A DNA stretch of 50,350 nucleotides from Oscillospiraceae bacterium (GCA_015067245.1 SVMV01000002.1:1-50350), one strand, 5' to 3'; shown: positions 1 to 50,350, counted from the first letter of the stretch. Notes: generated by a model not told the origin, from the sequence alone. Made by a program: numbers and translations.

Positions 1-1183
1 CTTCAAGGCCTTCGCAAAGAGCAATAAGTTCTTTATCAACTTCTGCAGTTTCTCTTTCAGCAGGGATTGTGCCGCCAAAATATTTTTCAATCATAGCAAC
101 ACTGCGGCTTACAAGGTTGCCAAGGTCATTTGCAAGGTCAGCATTGATACGATTCATCAATGCTTCGTTTGTGTAAACACCGTCGTTGCCAAATGGAATT
201 TCACGCAACAGGAAGTATCTGATAGCGTCAACACCATATTTTTCGCAGAGAACAACAGGGTCAACAACGTTGCCAACACTCTTACTCATCTTGCCGCCTT
301 CAAGCAGCAGCCAGCCGTGACCAAATACCTGTTTTGGAAGTTCCAGGTCAAGAGCCATAAGCATTGCAGGCCAGATAATTGTGTGGAAACGCAGAATTTC
401 CTTACCAACCATGTGGCATGTTGCAGGCCAGAATCTTTCGTAATCATCGTATTCATCATTAAATTTGCCCAAAGCTGTGATATAGTTGGACAAAGCATCA
501 ACCCAAACATAAACTGTGTGTTCAGGGTCAAAGCTTACTGGAATACCCCATTTAACAGTTGTTCTGGAAACACAAAGGTCCTGCAAGCCCTGTTTGATAA
601 AGCTTATCATTTCATTTTTGCGTGTTTCAGGTTCGATAAATCTTGGGTTTTCTTCGTAGTGTTTAAGCAGTCTGTCTGCATAGTTGGAAAGTTTAAAGAA
701 GTATGCATCTTCCTTTGCAAGATAAACATCGCGGCCGCAGTCAGGGCATTTGCCGTCTACAAGCTGGCTCTGTGTCCAGAATGTTTCACAAGGTTTGCAG
801 TAGTGACCTTCGTAGAAGCCTTTGTAGATATCACCTTTGTCATAAAGTATTTTAAAGATTTTCTGGATAGCTTCTTCGTGATAATGGTCTGTTGTTCTGA
901 TAAATCTGTCGTATTTAACATCAAGCAGTTTCCAAAGTTCTTTGATGTTTTCTACAATTTCATCAACATACTGTTTTGGTGTTTTGCCTGCAGCTGCAGC
1001 TTTATCCTGGATTTTCTGGCCGTGTTCGTCTGTACCTGTAAGGAACATTACATCATAGCCTTGCAGTCTTTTGTAACGAGACAATGCATCGCATGCAACT
1101 GTTGTGTAGCTGTGGCCGATATGCAGATTATCGGATGGATAATAGATTGGAGTTGTAATGTAAAAAGATTTTCTTTCACTCAT
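1..1183 (-). CDS. metG: Methionyl-tRNA synthetase, 3' part beyond window edge
   Basis: Minus-strand translation from ATG at 1183: MSERKSFYITTPIYYPSDNLHIGHSYTTVACDALSRYKRLQGYDVMFLTGTDEHGQKIQ... includes HIGH-like motif, zinc-knuckle cysteines and GGKMSKSVGN (KMSKS). Open through position 1, so absent from the ORF track. Confidence 0.97.
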   Translation of the reverse strand, partial: MSERKSFYITTPIYYPSDNLHIGHSYTTVACDALSRYKRLQGYDVMFLTGTDEHGQKIQDKAAAAGKTPKQYVDEIVENIKELWKLLDVKYDRFIRTTDHYHEEAIQKIFKILYDKGDIYKGFYEGHYCKPCETFWTQSQLVDGKCPDCGRDVYLAKEDAYFFKLSNYADRLLKHYEENPRFIEPETRKNEMISFIKQGLQDLCVSRTTVKWGIPVSFDPEHTVYVWVDALSNYITALGKFNDEYDDYERFWPATCHMVGKEILRFHTIIWPAMLMALDLELPKQVFGHGWLLLEGGKMSKSVGNVVDPVVLCEKYGVDAIRYFLLREIPFGNDGVYTNEALMNRINADLANDLGNLVSRSVAMIEKYFGGTIPAERETAEVDKELIALCEGLE

Positions 1184-1239
1184 TATATATAAACCTCGTC
1201 AATAAAATTTTCTTGTTTTAATAGTTAACTGTACAAAAA

Positions 1240-1326
1240 TCAAATACCTGCGCTATTGCGCATTCGCATTCGGCCTCTCACAGATGGATAGTCGATAATT
1301 CTGGAAATATAGAATCGTTTGTCCAC
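1240..1326 (-). CDS. Possible 28-aa leader peptide upstream of metG
   Basis: AAAGGAG SD followed by GTG start: (M)DKRFYISRIIDYPSVRGRMRMRNSAGI-stop; ends about 56 nt before metG ATG. Confidence 0.3.
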   Translation of the reverse strand: MDKRFYISRIIDYPSVRGRMRMRNSAGI

Positions 1327-1403
1327 AATAACGCTCCTTTCGATTTGGATAATATAATTAATTATTTTATCAAATAATTATACACAATTCAAGTTAAATA
1401 AAG

Positions 1404-2444
1404 TTAACCTTTAAGTTTGCTTCTCACTTTTAAAGCAAAGGCAATCAGCTTGTCTGCAAAGCTGTTAAAGGTAAGGGTGAATTCACCAGCGGTTTCAATA
1501 ACATCACCATAAAATTTGGCCTTAAAGCGATATACACCGTAAAGTTCTGCATCGGTTTCTTCGTCAAGGGCAATACCCTGCATATCGTAGGTGTGGCAGC
1601 AACCACTTAAAGCCCATTTCATCATTTCCCACTGCATCATATAAGTTGGGTTAAGCTTTCTCATTTCACTGGTGGAACAGCCGTAAACATGGCTTGTTGT
1701 GCCAGCATACTGTATGGATAAACCGCCGCACAGCGCAGTAAGTTCTTGGGTTTCAGGGTTCTGATAATAGCACATAAAAAGCTTTGCGTTGTCAGGAAAG
1801 TTTACAAGTATGCTTTCAAGATATGCTTTGGAACGGATGGAAAAGTTTTTTCTTTTGCCAGTTTCTTCGTAAATTCTGTAAAAATCATCAAGATATTCAA
1901 GACCTACCTTGCACACAACACCATTTTTAGGACCAAAGCGGATGTAGTATCTTGTACCAGAAGTAAACTTCATTATCAGCTCGTCTTCGCTTAAGCCTTT
2001 TATATAGTTGAGCATATAGTTGTATCTTGGCTGAATTGTGTCGTGAAAATTTGCATTTTCATTTATAGAAAAACCGCAGTCTTTAAAAAACTGTATTGTT
2101 TCGCTGTCTGATGCAAGCACCAAAGGATCACATATAAATTTATAGCCATTGTGTTTTTTTGCAACAGCCTTAATACCTTCAATAAGGTCTTTTAAAACAT
2201 TTTTATCTGTATAGTCACAAACAGGGCCTCTTGGGGCATACATCATGCCAAAAGGGCCAATCTTTCTTATAAGAACAGAAACACCGCCCACAATGCTGCC
2301 GTTTGCATCACGGCTTACAACAACCTCGTGCAGCCAGTCTTTTTTTACCTTTGCCCAGTTAATACTCTGCTGAAAAGCACCTTTGGGATGATTAAGGCAA
2401 AAGTCTTCATATTCGCTGTATAAATCTTTTTTTAAAATTTCCAT
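1404..2444 (-). CDS. FemAB/FemX-family peptidoglycan interpeptide bridge aminoacyltransferase
   Basis: 346 aa; FemAB-like features (QSINWAKVKKDW, GPFGMMYAPRGPVCDY, YRFKAKFYGDVIETAGEFTL). Confidence 0.8.
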   Translation of the reverse strand: MEILKKDLYSEYEDFCLNHPKGAFQQSINWAKVKKDWLHEVVVSRDANGSIVGGVSVLIRKIGPFGMMYAPRGPVCDYTDKNVLKDLIEGIKAVAKKHNGYKFICDPLVLASDSETIQFFKDCGFSINENANFHDTIQPRYNYMLNYIKGLSEDELIMKFTSGTRYYIRFGPKNGVVCKVGLEYLDDFYRIYEETGKRKNFSIRSKAYLESILVNFPDNAKLFMCYYQNPETQELTALCGGLSIQYAGTTSHVYGCSTSEMRKLNPTYMMQWEMMKWALSGCCHTYDMQGIALDEETDAELYGVYRFKAKFYGDVIETAGEFTLTFNSFADKLIAFALKVRSKLKG

Positions 2445-2602
2445 TAACTGTAATCTCCAGATATAATTATACTCTTAAAGTATAACATATTATATATAAA
2501 AATAACAACTGTTTAATAAGCTGAAATTAATTTGTAACCAAATTGACAATAGCATGGATTTTTGTTAAATTTATATTATATATTTATACAAGTGAGGGCA
2601 TT

Positions 2603-3373
2603 ATGAGCGCCACAAAAGAGCGAGTTTTAAAAGCAGCCTGCCGCCTGGGACGCAATATCCTGGAAAATGGCGGCGAGATATATAGAGTAGAAGAAACCAT
2701 AAACTATTTTTTAGAGGCTTACGGTATTGTTGGTGCGCAGATTTTTGCAATTCCTGCAACTATAATTGTTACAATTGACGAGGACGAAAAGCCGATTACT
2801 CAGGTGGAAAGGGTAAAAGGCTCCAGCCTTAACCTTGACAAGCTGTCAAAGTTTAACGATTTAAGCCGCCGTGCCTGCAAAAATACACCATCTATAGAAA
2901 GTGTGCTGGAAGAAATTGAACAGATACGCAGCGAGCAGCCATACAGCTTTTTTGTATCGCTTATGGCCTATGGGTTTACAGCGTTTTTCTTCTGCCTTTT
3001 CTGGAAAGGCGATTTAAGGGATTCTCTGGTTGCATTTGTTTGCGGCCTGTCTACAAAATACTGTCTTGAATTTATGGCGAAAAGCAAAACAAACATATTT
3101 TTCAGCAATGCACTGTCAAGTATGGTTATTGCCTATATTGCAATCTTTTGTGTAAATCTGGGGCTGGCACATCATTATGATAAAATTATCATCGGCGCAA
3201 TTATGTCTTTGGTGCCTGGTGTTGCCATAACAAATATTATGCGCGATATCATTGCAGGGGATATTATCACAGGTACAACCAAACTTGCAGAAGTGTTGCT
3301 TATAGCCCTTGCAATTGCAGTTGGCATTGCTTTGGCCATGAGCACAGTGATTTTTCTGGGGGGAGGATTGTAG
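2603..3373 (+). CDS. Threonine/serine exporter ThrE, N-terminal-type subunit (DUF1212/PF06738)
   Basis: ATG at 2603 with GAGGGC upstream; GGEIYRVEETI and multiple TM helices. Track start 2543 looks over-extended. Confidence 0.85.
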   Translation: MSATKERVLKAACRLGRNILENGGEIYRVEETINYFLEAYGIVGAQIFAIPATIIVTIDEDEKPITQVERVKGSSLNLDKLSKFNDLSRRACKNTPSIESVLEEIEQIRSEQPYSFFVSLMAYGFTAFFFCLFWKGDLRDSLVAFVCGLSTKYCLEFMAKSKTNIFFSNALSSMVIAYIAIFCVNLGLAHHYDKIIIGAIMSLVPGVAITNIMRDIIAGDIITGTTKLAEVLLIALAIAVGIALAMSTVIFLGGGL

Positions 3374-3376
3374 GAT

Positions 3377-3871
3377 ATGTTTAAAGAAATCTTTCTTCCG
3401 TGTTTATGGGCTTTCTTATCCAGTCTGGTATTCTGCGGCATCTTTAACGTTAAAGATAAAAAAATAATATTTATATCTGCACTTGGTGGCGGCCTGGGAT
3501 GGTTTGCATATCTTATTTCTGCACCGCTTAACTCGGTTGTTGTGCAAAACCTTATTGCCGCAATTACAGTTGCGCTGTTTTCCGAGTTTATGTCCCGCAT
3601 ATTCAAAACGCCTTCAACAGTATTTCTTGTTATTGGTGTTCTGCCAATGGTGCCAGGCGGCGGTATTTATTACACAATGGAATATGGTGTGCAGGGCAAC
3701 ACCGAAATGTTTATCGAAAAAGGTCTCGAAACAATAGCAGTTGCAGGTGCAATAGCAGTTGGTGTGTCGGTTGCATCAGCTATATTCAGAATGTATTCTT
3801 ATTTTCAGAATCAGCAATTTAAGCAAAGGGAAAATATGGTAATCAGATATGACAGGAACAATAATAAATAG
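3377..3871 (+). CDS. Threonine/serine exporter ThrE, C-terminal-type subunit (ThrE_2)
   Basis: 164 aa, hydrophobic, adjacent to ThrE N-type; GVLPMVPGGGIYYTMEYGVQGN typical of the family. Confidence 0.85.
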   Translation: MFKEIFLPCLWAFLSSLVFCGIFNVKDKKIIFISALGGGLGWFAYLISAPLNSVVVQNLIAAITVALFSEFMSRIFKTPSTVFLVIGVLPMVPGGGIYYTMEYGVQGNTEMFIEKGLETIAVAGAIAVGVSVASAIFRMYSYFQNQQFKQRENMVIRYDRNNNK

Positions 3872-4550
3872 TGTTGCAGTTTTAATAACAGGTTTTTTGG
3901 GATGTTTTATAAAAAAAGCAATACCAAAACATATTGAACAGGCAATTATGAATATGGTGGGCCTGTCTGTTACGCTTATTGCACTGCTTGGATTTTTTTC
4001 CACAGCACTTACAATAGAAAACGGAACAATTAAATCAAACGGCGAAATAATGATGCTTGTATGCCTTGCGCTGGGTGTTGCAATAGGCGAAATGCTGCGT
4101 ATAGATGACCATCTTAACACCTGGGGTAAAAAAATAGAGGATAAAGCAGGGGTTGACGGCTTTGCAAAAGGTTTTGTAAATGCATCACTGCTTTTCTGTG
4201 TTGGTGCAATGGCAATTTTTGGCGCACTTAAAGACGGTATCAGCGGCGACAGCAGCGTACTTATCGTAAAAAGTATGATAGATGCAATTACAGCTTTTGT
4301 TTTAAGTACATCACTTGGCATAGGTGTTGCTTTTGCAGGCGTTTCTGTTTTTATATATCAGGGTACAATTGCAATGATGGCCACATATATTCAGCCTTTT
4401 GTAACCGATGCAATGATGATGAATATATGCACAGTAGGTTATGCAATTGTATTGGCTATAGGCACAAATATGCTGGGGCTTACAAAAATAAAACTTGCAA
4501 ATACTCTGCCGGCTATTGTCCTTGCGGTAATATATACTTTTTTGGTTTAA
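3849..4550 (+). CDS. DUF554 family membrane protein
   Basis: MTGTIINSVAVLITGFLGCFIKKAIPKHIEQAIMNMVGLSVTLIALLG and VGAMAIFGALKDGISGD typical of DUF554; overlaps preceding ORF by 23 nt. Confidence 0.85.
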   Translation: MTGTIINSVAVLITGFLGCFIKKAIPKHIEQAIMNMVGLSVTLIALLGFFSTALTIENGTIKSNGEIMMLVCLALGVAIGEMLRIDDHLNTWGKKIEDKAGVDGFAKGFVNASLLFCVGAMAIFGALKDGISGDSSVLIVKSMIDAITAFVLSTSLGIGVAFAGVSVFIYQGTIAMMATYIQPFVTDAMMMNICTVGYAIVLAIGTNMLGLTKIKLANTLPAIVLAVIYTFLV

Positions 4551-4584
4551 ATCCTGTTATAGTTTCAATTAAAGGATAAGTTAT

Positions 4585-6471
4585 ATGTTAATAGTTTTGT
4601 ATACAGTTTTTTTCTCACTTGTATGCACAGAAATTGCAGTAAGATACAAAAAAGAGATTGTTGAAATATTACCTGTTGTTTTCAGTGCTTTTGTTTTGCT
4701 GCTGTATATTCTGGCGTTTATCAACAGAATGTGGTTTGCAGATATAATTGCATTGGCGGCAGTGCTGGCAATTATTATAAAGGAGATAAATACAAAAGAA
4801 AAAAATGTGTTTCAGAAATATACACAAAAATTGTTTAAGCCTTCTGTTATCGTTTTTTCGCTTGTATGCATTGTTGGTGTAATTGCACTGTCAGACAGGG
4901 GTATATGGTCAAATGACGACCTTGCATTTTGGAGCATAGATACAAAAACCATTTTTTCTTTACAAGGTTTTTCGGCCTTTGGGTTGCAGACAGTCCCGGA
5001 ATATGGCGATTATCCGCCTGTTTCGCAGATTATAGAAGCATGGTTTATGCACATTGTTGGGAAATATGATGAAGGTCTGATGTTTTCTGCTTATTTCCTT
5101 GCAATGCAGATATATACAGCGCCAATTTTAAAAAATATGCCATCCAAAATAATAACATCGTTAATGTCTTTTGTGTGGCTGTTCTTTATTTATTCATTTG
5201 GGCCTAATATTCTTTTTGATTTATCTGCAGATGTGCTTATGGGGATAATTTACGGCTCTGTAATGGTGCTTGCGTTTTACTGGAAAAATAAAACAGGGGC
5301 AGAATATTTGTCATTGGGCATAATGTTAAGTGTGCTTACACTTACAAAATCGGTTGGTATTCAATGGGCTGCATTTGCACTGATATTTATTTTGCTTATG
5401 GAGCATCCGGTTTTAAAATTTAAAAAGCAGCAGCTGTGGCTTGCCACACCAGTTCTGTCATGGCTGTCATGGAATGTTTTTTGCAGAATAAGCGGAAGAA
5501 CAACCTATCTTACCCAGCTGCTTAAATCTTCAGTTACAGGACAAAGCAGCCAGGATATGTATCTTGAGTACGGAGAAGCTATGAAAAAGTCTTTTTTCAA
5601 GGCTTTAAAGTTCAATCAGCAGACATCAACAGCAAATCTTGGTTTGGGAACAACAGACTTTATTGTTCTTTTTTTGGTATTTCTGATTATCTGGTGGGCC
5701 ATTAAACTGATTGACAGATATGAGTTTGGAAAAATTTTCACATTTATGCTTGTAACAGGTGTAGCGGAATATGCAATACTGCTTTTCTCGGTGCTCACAA
5801 TGTTTATACACGAAACATGGTATACAGAGTATGAATTTATGCTTGTTCTTCTTAAACGATACGGTGCGCCTTATATAATAGGCTTTTTACTTGTAGTTGT
5901 GGGGGTGCTGTTTGAAAGGATAAACGACAATACCCTTGCTTTTATCAGATTAAAGTTTTTTGTCAAAAACAAAAAGACAATTATATGGATTGCAGTGATT
6001 GCAGTGCAGCTTCTGTTTGTTCCTTTTGAGCAGGAAATAAAAAAATATGTTACATACAGGGATAACGAAGCCCCTGTAGAGTATGATTATAACGAAGCGG
6101 TATATCAAAAGAATATCGAAGAACAAAGACCATATTTTATAAGCAGCGTAAATGCACTTGGTGAACTGACAGATTTCAAAGCCGAAAAAATACTGATAAT
6201 ACACGATGAAACTGTGTGGAAACAGTATGAACTCAGAAACCTGAGATACTATGTGGCACCACTGTGCATATATTCAGAAATTGCAGATAATATAGATGTA
6301 CAATCAATGACACAGCTGGTTGCAGACAATAAATTTACAGGTATATGCTTTATATCTGATGATACTGGTAATAATATACCAAAACAGCTTGGGTTTGATG
6401 ATAATACTGAAACATTTAAAGTATATCGCATAAATACAAATAATAACCAGCTTAGTCTTGAAGAAATGTGA
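4585..6471 (+). CDS. Large polytopic membrane protein, possibly glycosyltransferase-39-like
   Basis: 628 aa, many TM segments, C-terminal soluble domain; no confident family. Confidence 0.6.
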   Translation: MLIVLYTVFFSLVCTEIAVRYKKEIVEILPVVFSAFVLLLYILAFINRMWFADIIALAAVLAIIIKEINTKEKNVFQKYTQKLFKPSVIVFSLVCIVGVIALSDRGIWSNDDLAFWSIDTKTIFSLQGFSAFGLQTVPEYGDYPPVSQIIEAWFMHIVGKYDEGLMFSAYFLAMQIYTAPILKNMPSKIITSLMSFVWLFFIYSFGPNILFDLSADVLMGIIYGSVMVLAFYWKNKTGAEYLSLGIMLSVLTLTKSVGIQWAAFALIFILLMEHPVLKFKKQQLWLATPVLSWLSWNVFCRISGRTTYLTQLLKSSVTGQSSQDMYLEYGEAMKKSFFKALKFNQQTSTANLGLGTTDFIVLFLVFLIIWWAIKLIDRYEFGKIFTFMLVTGVAEYAILLFSVLTMFIHETWYTEYEFMLVLLKRYGAPYIIGFLLVVVGVLFERINDNTLAFIRLKFFVKNKKTIIWIAVIAVQLLFVPFEQEIKKYVTYRDNEAPVEYDYNEAVYQKNIEEQRPYFISSVNALGELTDFKAEKILIIHDETVWKQYELRNLRYYVAPLCIYSEIADNIDVQSMTQLVADNKFTGICFISDDTGNNIPKQLGFDDNTETFKVYRINTNNNQLSLEEM

Positions 6472-6523
6472 CCGTTAAAGAATAAAATTCACAATAAAAA
6501 CACAATTATTTTATAACAGTGCA

Positions 6524-6552
6524 TTGACTTTTCTGTAAAAATTTAATATCAT
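6524..6552 (+). promoter_or_regulatory. Putative sigma-A promoter upstream of riboswitch
   Basis: TTGACT - 17 bp - TATCAT. Confidence 0.6.
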
Positions 6553-6561
6553 AACAATATT

Positions 6562-6670
6562 GATATTGAGGGAGTAGTTGGGCACAGATTATATCTGTGT
6601 GTTTTAAGTCAACATCGTGATTATCATTTGTGGTAATCTGGCTTAAAAGTAATAACAAGACTCATATGCA
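6562..6670 (+). ncRNA. yybP-ykoY family (Mn2+) riboswitch
   Basis: GAGGGAGTAGTTGGG ... TTTTAAGTCAACATCGTGATTATCATTTGTGGTAATCTGGCTTAAAA ... AACAAGAC matches the family layout; lies directly upstream of a P-type cation ATPase, a classic target gene. Confidence 0.85.
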
Positions 6671-6697
6671 GAATAATACTGTATATGGGTCTTTTTT
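6659..6697 (+). terminator. Riboswitch-controlled intrinsic terminator
   Basis: 13-bp stem GACTCATATGCAG / CTGTATATGGGTC (two G-U wobbles) followed by TTTTTT. Confidence 0.85.
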
Positions 6698-6728
6698 ATT
6701 TCCCATATACTGAGAAAGCGAGGAAACT

Positions 6729-9362
6729 ATGAAATTTTACAATCAGACATTAAGTGAGGTGTATTCTCACTTAAACAGTTGTGAAAATGGCCTGACAACT
6801 CAGCAGGCACAAGAGATTTTGAAGAAAAACGGTCCAAACAAGCTGGACGAAGCGGAAAAAATTACACTTATACAGCGCTTTATTGCACAGCTTAAGGACC
6901 CTATGATTATCATTCTGCTTGTGGCAGCAGCGGTAAGTGCTGTAACAGCTTTTTACAGCGGAGAAAGTCTTGCGGATGTATTTATAATTCTTGCCGTTGT
7001 TATACTTAATGCGGTTATGGGCGTTTATCAGGAAAGCAAGGCAGAAAAAGCTATTGAAGCACTCAGCCAAATGACAGCAGCAACCAGCAAGGTTATGCGT
7101 GACGGCAAGCAGGTGGTTGTAGAATCCTCACAGCTTGCGGTGGGTGATGTAGTTGTGCTTGAGGCAGGGGATGCGGTGCCTGCAGATGCAAGAATTATTG
7201 AATGTGCATCAATCAAAGCGGAAGAAGCAGCACTTACAGGCGAAAGTGTGCCTGTAAGTAAAACAGACGACGTTCTTTTGGCTGAAGACGGCAAAGATGT
7301 GCCGCTTGGCGACAGAAAAAATATGGTGTATATGGGGTCTACAATTGCTTACGGACGCGGCAAAGCAATTGTTACAGGCACAGGTATGAATACCGAAATG
7401 GGCAAAATTGCCGATGCACTTATCCAGACAAAAGACGGCGAAACACCATTGCAGAAAAAGCTTGCACAGCTCAGCAAGGTGCTCAGCGTTGTTGTGCTTG
7501 GCATCTGCGCATTTATATTTGCATTTACACTTATCCGCAATGGTAATTTTGAAGGCAAGGTAATGCTTGAAACATTTATGGTTGCAGTATCACTTGCTGT
7601 TGCTGCAATACCAGAAGGTCTTGCAACAGTTGTAACCCTTGTTCTCAGCATTGGCGTTACAAATATGTCCAAGCGCAATGCAGTTATCCGTCAGCTTACA
7701 GCAGTAGAAACCCTTGGCTGTGCACAGATTATCTGTTCTGATAAAACGGGTACTCTTACACAGAATAAAATGACAGTTGTTGACCATATTGGTCATACCG
7801 AGTTGCTTGCCACAGCTATGGCTCTGTGCAACGATGCACGCCTTGAAAACGATGACGCAGTTGGCGAAGCAACCGAGGCAGCACTTGTAAACTTTGCCTT
7901 TAAAAACGGCCTTGGAAAAACAGAACTTGATAAAAAATATCCGCGTATTGCAGAAGCGCCGTTTGACTCGAACAGGAAAATGATGAGTACGGTGCACAAT
8001 GTTCAGAATGTTCTGACGCAGTATACAAAAGGTGCACCAGATGAAATTTTAAAAAGATGTACACACTATACAGAAAACGGAGAAGCAAAGCTTCTTACTG
8101 AAGAAAAACGTGCGGAGATACTTGCTTACAATAAGAGTTTTGCAGACCAGGCTTTGCGTGTTCTGGCAGCTGCATATAAAACATATACAGCCATACCTGA
8201 AGACCAGTCTCCTGAAAATCTTGAAAAAGATATGGTTTTTATCGGTCTTACAGGTATGATTGACCCAGTGAGACCTGAAGTTGTGGAGGCTATCAAACAG
8301 TGCCGCAGCGCAGGCATACGTCCAATTATGATAACAGGTGACCACAAAGATACAGCTGTTGCAATTGCAAAACAACTGGGAATACTCAATGACGAAAGCG
8401 GCGCTTTAAGCGGCAGTCAGCTTGATGAGCTGGATGATGAGTTCTATTTTGAAAATATCGAAAACTATTCTGTATATGCACGTGTGCAGCCACAGCACAA
8501 AACAAAAATTGTAAAAACATTCAAAGAAAAAGGTTATGTTTGCGCAATGACAGGTGACGGTGTAAACGATGCACCAAGCATAAAAACATCTGATATCGGT
8601 GTGGCAATGGGTATCACGGGCACAGATGTTACCAAAAATGTTGCAGATATGGTGCTTGCGGACGATAACTTTGCAACTATTGTTGGCGCAGTTGAAGAGG
8701 GCAGACGCATATACGACAACATAAGAAAAGCAATCCAGTTTCTCCTTGCTTCCAATATGAGTGAAGTTGTGGGCATATTCACTGCAACACTTATGGGTTT
8801 CACACTTCTTAAACCTGTTCATATCCTTTGGATAAACCTTATCACAGATACATTGCCTGCCCTTGCACTTGGTATGGAAAAAGCAGAAGGGGATGTAATG
8901 GCAAGACCTCCAAGGGAAAGCAACAGCGGCATATTTGCCGAAGGTCTTGGCACAGATGTTATCTATCAGGGTATTATGGTAGCGGCACTTACTCTGATTG
9001 CTTATTTTACAGGCCACTATATTGAAAGCGGTGTGTGGGAAATTGCAAACAGCCCTGACGGTATGACAATGGCGTTTCTTACAATGAGCATGGCGGAAGT
9101 ATTCCACAGTTACAATATGCGCAGCCGCCGAAGCAGTATATTTAAAATACCTGCACACAACAGACATCTGTTTGGCTCTATGATTGCAGCTGTTGCTCTT
9201 ACAACAGCAGTGCTTTATGTGCCATTTCTTAGCAATGCATTTGGTTTTGAGCACATCAGCCTTGCAGAATATGCAATTGCTATGCTGCTGGCATTAAGCG
9301 TAATTCCAATTGTAGAAATTGTAAAGTTCTTCCAGAGAAAATCAAATAAAAACAAAGAATAA
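6729..9362 (+). CDS. P-type (P2, Ca2+/Mn2+-type) cation-transporting ATPase
   Basis: 877 aa; DKTGTLTQNKM phosphorylation motif, PADARI, TGES, MTGDGVNDAPSIK. Confidence 0.95.
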   Translation: MKFYNQTLSEVYSHLNSCENGLTTQQAQEILKKNGPNKLDEAEKITLIQRFIAQLKDPMIIILLVAAAVSAVTAFYSGESLADVFIILAVVILNAVMGVYQESKAEKAIEALSQMTAATSKVMRDGKQVVVESSQLAVGDVVVLEAGDAVPADARIIECASIKAEEAALTGESVPVSKTDDVLLAEDGKDVPLGDRKNMVYMGSTIAYGRGKAIVTGTGMNTEMGKIADALIQTKDGETPLQKKLAQLSKVLSVVVLGICAFIFAFTLIRNGNFEGKVMLETFMVAVSLAVAAIPEGLATVVTLVLSIGVTNMSKRNAVIRQLTAVETLGCAQIICSDKTGTLTQNKMTVVDHIGHTELLATAMALCNDARLENDDAVGEATEAALVNFAFKNGLGKTELDKKYPRIAEAPFDSNRKMMSTVHNVQNVLTQYTKGAPDEILKRCTHYTENGEAKLLTEEKRAEILAYNKSFADQALRVLAAAYKTYTAIPEDQSPENLEKDMVFIGLTGMIDPVRPEVVEAIKQCRSAGIRPIMITGDHKDTAVAIAKQLGILNDESGALSGSQLDELDDEFYFENIENYSVYARVQPQHKTKIVKTFKEKGYVCAMTGDGVNDAPSIKTSDIGVAMGITGTDVTKNVADMVLADDNFATIVGAVEEGRRIYDNIRKAIQFLLASNMSEVVGIFTATLMGFTLLKPVHILWINLITDTLPALALGMEKAEGDVMARPPRESNSGIFAEGLGTDVIYQGIMVAALTLIAYFTGHYIESGVWEIANSPDGMTMAFLTMSMAEVFHSYNMRSRRSSIFKIPAHNRHLFGSMIAAVALTTAVLYVPFLSNAFGFEHISLAEYAIAMLLALSVIPIVEIVKFFQRKSNKNKE

Positions 9363-9372
9363 ATAAAAATAA

Positions 9373-9403
9373 TCAGGTGCTTATCACATAGATAAGCACC
9401 TGA
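9373..9403. terminator. Hairpin between convergent ATPase and deoB genes
   Basis: TCAGGTGCTTATC-ACATA-GATAAGCACCTGA, 13-bp perfect stem; flanking A/T tracts. Confidence 0.75.
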
Positions 9404-9418
9404 ATTTATTTTAAATAT

Positions 9419-10591
9419 TTATTTTAAAATTTTGCTGAGCAGGCTTGGAGCGTCAGCTTTATATTCCACACCAAGATAATCTGCAACAGTTGCACCAATA
9501 TGGGCAAAGCTGGTTATTGTGCCAAGGTTGTTGTTTTCCCTGATGTTTTTACCAAAGATAAGCAAAGGTACACATTCACGGGAATGGTCGGTAGACGGAG
9601 TGCCAGGGTCACAACCGTGGTCCGCAGTGATTATAAGCATATCATTATCACGCATTTTAGAGATAAATGTGCCAAGCCAGCTGTCAAACTCTGTAGCGGC
9701 GTTTGCATATCCATCCACATCATTGCGGTGTCCGTAAACAGAGTCAAAATCCACAAGATTAACAAAAGCAAGTCCGTCAAAATCTTTGTCCAGCAATTTA
9801 TATGTTTCGGCAACACCAATATCATTTGTTCCTGTTTTAATCTTTTCGGTAATGCCTTCGCCGTCAAAAATATCATATATTTTGCCAACGCCTATAACAT
9901 CTTTGCCAGCGGCTTTAATATAGTCCAGAACAGTCTTTTTAGGTGGTTTAAGGGAATAATCGTGCCTGTTGATTGTGCGCTTAAAAGTGCCGTTTTCGTC
10001 GGTTATAAAAGGTCTGGCAATAACACGGCCAACTGCATGTTCACCAACCAGCATATCTCTTGCGATCTGGCAGTACTCATACAGTTTTTCAACAGGAACA
10101 ACATCTTCGTGAGCGGCAACCTGAAAAACACTGTCGGCAGAAGTATATACAATAAGGTCACCTGTTTTTATATGTTCAGGGCCAAATTCTGCAATAACTT
10201 CAGTGCCAGAATAGGGTTTGTTGCATACAACATTTTTACCTGTAAGCTGTTTGTATTTTTCAATAACGTCGTCTGGAAATCCGTTTGGATAGACAGGCAG
10301 CGGTTTTTCGCTTTCAACACCTGCAATTTCCCAGTGGCCTATTGTTGTGTCCTTACCGTTGGATGCTTCTTTTATCCTTGCAAAGCTTCCTGCAGGAGCA
10401 GGCTGTTTTTCTCCGCAGTCAACGTCATCAATATTAAACATACCAAGTTTTGCCATATTTGGTATATTAAATCTGCTGCTTTTGGAGATAGAAAGCAAAG
10501 TGTTGCTGCCCTCATCACCAAATTTGTCAGCATCAGGCATACCGCCTATGCCAAAAGAGTCCAGAACTATCAAAAAAACTCTCTTTTTCAT
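9419..10591 (-). CDS. deoB: Phosphopentomutase
   Basis: 390 aa; MKKRVFLIVLDSFGIGGMPDADKFGDEGSNTL, TTIGHWEIAG, DHGCDPGTPSTDHSRE. Confidence 0.97.
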   Translation of the reverse strand: MKKRVFLIVLDSFGIGGMPDADKFGDEGSNTLLSISKSSRFNIPNMAKLGMFNIDDVDCGEKQPAPAGSFARIKEASNGKDTTIGHWEIAGVESEKPLPVYPNGFPDDVIEKYKQLTGKNVVCNKPYSGTEVIAEFGPEHIKTGDLIVYTSADSVFQVAAHEDVVPVEKLYEYCQIARDMLVGEHAVGRVIARPFITDENGTFKRTINRHDYSLKPPKKTVLDYIKAAGKDVIGVGKIYDIFDGEGITEKIKTGTNDIGVAETYKLLDKDFDGLAFVNLVDFDSVYGHRNDVDGYANAATEFDSWLGTFISKMRDNDMLIITADHGCDPGTPSTDHSRECVPLLIFGKNIRENNNLGTITSFAHIGATVADYLGVEYKADAPSLLSKILK

Positions 10592-10819
10592 ATTAGCACC
10601 TCTTATTTATGAAGTTTATATATGTAGCAATTATTAAAAAACATAATATTATATATAATATAGTATAACACATATTGTGTGTAAAAAAAATAAAAATTTA
10701 TGGAATAATAGTACATATTTTCAGCAAAAGGCAACCATTTTCTATGGTGAAATTTTTTTGAAAAGGTATAATATTTTTTAGAGTTAAATTTAGTATTTAA
10801 TTATAGGGAGAAATATATT

Positions 10820-12265
10820 ATGAGAAAGACAAAAATCGTTTGTACATTGGGTCCATCCACAGATGCTCCTGGAGTACTTAAACAAGTTATGGAAGCAGGT
10901 ATGAATGTTGCCCGTTTCAACTTTTCTCACGGTACACACGAAGAACATCTTGAAAGACTTAAAAAAGTAAGAGCAGTGCGCACAGAACTTGGTCTTTATG
11001 TTGCAACTTTGCTGGATACAAAAGGTCCTGAAATTCGTGTTTGTAAATTTAAAAACGGCAGTGTAGAACTTAAAGCAGGCGATAAATTCCACCTTACAAC
11101 AAGAGATGTTGAAGGCGACGAAAATATCGTTAGCGTAACATACAAGGATTTTCCAAAGGATGTAAAAGAAGGCACAAGAGTTCTTTTTGCAGACGGCCTT
11201 ATTGAAATGGTTGTAGATAAAATTGAAGGTACAGAAGTTGAACTTACAGTTATCAACAGCGGCAAACTTTCCAACAATAAATCCATCAATCTGCCAGATG
11301 TAAAAATTTCCATGCCTTTCGTAAGCGAAAAAGACAGAAACGATATCATTTTCGGTATTGAGAACGGTTATGACTTTATTGCATGTTCCTTTACAAGAAG
11401 CAAGGAAGACCTGCTTGAAGTAAGAAAAATTCTTGAAGAATTTGGCGGCACAGATATCCGTCTTATCGCTAAACTTGAAAACGGCGAAGGCATCGAAAAC
11501 CTTGACGAAATTCTTGAAGTTGCTGACGGTATTATGGTTGCACGCGGTGACATGGGTGTTGAAATTGACTTTACAGAAATCCCAAGAATTCAGAAAGAAA
11601 TTATCAAAAAATGCTATGAAGCAGGCAAACCTGCAATTACAGCCACACAGATGCTGGAATCTATGATTGAAAATCCACGTCCTACAAGAGCTGAAGTAAC
11701 AGACGTTGCAAATGCTATCTATGACGGCACATCTGCAATTATGCTTTCAGGTGAAACTGCTGCTGGCAAACATCCTGTTGAAGCAGTAAAAACAATGGCT
11801 GCAATTGCAGAAAAAACAGAACAGAACATCGACTATGTTGGCGAACTTAAAAACCGTCCTTACGGTGACAACATTTCTGTTACAGACGCAGTTGCACACG
11901 CAGCTTGTGTAACAGCAATGAACCTTAATGCAAAAGCAATTGTAACAGTTACAAAATCAGGCTTTACAGCAAGAAATATTTCCAAATACCGTCCAAGCAT
12001 TCCAATCATCGGCTGCACAGACAGCGCAAGAGCATGCCGCAAAATGGCATTGTCATGGGGTGTAATGCCTGTTCTCATGGCAACAGTTACAGGCACTGAT
12101 GAACTTATCGACATCTCTACAGCTGCAGCTAAAAAGGAAAAAATCCTTAAAGACGGCGATATGGTTATCATCACAGCAGGTGTTCCAGTTGGTGTAAGCG
12201 GTTCTACAAACATTATGAAAGCTCATAAAGTTGGCGAAGAAAGCCTTGGCAACCTTAAACTGTAA
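10820..12265 (+). CDS. pyk: Pyruvate kinase (without C-terminal PEP-utiliser extension)
   Basis: 481 aa; RKTKIVCTLGPSTD, ARFNFSHG, GDMGVEI, ATQMLESMIENPRPTRAEVTDVANAI. Confidence 0.97.
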   Translation: MRKTKIVCTLGPSTDAPGVLKQVMEAGMNVARFNFSHGTHEEHLERLKKVRAVRTELGLYVATLLDTKGPEIRVCKFKNGSVELKAGDKFHLTTRDVEGDENIVSVTYKDFPKDVKEGTRVLFADGLIEMVVDKIEGTEVELTVINSGKLSNNKSINLPDVKISMPFVSEKDRNDIIFGIENGYDFIACSFTRSKEDLLEVRKILEEFGGTDIRLIAKLENGEGIENLDEILEVADGIMVARGDMGVEIDFTEIPRIQKEIIKKCYEAGKPAITATQMLESMIENPRPTRAEVTDVANAIYDGTSAIMLSGETAAGKHPVEAVKTMAAIAEKTEQNIDYVGELKNRPYGDNISVTDAVAHAACVTAMNLNAKAIVTVTKSGFTARNISKYRPSIPIIGCTDSARACRKMALSWGVMPVLMATVTGTDELIDISTAAAKKEKILKDGDMVIITAGVPVGVSGSTNIMKAHKVGEESLGNLKL

Positions 12266-12275
12266 TATAAATAAT

Positions 12276-12307
12276 AAAATGGGTATCTCGGCAGAGATAC
12301 CCATTTT
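12276..12307 (+). terminator. Intrinsic terminator after pyk
   Basis: AAAATGGGTATCTC-GGCA-GAGATACCCATTTT. Confidence 0.85.
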
Positions 12308-12380
12308 ATGTTGAACAGTTAATTTTATTCTGATATAATATAGCTGCAAAATATATGCTTAATTATAAGGAGTTTTGTAT

Positions 12381-12941
12381 ATGATGCTGGGATTGCAAAG
12401 GGGCACTGTTAAATTAGAACCACACAGTCCACAATGGGAAACAGCCGCACAGGATATTATTATAAAATTAAAAGATATCCTTGAAAATGATATTGTTGAT
12501 GCTCAGCATATTGGCAGCACAGCAATAAAGTGTACTAGTGCAAAACCGATTATAGATATAGTTGCAGGCGTAGAAAGTTTTGACAGAATATTTAAGTACA
12601 ATGATATTTTATCGGCTAATGGCATTATATACCGCAGGCAAGACCATCCAAATCAGCATCTGTATATTTGCGGAGATTTAAAAAACAATATACACACACA
12701 TTATATTCATGTGGTGTTATGGGGCGGCAAAGAATGGACCGATTATATCAATATGCGTGATTATCTGAATGCTCACAAGGAAAAAGCCATAGAATATTCA
12801 AATATTAAAAAATATCTTGCAGAAAAATATCCTGATGACAGAACGGCATATACAAACGGTAAAAGTGATTTTATAACAGAAATTCTGCATAGTGCAGCAG
12901 AATGGAAAAAAGCTTCGGAGGCAATTAAAAAATCGGAATGA
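12381..12941 (+). CDS. GrpB family protein (UPF0157)
   Basis: HIGSTAIKCTSAKPIIDIVAGVE and HYIHVVLWGGKEWTDYINMRDYLNAH; SD AAGGAG before ATG 12381. Confidence 0.9.
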   Translation: MMLGLQRGTVKLEPHSPQWETAAQDIIIKLKDILENDIVDAQHIGSTAIKCTSAKPIIDIVAGVESFDRIFKYNDILSANGIIYRRQDHPNQHLYICGDLKNNIHTHYIHVVLWGGKEWTDYINMRDYLNAHKEKAIEYSNIKKYLAEKYPDDRTAYTNGKSDFITEILHSAAEWKKASEAIKKSE

Positions 12942-12958
12942 TATCATTCCGATTTTTT
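12927..12958. terminator. Bidirectional terminator
   Basis: AAAAAATCGGAATGATATCATTCCGATTTTTT between convergent genes. Confidence 0.85.
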
Positions 12959-12962
12959 TGTA

Positions 12963-13478
12963 TCAGCATATATTTAGCTTATTTTGTATATATTCGCTTA
13001 TCTGATTTCTATCAAGGTTTAAAGAATAGCAAAATTCGTCCTCAATAAGTTTTTCAAGCAGTTTTAGTGTGCTTTCATCCTTGCTGGAAAGATGCTTGCC
13101 GTTTGCCAGCTTTTCGGTTTTTTTGATATGCATACAGCTTACAAGCAAAATCCAGTCACGGTAATTGTCGCTGTCGGTAATTTTTTTAAAATAATCAGCA
13201 CGTTCGTTATTGTTGTCAATCCAGTTTATCTGCAGTCCCTTTGCTTCTTCAAGGATTTCATCAATTTCGTTTTTTGTCAAAGGCCTGCGCATCTTAGCAA
13301 CAAGGTTTTCTTTATCACAGGGAACATAGATTGTAACTGCATTGCCTGTTGCCGAATTTAAAATATAATATTCAGATAATGGTCCGTTTGCCATACGCAT
13401 TTTTTTTATCTCTTTTATAAAGCATAAACCGCTTTTTCCGTATATAACATAATCATTTACTGCAAATTTTTCTGCCAT
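12963..13478 (-). CDS. CarD/CdnL-TRCF-like transcriptional regulator
   Basis: 171 aa; MAEKFAVNDYVIYGKSGLCFIKEIKKM... YYILNSATGNAVTIYVP; predicted helical C-terminal part. Confidence 0.85.
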   Translation of the reverse strand: MAEKFAVNDYVIYGKSGLCFIKEIKKMRMANGPLSEYYILNSATGNAVTIYVPCDKENLVAKMRRPLTKNEIDEILEEAKGLQINWIDNNNERADYFKKITDSDNYRDWILLVSCMHIKKTEKLANGKHLSSKDESTLKLLEKLIEDEFCYSLNLDRNQISEYIQNKLNIC

Positions 13479-13610
13479 GCCAAACTTCTCCTTTTAAATA
13501 TTGTAACAATATTATATCAAATATTGACTTTAAATTTCAAAGGACAAATTTCACAAATTACATTCGGCAGGAATTTGTGCTGTTTTACCAAAAAACAGTT
13601 TATAAATAAG

Positions 13611-13684
13611 GGGTGTTCCGTATAAGAAAATATCGCCTGCAAGAATTGAGGCATAGAAATGATGTTTTCTTATAGGGAACACCC
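13611..13684. repeat. Long imperfect inverted repeat/hairpin (MITE-like or structured RNA)
   Basis: GGGTGTTCCGTATAAGAAAATATC ... GATGTTTTCTTATAGGGAACACCC, arms complementary with about 2 mismatches; inner GCCT/AGGC stem. Confidence 0.7.
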
Positions 13685-13699
13685 TGATACTGTTTGTGT

Positions 13700-14500
13700 T
13701 TATATTTCAATCTGTTCACCATCATGGGGGATAAACAGATTGCCGCAGTAGTATTGACTGCCTTCGGCAGAATAAAGCTCTTTTCGGCTTTCAAGATGTG
13801 TATCTTCGGTATGGTACAAAAGAAGATTTTTTACACCAAGTTTTTCTGCAATTTGGCAGGCGTCCTTTACGGTGCTGTGAAATTTTTGGTAAGGCTTAAA
13901 AATATCTTTTTCACTGTAAAGGCAAAATGCTTCGTGCATAAGCCAGTCACAATTTATGGCTTTTTCAAAAATGCTTTCAGACATAGGTTCGTCGCCGCAG
14001 CATACAATCTTTTTGCCTTCAGATGTGGTCATAATAAATCCAAACTGTTTTGTTTTGTCGGAGTTTATATCAAAAAATTCTACAGAACAGTTTAAGATTT
14101 TATAAATGTCACCATCGTTTAAAATATTTATTTTAATCTGACTGTCAAAATGTTTTGTAACACTTGCAGGCAGAGTTGCACAGCAGATTGTTTTAAGGGC
14201 AACAGATGCTTCGTCGTGACAATAAATGTTGAATTGTTTGCTGCAACCGTCATAGTTGATGGCCTGACCTATCATACGTACAAGCCACACAGCACCTAAA
14301 ATATGGTCTGTGTGGCTGTGAGTGATAAATATATGATCTAAGTCAGTGATAGTTATGTTTTGCTGTTCCAGAATTTTTAAAATCTGATTTCCGCCGCCTG
14401 CATCAACGAGAAAGTGGCTGCAATCAGAGGAAAAAGCAAAACAGGTATTGTAGCAGTTTTTTACAGCGGCACTGCCTGTGCCAAGCATTGTAAGTTTCAC
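13700..14500 (-). CDS. MBL-fold metallohydrolase (RNase Z-like)
   Basis: 266 aa; MKLTMLGTGSAAVKNCYNTCF, FITHSHTDHILGAVWLVR. Confidence 0.9.
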   Translation of the reverse strand: MKLTMLGTGSAAVKNCYNTCFAFSSDCSHFLVDAGGGNQILKILEQQNITITDLDHIFITHSHTDHILGAVWLVRMIGQAINYDGCSKQFNIYCHDEASVALKTICCATLPASVTKHFDSQIKINILNDGDIYKILNCSVEFFDINSDKTKQFGFIMTTSEGKKIVCCGDEPMSESIFEKAINCDWLMHEAFCLYSEKDIFKPYQKFHSTVKDACQIAEKLGVKNLLLYHTEDTHLESRKELYSAEGSQYYCGNLFIPHDGEQIEI

Positions 14501-14522
14501 TGTATCACCTGTATTAAATTAA

Positions 14523-15146
14523 TTATTTTGTACAAACATAGCGCTTAACTTCGGCAAAGACAATACCGCCAACAGCATTGCCCAGAGTGATAACAATAAG
14601 ACGGATTACCGATTCAACACTCCAGTTCATACACATCCAGAAATAGAACATATCTGCAATGCTGTGTTCAAAACCGCTGAGGATAAACACCATTACACCA
14701 AGGAACAGGGAAAGATATTTGCCCATTTCAAACTGAATTTTGTTGTAGCCTTCAACAGCTATGTAAATCATAATATTACAGAAGATACCAAGCATAAAAA
14801 GGCTTATATAACTGTCTGCCGTTTTAACATCACACAACCCCTGTGCAGCAGCTGCAAGTTTTGCACCATTGCGTGTAGCCATGGAAATAAGGGCGATTAT
14901 GCCTGTACCTATAAGGTTGCCAAACCAGATGATTGGAATCTGCAGCGCAAATTTTTTATCATTCTGAAAAACATAACAAACCTTGCCAGTGTAAAGATGT
15001 AAACCGTAAGAGCAGATTGTCAAAAGACCAATAGCAAAGAACATAGCGCCTATAACTTTGTTTTCGCTCATAAGGTATATAACGCCGCCAAAGCCAATAC
15101 ATGTACCTGCAAGAATAGAAGAAACCAATACTTTAAAATTGTTCAT
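14523..15146 (-). CDS. Formate/nitrite transporter family protein
   Basis: 207 aa; ILAGTCIGFGGVIYLM, GNLIGTG, LSGFEHSIADMF. Confidence 0.85.
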   Translation of the reverse strand: MNNFKVLVSSILAGTCIGFGGVIYLMSENKVIGAMFFAIGLLTICSYGLHLYTGKVCYVFQNDKKFALQIPIIWFGNLIGTGIIALISMATRNGAKLAAAAQGLCDVKTADSYISLFMLGIFCNIMIYIAVEGYNKIQFEMGKYLSLFLGVMVFILSGFEHSIADMFYFWMCMNWSVESVIRLIVITLGNAVGGIVFAEVKRYVCTK

Positions 15147-15351
15147 GAGTCACCTCTGTAATATAAATTGATAGTGATAAATTAATGATACCATATATTG
15201 ATAAATTTTCAAGAGAAAAATCTGTATATTGTGATATATTTTGAAAATTTGTGAGTTAATTACATATATTTTGTATTGCAGACGTTATAATATTGTTATA
15301 ATATATAGATAAATTATTTAGGATTGTTAAGTATTTATTAGGAGTGTTTAT

Positions 15352-16011
15352 ATGCAATATATTATTTCGTTTTTAGAAGGGATAATAACATTTATATCAC
15401 CGTGCCTTCTTCCGATGCTGCCGATATATATTTCTTACTTTGCAGGCGGCGGTCAGCGCACTGCCCAAAAAACGCTTATAAATGCATTTGGCTTTGTAAT
15501 GGGGTTTACCGTTGTGTTTGTGGCAATGGGGGCTTTGGCAGGTACATTCGGAAGATTCTTAACAGATTATTCCAAAGTTGTAAATATTGTTTTAGGATTA
15601 ATTGTTATACTTTTTGGCCTTAATTATATGGGAATATTGAAACTTAATATTTTTAGCGGAGGTATAAAATCCGAAATAAAACCACTGGGATTTATTTCAT
15701 CTGTTATTTTTGGTGCAATTTTTTCTATAGGCTGGACACCTTGTGTAGGTGTATTTCTTGGATCTGCACTGGCGCTTGCATCACAGCAGGCACATATAGC
15801 GGAAGGTATGCTTATGCTTTTTGCATACTCAATGGGACTGGGAATACCTTTTATTTTCAGTGCAGTGCTTATAGACAGCTTTAAAGGTGCATTTAACTGG
15901 ATAAAGAGCAATTATGATATTATCAATAAAATCTGCGGTTTAATGCTTGTTGTGGTAGGTATATTTATGGCGACGGGCTATATGGGCAAGCTGCTTGCTG
16001 TTTTAAGCTGA
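15352..16011 (+). CDS. CcdA-type cytochrome c biogenesis / disulfide reductase membrane protein
   Basis: 219 aa; FISPCLLPMLPIYISYFAGG and GWTPCVGVFLGSALALAS. Confidence 0.92.
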   Translation: MQYIISFLEGIITFISPCLLPMLPIYISYFAGGGQRTAQKTLINAFGFVMGFTVVFVAMGALAGTFGRFLTDYSKVVNIVLGLIVILFGLNYMGILKLNIFSGGIKSEIKPLGFISSVIFGAIFSIGWTPCVGVFLGSALALASQQAHIAEGMLMLFAYSMGLGIPFIFSAVLIDSFKGAFNWIKSNYDIINKICGLMLVVVGIFMATGYMGKLLAVLS

Positions 16012-16024
16012 AAGGAGTGGTTGT

Positions 16025-16612
16025 ATGAAAAATAAAAAAACTTTAATTATTTTGTCTGCTGCTTTTGCAGTTATTATAGCTGCAGCAGGATTTGCCTATG
16101 GCAAACTCAGTGAAAAATCTGGAATGCAGAACAATCTGGCATCAACGGTGGAAGAAGAATCTGCAAAGGATAACGAAGATATTCCTAAGGTTGAAATGAC
16201 AGATTTTACTGTTACAGACATTGACGGAAACAGCGTTAATTTTTTTGATTTTGAAGGAAAACCTGTAATTATAAATTTCTGGGCAAGCTGGTGCGGCCCA
16301 TGTCAGATGGAAATGCCTGATTTTGAAGAGAAATATCTTGAATATGGCGACAAAATACATTTTATGATGATTAATGTAACAGACGGCAGCAGAGAAACTG
16401 TGGATACAGCAAAAAAACTTATTGCCGAAAAGGAATATACGTTTCCTGTATATTTTGATACACAGCTGGAAGCGTCCAATATTTACGGAATATATTCTTT
16501 GCCAACCACACTTTTTGTTGATGCTCAGGGCTATGGCATAGCTCAGGCAACAGGTATGATAAGCGGAGAGTTACTTCAAAAGGGAATAGATATGATATAT
16601 CAGGCAGAATAA
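16025..16612 (+). CDS. TlpA/ResA-family membrane-anchored thioredoxin-like protein
   Basis: N-terminal TM; INFWASWCGPCQMEMPDF active site; adjacent to ccdA. Confidence 0.92.
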   Translation: MKNKKTLIILSAAFAVIIAAAGFAYGKLSEKSGMQNNLASTVEEESAKDNEDIPKVEMTDFTVTDIDGNSVNFFDFEGKPVIINFWASWCGPCQMEMPDFEEKYLEYGDKIHFMMINVTDGSRETVDTAKKLIAEKEYTFPVYFDTQLEASNIYGIYSLPTTLFVDAQGYGIAQATGMISGELLQKGIDMIYQAE

Positions 16613-16636
16613 AATTTTTAATAAATTCAAATAAAA

Positions 16637-16675
16637 AACCGATTGGAAATTATTAAAATCCAATCGGTTATATTT
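16637..16675 (+). terminator. Intrinsic terminator
   Basis: AACCGATTGGA ... TCCAATCGGTT followed by T-rich tract. Confidence 0.75.
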
Positions 16676-16683
16676 TTATTCAA

Positions 16684-16998
16684 TTAATCAGCATCTTCAT
16701 TCAAAGCTTCAATCAGAAAACTTACAGGCCTGAAGCCGTCATTGCAGGATATCATAGCAGATTTTGGGTTTTTCATCCATCCGTCATAAAAATTTTCTCC
16801 TCCATGGCTTAAAGCCATAACAAAAGGGGAAATGCTTTCCCACGCACTGGTGCACATACCTTCTGGTTGCAGCCAGCCGTTTGCAATCCAAATCTGACCT
16901 TCCTGCACATCACAGGCGTGCTGGATTGGATTTTCGTATTTATCTATCAAATCCTGATGAATAACTTTTTTTACAGCTGTAATTCTAACTTTTTTCAT
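16684..16998 (-). CDS. TIGR04076 family protein
   Basis: 104 aa; CDVQEGQIWIANGWLQPEGMCTSAWESISPFVMALSHGG. Confidence 0.75.
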   Translation of the reverse strand: MKKVRITAVKKVIHQDLIDKYENPIQHACDVQEGQIWIANGWLQPEGMCTSAWESISPFVMALSHGGENFYDGWMKNPKSAMISCNDGFRPVSFLIEALNEDAD

Positions 16999-17001
16999 AA
17001 A

Positions 17002-18405
17002 TCAAACCTTTGTTTTGTCAGATTTCCTTTTAAATATCATACTGCGGAAAAGGATTATATTCATAACAGCAAAAAATGCAGCTAAAATTGCCAGCGTAAG
17101 ATATGGTTTTACAGGGGCAAGGGTTGCAAGCAGCATAATTGGAAAACCAAATACAATAGCAGGGAAGTTTTGATACACAAGGTTATCTGCAACAGGAGTT
17201 TTAAAATCACCGTCAATTTCTCTTAACAGAACAATACCTGTGCTTGCTGTGCCTGTAAGCATACCATACATTGCAACAAACTGTTCATTTTCATATTCAG
17301 CAAACAGTTTTCTGCAAACAAATGCAAGATAAAAATATGTAATAAGTGCACCGCCAAGGCCGAGGATAAGCAAAACGGCCCAGTACTGCTGGAAGATACC
17401 AAGGCGGATAGCAGCAATACCTGCAACAATCATTATATCAAAGAAAAAGTTGCTTGTTCTTGTCATAAGAAAGTTGTTTAGATACTGTCTGTGCATAAGC
17501 TCGGTTTTTCTAAGCCATTTTACAATTTCTTTTATAATAGTTGCAGAAAGTACACCCAGCAGAAAGTTAAAGCCAAAGATAACACTTTTCATGCCAGGAA
17601 CAAGCAGACCAAGACCTGTCATAAGAAAATATGTAATAAGATAAGCAACAAGAACAAAAGCGATCTGAATTGTCATCTTGTCGATGCTGCCCTGCATTGG
17701 AATTTCGTTTTCAGCCTGAATATCTTCGCTGGAGAGAGCATCATCTGCAGCTTCCTCAGAATTAATCCAGTTGATTTTTCCTTTGCGTTTAAGAATGTTA
17801 AGGTGAATAACACCGCCTACGCTTGCACAGATAAATCCAAATGCAGCAATGGTAAGTCCAAAACTTTTACCGCCGGCAAAGCCAAACTGTGTTTCATATA
17901 TATTGCCATAGTTAAGAGCCTGGCCTGTGCCCTGACCGTAACCAAAAGGCAGAATAAGACCTGCAGCAACAAAAAATTCTTTTGCAATAAGTGCGGCGAC
18001 TATTGTAACTCCCAAACCAAAAATACCCTGAATAAGGTAGGTGGATACAGTTGTAACACCCGTGTTGAATATTTCTGCGCTGCGTTGTCTTGTCATTTTG
18101 TTGTCAGAGGTTTTAAAGGCAGAGGCGATAAAACCAAGGGCAAGACAGTGGTATGTAATAATTTCAAGGGTAGCCATACCGTTGCCGCCAAAAAACTGAG
18201 TGTCAAAAAATACATTGCCAGTAAACAGTTTGTAAAAACCGCTTATAGTCAACAGAATTGCACCGCCGAGAACAGATGTAGGGATAAGTGAAGCACGCAA
18301 AAATTTGATTTTTCTTTTAAGAGTGTTTGCCAGCAGCAAGCTTAAAAGCAAACTTGCAATAAGGTTCAGTGAACCCCAAACACTAGAGTCCCAAAAATTT
18401 TCCAT
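17002..18405 (-). CDS. GltS-like sodium/glutamate symporter family protein
   Basis: 467 aa polytopic; FGYGQGTGQALNYGNIYETQFGFAGGKSFGLTIAAFGF, MTGTASTGIVLLREID. Confidence 0.8.
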   Translation of the reverse strand: MENFWDSSVWGSLNLIASLLLSLLLANTLKRKIKFLRASLIPTSVLGGAILLTISGFYKLFTGNVFFDTQFFGGNGMATLEIITYHCLALGFIASAFKTSDNKMTRQRSAEIFNTGVTTVSTYLIQGIFGLGVTIVAALIAKEFFVAAGLILPFGYGQGTGQALNYGNIYETQFGFAGGKSFGLTIAAFGFICASVGGVIHLNILKRKGKINWINSEEAADDALSSEDIQAENEIPMQGSIDKMTIQIAFVLVAYLITYFLMTGLGLLVPGMKSVIFGFNFLLGVLSATIIKEIVKWLRKTELMHRQYLNNFLMTRTSNFFFDIMIVAGIAAIRLGIFQQYWAVLLILGLGGALITYFYLAFVCRKLFAEYENEQFVAMYGMLTGTASTGIVLLREIDGDFKTPVADNLVYQNFPAIVFGFPIMLLATLAPVKPYLTLAILAAFFAVMNIILFRSMIFKRKSDKTKV

Positions 18406-19603
18406 TTTCTTCTCCTTTAGAAATATTCTTAAATCTATAATAAATATTTACATATTTAATAGCATTAAAACGCTTATTGCCTTTAAGCTGATAGACACGG
18501 TTGTCGTGATAAATATTAGCTTTGTTTTTACCAAGCACAGAAAGTGCGGTTATTTCGCTGAAGGGCAGTACAAGCTGGATGTCGGTATCCTGGTCAAAAA
18601 CAATTTTGTCACCATAAAGGCTTATTTTACAGTCTTCACGCAGAACATTTTTATTTTTGTAAACAATAACTTCCGAAAGTTTGACACTGTCTTCATACAT
18701 AGGTTTATCGTTGTATATGTTTAAATCAAGGCTGTTTATAAATTCTTTCTGATAATCATACCAGTTGGCAATAAATTTAAAAGGAAAATCAAAATTAACG
18801 CCCTGAAGCTCTTTGGTAGGCAGATATCTTATCTGTCTGTGACATTTTTTACATTCAACAATATCATTGTGGCTTTCAAATTCAGCCAAACCGCAGTAAG
18901 GGCATACATAAACAAGGCGCTCCATATATTCAGCACTTTGTTTGTGATAAAATTCTGCATCAGCAACGGCTTCGTCAACATACAGCTCTCTGCATATTGT
19001 GTTGTAAAACTCATCATCAGACATCGCCTTATATTCTTCAGGTTCGATAACCTTTGCCACATAAGCTTTCATTTTACCTTTGCGCTGAACATCGCTCCAT
19101 CTTGGCTCAACTCCATAGCCGCCTTCAATGCGGAATACAGCAATAGGCAGGCGAAGTTTTTTTGCAAGCTTTGCAATGGCAGGATTTATGTAAACTGTTC
19201 TGCCGTCGTATGTGCGGTTGCCTTCAGGTGCAAGTGCAATTGTGCCGCCTTCTTTTGCAACACGCATGCAGGTCATAACAGCATGCATATCAGTTGTCTG
19301 CTTTTTTATCGGAATAGGGGCAACTGCCCATTTAAGCAGAGAAGACAGCCAGCCTAAAGAGAATATATCTTCAGTAGCAATGTAGTAAACAGGCTGTTTA
19401 AATGTCATACCTATAAAAAACTGGTCAAAAGCAGTCTGATGGTTCATAATTATAAGATACTGCCTGTTTTTGCTTTCTTTGAAGGGAACAACATCTACAC
19501 CATATTTCCATCGTGTGTATGGCGCAAGTATTGCTCGGGCAAGATTTGTTATTATTTTGTGTCTTGGCTTAAGCCATTGCTGTTTTTTTGTTGTTTTTTC
19601 CAT
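18383..19603 (-). CDS. PlsC-like acyltransferase with C-terminal zinc-ribbon and extra domain
   Basis: 406 aa; NHQTAFDQF (HX4D) and APEGNRTYDG in N-terminal domain; CPYCGLAEFESHNDIVECKKCHRQ in C-terminal half. Confidence 0.85.
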   Translation of the reverse strand: MEKTTKKQQWLKPRHKIITNLARAILAPYTRWKYGVDVVPFKESKNRQYLIIMNHQTAFDQFFIGMTFKQPVYYIATEDIFSLGWLSSLLKWAVAPIPIKKQTTDMHAVMTCMRVAKEGGTIALAPEGNRTYDGRTVYINPAIAKLAKKLRLPIAVFRIEGGYGVEPRWSDVQRKGKMKAYVAKVIEPEEYKAMSDDEFYNTICRELYVDEAVADAEFYHKQSAEYMERLVYVCPYCGLAEFESHNDIVECKKCHRQIRYLPTKELQGVNFDFPFKFIANWYDYQKEFINSLDLNIYNDKPMYEDSVKLSEVIVYKNKNVLREDCKISLYGDKIVFDQDTDIQLVLPFSEITALSVLGKNKANIYHDNRVYQLKGNKRFNAIKYVNIYYRFKNISKGEENGKFLGL

Positions 19604-19625
19604 AATAATTAGATATGTAATGTGT

Positions 19626-19916
19626 TTATTTATAATTTTTTAATAATTCAACCAGAGTATCATTGTCGGTTAAAGTGTTATATACTCCGTCTTCACTTAA
19701 AACTCCGCGTTTTAAATTATCGGGAATTTTACCATTATTATCAGCGGTATAATCTTCCACCCAGTTTCTGCTGTGATAATATTCCGCCAAAGCGGCTATA
19801 TTGCTTTGTGCAGCTTTAAAATTTTCTATGGCACATTCCAGATCTATGATAGCCTTTTTGGCAATATCAAGATGCTGTTCCATTGTTTTTATTCTTTCAA
19901 TGCGGATATTGTCCAT
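19626..19916 (-). CDS. DUF4298 domain-containing protein
   Basis: 96 aa; YYHSRNWVEDYTADNNGKIPDNLKRGVLSEDGVYNTLTDN. Confidence 0.75.
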   Translation of the reverse strand: MDNIRIERIKTMEQHLDIAKKAIIDLECAIENFKAAQSNIAALAEYYHSRNWVEDYTADNNGKIPDNLKRGVLSEDGVYNTLTDNDTLVELLKNYK

Positions 19917-19932
19917 AATATTTACCTGTATA

Positions 19933-20160
19933 TCAAAAAAAGATGACCGAAATCAAAATGCTCATAACAGAAGAAAACAGATGCATAACACCCCATATTG
20001 CAAAAAGGCCTGTCAAAAAAGGCTTGTTGGCTTCTGCCTGCCATACAGCAGAAAACTGATTATCAGGAGTGATATAATGAAACATAACAAATGAGATGAT
20101 AAAAAGAACCACGGCAAAAACAAAGGATACAACCGATAATTTTTTTAGTTTATTCTTCAT
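19933..20160 (-). CDS. Small membrane protein
   Basis: 75 aa with two predicted TM helices, in co-directional gene run. Confidence 0.5.
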   Translation of the reverse strand: MKNKLKKLSVVSFVFAVVLFIISFVMFHYITPDNQFSAVWQAEANKPFLTGLFAIWGVMHLFSSVMSILISVIFF

Positions 20161-20244
20161 AAAATATACCTTCTTATAATGGTCTTTATAAAAAAGCGCT
20201 GAAGAAAATGTTAAGCAGGATGTAAGCAGAGTGTTATATTAATT

Positions 20245-21597
20245 TCAGCGTTTTAAAAGTACAACGCATTCAACGTGCTTTGTTCTTGGAAACATATCAA
20301 AGGGCTGTATAAATTCAACAGAGTATCCGTTTTCAGCAAGATACTTGCAGTCTCTTGCTGCGGTAGACGGATTGCAGCTTATCATAGCAATACGGCTGGG
20401 CGCCATCGTCAAAACAGCATCAAGGGTGTTTTCGTCACAGCCTTTGCGTGCAGGGTCCAGAACAATGGCGGTTGGTTTAAAACCTTCTTTTACCAAAAGC
20501 TGTGCAGCTTCACCAGCGTCAGAACATATAAATCTTGCGTTTTCTATTCCGTTCTGTTTTGCGTTTTCTTTGGCATTTTCTATGGCTTCGGGAATAATTT
20601 CAACTCCTACAAGGGTTTTAACCTCGTTTGCCATTGAAAGCCCAATTGTGCCTGCACCGCAGTAAAGGTCCAGCAAAATATCATCATTATTTAATTGCAA
20701 AGCATTTTTTGCAATTGTATACAACTGCTGTGCACCCTGTCGGTTTACCTGATAAAAAGAGTGTGGACTAAGGGTTATTTTTACACCGCAAAGCACATCC
20801 TGAATGTTACCGTCGCCATAAAGAACAACATTTTCTTCGCCAAGGATAACATTGGTGTTTTTATCATTGATATTAAGTACAACTGCAGATATTACAGGAT
20901 ATTTTTCAACAAGGTCTTTTACAAGCACGTCAACATTCCACACCTTCCTTTTGGTGGAAACAAGACAGACCATAAGCTGATTTGTAACCTCTCCATAGCG
21001 GAAATATATATGACGGATAAGCCCTGTCAGTTTTTCTTCATCATAAGCTTTTATACCAAGCTGATTTAATCTGGTTACAATATATTCTGCAATTTCATTA
21101 AGAAGCTCAGGCTGCAGCAGACAGTCGCTGCATGGAATAATTCTGTGAGAGCGCTGTGCAAAAAAGCCTGTAACAGCTTTACCGTTTTCATCTTTGCGCA
21201 CAGGAAATTGTGCCTTGTTGCGATAACGATGAATTTTGTCGCAGGACAAAGCGTTGTTTACAGGAACATTTATTTTTCCTATGCGTTCAAAACAGTTTTT
21301 TACAAAATTTGTTTTAGCACGTTTTTCTGCATCGTAGGATATATGCAAAAAGTCACAGCCACCACATTTTGAAAAGTTGGGGCATAAATTTTCGATACGG
21401 TCAGGGGAAGGTGTCAAAACTTCCTCCGCTTTACCAAAGCAGTAAGAAGAAAGCACCTTTAAAATTTTAACCTTACATATATCACCAACAGCAGTCATAG
21501 GTACAAAAATTGCAATATTTTCATACTTGCCAACACCGTTGCCATCGGAGGAAATATCGGTTATTTCCAGGGTTATAATATCATTTTTTTTAATCAT
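20245..21597 (-). CDS. rlmD: 23S rRNA (uracil-5-)-methyltransferase RlmD/RumA family
   Basis: 450 aa; TRAM-like N-terminus, Fe-S cysteines CPNFSKCGGCDFLH, LDLYCGAGTIGLSMA, LDPARKGCD, ISCNPSTAARD. Confidence 0.93.
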   Translation of the reverse strand: MIKKNDIITLEITDISSDGNGVGKYENIAIFVPMTAVGDICKVKILKVLSSYCFGKAEEVLTPSPDRIENLCPNFSKCGGCDFLHISYDAEKRAKTNFVKNCFERIGKINVPVNNALSCDKIHRYRNKAQFPVRKDENGKAVTGFFAQRSHRIIPCSDCLLQPELLNEIAEYIVTRLNQLGIKAYDEEKLTGLIRHIYFRYGEVTNQLMVCLVSTKRKVWNVDVLVKDLVEKYPVISAVVLNINDKNTNVILGEENVVLYGDGNIQDVLCGVKITLSPHSFYQVNRQGAQQLYTIAKNALQLNNDDILLDLYCGAGTIGLSMANEVKTLVGVEIIPEAIENAKENAKQNGIENARFICSDAGEAAQLLVKEGFKPTAIVLDPARKGCDENTLDAVLTMAPSRIAMISCNPSTAARDCKYLAENGYSVEFIQPFDMFPRTKHVECVVLLKR

Positions 21598-21606
21598 TTA
21601 TTATTC

Positions 21607-22524
21607 CTATATTTCTGCAGGGATAACCACAGTTCTGTCAAAAACAGGGAAAGAAATATCTATAAGCGGATATTGCCTGTTGTTAAAGTTTCTTACAATT
21701 TCATCAGCTGCAGTTTTGTAGTCTGTATAATCAATAAAGCAGTTCAAAACAAAAGGTGTTTCGGCCATGGTGTTTGCAGTGCCTTCGCTGATAGTTATAA
21801 GTTCTACACCGTTTGAATAAGGTGTGTATTCGTTTATGTACGCCGAAGCGGTTTTGTCTATAACAATAAGAGCCTCGTTTGCTTCGTTAAGGGAAACAAT
21901 ACTGTTGCCGTCAGTAACTTCATCGGGAGAGATTGCACTGTTAATCTGCATCGGCACACCATAAAGTTCAATGCCTGCAATCAAGGTATCATAAAAATTC
22001 TGCATATTTGCCGAAAGTTCTTCTTTTTTTACCGTTGCAAAGGTAAAAATCATATTGTCATCTGCATCAATTATAATTCTGTCAGCCCAAAGCTGTTTTA
22101 TTTTTTCAGCTGTAATTTCAGCGGCATGTGTATAATTTGTTGTTATGCAGAATGCTTTGTCATAACTTTTAAGTATTTCATTGTTTATGCTGGTAAAGGC
22201 AAAGGTTACAGGCAATTCTTTTGTGCGCACAAAATCAATAAACTTTTGCGCTGATTCTTCGCTGATATTTTCGCTGTAAAGGGTAATGCTGTTTAGTCCT
22301 TCGCTGCTTGCATTTAATGCGCTGATAATAATATCAATGTGCTGGTCAGAAAATTCGGTTGTCATAACACTGTAGTTTTCGCTTTCAAAGCTGGAAAGGT
22401 ATTCGCACATTTCACTCATAGCAACATCACATATTGCCAGGTCATACGGTGCAATTTCTTCTTTTTCGCTGCAACCACATAAAAGCAGGACAATAACAGA
22501 TAAAACTGAAATTAAACGTTTCAT
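21607..22524 (-). CDS. Lipoprotein, periplasmic sugar-binding/LacI-like solute-binding fold
   Basis: 305 aa; lipobox LLLCGCSE; two-domain SBP-like pattern. ATGA overlap with upstream AraC gene. Confidence 0.65.
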   Translation of the reverse strand: MKRLISVLSVIVLLLCGCSEKEEIAPYDLAICDVAMSEMCEYLSSFESENYSVMTTEFSDQHIDIIISALNASSEGLNSITLYSENISEESAQKFIDFVRTKELPVTFAFTSINNEILKSYDKAFCITTNYTHAAEITAEKIKQLWADRIIIDADDNMIFTFATVKKEELSANMQNFYDTLIAGIELYGVPMQINSAISPDEVTDGNSIVSLNEANEALIVIDKTASAYINEYTPYSNGVELITISEGTANTMAETPFVLNCFIDYTDYKTAADEIVRNFNNRQYPLIDISFPVFDRTVVIPAEI

Positions 22525-23375
22525 AAATCTCCTTGAGTTTCCAAAGTCTGCAGATATTTGCTTGGCGGAACTTTCTTGATTTTCTTAAATACGCGTGAAA
22601 AGTAGAACTGGTCAAAAAAGCCAACCGAAACTGCAATTTCGGAAATGGACAGGTTTGTATTTTTAATAAGAGTACACGCTTCGTTTATGCGGTACTCGGT
22701 AAGATAATCAATAGGGGACTGATTAAGGTTGGATATGAACACACGGTAAAGGTGACTGCGGCTTATGCCTACAGCGCTTGCAATATCGTCAACGCTTATA
22801 TCAGAAGAATAGTTGAACTGAATATATTTGATAGCATCAATAACATAGTTGGACTGGGTTGCAGTCTGCGGCTGAACATTTATTGCGTTTTCTTCCATAA
22901 GTTTGGATAAGAACAGATAAAGATAACCAATCATGGATGTGGTGTGCTTCATTGTGTTGCCGCTGTTGCTGTATATTTTGTACAAAAAGTTCTTATATTC
23001 TTCAATATCAGACGGTGTGTACACAGGCATATTGTCTTTAAAAGGCAGATGGGAAACAAGCTTCTGGGCATTTGTTCCGTTAAAACCTACCCAATAATAC
23101 TCCCAAGGGTCGCTTGGGTCTGCAACATAATAAACAACCTGTGATGGTTTTACCAAAAACAAATCGCCAGCTTTAAGATGAAATGTCTTGCCGCCGCAGA
23201 TATAATTGCCTTTGCCGGAAGTAACAAGATGGATAAGGAAGTGGTCACGGATACCAGGTCCCCAGGAATGGTTTGGGGTACAGCTTTGCAAACCGCAGTT
23301 AAATATTGCAAGACTTGCATTGTCCAGCAATTTCTGTTTGTAGGATTGTCTGTAAGGGTTAGACATATGTTGCAC
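22521..23375 (-). CDS. AraC-family transcriptional regulator with cupin-like sensor domain
   Basis: 284 aa; C-terminal HTH pair (SVDDIASAVGISRSHLYRVF ... LSISEIAVSVGFFDQFYFSRVFKKIKKVPPSKYL). Confidence 0.93.
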   Translation of the reverse strand: MQHMSNPYRQSYKQKLLDNASLAIFNCGLQSCTPNHSWGPGIRDHFLIHLVTSGKGNYICGGKTFHLKAGDLFLVKPSQVVYYVADPSDPWEYYWVGFNGTNAQKLVSHLPFKDNMPVYTPSDIEEYKNFLYKIYSNSGNTMKHTTSMIGYLYLFLSKLMEENAINVQPQTATQSNYVIDAIKYIQFNYSSDISVDDIASAVGISRSHLYRVFISNLNQSPIDYLTEYRINEACTLIKNTNLSISEIAVSVGFFDQFYFSRVFKKIKKVPPSKYLQTLETQGDL

Positions 23376-23453
23376 CTCGTTGAAAGTTGTAAAATGTATG
23401 TTGATTTAAACCAATAAAATGACATAATAACTCATTATATTCAATAATAAATT

Positions 23454-23502
23454 ATTTACCGCAAAAAATCAACAAAAATCCATAAATTTACTGCAATAAA
23501 TT
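23454..23502. promoter_or_regulatory. Putative AraC-family operator: two 17-bp direct repeats
   Basis: ATTTACCGCAAAAAATC (23454-23470) and ATTTACTGCAATAAATT (23486-23502), 14/17 identical, 32 bp start-to-start. Confidence 0.6.
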
Positions 23503-23519
23503 TAAAAATAACAAAATTA

Positions 23520-23547
23520 GTGACAATTACTTTATATATGTTATAAT
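23520..23547 (+). promoter_or_regulatory. Putative promoter of galK-like operon
   Basis: GTGACA - 16 bp - TATAAT, about 40 nt upstream of start codon. Confidence 0.55.
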
Positions 23548-23587
23548 ATCTAATATTGATGATAAAATTCTGAGAAAGAGGTATGTT

Positions 23588-24874
23588 ATGCTTTCGGTTT
23601 TGCTTAAAGAGAAAATATTGAATGACGAATATGCTGAAATTTTTGCAGACCTGTATGGTAAAAATACAGCAAATGCGCAAAAAGAACGCTATGTAAAAGC
23701 TGTGGAAAAATTTGAAGAAATATACGGTACAGACAGAGATATTGCTGTTTATTCTGCTCCAGGAAGAACAGAAATATGTGGCAATCATACCGACCACAAC
23801 TGCGGATTAATTGTAGCAGCGGCAATAAGTGAAGATACCATTTGTGTGGCATCAAAAAATAGCGAAAATCTTGTAAAAATAGCGTCCGAAGGATACGCAG
23901 AAATGCAGCCGATAAATCTTGAAAAGCTGCGTGCAACAGTTTCTGACGAAGGAACAACAAGAGGGCTTGTCAAAGGTATCTGTGCAGGCACAATAAAATG
24001 GGGTGGACAGTGCAAAGGACTGGATTTATATATTACTTCTGATGTTCTGCAGGGCTCGGGTCTTTCTTCTTCTGCAGCATTTGAAAACTCAGTGGCTGCT
24101 GCGATTAACGGTGAATACAACGATAATAAGTTTACTGCGGTAGAACTGGCACTGATTTCTCAGTATGCAGAAAACGAGTATTATGCAAAGCCTTGCGGTG
24201 TTATGGACCAGACAACTTCTGCAGTTGGCGGCACAATATGTCTTGACCTTGAAGATGTTTTAAATCCTAAAGTTACACCATTGCCGCTGGACTTGGAAAA
24301 ATTTGGTCTTGTAATGTGTACAGTGGATTCAAATGCAAGTCATGACAATCTAACCGAAGAATACGCAAGCATGCCAAAAGAAATGAAGGATATTGCGCAG
24401 ATTTTCTGGAAAGACAGCCTGCGCAGACTTGATTTGCCAACCTATATAAATCATATTTCGTTCCTGCGTGATATGGTGGGAGACAGGGCAGTTTTGCGCG
24501 GTATGCATTTTTACATGGAATGTAAACGTGTTGAAGATTTATGCAAAGCTGTTGAAAATGGTGATAAAGATATGTTTGTCAGAAAAATTACCGAAAGCGG
24601 ACATTCATCCTACGAATATCTGCAGAATGCCTATGTTGCTTGTGAAGTAAAAAATCAGCCTATGGCAGTTGCATTGTCGGTTGCACAAAGCTTTTTGCAG
24701 GACATTGGAGGTGCATGGCGCTTGCAGGGCGGTGGCTTTGCAGGTGCAATACAGTGTTTTGTTCCAATTGAAAAGGTGGAAGAATTTAAAAAATATATGG
24801 AGATTGTTATGGGCGAAAACTGCTGCAAAACAATCCGACTGCGCAAAGAAGGCGCAATAAAAGTTATTGACTAA
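23588..24874 (+). CDS. galK: Galactokinase-like GHMP kinase
   Basis: 428 aa; SAPGRTEICGNHTDHNCG, GSGLSSSAAFE and WRLQGGGFAGAIQCFV GHMP motifs; extended N-terminus. Confidence 0.85.
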   Translation: MLSVLLKEKILNDEYAEIFADLYGKNTANAQKERYVKAVEKFEEIYGTDRDIAVYSAPGRTEICGNHTDHNCGLIVAAAISEDTICVASKNSENLVKIASEGYAEMQPINLEKLRATVSDEGTTRGLVKGICAGTIKWGGQCKGLDLYITSDVLQGSGLSSSAAFENSVAAAINGEYNDNKFTAVELALISQYAENEYYAKPCGVMDQTTSAVGGTICLDLEDVLNPKVTPLPLDLEKFGLVMCTVDSNASHDNLTEEYASMPKEMKDIAQIFWKDSLRRLDLPTYINHISFLRDMVGDRAVLRGMHFYMECKRVEDLCKAVENGDKDMFVRKITESGHSSYEYLQNAYVACEVKNQPMAVALSVAQSFLQDIGGAWRLQGGGFAGAIQCFVPIEKVEEFKKYMEIVMGENCCKTIRLRKEGAIKVID

Positions 24875-24897
24875 AAAATTTAGATAGGAGAAAAATC

Positions 24898-25644
24898 ATG
24901 GGTGATTATTTGTCACAGGTAAACGCAACAAGCTTTTATGTTATAGTTGCGGCAGTACTTGCATTTATCACAATTATGTGTGGATATATTGTTGTTAAAT
25001 GCTACAGAGCAGGTATAAAAATGGGCATGGACCCAGCTGCTCTTAAAAAAACAGTTACATCAAGTGCAACATTTACACTGTTGCCGTCCATCAGCATTCT
25101 GCTTGGTGTTATTGCTCTAAGCGGCACATTGGGTGTTCCGCTTTCCTGGCTGCGTCTTTCGGTTATAGGTTCTTTGCAATACGAACTTAATGTTGCCGAA
25201 ATTGCAGCACAGAGTGTTGGCCTTTCAGGGTTAAGACTGGAAGAAATGAGCATCCAGTCCTTTGTTACAATTGCGTTGGTTATGACAGTAGGTATTCTTG
25301 GCGGTCTGCTTTTCACACTGTTTTTCCTTAAAAAATATCTCAACAAAATCCGCAAAGCACCTAAAAAAGAAAACAGCGGCAAACCAGGCTTTGGCGCACA
25401 TGCAACAACAGCAATGTTTATCGGCCTTTGCGGTGCATATATCGGCGCATATATCGGTAAAGCAGTGCCAAGGGAAGGCAGCGATATAATGCCGCTGCTT
25501 GTGGCTATAGTGGCAGGCATTGCAATGGCAGGCTTTGAGTTTCTTATCCAGAAAAAAGGCAAACACGCACTGGAAAACTTCAGCCTTGCAGCAAGTATGC
25601 TTATAGCTATGGCAGCAGCTGTAGGCTTTGGATTTATCATTTAA
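24898..25644 (+). CDS. DUF5058 family membrane protein
   Basis: 248 aa polytopic; 23 nt after galK; sequence pattern recalls DUF5058. Confidence 0.7.
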   Translation: MGDYLSQVNATSFYVIVAAVLAFITIMCGYIVVKCYRAGIKMGMDPAALKKTVTSSATFTLLPSISILLGVIALSGTLGVPLSWLRLSVIGSLQYELNVAEIAAQSVGLSGLRLEEMSIQSFVTIALVMTVGILGGLLFTLFFLKKYLNKIRKAPKKENSGKPGFGAHATTAMFIGLCGAYIGAYIGKAVPREGSDIMPLLVAIVAGIAMAGFEFLIQKKGKHALENFSLAASMLIAMAAAVGFGFII

Positions 25645-25658
25645 GGAGGTGCAGATTT

Positions 25659-26333
25659 ATGAACGAAAAAGAAAAATATATAGAAGATTTTAACAATGGT
25701 CTGCATCGTCTTGGCAGAACTTTGATGGTAACAACAATTATTCTGCTTATAGGTGTGCCATTTGTTTTTGGTGCAATTCACGGCGTTATGCCGGACGCAA
25801 AAGGTTTTATTGCAGGATATTTAAAAGTTGCAATGATTTATTTGCCTGTTTCCTTTGTGGAATTTTTGGTGTACGCACCAATGCTTGGGGTTGGCGGCAG
25901 TTACATTGCATTTATCACAGGTAATGTAACAAATATGAAGATTCCTTGTGCAATGAATGCTCAGGATATTGCAGGCACAAAACCTGGCAGTCCTGAAAAC
26001 GAAATTGTTACAACAATAAGCACAGCGGTAAGTGCTATTGTTACAACTTTGGTTATTGTTGCAGGTGTTGTGCTGCTTGTACCATTGCAGCCTGTGCTGC
26101 AGAACGAAGTGCTTCTGCCTGCATTCAACAATGTTGTTCCAGCACTTTTTGGCGCCCTTGGCCTTAAATATTTTGCAAAAGCACCTAAAGTTGCATTTAT
26201 TCCTGTTCTGCTTATGACTTTGCTGTGCATCTTTGTTCCGTCAATGATTAACCAGACAAGCGTACTTATGATTCCTTGCGGTGCGCTGGCATTGCTTATC
26301 GGCTTTATACTTTTCAAAAAAGATAAACTGTAA
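25659..26333 (+). CDS. Conserved membrane protein, partner of DUF5058 protein
   Basis: 224 aa, multiple TMs; GVGGSYIAFITGNVTNMKIPCAMNAQDIAGTKPGSPENEIVTTIST; own SD and tight spacing. Confidence 0.7.
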   Translation: MNEKEKYIEDFNNGLHRLGRTLMVTTIILLIGVPFVFGAIHGVMPDAKGFIAGYLKVAMIYLPVSFVEFLVYAPMLGVGGSYIAFITGNVTNMKIPCAMNAQDIAGTKPGSPENEIVTTISTAVSAIVTTLVIVAGVVLLVPLQPVLQNEVLLPAFNNVVPALFGALGLKYFAKAPKVAFIPVLLMTLLCIFVPSMINQTSVLMIPCGALALLIGFILFKKDKL

Positions 26334-26349
26334 AAAAGGGGAGATAACA

Positions 26350-27783
26350 ATGAAAATTTTACTTGTAGTTCTGGCTGTGATAATTGTTGTTATAGCTGTT
26401 GTAATTCTGCGTACAGTAACATTGAAACCTACAGCAGCACTTGATGCAAAGGTAGAACTGGACACAACGCCCCGTGCAGATGAATACGGTGCAAAACTTG
26501 CCAAAATGGTGCAGAGAGAAACAATTTCTCATCGCGGCCAGACCGACCGTACAAAGTTTTTTGAATTACATAAAGATTTGGAAACAATGTTCCCAAATAT
26601 TCACCAAAAATGCGAGAAACATGTGTTTAACGGCAGTTTGCTTTTTAAATGGCAGGGTAAAGGCAATTCAAAACCTGTGCTGTTTATGAGTCACCACGAC
26701 GTAGTTGAAGCAACAGGCCAGTGGGAACACGAACCTTTCAGCGGTGATATAGATGAAACAGGCCGCATCTGGGGACGCGGCACAGTTGATACAAAGGCAA
26801 GCCTTTTCTGCATGCTTCAGGCAGTTGAAGAACTTATAGAAAGCGGTTTTGAGCCTGAATGTGATGTGTATATTGCTTCCAGCTGTACAGAAGAATGGTC
26901 TGGTGAAGGTGCACCTGCAACAGTGCAGTACCTTAAAGACAATGGCGTTGAACTTGCATATCTTATGGACGAAGGCGGTATGATTCTGGAAGAACCAGTT
27001 GGCGGCGTTAAAGGTATGTACGGTATGGTTGGCGTTGTGGAAAAAGGCTATGGCGATGTTAAATTTATAGCACGCAGCAATGGCGGCCATGCCTCAGCGC
27101 CAACAAAAAACACACCCCTTGTACGTCTTGGCAAATTTATGGCAGATGTGGAAAAAAATTATCCTTTCCGCAGCGAATTAAGCCCAACAGTACGCGAAAT
27201 GTTCCGTCGCATGACACCAAATATGTCCTTTGCAATGAAGATGATTTTTTCAAATCTCTGGCTGTTTGAAAAACTTCTTGTAAAGCTTTTGCCGTCCATA
27301 AGTGCACCTGCAGGGGCTATGACACGCACAACACTTGCCTTTACAACAGCAAAAGGATCTGGCGGATATAATGTTCTGCCACAGGAAGCTTATGTAACAG
27401 GCAATATGCGCTTTATTCCTCATCAGGATGCTGATGAAAGCATTAAGATTATCTCTGATTTTGCTAAAAAATATGACATTGAAAGCGAAGTTATCTATTA
27501 CGATAAATCCTGTCCTGTTGTTGATTACAACAGCAAACCATTCCATATGGTAGAAGAAGTGGCAGCAGAAGTATATCCTGGCATCCAGATTTGCCCATAT
27601 ACAATGACTGGCGGCACAGATGCAAAATTCTATCGTGATTTAACACCAAACGCATTGCGCTTTGCTCCGCTTTATATTGATAAACAGCAGTATGGCAGTA
27701 TCCATGCACTTAACGAAAATATATTTAAAGGTGCGCTCCCTTTGGCAGTTGATTTTTATAAATCAATGATAAAGAAAAGCTGA
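26350..27783 (+). CDS. M20 family metallopeptidase, N-terminally membrane-anchored
   Basis: ATG 26350 (MKILLVVLAVIIVVIAVVIL); FMSHHDVVEA, WGRGTVDTKASLFCMLQ, CTEEWSGEGAP, MTGGTDAKFYRDL. Track start 26281 overlaps previous gene and is likely wrong. Confidence 0.92.
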   Translation: MKILLVVLAVIIVVIAVVILRTVTLKPTAALDAKVELDTTPRADEYGAKLAKMVQRETISHRGQTDRTKFFELHKDLETMFPNIHQKCEKHVFNGSLLFKWQGKGNSKPVLFMSHHDVVEATGQWEHEPFSGDIDETGRIWGRGTVDTKASLFCMLQAVEELIESGFEPECDVYIASSCTEEWSGEGAPATVQYLKDNGVELAYLMDEGGMILEEPVGGVKGMYGMVGVVEKGYGDVKFIARSNGGHASAPTKNTPLVRLGKFMADVEKNYPFRSELSPTVREMFRRMTPNMSFAMKMIFSNLWLFEKLLVKLLPSISAPAGAMTRTTLAFTTAKGSGGYNVLPQEAYVTGNMRFIPHQDADESIKIISDFAKKYDIESEVIYYDKSCPVVDYNSKPFHMVEEVAAEVYPGIQICPYTMTGGTDAKFYRDLTPNALRFAPLYIDKQQYGSIHALNENIFKGALPLAVDFYKSMIKKS

Positions 27784-27803
27784 ATATAGCATTAAATAAA
27801 AAA

Positions 27804-27836
27804 ACTGTACTCACTAGAATGTGGGTACAGTTTTTT
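27804..27836 (+). terminator. Intrinsic terminator ending galK-DUF5058-M20 run
   Basis: ACTGTACTCAC-TAGAAT-GTGGGTACAGT + TTTTTT. Confidence 0.85.
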
Positions 27837-27853
27837 GTTTGGGACAATTAGAT

Positions 27854-28084
27854 TTACAGTTTAAAATCTTCAGGTGAAAAATCTGGCAGTTTAGGTGTGC
27901 GTTTTGGTATGCGCTTGGTTGGACAATACAAAAATTTGTTGCATGAATAATAAGGTGATACAACACCTTTTTTGCTGCATAAAATCATCTGTCCGTCGCT
28001 TGCAGGACTGCCATGCTGGCAGTATGTGCATGCAGGTTCTATATTGTTGCCAAAAAGCTGTTTGGCTGGTTTAAAAATGCTCAT
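27854..28084 (-). CDS. Small cysteine-rich protein of unknown function
   Basis: 76 aa; CX2CX13CX11CX5C pattern; SD-preceded ATG. Confidence 0.55.
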   Translation of the reverse strand: MSIFKPAKQLFGNNIEPACTYCQHGSPASDGQMILCSKKGVVSPYYSCNKFLYCPTKRIPKRTPKLPDFSPEDFKL

Positions 28085-28110
28085 AATTTCACCTCTGCAA
28101 AAAGTATATA

Positions 28111-29172
28111 TTATTTGCGCAAAATAGTAAATACCCCAATTTTTTTGTCAAAACATATTATAAAGCACATTGATAAAATCAGCATAAAAGCAGATATGTG
28201 CGGTGCATTCCAATACATATTTACGCTGATATCACTACTTGCATAAACGGCAAATGTTTGAGGAAAAAGATTAATTAAAATGCGAAGAATGAGTAGTGAC
28301 AATGGTATGTGAACAAGCTTTGACAGCCATAAAATTTTAAAACTTATTTTATTGTTTGATCCCGCAGATTTAAGTTGAAAAATAGTGCTTAAAGGGCAAA
28401 AACTGAGAATGGCGCATAAAATATACAGATTACTCCCAAGAGTATTAACTGCCATACTGCAGGCAGCTGTGACCTCAAATAATGCGGCTAAAGCAACTGA
28501 AATAAGTGTGTTATCTGTGTAAATCAATATAACTTTACACAATGAATATGTAAAAACAACTATTCCGCATATATTTAAAATTGAAATTACCGAGGTTTTT
28601 ATTGCATAGATAAAATCACAGCAGCCAGGGTCGTTTTCACCACAGCTATTATCTGTATATGGAAAAATAAAAGAAAATAAAAATGCAGTTATAAAACAGG
28701 AAATAAGTATGGCACAATACAGCATCACACCACTTGCAGTATGCCCAAGCATGCAGGTGCCCACAGCGGTTATAACAAAGGCTGGGGAGTTGTTGCTCAT
28801 AATTACAGAAAGTACGCCGAGCATATTTTTATTGCAGTTGGTTTCTCTGTTTATTTTATCCAGAAAAAATCCGCCAACGGCAAATCCGCTTAAAACGCTC
28901 AGTATGCAATAGGTGATTGTTTTTCTGTTTTTTATATTCAGCAGTCTGAACAAAGGAATAAACGGCAGACTTAAAAATTCAGTACATTTTAAACCAGATA
29001 AAAATGTTGCAAGCACCATAAAGATAAACAGGGAAGGAATAACTGTGTTATAACAAAGCTGCAATGCATCTTTTATATATACAGCAATGATTCCCGCGTT
29101 TTTAAAATATATAAAAATAACAAAAAGAATCAGCACATAATAAAATATATTTTTAAAAATTTTAATCTGCAT
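28111..29172 (-). CDS. YlbJ-like sporulation integral membrane protein
   Basis: Polytopic; nucleoside-recognition-like pattern, SNNSPAFVITAVG; start at ATG 29172 after GAGGTGAT. Confidence 0.75.
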   Translation of the reverse strand: MQIKIFKNIFYYVLILFVIFIYFKNAGIIAVYIKDALQLCYNTVIPSLFIFMVLATFLSGLKCTEFLSLPFIPLFRLLNIKNRKTITYCILSVLSGFAVGGFFLDKINRETNCNKNMLGVLSVIMSNNSPAFVITAVGTCMLGHTASGVMLYCAILISCFITAFLFSFIFPYTDNSCGENDPGCCDFIYAIKTSVISILNICGIVVFTYSLCKVILIYTDNTLISVALAALFEVTAACSMAVNTLGSNLYILCAILSFCPLSTIFQLKSAGSNNKISFKILWLSKLVHIPLSLLILRILINLFPQTFAVYASSDISVNMYWNAPHISAFMLILSMCFIICFDKKIGVFTILRK

Positions 29173-29229
29173 ATCATCACCTCGCATATAAATATATATG
29201 TTACAAAAAACATTTTTAGGTGATACAGT

Positions 29230-29538
29230 ATGAGATTAAAGCCTGTCAAAGAAAAAATATCTATAAAAACAGTTATAAACGAAATGTTTTCAAAAACAGA
29301 CAAATCCAGTGCAGCTTCAATATGCATAGATGTAGACGGTGGAATAGTTCTTGAAAATTTTCGCAGGATAATCGACTACAAAAGCGACAGAGTGGCCATA
29401 GAGACAAGGTATAAGTTTGTGTATATATATGGCAGCAATCTTTCTATAACTTATTGCGACAAACATTTTGCATCGGCTTGCGGAGATATAGAAAAAATAG
29501 AAATTTTTTCAGGGAAGGAGCAAAAAAATGCTCGCTAA
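29230..29538 (+). CDS. yqfC: Sporulation protein YqfC (YabP/YqfC family)
   Basis: 102 aa; GGIVLENFRRIIDYKSDRVAIETRYKFVYIYGSNLSITYCDKHFASACGDIEKIEI; upstream of yqfD. Confidence 0.88.
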   Translation: MRLKPVKEKISIKTVINEMFSKTDKSSAASICIDVDGGIVLENFRRIIDYKSDRVAIETRYKFVYIYGSNLSITYCDKHFASACGDIEKIEIFSGKEQKNAR

Positions 29539-30661
29539 AATAAAAATAGAAATAATTTCTGGACTGTACGAAGATTTTATTAACTGTCTGGTAGAAAAAG
29601 AGATTTATATATCTTCAGTAATGTCAACAGATTTTGGTGTAACCTGTATATGCATGGCAAAAGATTATGCACATATTGCAAGACTGGCAAAAAAATTTCA
29701 GTGCAGAACTAAAATTTGTAAGAGAAAAGGTGTTTATTATTTATTTAAAGGCATAGTAAAGCGCAAAAGTGTTGCTGTTGCAGTGTGCTCGGTGTTTATA
29801 TATATTTTTTTGTTCACTAAACTTATATGGCGCATAGAAATAATATCCCCAAACCAGCAGATAAACCAATCGGTATATAATCTTTTGTACAACAATCAGG
29901 TGTATGCAGGGGCAGTGTTTTCACAGGAGAAAAATCAAAATATAATACAGCAGATTTTTATGAGTGTGGAAGATGTTGGATATGTAACACTGAATTTTTA
30001 TAAAGGTACACTTACCTGTAAAATAGATCCTGTACAGGAAAAAATGCTATATCTTGAAAAAGCATCAACAGGCAATATTGTTGCGTCACAGAATGGTGTA
30101 ATAGAAGATTTGCGTGTGTACAGTGGATTTTCTGATGTAAAAATAGGGCAAACTGTAGAAAAAGGGCAGATTCTGGTCAGCGCAACCTATATCGACCGTA
30201 ACGGAAAACTGCAGCAGGTTATGCCAAGAGCGTATATCAAGGCTCATTGTGTAAAAAAATACACAGCACAGATTGAAATGGAAAAAGAAATTTATCTGAG
30301 AACAGGCGAAAGCACAGAAGGTATTTTTTTAAAGGCTTTAGGCAAGGATATAACACTAAAAAGAGAAAATATATCGGACTACATAAATTATGACACTGAA
30401 AAATCCTTTAAATATATCAGCATATTGGGGTTTAAACTTCCTTTTACAGTTGAAAAAGCAATATATTACAAAAAAGAGGCAACTTATATAACCAAAGATG
30501 AACAAACAGCATACAGCGCCGCAAAAAACATTGTTGATACAATGATAAAAAATGATATATCTCTGGAAGAAACAGACTGGCAGGATTACAGCTATACTGT
30601 AATCGGTAATCAGCTTACAATAGAATGTACAGTTCAGGGACATTATGATATTACAAAATAA
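29528..30661 (+). CDS. yqfD: Sporulation protein YqfD
   Basis: 377 aa; single TM and C-terminal domain typical of YqfD; conserved yqfC-yqfD-phoH order. Confidence 0.9.
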   Translation: MLAKIKIEIISGLYEDFINCLVEKEIYISSVMSTDFGVTCICMAKDYAHIARLAKKFQCRTKICKRKGVYYLFKGIVKRKSVAVAVCSVFIYIFLFTKLIWRIEIISPNQQINQSVYNLLYNNQVYAGAVFSQEKNQNIIQQIFMSVEDVGYVTLNFYKGTLTCKIDPVQEKMLYLEKASTGNIVASQNGVIEDLRVYSGFSDVKIGQTVEKGQILVSATYIDRNGKLQQVMPRAYIKAHCVKKYTAQIEMEKEIYLRTGESTEGIFLKALGKDITLKRENISDYINYDTEKSFKYISILGFKLPFTVEKAIYYKKEATYITKDEQTAYSAAKNIVDTMIKNDISLEETDWQDYSYTVIGNQLTIECTVQGHYDITK

Positions 30662-30749
30662 TATTTATTATATATTTAATAATTTACTTGTCATAAAAAT
30701 TATGCTATACTATTAAATTGAAAAATTATGATTTACAAGAGGTATTGAT

Positions 30750-31757
30750 TTGGCAGAAAAAATTTTTGAAGCTTTAACGAACGATATCGCTTTGCTTATA
30801 AGCGGTCCTTTCAACAAAAATATTTATGATCTGGAAAAGGCATTTGGCGTATCAGTAATATGCCGTGGAACCGAGTTTAAAATTTCTGGTGAAACAGAAA
30901 ATGTTACCAAGGCAATAAATGCGCTCACTGCCATGACGCAGCTTCATTCTGAAGGTACAGCACTTGATGAACAGTCTATTCACTACTGCATAAATATGGC
31001 GCAGACAGGCGACCAGGATAAGCTGCGCAATATAAATACAGATCTGGTGATTTTAACAGCAAAAGGCAAGCCTATACGTTCCAAAACATTGGGGCAGGCA
31101 GAATACCTGCGTGCTATAAGCAAAAACAGTATAACCTTTGGCATCGGTCCTGCAGGCACAGGCAAAACTTATCTTGCAGTTGCAATGGCGGTTAAAGCGT
31201 TCAAATCGGGTCAGGTATCAAGAATCATACTTACACGTCCTGCAGTGGAAGCAGGTGAAAAGCTTGGTTTTCTTCCAGGGGATTTGCAGAACAAGGTTGA
31301 CCCATATCTGCGTCCGCTTTATGATGGTCTGTTTGATATGATAGGGCCAGAAACTTTCCAGAAACTTATGGAAAAAGGTGTTATTGAGGTTGCACCGCTG
31401 GCATATATGCGAGGGCGTACCCTGGATGACAGTTTTATAATTCTTGACGAAGCTCAGAACACAACAAAAGAACAGATGAAGATGTTTTTAACGCGTATGG
31501 GTAACGGCTCCAAAATTGTAGTAACAGGCGACGTTACACAGATTGACCTGCCTGCAGATAAAAAATCGGGCCTTAAAGATGCAATATCAATTCTCAAAGA
31601 CATAGAAGATATAGCAATTATCCGCCTGTCAGAAAAAGATGTTGTACGTCACAAACTTGTGCAGGATATTGTGCTTGCATACGAAAAAGCAAATAAAGAC
31701 AAACCAGCTCAGCGCACAAACACTAAGAGAGAAGGTAAAAATAAAAATGGCAAATAA
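30750..31757 (+). CDS. phoH: PhoH family protein (TTG start)
   Basis: FGIGPAGTGKTYLAVAMAVKAF, RPAVEAGEKLGFLPGDLQNKVDPYLRPLYD, FIILDEAQNTT. Confidence 0.95.
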   Translation: MAEKIFEALTNDIALLISGPFNKNIYDLEKAFGVSVICRGTEFKISGETENVTKAINALTAMTQLHSEGTALDEQSIHYCINMAQTGDQDKLRNINTDLVILTAKGKPIRSKTLGQAEYLRAISKNSITFGIGPAGTGKTYLAVAMAVKAFKSGQVSRIILTRPAVEAGEKLGFLPGDLQNKVDPYLRPLYDGLFDMIGPETFQKLMEKGVIEVAPLAYMRGRTLDDSFIILDEAQNTTKEQMKMFLTRMGNGSKIVVTGDVTQIDLPADKKSGLKDAISILKDIEDIAIIRLSEKDVVRHKLVQDIVLAYEKANKDKPAQRTNTKREGKNKNGK

Positions 31758-32253
31758 AGTTTTAATCACAAATACACAAAAAGCGGTGAAAGTGCCATCA
31801 GGCATAAAAATTCTTATCAGAAGAAGCTGCAATGCAGTACTTGCATTGGAAGGGTTTGAACAGCCTTGTGAAGTTTCAGTAACATTTGTGGATAACGAGC
31901 AGATTGCTCAGCTTAACGGTGAATACCGCAATAAACCACAGCCGACAGATGTTCTGTCTTTTCCTTTGGGTGAAGACGATACATACGATGTGGACCAGGA
32001 GACAGAGACACTGCTTTTGGGTGATATTGTTATATCGCTTGAAAAAGCTATGGAACAGGCCGATTTGTACGGCCATTCCCTGCAGAGAGAGGTTGCATTT
32101 TTAACAGTGCATTCAATGTATCATCTGCTTGGTTATGACCACGAAAACGGTGGCCTTGAAGCCATGAAAATGCGTGAAAAAGAAGAACAGGCTCTTGCAA
32201 AGCTTGGCTTGCAGCGCACAGTTTCCTACGGTGTTGAAATAGAGGAAGAATAA
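31747..32253 (+). CDS. ybeY: rRNA maturation RNase YbeY
   Basis: PTDVLSFPLGED, HSMYHLLGYDHENG zinc motif. True start 31747 (MANKVLI); track start 31639 over-extends. Confidence 0.95.
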   Translation: MANKVLITNTQKAVKVPSGIKILIRRSCNAVLALEGFEQPCEVSVTFVDNEQIAQLNGEYRNKPQPTDVLSFPLGEDDTYDVDQETETLLLGDIVISLEKAMEQADLYGHSLQREVAFLTVHSMYHLLGYDHENGGLEAMKMREKEEQALAKLGLQRTVSYGVEIEEE

Positions 32254-32260
32254 AACAGCT

Positions 32261-32722
32261 ATGATTGCAAAATTTTTAAAAAGTTTGGGATACGCTTTAA
32301 ACGGTATTCTGATAGGCATAAAAAACGAACGCAATGTACGCATAGATATTGTTGCGGCATTTTATGTGCTGGTTTTTTCAAAATTTTACGATTTTACACC
32401 TACTCAAAAGGTAGTGCTTGTGGTTATCTGTTTCAATGTTATTGCATTTGAACTTATGAATACAGCAGTAGAAAGAGCTGTGGACAAGCCCGATAAAGAA
32501 CATTATATGCAGGCAGGACAGGCCAAGGATACAGCGGCAGGCGGGGTACTGCTTGCAGCAGTCGGTGCGGCAGCTGCAGGAATTATGCTGTTCTGGGATG
32601 TGGAAGTATTTAAACAGATAATAAACTTTTTTATTTCATCCCCATTTATGCTGGTCGGTCTGCTTTTTACATTTGTTATGTCATATTTATTTATAATTCA
32701 CGACTATTCAGATAAAAAATAA
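32261..32722 (+). CDS. dgkA: Diacylglycerol/undecaprenol kinase family protein
   Basis: ELMNTAVERAVDKPDKEHYMQAGQAKDTAAGGVLLAA signature; three TM core plus extra C-terminal TM. Confidence 0.92.
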   Translation: MIAKFLKSLGYALNGILIGIKNERNVRIDIVAAFYVLVFSKFYDFTPTQKVVLVVICFNVIAFELMNTAVERAVDKPDKEHYMQAGQAKDTAAGGVLLAAVGAAAAGIMLFWDVEVFKQIINFFISSPFMLVGLLFTFVMSYLFIIHDYSDKK

Positions 32723-32733
32723 AAGGAAAATTT

Positions 32734-33636
32734 ATGGAACTTAATACAAAATCAATTTTTGTTGCTATGGTTGGCAAACCAAATGTTGGCAAATCTTCGC
32801 TTATGAACCTTATTCTTGGCGAAAAAATTGCCATAGTAACGCAAAAACCTCAGACAACACGCACAAGCATCACAGGCATTCTCACAAAAGGTGCAACACA
32901 GTTTGTATTTATGGATACACCTGGCATTCACACACCAAGAACAAAACTTGGCGAAAGAATGGTAAAGACAAGCCACAAAACAATTGCAGACGTTGACCTT
33001 GCTGTTATGATTTTTGAACCTTATGGTGATTTAAACGAGGCAGAACTCAGCCTTGTAGACAGCATAAAGAAAAACCGTATTCCAGCAATTGCAGTTATCA
33101 ATAAAAAAGATACACTAAAAAAAGAAGCTGACCTTGCTGCACAGGCTGCAAAGCTTAAAGAAATAGGTGTTTTTGACAGGGTTGTTGCAACAAGTGCAAA
33201 GGATAATGATGGAGTTGAAGAACTGCTGGCACTTATCGACAGCTATGCAATGGAAGGTCCGCACTATTTTGAGGAAGATGCAATTACAAATATGCCTGAA
33301 AAGGTTATTGTAAGCGAAATTGTGCGTGAAAAGCTTTTGCTTAATCTTTTTGAAGAAATTCCGCACGGTACAAACGTTGAAGTGGAAAAATTCAAAGAAC
33401 GCAAAAATAAGAATATGGTGGATATCAGTGTTGTTATCTACTGCGAACGCAAAAGCCACAAAGGTATGATTATAGGCAAGCAGGGCGCTATGCTTAAAAA
33501 AATCAGCAGCCAGGCAAGAATGGATATCGAACAATTCCTTGGTGCAAAGGTGTTTATGGAATGCTGGGTAAAGGTAAAAGAAGACTGGCGTGACAGCAAC
33601 TATATCCTTAACGACTTTGGCTTTAAAGACGAATAA
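32734..33636 (+). CDS. era: GTPase Era
   Basis: GKPNVGKSSLMN, DTPGIHTPRTKLGERM, NKKD; C-terminal KH domain (GMIIGKQGAMLKKI). Confidence 0.97.
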   Translation: MELNTKSIFVAMVGKPNVGKSSLMNLILGEKIAIVTQKPQTTRTSITGILTKGATQFVFMDTPGIHTPRTKLGERMVKTSHKTIADVDLAVMIFEPYGDLNEAELSLVDSIKKNRIPAIAVINKKDTLKKEADLAAQAAKLKEIGVFDRVVATSAKDNDGVEELLALIDSYAMEGPHYFEEDAITNMPEKVIVSEIVREKLLLNLFEEIPHGTNVEVEKFKERKNKNMVDISVVIYCERKSHKGMIIGKQGAMLKKISSQARMDIEQFLGAKVFMECWVKVKEDWRDSNYILNDFGFKDE

Positions 33637-33710
33637 TACCTTTTATTGCCACTGATAAGCAGCAAATCAACAGGTATAATAACCTTACAAAAAATTTGTG
33701 AGGTGATTTT

Positions 33711-33890
33711 ATGCGTATAGATTATTGGAACAGATTTTTGCGAACAGGCAGTGTGGAGGATTATCTGCATTACCGCCAATGCTTGTCACAGGCAGGTCAG
33801 GAGATTATCAAAGAGGTAGCAGATGGCAAACCAACTACGAAAAGTGAACGGAGTAGTGTTGCGCGAGCTTCAAATGAAGGAGAGCGATAA
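33711..33890 (+). CDS. YqzL-like small protein between era and recO
   Basis: 59 aa MRIDYWNRFLRTGSVEDYLHYRQCLSQAGQEIIKEVADGKPTT...; GAGGTGATTTT SD; resembles YqzL and sits in the same era-yqzL-recO context. Just below the ORF-track length cutoff. Confidence 0.7.
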   Translation: MRIDYWNRFLRTGSVEDYLHYRQCLSQAGQEIIKEVADGKPTTKSERSSVARASNEGER

Positions 33891-34626
33891 GGTTATAACC
33901 GTTCTCACAAAAGAATTAGGTGTAATTTCAATATATGCTAAAGGAGCTATGAGACTTAAAAATAAGTTTCATAGCTCTACTGGCTTGTTTACATACAGCG
34001 AATTTGTCATTTTTGAGGGCAGAGGAGATAAAATGTATCAGCTTAACGAAGCTGTGGTAAAAAAGGTTTTTTACAATCTGTCCGACTCGGTGGAAAATAT
34101 TGCCCTTGCAATGTATATGTCCGAACTTGTGTGCGAAGCTGTTGTACCTGACGAAGCTTCAAACGATATTTTAAGGCTGTTCCTAAACTGCCTGCACATG
34201 CTGTGCGAAGGCAAATGGTCGCTGCTTATGACCAAAGCAGCATTTGAAATGCGCCTTATGAGTGATATTGGTTTTAGGCCAAGCCTTGTGGGATGTAAGC
34301 GCTGCAATGAATATGAAAACGAGATGTTCTGGTTTGATGTTTTGGGCGGCTTTCTGATATGCCCAAAATGTAAACAGACTTATGACGATAACTGTTTTGC
34401 CTGCGACCCTCCGGTGATACTGGCTTTGAGATATCTTGCTTTGGCGGATTTAGAGCAGATGTTTACATTTAAACTTAAAGGTTTAAGCCTTGTCCGTTTA
34501 AGTCAGGTATGTGAAAGATATGTGCTTAACCACACAAAAGAAAACTATAAGACCTTGGATTTTTTAAAACCAATGACAGAAAATATAATACAGCAGGAAA
34601 TTGCTAAATACGATAAAGGTAATTAA
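33823..34626 (+). CDS. recO: DNA repair protein RecO
   Basis: 267 aa; VNGVVLRELQMKESDKVITVLTKELGVISIYAKGA, zinc CX2C (CKRC ... CPKC). Confidence 0.95.
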   Translation: MANQLRKVNGVVLRELQMKESDKVITVLTKELGVISIYAKGAMRLKNKFHSSTGLFTYSEFVIFEGRGDKMYQLNEAVVKKVFYNLSDSVENIALAMYMSELVCEAVVPDEASNDILRLFLNCLHMLCEGKWSLLMTKAAFEMRLMSDIGFRPSLVGCKRCNEYENEMFWFDVLGGFLICPKCKQTYDDNCFACDPPVILALRYLALADLEQMFTFKLKGLSLVRLSQVCERYVLNHTKENYKTLDFLKPMTENIIQQEIAKYDKGN

Positions 34627-34628
34627 AA

Positions 34629-37022
34629 GTGAAAGAAAAAAGCTTAAATTCAATAGAATACAACGTTATAACACAGCAGTTGGCGCAGTTTTGTGTATTT
34701 GACGAAAACAAAGAAGCGGCTGTAAAGCTTATTCCATTTACAGACCATGAGGAAGTATACGGTAGCCTGCTTGCAACCGATACTGTTATGAGCTATATGC
34801 TCAAATACGGCAACCCAAGCCTTGACAGTGCAAACGGCTGTTACGGTGCGGTGCAGCATAGTGAAAAGGGTGCGATGCTTTCCTGTGCAGAGCTTTTAAC
34901 AGTTGCAAGAATGTACCGCAACTTTGATCGTGTTAAAAAATGGTATCTGCAGTACGAGCGCAGCAGCGATATTATCGACTGGACGGTTATGTCTTTAACC
35001 GAAAATCCACAGCTGGAAAAAACTATCTTTGACAGTATTTTGTCGGATAATCAGGTTGCAGACAACGCATCTGACGCACTTTATGATATAAGAAGAAAAA
35101 TCAAAAGAGCAGAAAGTGCAGTAAGAGAAAGGCTGGACAGTATTATACGCAGTTCCACCTATCAGAAATATCTTCAGGAAGCGGTTGTTACAATCCGTAA
35201 CAACAAATTTGTTGTGCCTGTAAAGGCAGAGTATAAAGGCGAGGTGCCTGGTACGGTTCACGACGTTTCTTCTTCTGGTTCAACATATTTTATTGAACCT
35301 ATTGCAGTTGCTGATTTAAACAATAAAATTATGCAGCTGTTTAATGAAGAGCAGGACGAAATTAATAAAATTCTTACAAAGCTTTCGGGCATGGTGGCAC
35401 AGGGCAGCGGTCTTTTCTTTGACAGTTACGCCAAAATGCTGGAAATCGACATGATTGTTGCCAAGGCAAAACTGGCAATTGGCATGAACGCAATTATGCC
35501 AAAAGTTAATCCAACTTTGCAGTTCAGCCTTAAAAAAGCACGCCACCCGCTTATCGACAAAGCAAAGGTTGTGCCTACAGATATAGAACTGGGCTTTGAG
35601 TATGATTCCATGATTATCACTGGTCCTAACACAGGCGGTAAAACTGTATCTCTCAAAACAGCAGGTCTGCTTTGTGCAATGGCCTGCACAGGTATGCTTA
35701 TCCCTGCACACGAAAGCAGTTCGGTTTGTGTGTTTGAAAATATTCTTGTGGATATCGGTGACGAACAGAGCATAGAGCAAAGCTTGTCCACATTCTCTGG
35801 CCATATAAAAAATATAGGCCAGATATTGAAATTGGCCAACGAAAAAAGTCTTGTGCTTATGGACGAACTTGGTGCAGGGACAGACCCTGCCGAAGGTGCA
35901 GCACTTGCACTCAGTATTATCGAAAAACTTCGCAGCAAGGGCAGCAAGGTTATGGCAACAACCCACTACGGTGAACTTAAGGTTTATGCCCTTGAAACCC
36001 AAGGAGTACAGAATGCCAGCTGTGAATTTGACACAAATACGCTTATGCCAACCTATAAAATTATTATGGGTGTACCTGGCAAATCCAATGCATTTTATAT
36101 TTCCAAACGTCTTGGTATAGGTGAAGATATTATCGAAAACGCAAAACGTCATCTTTCTGAAGATGAAAAACGCCTTGACAGTGTGCTTGCACAGCTTGAA
36201 GATTTGAAAAAACAGCTTAAAGCCGGTCAGGACGAAATTGAAATGCTTAAAGACTATGCGGGCACAAAGATGCGTCAGGCAGAAGAAAAGAGCGCACAGA
36301 TTTTAAAACAGGCGCAGCAACAGGCGGATGCAATAACAGCAAAAGCTAAAAATGAAGCACAGAAAGTTCAGGACGAAGCATACCGTTTAAGCGATGAACT
36401 TAAAGTATTGCAGAAGCAGGAGAATATATCTGCACAGCAGCGCCTGCAGAAAGCAAGAGAAATTGCTCGTAAAGATACAGCAAAGCTTATTTCTGCTGTG
36501 GATAAACCTGAAGAAGAAACAATTGCGCTGCCAAAAGTTGAAACAGTTAAAAAAGGCGATAAGGTTGTTATCGGCTCTCTCAACAAGCAGGCAGTTGTTC
36601 AGGGACCTGCAAACAAAGACGGTATGGTTGATGTTGTTGCGGGTATAATCAAAACTAAGGTTCATATTTCTGACCTGTATCAGGATATTGCGCCTGCTAA
36701 AAAGCCTAAAAACCAGGGTGGTGTGCGCAATGTGCGCCAGGGCACAAAAAACAACACTGCAAGCGCGGCTTCACGCAGTGCAAGTATGGAAATCAATGTT
36801 ATCGGTCTTACAGTTGACGAAGCAATTCTTGAAGTTGACCGTTTTCTTGACAACTGTTTTATGAACCGTCAGCATACAGTATATATCATTCACGGCAAAG
36901 GCACAGGTGCGTTGCGCAATGGCATACATTCTTTCCTTAAAAAACACAAACATGTAAGTTACTATCGTCTTGGTGTTTACGGCGAAGGTGAAGCTGGCGT
37001 AACAGTGGTAGAACTTAAATAA
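34629..37022 (+). CDS. mutS2: Endonuclease MutS2 (GTG start)
   Basis: 797 aa; ITGPNTGGKTVSLKTAGLL Walker A, LMDELGAGTDPAEGAALA, TTHYGELK, C-terminal Smr domain (IIHGKGTGALRNGI). Confidence 0.96.
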   Translation: MKEKSLNSIEYNVITQQLAQFCVFDENKEAAVKLIPFTDHEEVYGSLLATDTVMSYMLKYGNPSLDSANGCYGAVQHSEKGAMLSCAELLTVARMYRNFDRVKKWYLQYERSSDIIDWTVMSLTENPQLEKTIFDSILSDNQVADNASDALYDIRRKIKRAESAVRERLDSIIRSSTYQKYLQEAVVTIRNNKFVVPVKAEYKGEVPGTVHDVSSSGSTYFIEPIAVADLNNKIMQLFNEEQDEINKILTKLSGMVAQGSGLFFDSYAKMLEIDMIVAKAKLAIGMNAIMPKVNPTLQFSLKKARHPLIDKAKVVPTDIELGFEYDSMIITGPNTGGKTVSLKTAGLLCAMACTGMLIPAHESSSVCVFENILVDIGDEQSIEQSLSTFSGHIKNIGQILKLANEKSLVLMDELGAGTDPAEGAALALSIIEKLRSKGSKVMATTHYGELKVYALETQGVQNASCEFDTNTLMPTYKIIMGVPGKSNAFYISKRLGIGEDIIENAKRHLSEDEKRLDSVLAQLEDLKKQLKAGQDEIEMLKDYAGTKMRQAEEKSAQILKQAQQQADAITAKAKNEAQKVQDEAYRLSDELKVLQKQENISAQQRLQKAREIARKDTAKLISAVDKPEEETIALPKVETVKKGDKVVIGSLNKQAVVQGPANKDGMVDVVAGIIKTKVHISDLYQDIAPAKKPKNQGGVRNVRQGTKNNTASAASRSASMEINVIGLTVDEAILEVDRFLDNCFMNRQHTVYIIHGKGTGALRNGIHSFLKKHKHVSYYRLGVYGEGEAGVTVVELK

Positions 37023-37043
37023 CAGAAATTCGGAGGCAAAAAT

Positions 37044-38405
37044 TTGAAACAGGATTTTCTCACAGGCAGTCCGGGCAGGACAGTGCTGATTTTTGCAATA
37101 CCAATGCTTATAGGCAATATATTTCAGCAGTTGTACAGTACAGTAGATACCATTATAGTTGGTAATTTTGTAGGTAAAAATGCTGTTGCTGCAGTTGGTG
37201 GTTCATTCAGCATTCAGTTCCTTGTTTTATCACTGGCAGTGGGTTTTACAACAGGCATGAGTGTTGTTATATCACAGCTGTATGGGGCAAAGGAATACAA
37301 CAGGCTAAAAAAAGCTTTTTCCACAAGTGCAATCTTCTCAGTTGGCCTTTCTGTAGTATTAGGTGTTTTAGGTATTCTGGTTATAAATCCGCTGCTTACA
37401 TATATGCTGCAGACACCTGCAGAAATATATAAGGATTCCTACACATATTTATTTATCACCTTTGTAGGTTATCCGTTTACGGTTATATACAATATGTATG
37501 CAGCAGTATTGCGTGCAGTTGGCGACAGTAAAACCCCATTGTATTTTCTTATACTTTCAGCTGTTACAAATATTGTTCTTGACCTTTTATTTGTTGTCCA
37601 GTTTGATATGGGCGTTGCTGGTGTTGCAATTGCAACAATGATTGCACAGGCTTTAAGCTGCGTATGCTGTCATATATATGTTGGCAAAAAATATGAGATT
37701 TTCAAACTTACCAGAGATACAGTTATTTTTGATGTGGATTTGCTTAAAGGTATTATAAAATATGGTGTACCGTCAGCAATCCAGCAGTCCGTATTGTCTC
37801 TTAACTTTATGGTGGTACAGCGTTTTGTAAATTTCTTTGGCGCAGATATGACTGCCGCATTCAGTGTTGTAAATAAGATTGAAAATTTTGTTACAATGCC
37901 GCAGATGAATCTTGCAATGGCGCTTTCCATGTTTGCAGGGCAAAATATCGGCGCAGGTGAAGAAAATAGAGCAAAGCAGGGTGTTACGGATGTGCTTAAA
38001 ATGCAGGCAGCATTTTGGCTGGTTATCCTTTTTGTTCTGCCAATGGTTGCAGGTACTCTTATCAGGCTGTTTGGTATGGGCGATGATGCCCATGTTATGG
38101 CAATAGGGGTGGAAGCAATCAGGCTCTGCTCCAAACTTTATATTCTGTTTGGTGTTATGCAGACTTTATCCAACTTCCTGCGTGGTGTTGGAGATGCAAA
38201 ATTCTCTATGCTTACCACTATATGCATGATTTTTATCCGCCTGCCAATTACTTATATACTTGTGCATATAGTTCAGTATGGCGAAATGTCTATCTGGCTT
38301 GGCATGGGTATGGGTTGGCTTACAGTTATGACTATGAATATGGTCAGATACATTAAAGGCGGTTGGCGCGGTAAAGCATTTGTGCAGGCAAAAAAAGATA
38401 ATTAG
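37044..38405 (+). CDS. MATE family efflux transporter (TTG start)
   Basis: 453 aa; TGSPGRTVLIFAIPMLIGNIFQQLYSTVDTIIVGNFVGKNAVAAVG. Confidence 0.93.
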   Translation: MKQDFLTGSPGRTVLIFAIPMLIGNIFQQLYSTVDTIIVGNFVGKNAVAAVGGSFSIQFLVLSLAVGFTTGMSVVISQLYGAKEYNRLKKAFSTSAIFSVGLSVVLGVLGILVINPLLTYMLQTPAEIYKDSYTYLFITFVGYPFTVIYNMYAAVLRAVGDSKTPLYFLILSAVTNIVLDLLFVVQFDMGVAGVAIATMIAQALSCVCCHIYVGKKYEIFKLTRDTVIFDVDLLKGIIKYGVPSAIQQSVLSLNFMVVQRFVNFFGADMTAAFSVVNKIENFVTMPQMNLAMALSMFAGQNIGAGEENRAKQGVTDVLKMQAAFWLVILFVLPMVAGTLIRLFGMGDDAHVMAIGVEAIRLCSKLYILFGVMQTLSNFLRGVGDAKFSMLTTICMIFIRLPITYILVHIVQYGEMSIWLGMGMGWLTVMTMNMVRYIKGGWRGKAFVQAKKDN

Positions 38406-38416
38406 GAGATGCAGAT

Positions 38417-39745
38417 ATGAACATTGAATATCAGCAGCTAAAAGAATATTTAAAAAAAGCTGAATTGGGCAGTTTTCTTATAGTTCCGTTAAAATACAGC
38501 AATGATAATTTTTCTGCTGACTGGCTTGAAAACAATTCAGAACGTATACCTTTTACAACAACAGATATCAACGAATCTGTAAAGCAGACTATAAATGCAG
38601 AAAATACTGCAAATGTAGTTATACATTACAAATTAAACAAAAATATTCTTTATAAAAACATATTTGGAAAGCACAAGACGGCAGATGAAAAACTGGTATT
38701 ATGGGTATCTGAAAATGATAAAAACGAAAAATCTGATAGCGAGCCGATAGAAATAACAGACCTTGATATTTATATTTTTCACACACAGGTTGCGTTTTTA
38801 AGTGTTGGTATAAGGTATAATAAAATGAATGTGCTCAACACAATATGCAATCTGGGATACGCAAAAAGGATATCATCATATTACTGTGAAAAGGAAGATG
38901 GTGAAATTTGCAGATTTGACCTTGAAAAAGAAATAAAGGATATCTGCTCTTTTGCGGGGCTGCAAATTTTTCTTGAAAGCGATTGTTCTATATTTTTAGA
39001 TTCGTATATTTTTACGGTTGCTATGATTGAAAAACGTTTTAAAAATCTTGAAACAATTCGGCAGGCAACCTTTAACCTGCATCTTATGCAGGAGTTGGAG
39101 AATCCTGTAGAAGACGAATCGGAAGAAGATATAAATTATGTGTATGCAGTAAAGGCCCAAAGCCTTGGTTCATACAGATGGGGATGTTGTGTTACAAGCC
39201 AGACAATGTCGTACATAGTGGCAGACAGCGATATGAATATTACAGCAGAAATGGCTGAGCAGCTGGAAAGCAATGTAACGGTAATTCTGCTTGCACTTTA
39301 TCAGAAGTACACCTGCTTAAGATTTCGCGAATTGCTTGCAATAACCGATAAAAGAAAAATAGACCGCCTTAAAATGCTTAAAAGACAGATGCTGGAATTT
39401 AAAGCTTATGGCACAATAACTCCTGCAAATCTTTCGCGTTGGCATAATGTAAAACAGATATATAAGCATATTCTTGAAACCAACGAGATTAATCAGGCTG
39501 TGGAAAATATAGGCATTACACTGGATATTCTGGCAGAGCACCAGAAAGAGCTGGAAAATGACAGAAGCAGCAAAATAATGGGACTGATAACACTGTTTGG
39601 TGTTGTATCCATTCCTGCGTCGGTGTTAAGTATAATAGATTATCTGGCAGGGGGCAGCCTTGTAAGTGTTTATGCCGCAATAATAACCATTTTATCAATG
39701 GGTATAATTATTGTTCTTATGCTTTTGCAAAATAAAAAAGAATAA
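38417..39745 (+). CDS. Hypothetical protein: large soluble domain with two C-terminal TM helices
   Basis: 442 aa, SD-preceded, 11 nt after MATE gene; C-terminal IMGLITLFGVVSIPASVLSII ... YAAIITILSMGIIIVLMLL. Confidence 0.7.
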   Translation: MNIEYQQLKEYLKKAELGSFLIVPLKYSNDNFSADWLENNSERIPFTTTDINESVKQTINAENTANVVIHYKLNKNILYKNIFGKHKTADEKLVLWVSENDKNEKSDSEPIEITDLDIYIFHTQVAFLSVGIRYNKMNVLNTICNLGYAKRISSYYCEKEDGEICRFDLEKEIKDICSFAGLQIFLESDCSIFLDSYIFTVAMIEKRFKNLETIRQATFNLHLMQELENPVEDESEEDINYVYAVKAQSLGSYRWGCCVTSQTMSYIVADSDMNITAEMAEQLESNVTVILLALYQKYTCLRFRELLAITDKRKIDRLKMLKRQMLEFKAYGTITPANLSRWHNVKQIYKHILETNEINQAVENIGITLDILAEHQKELENDRSSKIMGLITLFGVVSIPASVLSIIDYLAGGSLVSVYAAIITILSMGIIIVLMLLQNKKE

Positions 39746-39766
39746 TCAAAACTTAAATAACAAAAA

Positions 39767-39803
39767 CAGTGGGCTATCTAACAGGATAACCCACTGCTTT
39801 TTT
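39767..39803. terminator. Terminator between convergent genes
   Basis: CAGTGGGCTATC-TAACAG-GATAACCCACTG with one mismatch, then CTTTTTT. Confidence 0.8.
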
Positions 39804-39811
39804 GTTAATCT

Positions 39812-41596
39812 TTAATTCTCGTCAAAAACTACATCTTCAAAATCCAGTTCTTCAAAGTTGCCCATTGCAGTAAATTCTGCAATTTCTTCTTCACTGTAGA
39901 TAAACGGTACCATAGTATACTGGCCGTCAACTATAAATACCTGGCATCTGTCGTTCATAGTAAGATAATAAGTGTCGCGGAAAATTCTTTCTTCAAATAC
40001 ATAAAGAAGATTATTATATTCGCCAGCTTCAAACAGGTTTTCTTCATTTTCTGCAATAGCATATCGCTCGTGATAGTTAAATCTTGCACAGAAGCAGCTG
40101 TTTATGTGTTTGTTATATGTGCCGCACATAGAAGCAAGGTCAATCATACCATTGCCAAAAAGTGGGGCGTGCACATCTCCAACTTCCATAACTCCGTCAA
40201 CCTTCTGTACAGCGTCTTCCCAGAAAGGATGCTGTGCCTCCATAGCTCTGTACTGACGGTTTTCAGTGGAAAAATTATAGAAATAATCGTGTTTTTCTTT
40301 AAGGACACCGCTCAAATCGTAAATCTGCAAAAGCATAAGAGGAACTATAACTGCGCAGGCGATTTTTGGATTTTTAACCGCTATATATATTCCGTAAAGA
40401 GCAAGTAAAAATACAAGATAGAACAGCATCCATCCAAAACGGCCTGTTGCACGGAACATACCAAATAAAAGCTGAAGCTTTTCGCTGTAAGGTATTGCTA
40501 AAAGCAATTGGCCATCCCAATAGACTGCGTTGCTGAAAGCAAAGACAGTAAGACAGGCAGTTGAAAAGATAATGCCAAAATGATTAATAAAAGATTTGGC
40601 AGCAGTTTTAAACTGGGTGATAATTACAGCAGAAAGGCTTAGTGCAGCCGCAGCTATAACACCAACCCCCAGATAGTTAAAGCCCTCATTCTGTCCGCCA
40701 AAATAAGCTCGGTCAGAAATAAGCTGTGACCAGTTGTTTGCACCTTCAAAATGTGGGCTGACAGGGTTTATATAACTGTTAAGGTTCATACTGAAATAAC
40801 CATAGCCAACAGCACCAAGTACCTCACCACTTGTAAAGGCACCAATGCAGTAACCAACGCCTAAAGTTATAACAATGCTAAAAATAATGTTAAACCAAGG
40901 CTTCCACCAATTTCTGCCGATAATAAAATCTTCCACTGCAAATGCAAACATAATTGCAAAGGTAAATGGCAAAAAATATGGATGAATGGTAATTGCCAAA
41001 GCATTTATAATGTAAAACGGAATGTAGCTCCACTTTGTTTTTCTGCGGTTTTTAAAATAGTAGTAAAGGGCAGAAAGAATAAGAAAATGCGCTGCAAGTG
41101 CACAGTGACGGAAAGAGCGTTCAATCAAAACAGGGGAAAGGCTGAACAGCAATGCGCCAATAGAACAGTAAACTTTACATTCGGCAAACAAAGATGTAAG
41201 CAAGGCCCCAAAAACACCCTGCAAAACAAAACAAAGCATAACAAATATGCCGAAATATTGAAAAGTCTGTGGTAAAATGCCGCTTATAGCTTTAAAAAAT
41301 ATGGCAAACAACGGTATAGAGTCGGTATAGGAAACACTGTTGCCGTACGGATATTCAATATGAGAACCAACACCCAAAGGAAAAGACCATGGGCTGTTGC
41401 GGAACAATTTCCAGCCTGCATAGTGCTGGGCAACATCCTTTTCCAGATAACCGCTCAACACAAAAGTATCATTTGTAGGATTAAGCGGTGCCAATCCGTA
41501 AATTGCAAGAAATACAATCAGACCAATCAAGCCGCCCAGAACAGCAGTTATAAGCTTGTCATTGTTTTTTATATTGTTAAGGTTAATATCGTCCAC
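39812..41596 (-). CDS. Polytopic membrane protein (DUF6311-like, glycosyltransferase-like topology)
   Basis: 594 aa; GSHIEYPYGNSVSYTDSIPLFA, many TMs, C-terminal soluble domain. Confidence 0.65.
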   Translation of the reverse strand: MDDINLNNIKNNDKLITAVLGGLIGLIVFLAIYGLAPLNPTNDTFVLSGYLEKDVAQHYAGWKLFRNSPWSFPLGVGSHIEYPYGNSVSYTDSIPLFAIFFKAISGILPQTFQYFGIFVMLCFVLQGVFGALLTSLFAECKVYCSIGALLFSLSPVLIERSFRHCALAAHFLILSALYYYFKNRRKTKWSYIPFYIINALAITIHPYFLPFTFAIMFAFAVEDFIIGRNWWKPWFNIIFSIVITLGVGYCIGAFTSGEVLGAVGYGYFSMNLNSYINPVSPHFEGANNWSQLISDRAYFGGQNEGFNYLGVGVIAAAALSLSAVIITQFKTAAKSFINHFGIIFSTACLTVFAFSNAVYWDGQLLLAIPYSEKLQLLFGMFRATGRFGWMLFYLVFLLALYGIYIAVKNPKIACAVIVPLMLLQIYDLSGVLKEKHDYFYNFSTENRQYRAMEAQHPFWEDAVQKVDGVMEVGDVHAPLFGNGMIDLASMCGTYNKHINSCFCARFNYHERYAIAENEENLFEAGEYNNLLYVFEERIFRDTYYLTMNDRCQVFIVDGQYTMVPFIYSEEEIAEFTAMGNFEELDFEDVVFDEN

Positions 41597-41769
41597 AACC
41601 TTTCTTGTATATAATTATAAAAATTATATCATAAACAGTATATTAAAACAAGAAAAGTGTTGCTTTATCGGTTTTGTTTTGTTAAGGCAATAACACTTTT
41701 ACTATTGTTGAATTTTGTACTGCATTTTGATATTATATTAAAAAAATAATCTGAAATTAAGGTGATAAA

Positions 41770-42297
41770 ATGAATGTAAAGTTAATTAAGCTGACAAAAG
41801 AATATTACAGTCAATTATCAGAAATGATTGACGAATGGAAATTGGATCAGGAAATTAATCATACAAATCATGCACCTTGGGCGATATTCAAAAACGATTA
41901 TCATGACTTTGAATATTATTTGGATAATCTGGAAATTAATGAACCCAAAGACGGCAAAGTACCCGATTCGGTGTTTTTCTTATTGGATGTTGAACGAAAT
42001 GTTTTGCTGGGAGCTGTAAACATCCGACATTACTTAAATGATTTTCTGTTGCAGTACGGAGGACATATCGGAGACGGAATCAGACCTTCTGAAAGAGGGA
42101 AAGGGTATGCCACTGAAATGATACGTTTGGCTTTGCAGGAATGCACAAAACTTGGGATAGACAGAGTTTTGATGGTCTGTGATAAATCTAACATTGCATC
42201 TGCCAGAACTATTATAAAAAACGGTGGGATACTGGAAAATGAATATGCTGACGAAAAGGGGCAAATTCAACAGAGATATTGGATTGAAATAGTTTAG
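41770..42297 (+). CDS. GNAT family N-acetyltransferase
   Basis: 175 aa; GDGIRPSERGKGYATEMIRLALQECTKLGIDRVLMVCDKSNIASARTIIKNGG. Confidence 0.92.
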   Translation: MNVKLIKLTKEYYSQLSEMIDEWKLDQEINHTNHAPWAIFKNDYHDFEYYLDNLEINEPKDGKVPDSVFFLLDVERNVLLGAVNIRHYLNDFLLQYGGHIGDGIRPSERGKGYATEMIRLALQECTKLGIDRVLMVCDKSNIASARTIIKNGGILENEYADEKGQIQQRYWIEIV

Positions 42298-42353
42298 CTG
42301 GTATTACAATCAATGTTTTACCGAGAATATCCATAAATTCGGGTGGTATTACA

Positions 42354-43277
42354 ATGAAAGAAAAATTGCCAAAAATACTTAATATACTTTCTTTTGCTAT
42401 GCTTGTTGTATGTTTGGTTAAAATAACATGGATGGAAAATGATATACAAAATCTGCGCAATACTGTAAATAACAACCACAGCATGCTGCAGAACAGTATT
42501 GCCAATATAAGCAGCGATGTACGATATGAATTGGAGCAGGCAAATAACCTTCTTAGTGACAGCGGGTGGGATATAGGCAATCTTAACGTAGAAGATAAAA
42601 CCGCAACCATAAATTGTTATGTGGTGCCAAAGGAGTATAACCCACAAAAGACTGCTGCTATATTGATTTGCAATGAAAAAGAGTTTCCTATGATACTGGA
42701 AAATGGCAGATATACAGCAGAAATCATTATACCTGTTTTCGAGCAGAGTGTAATAAATAATGTTCAGTTTTCAGAAGAAGGCACAATCCGCACTCAGCAG
42801 CTTAACTGGGGAATAAATCCAAGATACGATATGGTGCCTGCAGCTTATATAAACTATTCTGGTGAACGCCGACAAAACTATAAAGGCGAAAGCATTACAA
42901 GAAGTTACAGCGGTTGGATTGAGATTGATTTTGAACACAAAGGATTTACAAAAATAAATAACGATGCAGAAGTTGTATATCTTATAAACGGCAAAGAAGA
43001 GTGGAGATATAGCCCTATCCTTGAAGAACAGTACAGCGATGAATACATCTCTCATTGTATAGCAGAAATCAAGCAGAGCTTTGAAATAAAAAGAGGCGAT
43101 ACCATTGAAATGTATGTACAGTTTACCGACAGTAACGGCTGGAAATATCTCTGTGTACTTGAGGATACAACTATAGGAGAAAAGGGCAATCCTATACATA
43201 ACCGTGAACATTATCAGTCCGAAGCAGATATTTATGATGCAGACGGAAATCTGATTTTTCAGCCATATAAGTATTAG
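42354..43277 (+). CDS. Hypothetical membrane-anchored protein
   Basis: 307 aa; N-terminal TM plus coiled coil, then beta-rich region; no clear family. Confidence 0.6.
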   Translation: MKEKLPKILNILSFAMLVVCLVKITWMENDIQNLRNTVNNNHSMLQNSIANISSDVRYELEQANNLLSDSGWDIGNLNVEDKTATINCYVVPKEYNPQKTAAILICNEKEFPMILENGRYTAEIIIPVFEQSVINNVQFSEEGTIRTQQLNWGINPRYDMVPAAYINYSGERRQNYKGESITRSYSGWIEIDFEHKGFTKINNDAEVVYLINGKEEWRYSPILEEQYSDEYISHCIAEIKQSFEIKRGDTIEMYVQFTDSNGWKYLCVLEDTTIGEKGNPIHNREHYQSEADIYDADGNLIFQPYKY

Positions 43278-43305
43278 CTGATAATTTATCGGTTACAAAC
43301 AATTA

Positions 43306-43346
43306 AAAAGCACAGACATCTGTAAATACAGCATTGTCTGTGCTTT
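43306..43346. terminator. Terminator between convergent genes
   Basis: AAAAGCACAGACA ... TGTCTGTGCTTTT. Confidence 0.75.
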
Positions 43347-43370
43347 TGCGTTTAATATATTAGATTTGTA

Positions 43371-43874
43371 TTATTCAGTTCTGTCATCTATGCCGTTGCC
43401 GTCAAAGTCGGGCACAAGGGAAGGACCAAAGGAATCTGCACCGTTATTATCCATATCAAACATTGGCGCAGGGCCTCCGCCCATAAGTTCGGATGTGCGC
43501 ACACCATTTTCTCTGCGTGCAACCTCAACAGACTGAGAAAGAACGTCCTTTACTTTTTTTGCGTTTTTGATGTGGTCAAGGTGTATTTCAGGTACAGAAG
43601 CATCATTGGAAACTATCCTCAAAGTGCCTGTACCGCCAATGCGCTCAATCAGTGACTGTGTATATGTAACATCTTTAACACGGTAAAGGCGTATTTCTTC
43701 TTCTTTTTTGTTCAGGAACCCTGTAGAAATAACAAGGCGGGAAGGGGTTAATTCGTATTTTGTAAAGGTCCATGGCAATGCAAAAATGGTAATGCGTTTG
43801 CGGTCCATCCATATAATTGGTTCTTCTTCCATAGCAACACGTATATCACCGCATTTAATTTTTTTATCTTCCAT
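43371..43874 (-). CDS. Bacterial PH-domain protein with acidic D-x-D-x-N-G C-terminal repeats
   Basis: YELTPSRLVISTGFLNKKEEEIRLYRVKDVTYTQSLIERIGGTGTLRI (bPH2-like) followed by FDMDNNGADSFGPSLVPDFDGNGIDDRTE. ATG 43874 after GGAGG. Confidence 0.8.
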   Translation of the reverse strand: MEDKKIKCGDIRVAMEEEPIIWMDRKRITIFALPWTFTKYELTPSRLVISTGFLNKKEEEIRLYRVKDVTYTQSLIERIGGTGTLRIVSNDASVPEIHLDHIKNAKKVKDVLSQSVEVARRENGVRTSELMGGGPAPMFDMDNNGADSFGPSLVPDFDGNGIDDRTE

Positions 43875-44071
43875 AAACAAACCTCCTTTTAATACAAAAA
43901 CATTGTCTGCAATCTATATGTACTTAATCTGATTTAATTATAATAAAAACGGTTTAAAATAGCAAATATATAATATGGTTTTTCATACTAATTACACAAA
44001 TAAAATAATTGACTTAATGTGTGAAAATATATATAATTAAATGTACTGTTTATTTTAATATGGAGGAAAAT

Positions 44072-46408
44072 ATGAAAAGAAGAGGCAAATCTATATTTTT
44101 TATAGTTGCTGCTCTTATCTTCGCTTTGACATATACAGCATTCTTCGGAATCAAGCAGGTATATGGCGACACAGAAACCGTATGGTTTAAAGGCGCAAGC
44201 GATATAAGATTTGGTATTGACATCAAAGGCGGTGTAGATGCTACATTTATGCCTGCAGACGGTCAGGATGCTACAGATGAAGAACTGGATGCAGCCGAAT
44301 CCGTTATCAAACTTCGTCTTGTTGGTCTTAATATCACAGACTACGAAGTTTATACAGACTACAACAAAGACAGAATTATCGTTCGTTTCCCTTGGAAAGA
44401 AGGCGAAAAAGACTTTAATCCTGAACACGCAATCAACGAAATCGGTGCTTCTGCAGTACTCACATTCCGTGAAGGCTATGGTGACGGACTGCCAGTGGAT
44501 GAAACTGCCGACACAATTGTTCTTGTAGGTGAAGATGTTAAAAGAGCATCTGCAGGTGCACAGCAGGATTCTGTAACAGGTCAGGTTGAATATGTTGTTC
44601 AGCTTGAGCTCACAACGGAAGGTGCAACAAAATTTGCAGCTTCCACCACAGAACTTGCACAGACAAAAGAAGTGATTTCTATCTGGATGGACGAAGAATG
44701 TATCTCCGCCCCAACAGTTCAGACAGCTATTACAGACGGTAACGCAATTATCACAGGCAGCTTTGATGCAGAAAGTGCAGCAGACCTTGCAAACAAAATC
44801 AATGCAGGTTCTTTGCCATTTGACCTTTCCGCAGAAAGCTTTTCCACAATCAGTCCAACACTCGGCGCATCCAGCCTTGATGTAATGGTAAAAGCGGGTA
44901 TAATTGCATTCCTTTTGGTTGCTGCATATATCATTGCTCTTTATAAACTTCCAGGTGTTATTGCAACAATTGCTCTGCTTGGTCAGGTTGCAACAACATT
45001 GGCTTGCGTTTCCGGTTTCTTCCCAGATGTTAACAGCTTTACACTTACACTGCCTGGTATTGCAGGTATTATCCTTGCAATGGGTATGGGTGTTGACGCA
45101 AACGTTATCACATTTGAAAGAATTAAAGAAGAACTCCGCGATGGCAACGGCCTTGACGAGGCACTCACAAACGGCTTCAAACGCGGTCTTGCTCCAATCA
45201 TCGACGGTAACATCACAGTTGTTATTGTAGCAGCTGTGCTCATCGGTGCATTTGGCCCAACAGACGGTATATTTGCAAAAATCTTTACACCAATCTTCTT
45301 TGCATTTGGTCCAGCAACAGCAGGTGCTATCTACTCTTTCGGTTATACACTGCTTATCGGTGTTATCATGAACTTTGTATACGGCATCGTTGCAACAAGA
45401 CTTATGCTCAGAAGTGTTTCCAAAATGAACATGTTCCGCAACCCTGCTTTGTATGGTGCTAAAAAATCCTACAAGGCAAAGAAAATGTTCAACTTTATCG
45501 GTAACAGCAAAAAATTCTACATTGGTTCTGTTGCACTTATTGCAGTTATCTTTATCTACAGCGCAATCGCAGGCGTTTCTATGGACATTCAGTTCAAAGG
45601 CGGTGCATTGCTGACATACGGATACGAAAACGAAATTTCTGTATCTGATATTGAAAATGATTTTAAATCAATCCTTGGTGATGAGCTTACTGTTCAGCAG
45701 GGTACAAATATGGCAACAGGCAAAGACACACTTACTGTATCAATGCCTGGCGAACAGACAGTTACAACCGATGAGCTTGCAGAAATTGATGCAATGCTCA
45801 GCGAAAAATATACTTCCAACAACGTTGAACAGCTGGAGGTAAGCAACGTAAACCCAACAATTGGTAAAGAATTCTTTGCCAAGAGTTTGGTAGGTCTTGT
45901 TGCAGCATGCGTGCTTATTCTTATCTATGTTGCAATCCGTTTCAGAAGAATCGGCGGTCTTGCAGCAGGCTCCACAGCTATCGTTGCACTTATTCACGAC
46001 CTTATCATTATCTTTGGTGTATTTGCAATCTGCCGCTTTACAATTAACGGCAACTTTATTGCAGCATTGCTTACAATTCTTGGCTACTCTGTAAACGATA
46101 CAGTTGTTATCTACGACCGTGTAAGAGAAAACAAAGCCATGCACCCATCCATGAGACATGACCAGCTGGTTAACCTCAGTATCAACCAGTCTCTTGTACG
46201 TTCAATCAACACAACAATTTCCACACTCATTGCTCTTGGCACTGTTTGTGTAGTTGCATTTGTTGCTGGCCTTACAAGCATTGTTACATTTGCATTCCCA
46301 CTTGCATTGGGCATGGTTTCTGGTGTTTACTCTACAATCTGCATTGCAGGTCCACTTTGGGTAGACTACGAAAAGAGAAAAGCTTCCAAAGTAAAAGCAG
46401 AAGAATAA
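44072..46408 (+). CDS. secDF: Fused protein translocase SecDF
   Basis: SecD-type (FGIDIKGGVDATF, GMGVDANVITFERIKEE) and SecF-type (MDIQFKGGALLTY, GYSVNDTVVIYDRVREN) halves. Start ATG 44072 after GGAGG. Confidence 0.95.
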   Translation: MKRRGKSIFFIVAALIFALTYTAFFGIKQVYGDTETVWFKGASDIRFGIDIKGGVDATFMPADGQDATDEELDAAESVIKLRLVGLNITDYEVYTDYNKDRIIVRFPWKEGEKDFNPEHAINEIGASAVLTFREGYGDGLPVDETADTIVLVGEDVKRASAGAQQDSVTGQVEYVVQLELTTEGATKFAASTTELAQTKEVISIWMDEECISAPTVQTAITDGNAIITGSFDAESAADLANKINAGSLPFDLSAESFSTISPTLGASSLDVMVKAGIIAFLLVAAYIIALYKLPGVIATIALLGQVATTLACVSGFFPDVNSFTLTLPGIAGIILAMGMGVDANVITFERIKEELRDGNGLDEALTNGFKRGLAPIIDGNITVVIVAAVLIGAFGPTDGIFAKIFTPIFFAFGPATAGAIYSFGYTLLIGVIMNFVYGIVATRLMLRSVSKMNMFRNPALYGAKKSYKAKKMFNFIGNSKKFYIGSVALIAVIFIYSAIAGVSMDIQFKGGALLTYGYENEISVSDIENDFKSILGDELTVQQGTNMATGKDTLTVSMPGEQTVTTDELAEIDAMLSEKYTSNNVEQLEVSNVNPTIGKEFFAKSLVGLVAACVLILIYVAIRFRRIGGLAAGSTAIVALIHDLIIIFGVFAICRFTINGNFIAALLTILGYSVNDTVVIYDRVRENKAMHPSMRHDQLVNLSINQSLVRSINTTISTLIALGTVCVVAFVAGLTSIVTFAFPLALGMVSGVYSTICIAGPLWVDYEKRKASKVKAEE

Positions 46409-46414
46409 AAAAAG

Positions 46415-46447
46415 AAATGGAAATCTCATCTTGAGGTTTCCATTTTT
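46415..46447 (+). terminator. Intrinsic terminator after secDF
   Basis: AAATGGAAATCTCA ... TGAGGTTTCCATTTTTT. Confidence 0.8.
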
Positions 46448-46489
46448 TAAAATAAAGTATATTATAATAACAGTAAAGAGGTGATATCT

Positions 46490-47269
46490 TTGAAAATCGG
46501 TATTTCTACAGGCTGCTTTTTTCCGCAGGAAACTTTGCAGGCACTGGAAAGGGCGGGCAAACTGGGTGTAAAATATCTGGAAATATTTTTCAATACCCAC
46601 AGCGAATTAAAGGAAGAATATCTTTTAAAAATTAAAGAGATTACTCAAAAATACGGTATGCAGGTTGTTTCGATACACCCATATACATCTGCCATAGAAA
46701 GCTTTATGTTTTTTTCGAAATTTGATTACAAGCTTAATGACAGTGTTGAATTGTACGAAGCTTATTTTAAAGCCTGCAATATTCTTGGCTGTAAATATGT
46801 TGTTATGCACGGATGTCTGCTGGCCTATGATTTTATGGATATGAAAACATACTGTAACAACGTTAATAAGCTTTCCCGAAGAGCCAGAGAATATGGCGTA
46901 TATATTTCTCAGGAAAATGTATATAACTTTAAATGCGGATATATAAAAAATATAGAAGAATTTTTAAAATATGCTGATAAAGATATAAAATTTACCTTTG
47001 ATATCAAGCAGGCAGTAAAAGCAAGACAAAGCATATATAAAATTCTGGACCTTACAAAAGACCGAATAAGCCATGTACACATTAGCGATTATACAGGCAG
47101 AAAACACAGCCTTGTTCCTTTTGACGGAAACTTTAATTTTGACAGATTTTTCAGATATATAAACAATAATACAACAGCAGAGGCTGCCTTGGTGGAACTT
47201 TATTCACCAGTTATAAAAGATGATATACAGATTGCAAATGCGTTGCAGAAACTGAAAAAATATGAGTAA
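46490..47269 (+). CDS. Sugar phosphate isomerase/epimerase (xylose isomerase-like TIM barrel), TTG start
   Basis: LKIGISTGCFFPQETLQALERAGKLGVKYLEIFFNT ... ISQENVYNF ... DIKQAVKA ... ISHVHISDY. Confidence 0.85.
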   Translation: MKIGISTGCFFPQETLQALERAGKLGVKYLEIFFNTHSELKEEYLLKIKEITQKYGMQVVSIHPYTSAIESFMFFSKFDYKLNDSVELYEAYFKACNILGCKYVVMHGCLLAYDFMDMKTYCNNVNKLSRRAREYGVYISQENVYNFKCGYIKNIEEFLKYADKDIKFTFDIKQAVKARQSIYKILDLTKDRISHVHISDYTGRKHSLVPFDGNFNFDRFFRYINNNTTAEAALVELYSPVIKDDIQIANALQKLKKYE

Positions 47270-47338
47270 AATACTTGAATAAAAGGTACAAAAATTATAT
47301 ACTAAAACATATATTTAACAAATTGCGGGGGTTCAGTT

Positions 47339-47803
47339 ATGAAATGTCCATTTTGCGGAAATACAGACAGCAAGGTTATAGATTCCAGACCAACAGAAGA
47401 TAATCAGAGAATACGTCGCCGCAGAGAATGTATGTCCTGTCAAAAACGTTTTACAACATTTGAAATTGTAGAACTTACGCCTATTATGGTTATAAAAAAA
47501 GATGGTTCTATACAGGCATTTAACCGTGATAAAATCTTGTCAGGCATGATTAAATCCTGCGAAAAACGCCCTGTATCCACACAGGATCTGGAAAAAGCGG
47601 CAGATAATATTGAATACAAACTTGTAAACAGTCTTAAAACAGAAGTTTCTTCTATAGAAATCGGAGAAATGGTTATGGAAGAACTTAAAAAACTGGATGA
47701 AGTTGCATATGTTCGCTTTGCATCGGTATACCGCCAGTTCAGTGACATAAACACATTCTTTGAAGAATTAAGCGAACTGCTTAAAAAGAAAACAGATAAT
47801 TAA
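47339..47803 (+). CDS. nrdR: Transcriptional repressor NrdR
   Basis: [42 protein letters not shown] zinc ribbon plus ATP-cone. Confidence 0.97.
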
Positions 47804-47817
47804 TTATATAAAATGAT

Positions 47818-47842
47818 AAAGGGACCATAGCGGTCCCTTTTT
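47818..47842. terminator. Terminator between nrdR and DUF4363 gene
   Basis: AAAGGGACC-ATAGC-GGTCCCTTTTTG. Confidence 0.8.
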
Positions 47843-47845
47843 GTT

Positions 47846-48193
47846 TTATATAATACATCTGTTTTGATACATTATGTCATCAAGTAAAGATTTAAGCAGT
47901 TCAGTATACTGTGCGATATCCTGAGTGTTGCTGTAATCAACAGCATTTTCTAATTTTACAATCAAATCTTCCAGTTCGTCAGTAAACTCATTGTTCAGTA
48001 TAAAACGCAGAACATTTTTTTTGCTTTCATATATGTTTTCAATATTTTCACAGTCACTTGCAGTCGGCAAATTTCCATTGAAAATAAGTCTGCTTTCAAT
48101 TTCTGTTTTAACGCTGCCTATATAAAACAAAGTAGAATAACTGTATGCAATTACAAGTACAAGACATATGGCCGAAATTACAGTATGTTTCAT
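47846..48193 (-). CDS. DUF4363 family protein
   Basis: 115 aa, N-terminal TM, helical; located directly downstream of DUF421 gene as commonly seen in spore formers. Confidence 0.7.
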   Translation of the reverse strand: MKHTVISAICLVLVIAYSYSTLFYIGSVKTEIESRLIFNGNLPTASDCENIENIYESKKNVLRFILNNEFTDELEDLIVKLENAVDYSNTQDIAQYTELLKSLLDDIMYQNRCII

Positions 48194-48846
48194 TAATTGT
48201 ACTCCTTTAAAGTAATGTTGTATTTACCTGCACCGTCCATGGTCATAAGCAGAATTTTATCTTTTGTTACGTTATTTTTATATAATATACTGTTCAGCTT
48301 TTCCTGACTGCAGTTTACAGTTTGCATATTATCGGATTTTAATCTGCAGTCGATAATAACAGGCAAGGCTGGAATAGTATCTTTTTCAATATTGCTTTTG
48401 GCATTTGGGTCTTTGTAAATGCTTACAGACCCTGTTGTTTCCACAATAGCCAGACATGCTTCCTCAATATAAAAAATGTCCTTGCCGCGCAAAGCCTCCA
48501 GTATATCTTCAACAGAAAATCTCAAATCCTGCATGGTTTTTTGATTGATAATACCATTTTGCACAAGTATTTTGGATTTCCCTTGAGCAATCACGGCAAA
48601 CTTTTCGTTTTTTCGTACAAGTACAGCAGTAAAAACCTGCAGTCCCATTATAATTATTATTGCTGATACAGAATGTGCTATGGGCAGGTGAGGTTCTTCT
48701 ATAATTACAGATGTCAGATTGGAGATAAGTATTGTTGAAACCAAATCGCTGGGCTGAAATTCTCCAAGATTTTTTTTGCCCATTATTCTCATTACAAAGA
48801 TAATAAGAATATACATAATTATAGTTCTGGATATAATAGAAAACAT
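48193..48846 (-). CDS. DUF421 (YetF-like) membrane protein
   Basis: 217 aa; MRIMGKKNLGEFQPSDLVSTILISNLTSVIIEEPHLPI. Confidence 0.9.
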   Translation of the reverse strand: MFSIISRTIIMYILIIFVMRIMGKKNLGEFQPSDLVSTILISNLTSVIIEEPHLPIAHSVSAIIIIMGLQVFTAVLVRKNEKFAVIAQGKSKILVQNGIINQKTMQDLRFSVEDILEALRGKDIFYIEEACLAIVETTGSVSIYKDPNAKSNIEKDTIPALPVIIDCRLKSDNMQTVNCSQEKLNSILYKNNVTKDKILLMTMDGAGKYNITLKEYN

Positions 48847-48924
48847 AAAATCACCTCGGTAATATTATTGCAGCAATGGTTAAAAATAATCACAGCGATA
48901 ATAATATTACTGAGGTGATTTTAT
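48845..48924. repeat. 25-bp inverted repeat spanning both divergent ribosome-binding sites
   Basis: Left arm ATAAAATCACCTCGGTAATATTATT (48845-48869), right arm AATAATATTACTGAGGTGATTTTAT (48900-48924), one mismatch. Confidence 0.9.
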
Positions 48925-48925
48925 A

Positions 48926-50350
48926 TTGGAAAAACACTTGTACAAGGAAATGGACAGAAACATTGCTGAAATTAAAGGCTTTTTTGATAAATCAGTAGAT
49001 TATTTTGAAAAAGAGATTTCACTTTTAGGGCACAGAGCTGTGCTTGTTATGTGTGAAGACTTAACTAACATAACAAACCTGTGGCAGGTAAACCTGCGGC
49101 CGCTGAATAATATGAAAGCAGATTTTACTGCAGATGAAATATACGACTATATATCAAAACAGACAACAATACCATTTAACAGCAGCCCTGCCGAAACTTT
49201 TGATAAAGTGCTGTTTTTCCTTACGGCTGGTTTCAGCATAATTATCATAGATGGTGTAGATAAAGCTCTTGTGGCAGCAACACAGGGATACCCTGCACGC
49301 AGTATATCAGCGCCAGAATCAGAGGGAAGTTTAAGAGGAACAAGAGAAAGCTTTTGTGACACAGGCCGAAAAAATATGGCACTTATACGTCGCCGTATAC
49401 GCAGCAAAGGTCTTGTTATAGAGACAATGCAGATTGGAAAAGCAACCAAAACAGAAGTATCTATATACTATCACAAAGATTATTACAACAAAAAAGTTTT
49501 AGAAAAAGTAAAAAACAGACTTAATGGCATTGACATACCAACAATCACAGAAACAGGGATGCTTACTCCATTTGTGGATACAACAAAAGGTTCGCTTTTC
49601 AGTGCTGTGGCATATACAGAAAAGCCAGATATTTTTTCTGCAAAATTGTGCGAGGGAAAAATAGGTATTATTGCGGACGGCTGTCCGTTTGCAATTATTT
49701 ATCCGTTTTTATTTACAGAGCATTTTTATACAAGTGATGATTATTCTCAAAGACCATATTTTGTTTCCTTTTTAAAATCAATAAGGTATGCAGCATTTCT
49801 TATATCAATTATGCTGCCGGGATTATATATAGCACTTGCTGATTTTGCCCCGGAAAACTTACCGCAGAAGCTTATATTTTTTATATATTCGTCAAAACAT
49901 TCAACACCGCTGCCACTGTTTGCAGAAGCCATTATTATTGTCGTTACCCTGGAAATAATAAAAGAGGCAGGACTGCGTCTGCCAAAAGCAATTGGCCATA
50001 CGGTGTCCTTTGTTGCGGCACTGATTATAGGGGATTCGGCAGTCAATGCTGGGCTTATAGGTGCGGCCGTTTTAATAGTGTGCGCTGTAAGTACGATAAT
50101 GTCTTTTGTAATACCGTCTTTTTACGAAGCGGTTATTACATTAAGAATTATATTTTTGCTTGCATCGGGCATTTTTGGTGCAGTTGGCTTTTCTTTTGGA
50201 TGTGTGTTTTTAATGCTTAACATTGTTAAAGTGAATGCCGAAGTAAATTCATATATACCATCAGATATATTGAATAACAAAAAACAAATAACAGATATTA
50301 TATTTAAATCAAGCTGGAGAACAATTAATAAAAGAGAGAAAACAGATGAC
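48926..50350 (+). CDS. Spore germination protein, GerA/GerKA family (TTG start, truncated by window end)
   Basis: (M)EKHLYKEMDRNIAEIKGFFDKSVD... YPARSISAPESEGSLRGTRESFCDTGRKNMALIRRRI, EAGLRLPKAIGHTVSFVAALIIGDSAVNAGLI. Confidence 0.95.
   Translation, partial: MEKHLYKEMDRNIAEIKGFFDKSVDYFEKEISLLGHRAVLVMCEDLTNITNLWQVNLRPLNNMKADFTADEIYDYISKQTTIPFNSSPAETFDKVLFFLTAGFSIIIIDGVDKALVAATQGYPARSISAPESEGSLRGTRESFCDTGRKNMALIRRRIRSKGLVIETMQIGKATKTEVSIYYHKDYYNKKVLEKVKNRLNGIDIPTITETGMLTPFVDTTKGSLFSAVAYTEKPDIFSAKLCEGKIGIIADGCPFAIIYPFLFTEHFYTSDDYSQRPYFVSFLKSIRYAAFLISIMLPGLYIALADFAPENLPQKLIFFIYSSKHSTPLPLFAEAIIIVVTLEIIKEAGLRLPKAIGHTVSFVAALIIGDSAVNAGLIGAAVLIVCAVSTIMSFVIPSFYEAVITLRIIFLLASGIFGAVGFSFGCVFLMLNIVKVNAEVNSYIPSDILNNKKQITDIIFKSSWRTINKREKTDD

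Follow-up and report, generated by a model that had tools for sequence, protein, structure and literature searches.

Organization of the locus

The window, a 50,350-nucleotide stretch of an Oscillospiraceae bacterium (GCA_015067245.1 SVMV01000002.1:1-50350), belongs to a 1.57-Mb assembly (G000) that is 77% complete, and loci near-identical to the one described here were found in Oscillospiraceae assemblies from goat and sheep gut. Four ORFs were confirmed on the + strand, at 23588–24874, 24898–25644, 25659–26333, and 26350–27783, separated by gaps of 23, 14, and 16 nt, respectively. The first encodes a GalK-like GHMP kinase of 428 aa (Pfam GalKase_gal_bdg and GHMP_kinases_N). The second encodes a membrane protein of 248 aa that matches DUF5058 over its full length (PF16481, E 3e-63; 213.7 bits vs a gathering cut-off of 28.2, profile positions 1–222 of 222), and the third an unnamed membrane protein of 224 aa, hereafter the partner, which had no family match in Pfam or NCBIfam and carries a GxYxxFxxGN motif near residue 80; these two are the proposed transporter subunits 1 and 2. 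The fourth encodes an M20 metallopeptidase/aminoacylase of 477 aa of the PRK08262 type with an N-terminal membrane anchor (Pfam Peptidase_M20, E 1e-26, and M20_dimer). Its start was set at the ATG at 26350, which is preceded by a GGGGAGA site; the mechanical ORF opens at a GTG at 26281.

The set is closed by an intrinsic terminator (about 27799–27836, + strand) with a 16-bp stem, a 6-nt loop, and a T run (-21.8 kcal/mol, z = -7.8 against shuffled sequences), which a simple scanner did not pick up. The initial annotation, which had described four co-directional genes with gaps of 14–23 nt and a strong terminator after the M20 gene, was thus accurate on both points. It had also held that a terminator separating the kinase from the gene at 24898 would speak against its reading, and folding of that gap revealed no terminator-like structure. 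Upstream of the kinase, a promoter-like site (GTGACA-16-TATAAT with a TG extension, 23520–23547, + strand) ends 40 nt ahead of the gene; it is a consensus match alone (11/12 positions), and such matches were no commoner in the region than in shuffles. An AraC-family gene (22521–23375, - strand; Pfam AraC_binding and HTH_18) diverges from the operon and may encode its regulator. It is overlapped by a lipoprotein gene (21607–22524, - strand), whose product showed weak similarity to the periplasmic sugar-binding protein MglB (NCBIfam PRK15395 alone, E 6e-5). No known RNA elements were found in the window.

DUF5058 and its partner form a near-obligate gene pair

We compared 142 loci, comprising 80 partner-seeded loci, 58 DUF5058-seeded loci, 3 annotated plasmid loci, and the window. 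The partner-seeded loci were picked for their likeness to the window and cannot be counted as independent; the DUF5058-seeded loci came from a separate search, being 58 of the loci matched by DUF5058 in evenly drawn samples of four phyla. Scored by script, 138 of the 142 loci had DUF5058 and the partner next to each other in the same direction, and the count rose to 139 after correction of L004, where a mis-called ORF had hidden the pair and the annotated genes are adjacent. The exceptions were a 750-nt gap between the two genes (L055) and two loci in which the partner was present without a DUF5058 profile match (L043 and L090). The partner was found in all 58 loci seeded on DUF5058 alone, DUF5058 nearly always came first, and damaged copies were seen in L201, where the partner is broken into two ORFs, and in L108, where a stop interrupts DUF5058. 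The two genes therefore form a near-obligate pair. The initial annotation had proposed checking whether they co-occur beyond this genome and together with M20 genes; they do both, the former across several phyla and the latter as described below.

The pair was found in Oscillospiraceae, Lachnospiraceae, Synergistota, Deltaproteobacteria, Paracoccus, and haloarchaea. DUF5058 was carried by 45 of 121 genomes in the Synergistota sample, vs 21/250, 3/148, and 6/148 in the remaining ones, and a genome may hold several copies of the pair (five DUF5058 matches in one genome and four in others). Residues G77, Y82, G88, and P96 of the partner were invariant across 78 homologues. The distance matrices of DUF5058 and the partner were correlated (r 0.94, 137 loci), which is uninformative because the M20A genes, in their subset, gave nearly equal values (0.96–0.98) and shared descent explains the correlation. 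Our literature search found no paper naming DUF5058 or PF16481.

The pair recurs beside amide hydrolases

An M20 gene stood directly beside the pair in 109 of the 142 loci, and in 47 of the 58 DUF5058-seeded ones. M20 genes made up 113 of 272 flanking genes, compared with 1 of 651 more distant genes used as a background control; the corresponding Fisher value should not be read as a true probability, because loci that share descent are not independent observations. The M20 genes lay both upstream and downstream of the pair and belonged to several subtypes, namely the membrane-anchored PRK08262-like subtype of the window, two kinds of TIGR01891 amidohydrolase, and DapE/ArgE-like enzymes. Five DUF5058-seeded loci without M20 carried a different amide hydrolase in its place: an M42 aminopeptidase (L122), amidohydrolase-family enzymes (L121, L232, and L236), and M81/MlrC (L234). 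An Xaa-Pro-dipeptidase-like enzyme was also among the hydrolases replacing M20 in some loci, and in a minority, Christensenella-like loci among them, no hydrolase could be recognised beside the pair. Overall, the recurrence of the pair with hydrolases of unlike folds, which share amide-bond cleavage alone, is the strongest functional clue, and the core of the locus is three genes: DUF5058, the partner, and the M20 amide hydrolase.

The M20 protein of the window matched PF01546 and PF07687 above cut-off, and its metal-ligand and catalytic motifs were intact (HHD, GRGTVDTKA, TEE, DEGG, and HALNE). Against the PRK08262 equivalog (PM20D1/CPS1-like), it scored 251 bits, below the cut-off of 510; it is thus related to the PRK08262 M20s but outside that equivalog. 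The membrane anchor claimed in the initial annotation was present as one N-terminal hydrophobic segment. Such a segment was found in 29 of 30 M20 proteins of this subtype, vs none of 100 of the D, B, and DapE-like subtypes. In the anchored subtype, the segment comes almost at the very N terminus, and Lys/Arg residues are more frequent after it (3.6) than before it (1.3). By the positive-inside rule, this charge distribution makes a cytoplasmic orientation of the catalytic domain probable. If cleavage is cytoplasmic, the intact substrate must be imported.

Structure and homology of the membrane proteins

Both proteins of the pair are almost wholly helical and have several hydrophobic segments, inside which their conserved motifs lie. 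AlphaFold2 monomer models, built from 78 and 74 homologues with rows from annotated plasmid records left out, contained only helices for DUF5058 (pLDDT 83.5, pTM 0.69) and were likewise all-helical for the partner (pLDDT 86.8, pTM 0.67). The order of long and short helices was alike in the two models. A profile comparison of the two proteins gave a weak co-linear match (E 0.0025–0.01), which placed it among the highest of 100 block-shuffled controls, though the best of these scored higher. A shared origin of DUF5058 and the partner is possible.

Neither monomer model had a Foldseek match to a solved fold in the PDB, of the IT superfamily or any other transporter, at E < 1, a search for which model quality is limiting. 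Profile searches of PDB sequences returned only a weak match to MerF (E 0.007), which was judged to be due to chance.

Amino acid-related gene contexts

Genes of amino acid metabolism were found near the pair in several loci. Five of eight haloarchaeal loci lay near gcv (glycine-cleavage) genes within the fetched stretch, and two more lay near lpdA/lipA. Locus L233 is part of a gene cluster for sarcosine/glycine reductase and has a Na:alanine symporter as a neighbour, and in three Lachnospiraceae loci (L033, L034, and L037) a PatB-type C-S lyase gene follows the M20 gene. Some other loci have a PucR regulator, and some a glutaminase. These genomic contexts and the frequency of DUF5058 in Synergistota all point to amino acid compounds, with no one substrate implied. 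The neighbouring enzymes offer guesses at the substrates: haloarchaea might take up conjugates of glycine, some gut Lachnospiraceae conjugates of cysteine, and other lineages dipeptides. Synergistota are amino acid fermenters. With the pair present in more than one-third of the sampled Synergistota genomes and in ruminant-gut Clostridia, it may account for some of the flux of peptides and amino acids in these organisms.

A proposed two-subunit importer

We consider it rather likely that DUF5058 and the partner constitute a two-subunit secondary transporter that imports small amide-linked amino acid compounds for cleavage inside the cell. In the proposed scheme, the two proteins would be subunits of one secondary transporter family whose cargo would be N-acylated amino acids or short peptides. 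Once inside, the compound would be hydrolysed by the adjacent enzyme, M20 in the window, either in the cytoplasm or on the cytoplasmic side of the membrane, releasing an amino acid for catabolism. We infer from gene context and protein features that the pair transports at all, that it does so inward, that the two proteins assemble into a heteromer, and which class of substrate they carry. Against an importer stand the absence of a match between either monomer model (pTM < 0.7) and a known transporter fold, the minority of loci that have the pair but no recognisable hydrolase, and the two loci in which the partner occurs without a DUF5058 match. In sum, the role of the pair is a well-supported functional hypothesis and the pair is not a proven transporter. 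The proposal turns the uncharacterised family DUF5058 and a protein that none of the searched databases names into one testable transport system. Of the initial annotation, which had suggested a two-subunit transporter coupled to the cleavage of an amide-linked sugar conjugate or peptide, the part concerning uptake and hydrolysis gains strength from the recurrence of the pair with M20, and the sugar conjugate falls away (see below).

Similar arrangements are known. The permease AbgT takes up p-aminobenzoyl-glutamate, an amide, which is then cut by the M20-family enzymes AbgA and AbgB. The AbgA/AbgB hydrolase is the subject of PMC5082436. This order of events, amide uptake followed by cleavage by an M20 hydrolase, is the one proposed for the DUF5058 loci; however, AbgT is one large permease, whereas the pair consists of two small proteins, neither of which resembles any permease in Pfam. 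DUF969 and DUF979 are likewise two small co-encoded membrane proteins beside an amide hydrolase, there Pcp (pyrrolidone carboxypeptidase), and a Pcp-like gene adjoined the DUF969/DUF979 pair in the genomes of relatives that we examined. Mutant growth data support 5-oxoproline uptake by this system in Campylobacter (PMC12795558), and a structural argument treats the two proteins as halves of an IT superfamily transporter (PMC11467057). The hydrolase differs from those at the DUF5058 loci, and no profile similarity to DUF5058 or the partner was detected (hhalign probabilities all < 1%), a weak test in which the DUF979/DUF969 control pair failed as well. In Escherichia coli, YjiH-YjiG-IadA has the same gene arrangement, with two small membrane proteins of the Gate family and an isoaspartyl dipeptidase, but neither DUF5058 nor the partner showed profile similarity to YjiG or YjiH (hhalign probabilities of 0.1–1.5% against single sequences; no Pfam Gate match). 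The DUF5058/partner/M20 locus resembles the DUF969/DUF979-Pcp and YjiH-YjiG-IadA systems in its anatomy, and membership in either is not claimed.

A more far-reaching version of the importer is that the two proteins are paralogous half-transporters of a new secondary transporter family with a fold of its own, present in bacteria and archaea, whose copies are tuned to the substrate of the adjacent hydrolase. We hold this to be possible, with the balance tilting against it.

Alternatively, the pair might be an exporter that clears the cell of the amino acid or acid set free by hydrolysis. Two-subunit exporters of branched-chain amino acids, such as AzlC/AzlD and BrnFE, are known, and two small membrane proteins tied to an amino acid-releasing enzyme would suit efflux as well; moreover, sequence does not reveal the direction of transport, on which the evidence from gene context is neutral. 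However, the associated enzymes (sarcosine reductase, gcv, and C-S lyase) consume the likely products, and most of the linked hydrolases look cytoplasmic, so that their substrates need entry, making export an unlikely alternative to the importer.

It is still less probable that the pair, instead of transporting anything, positions the hydrolase as a membrane platform or sensor. Near-obligate linkage to hydrolases and the membrane anchor of the window's own M20 protein would fit such a role, but most linked M20 proteins have no membrane segment, the hydrolases come from distinct families for which one docking site is unlikely, and the helical build of both proteins, with conserved motifs within their hydrophobic segments, also argues against it.

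The kinase is a local neighbour

The best PDB matches of the kinase were galactokinases, and the GHMP motifs were present. Its score against the galactokinase equivalog TIGR00131 (130.9 bits) was below the cut-off of 226.65, and it fell far under the NCBIfam equivalog cut-offs. It differs from galactokinase GalK in having Asn in place of the Glu of the GExTDY motif and about 36 additional N-terminal residues. The motif that the initial annotation had called divergent is not peculiar to this kinase: its form here (GRTExxGNHTDH) marks the clade and recurs in relatives within the genus. Because the motif is shared and five genus relatives with it encode the kinase beside GalT, the kinase seems best read as an ordinary galactokinase-like candidate enzyme. 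No GalT was found in G000 (77% complete) or in its five nearest kinase-bearing relatives.

The kinase stood directly or nearly ahead of DUF5058 in the window's genus only, 17–28 nt upstream of it in the window and three relatives. Locus L028 retains the syntenic block of RlmD, lipoprotein, AraC, and DUF5058-partner-M20 without the kinase, so that the AraC gene still adjoins DUF5058, and in L026 the gene for a 579-aa membrane protein lies between the kinase and DUF5058. On this synteny, core membership of the kinase was rejected; it is, as far as gene order indicates, an accessory gene outside the core and no basis for inferring a sugar conjugate. Uptake of an amide-linked sugar conjugate whose released sugar the kinase would phosphorylate, as first suggested for the locus, is accordingly the least probable of the readings considered: the short kinase-DUF5058 spacing, the terminator-free gap in the window, and the lack of a GalT match in the nearest kinase-bearing relatives favour it, but they are set against a kinase that is confined to the genus at this locus, absent or displaced even there, and GalT-linked elsewhere in its clade, and against other lineages that have the pair and M20 without it.

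Genomic context and variation of the operon

Divergent from the operon are the genes of an AraC regulator and a lipoprotein (window 21607-23375), which overlap each other by 4 nt and are kept at the same place in relatives, including those in which the kinase is missing; they possibly represent a sensor-regulator pair. The lipoprotein showed a weak likeness to a sugar-binding protein. Shortly downstream of the operon, two sporulation-type proteins are encoded, one weakly YlbJ-like (28111-29187) and one YqfD-like (29528-30658). At 9419-10612, a long minus-strand ORF, which encodes a metalloenzyme-superfamily protein, overlaps a long plus-strand ORF; the latter matched nothing in Pfam and is probably a spurious call.

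Extra proteins were observed at the operon in relatives. At one locus (L026:4489-6228), a 579-aa polytopic protein without a Pfam match sits between the kinase and DUF5058, and the partner protein of this relative is 95% identical. Three close relatives (L030:9124-10590, L029, and L032) encode, immediately 3' of M20, a 457-488-aa protein of unknown family, apparently a membrane protein; no such protein follows M20 in the window. The DUF5058 gene of genome G021 is broken by an in-frame TGA (locus L108:7990-8688, minus strand), and that of G065, a genome of the same genus, is intact.

The window's own genome also encodes a DUF969/DUF979 pair (locus L248, C19), whose neighbour is a 324-aa protein unlike Pcp in appearance.
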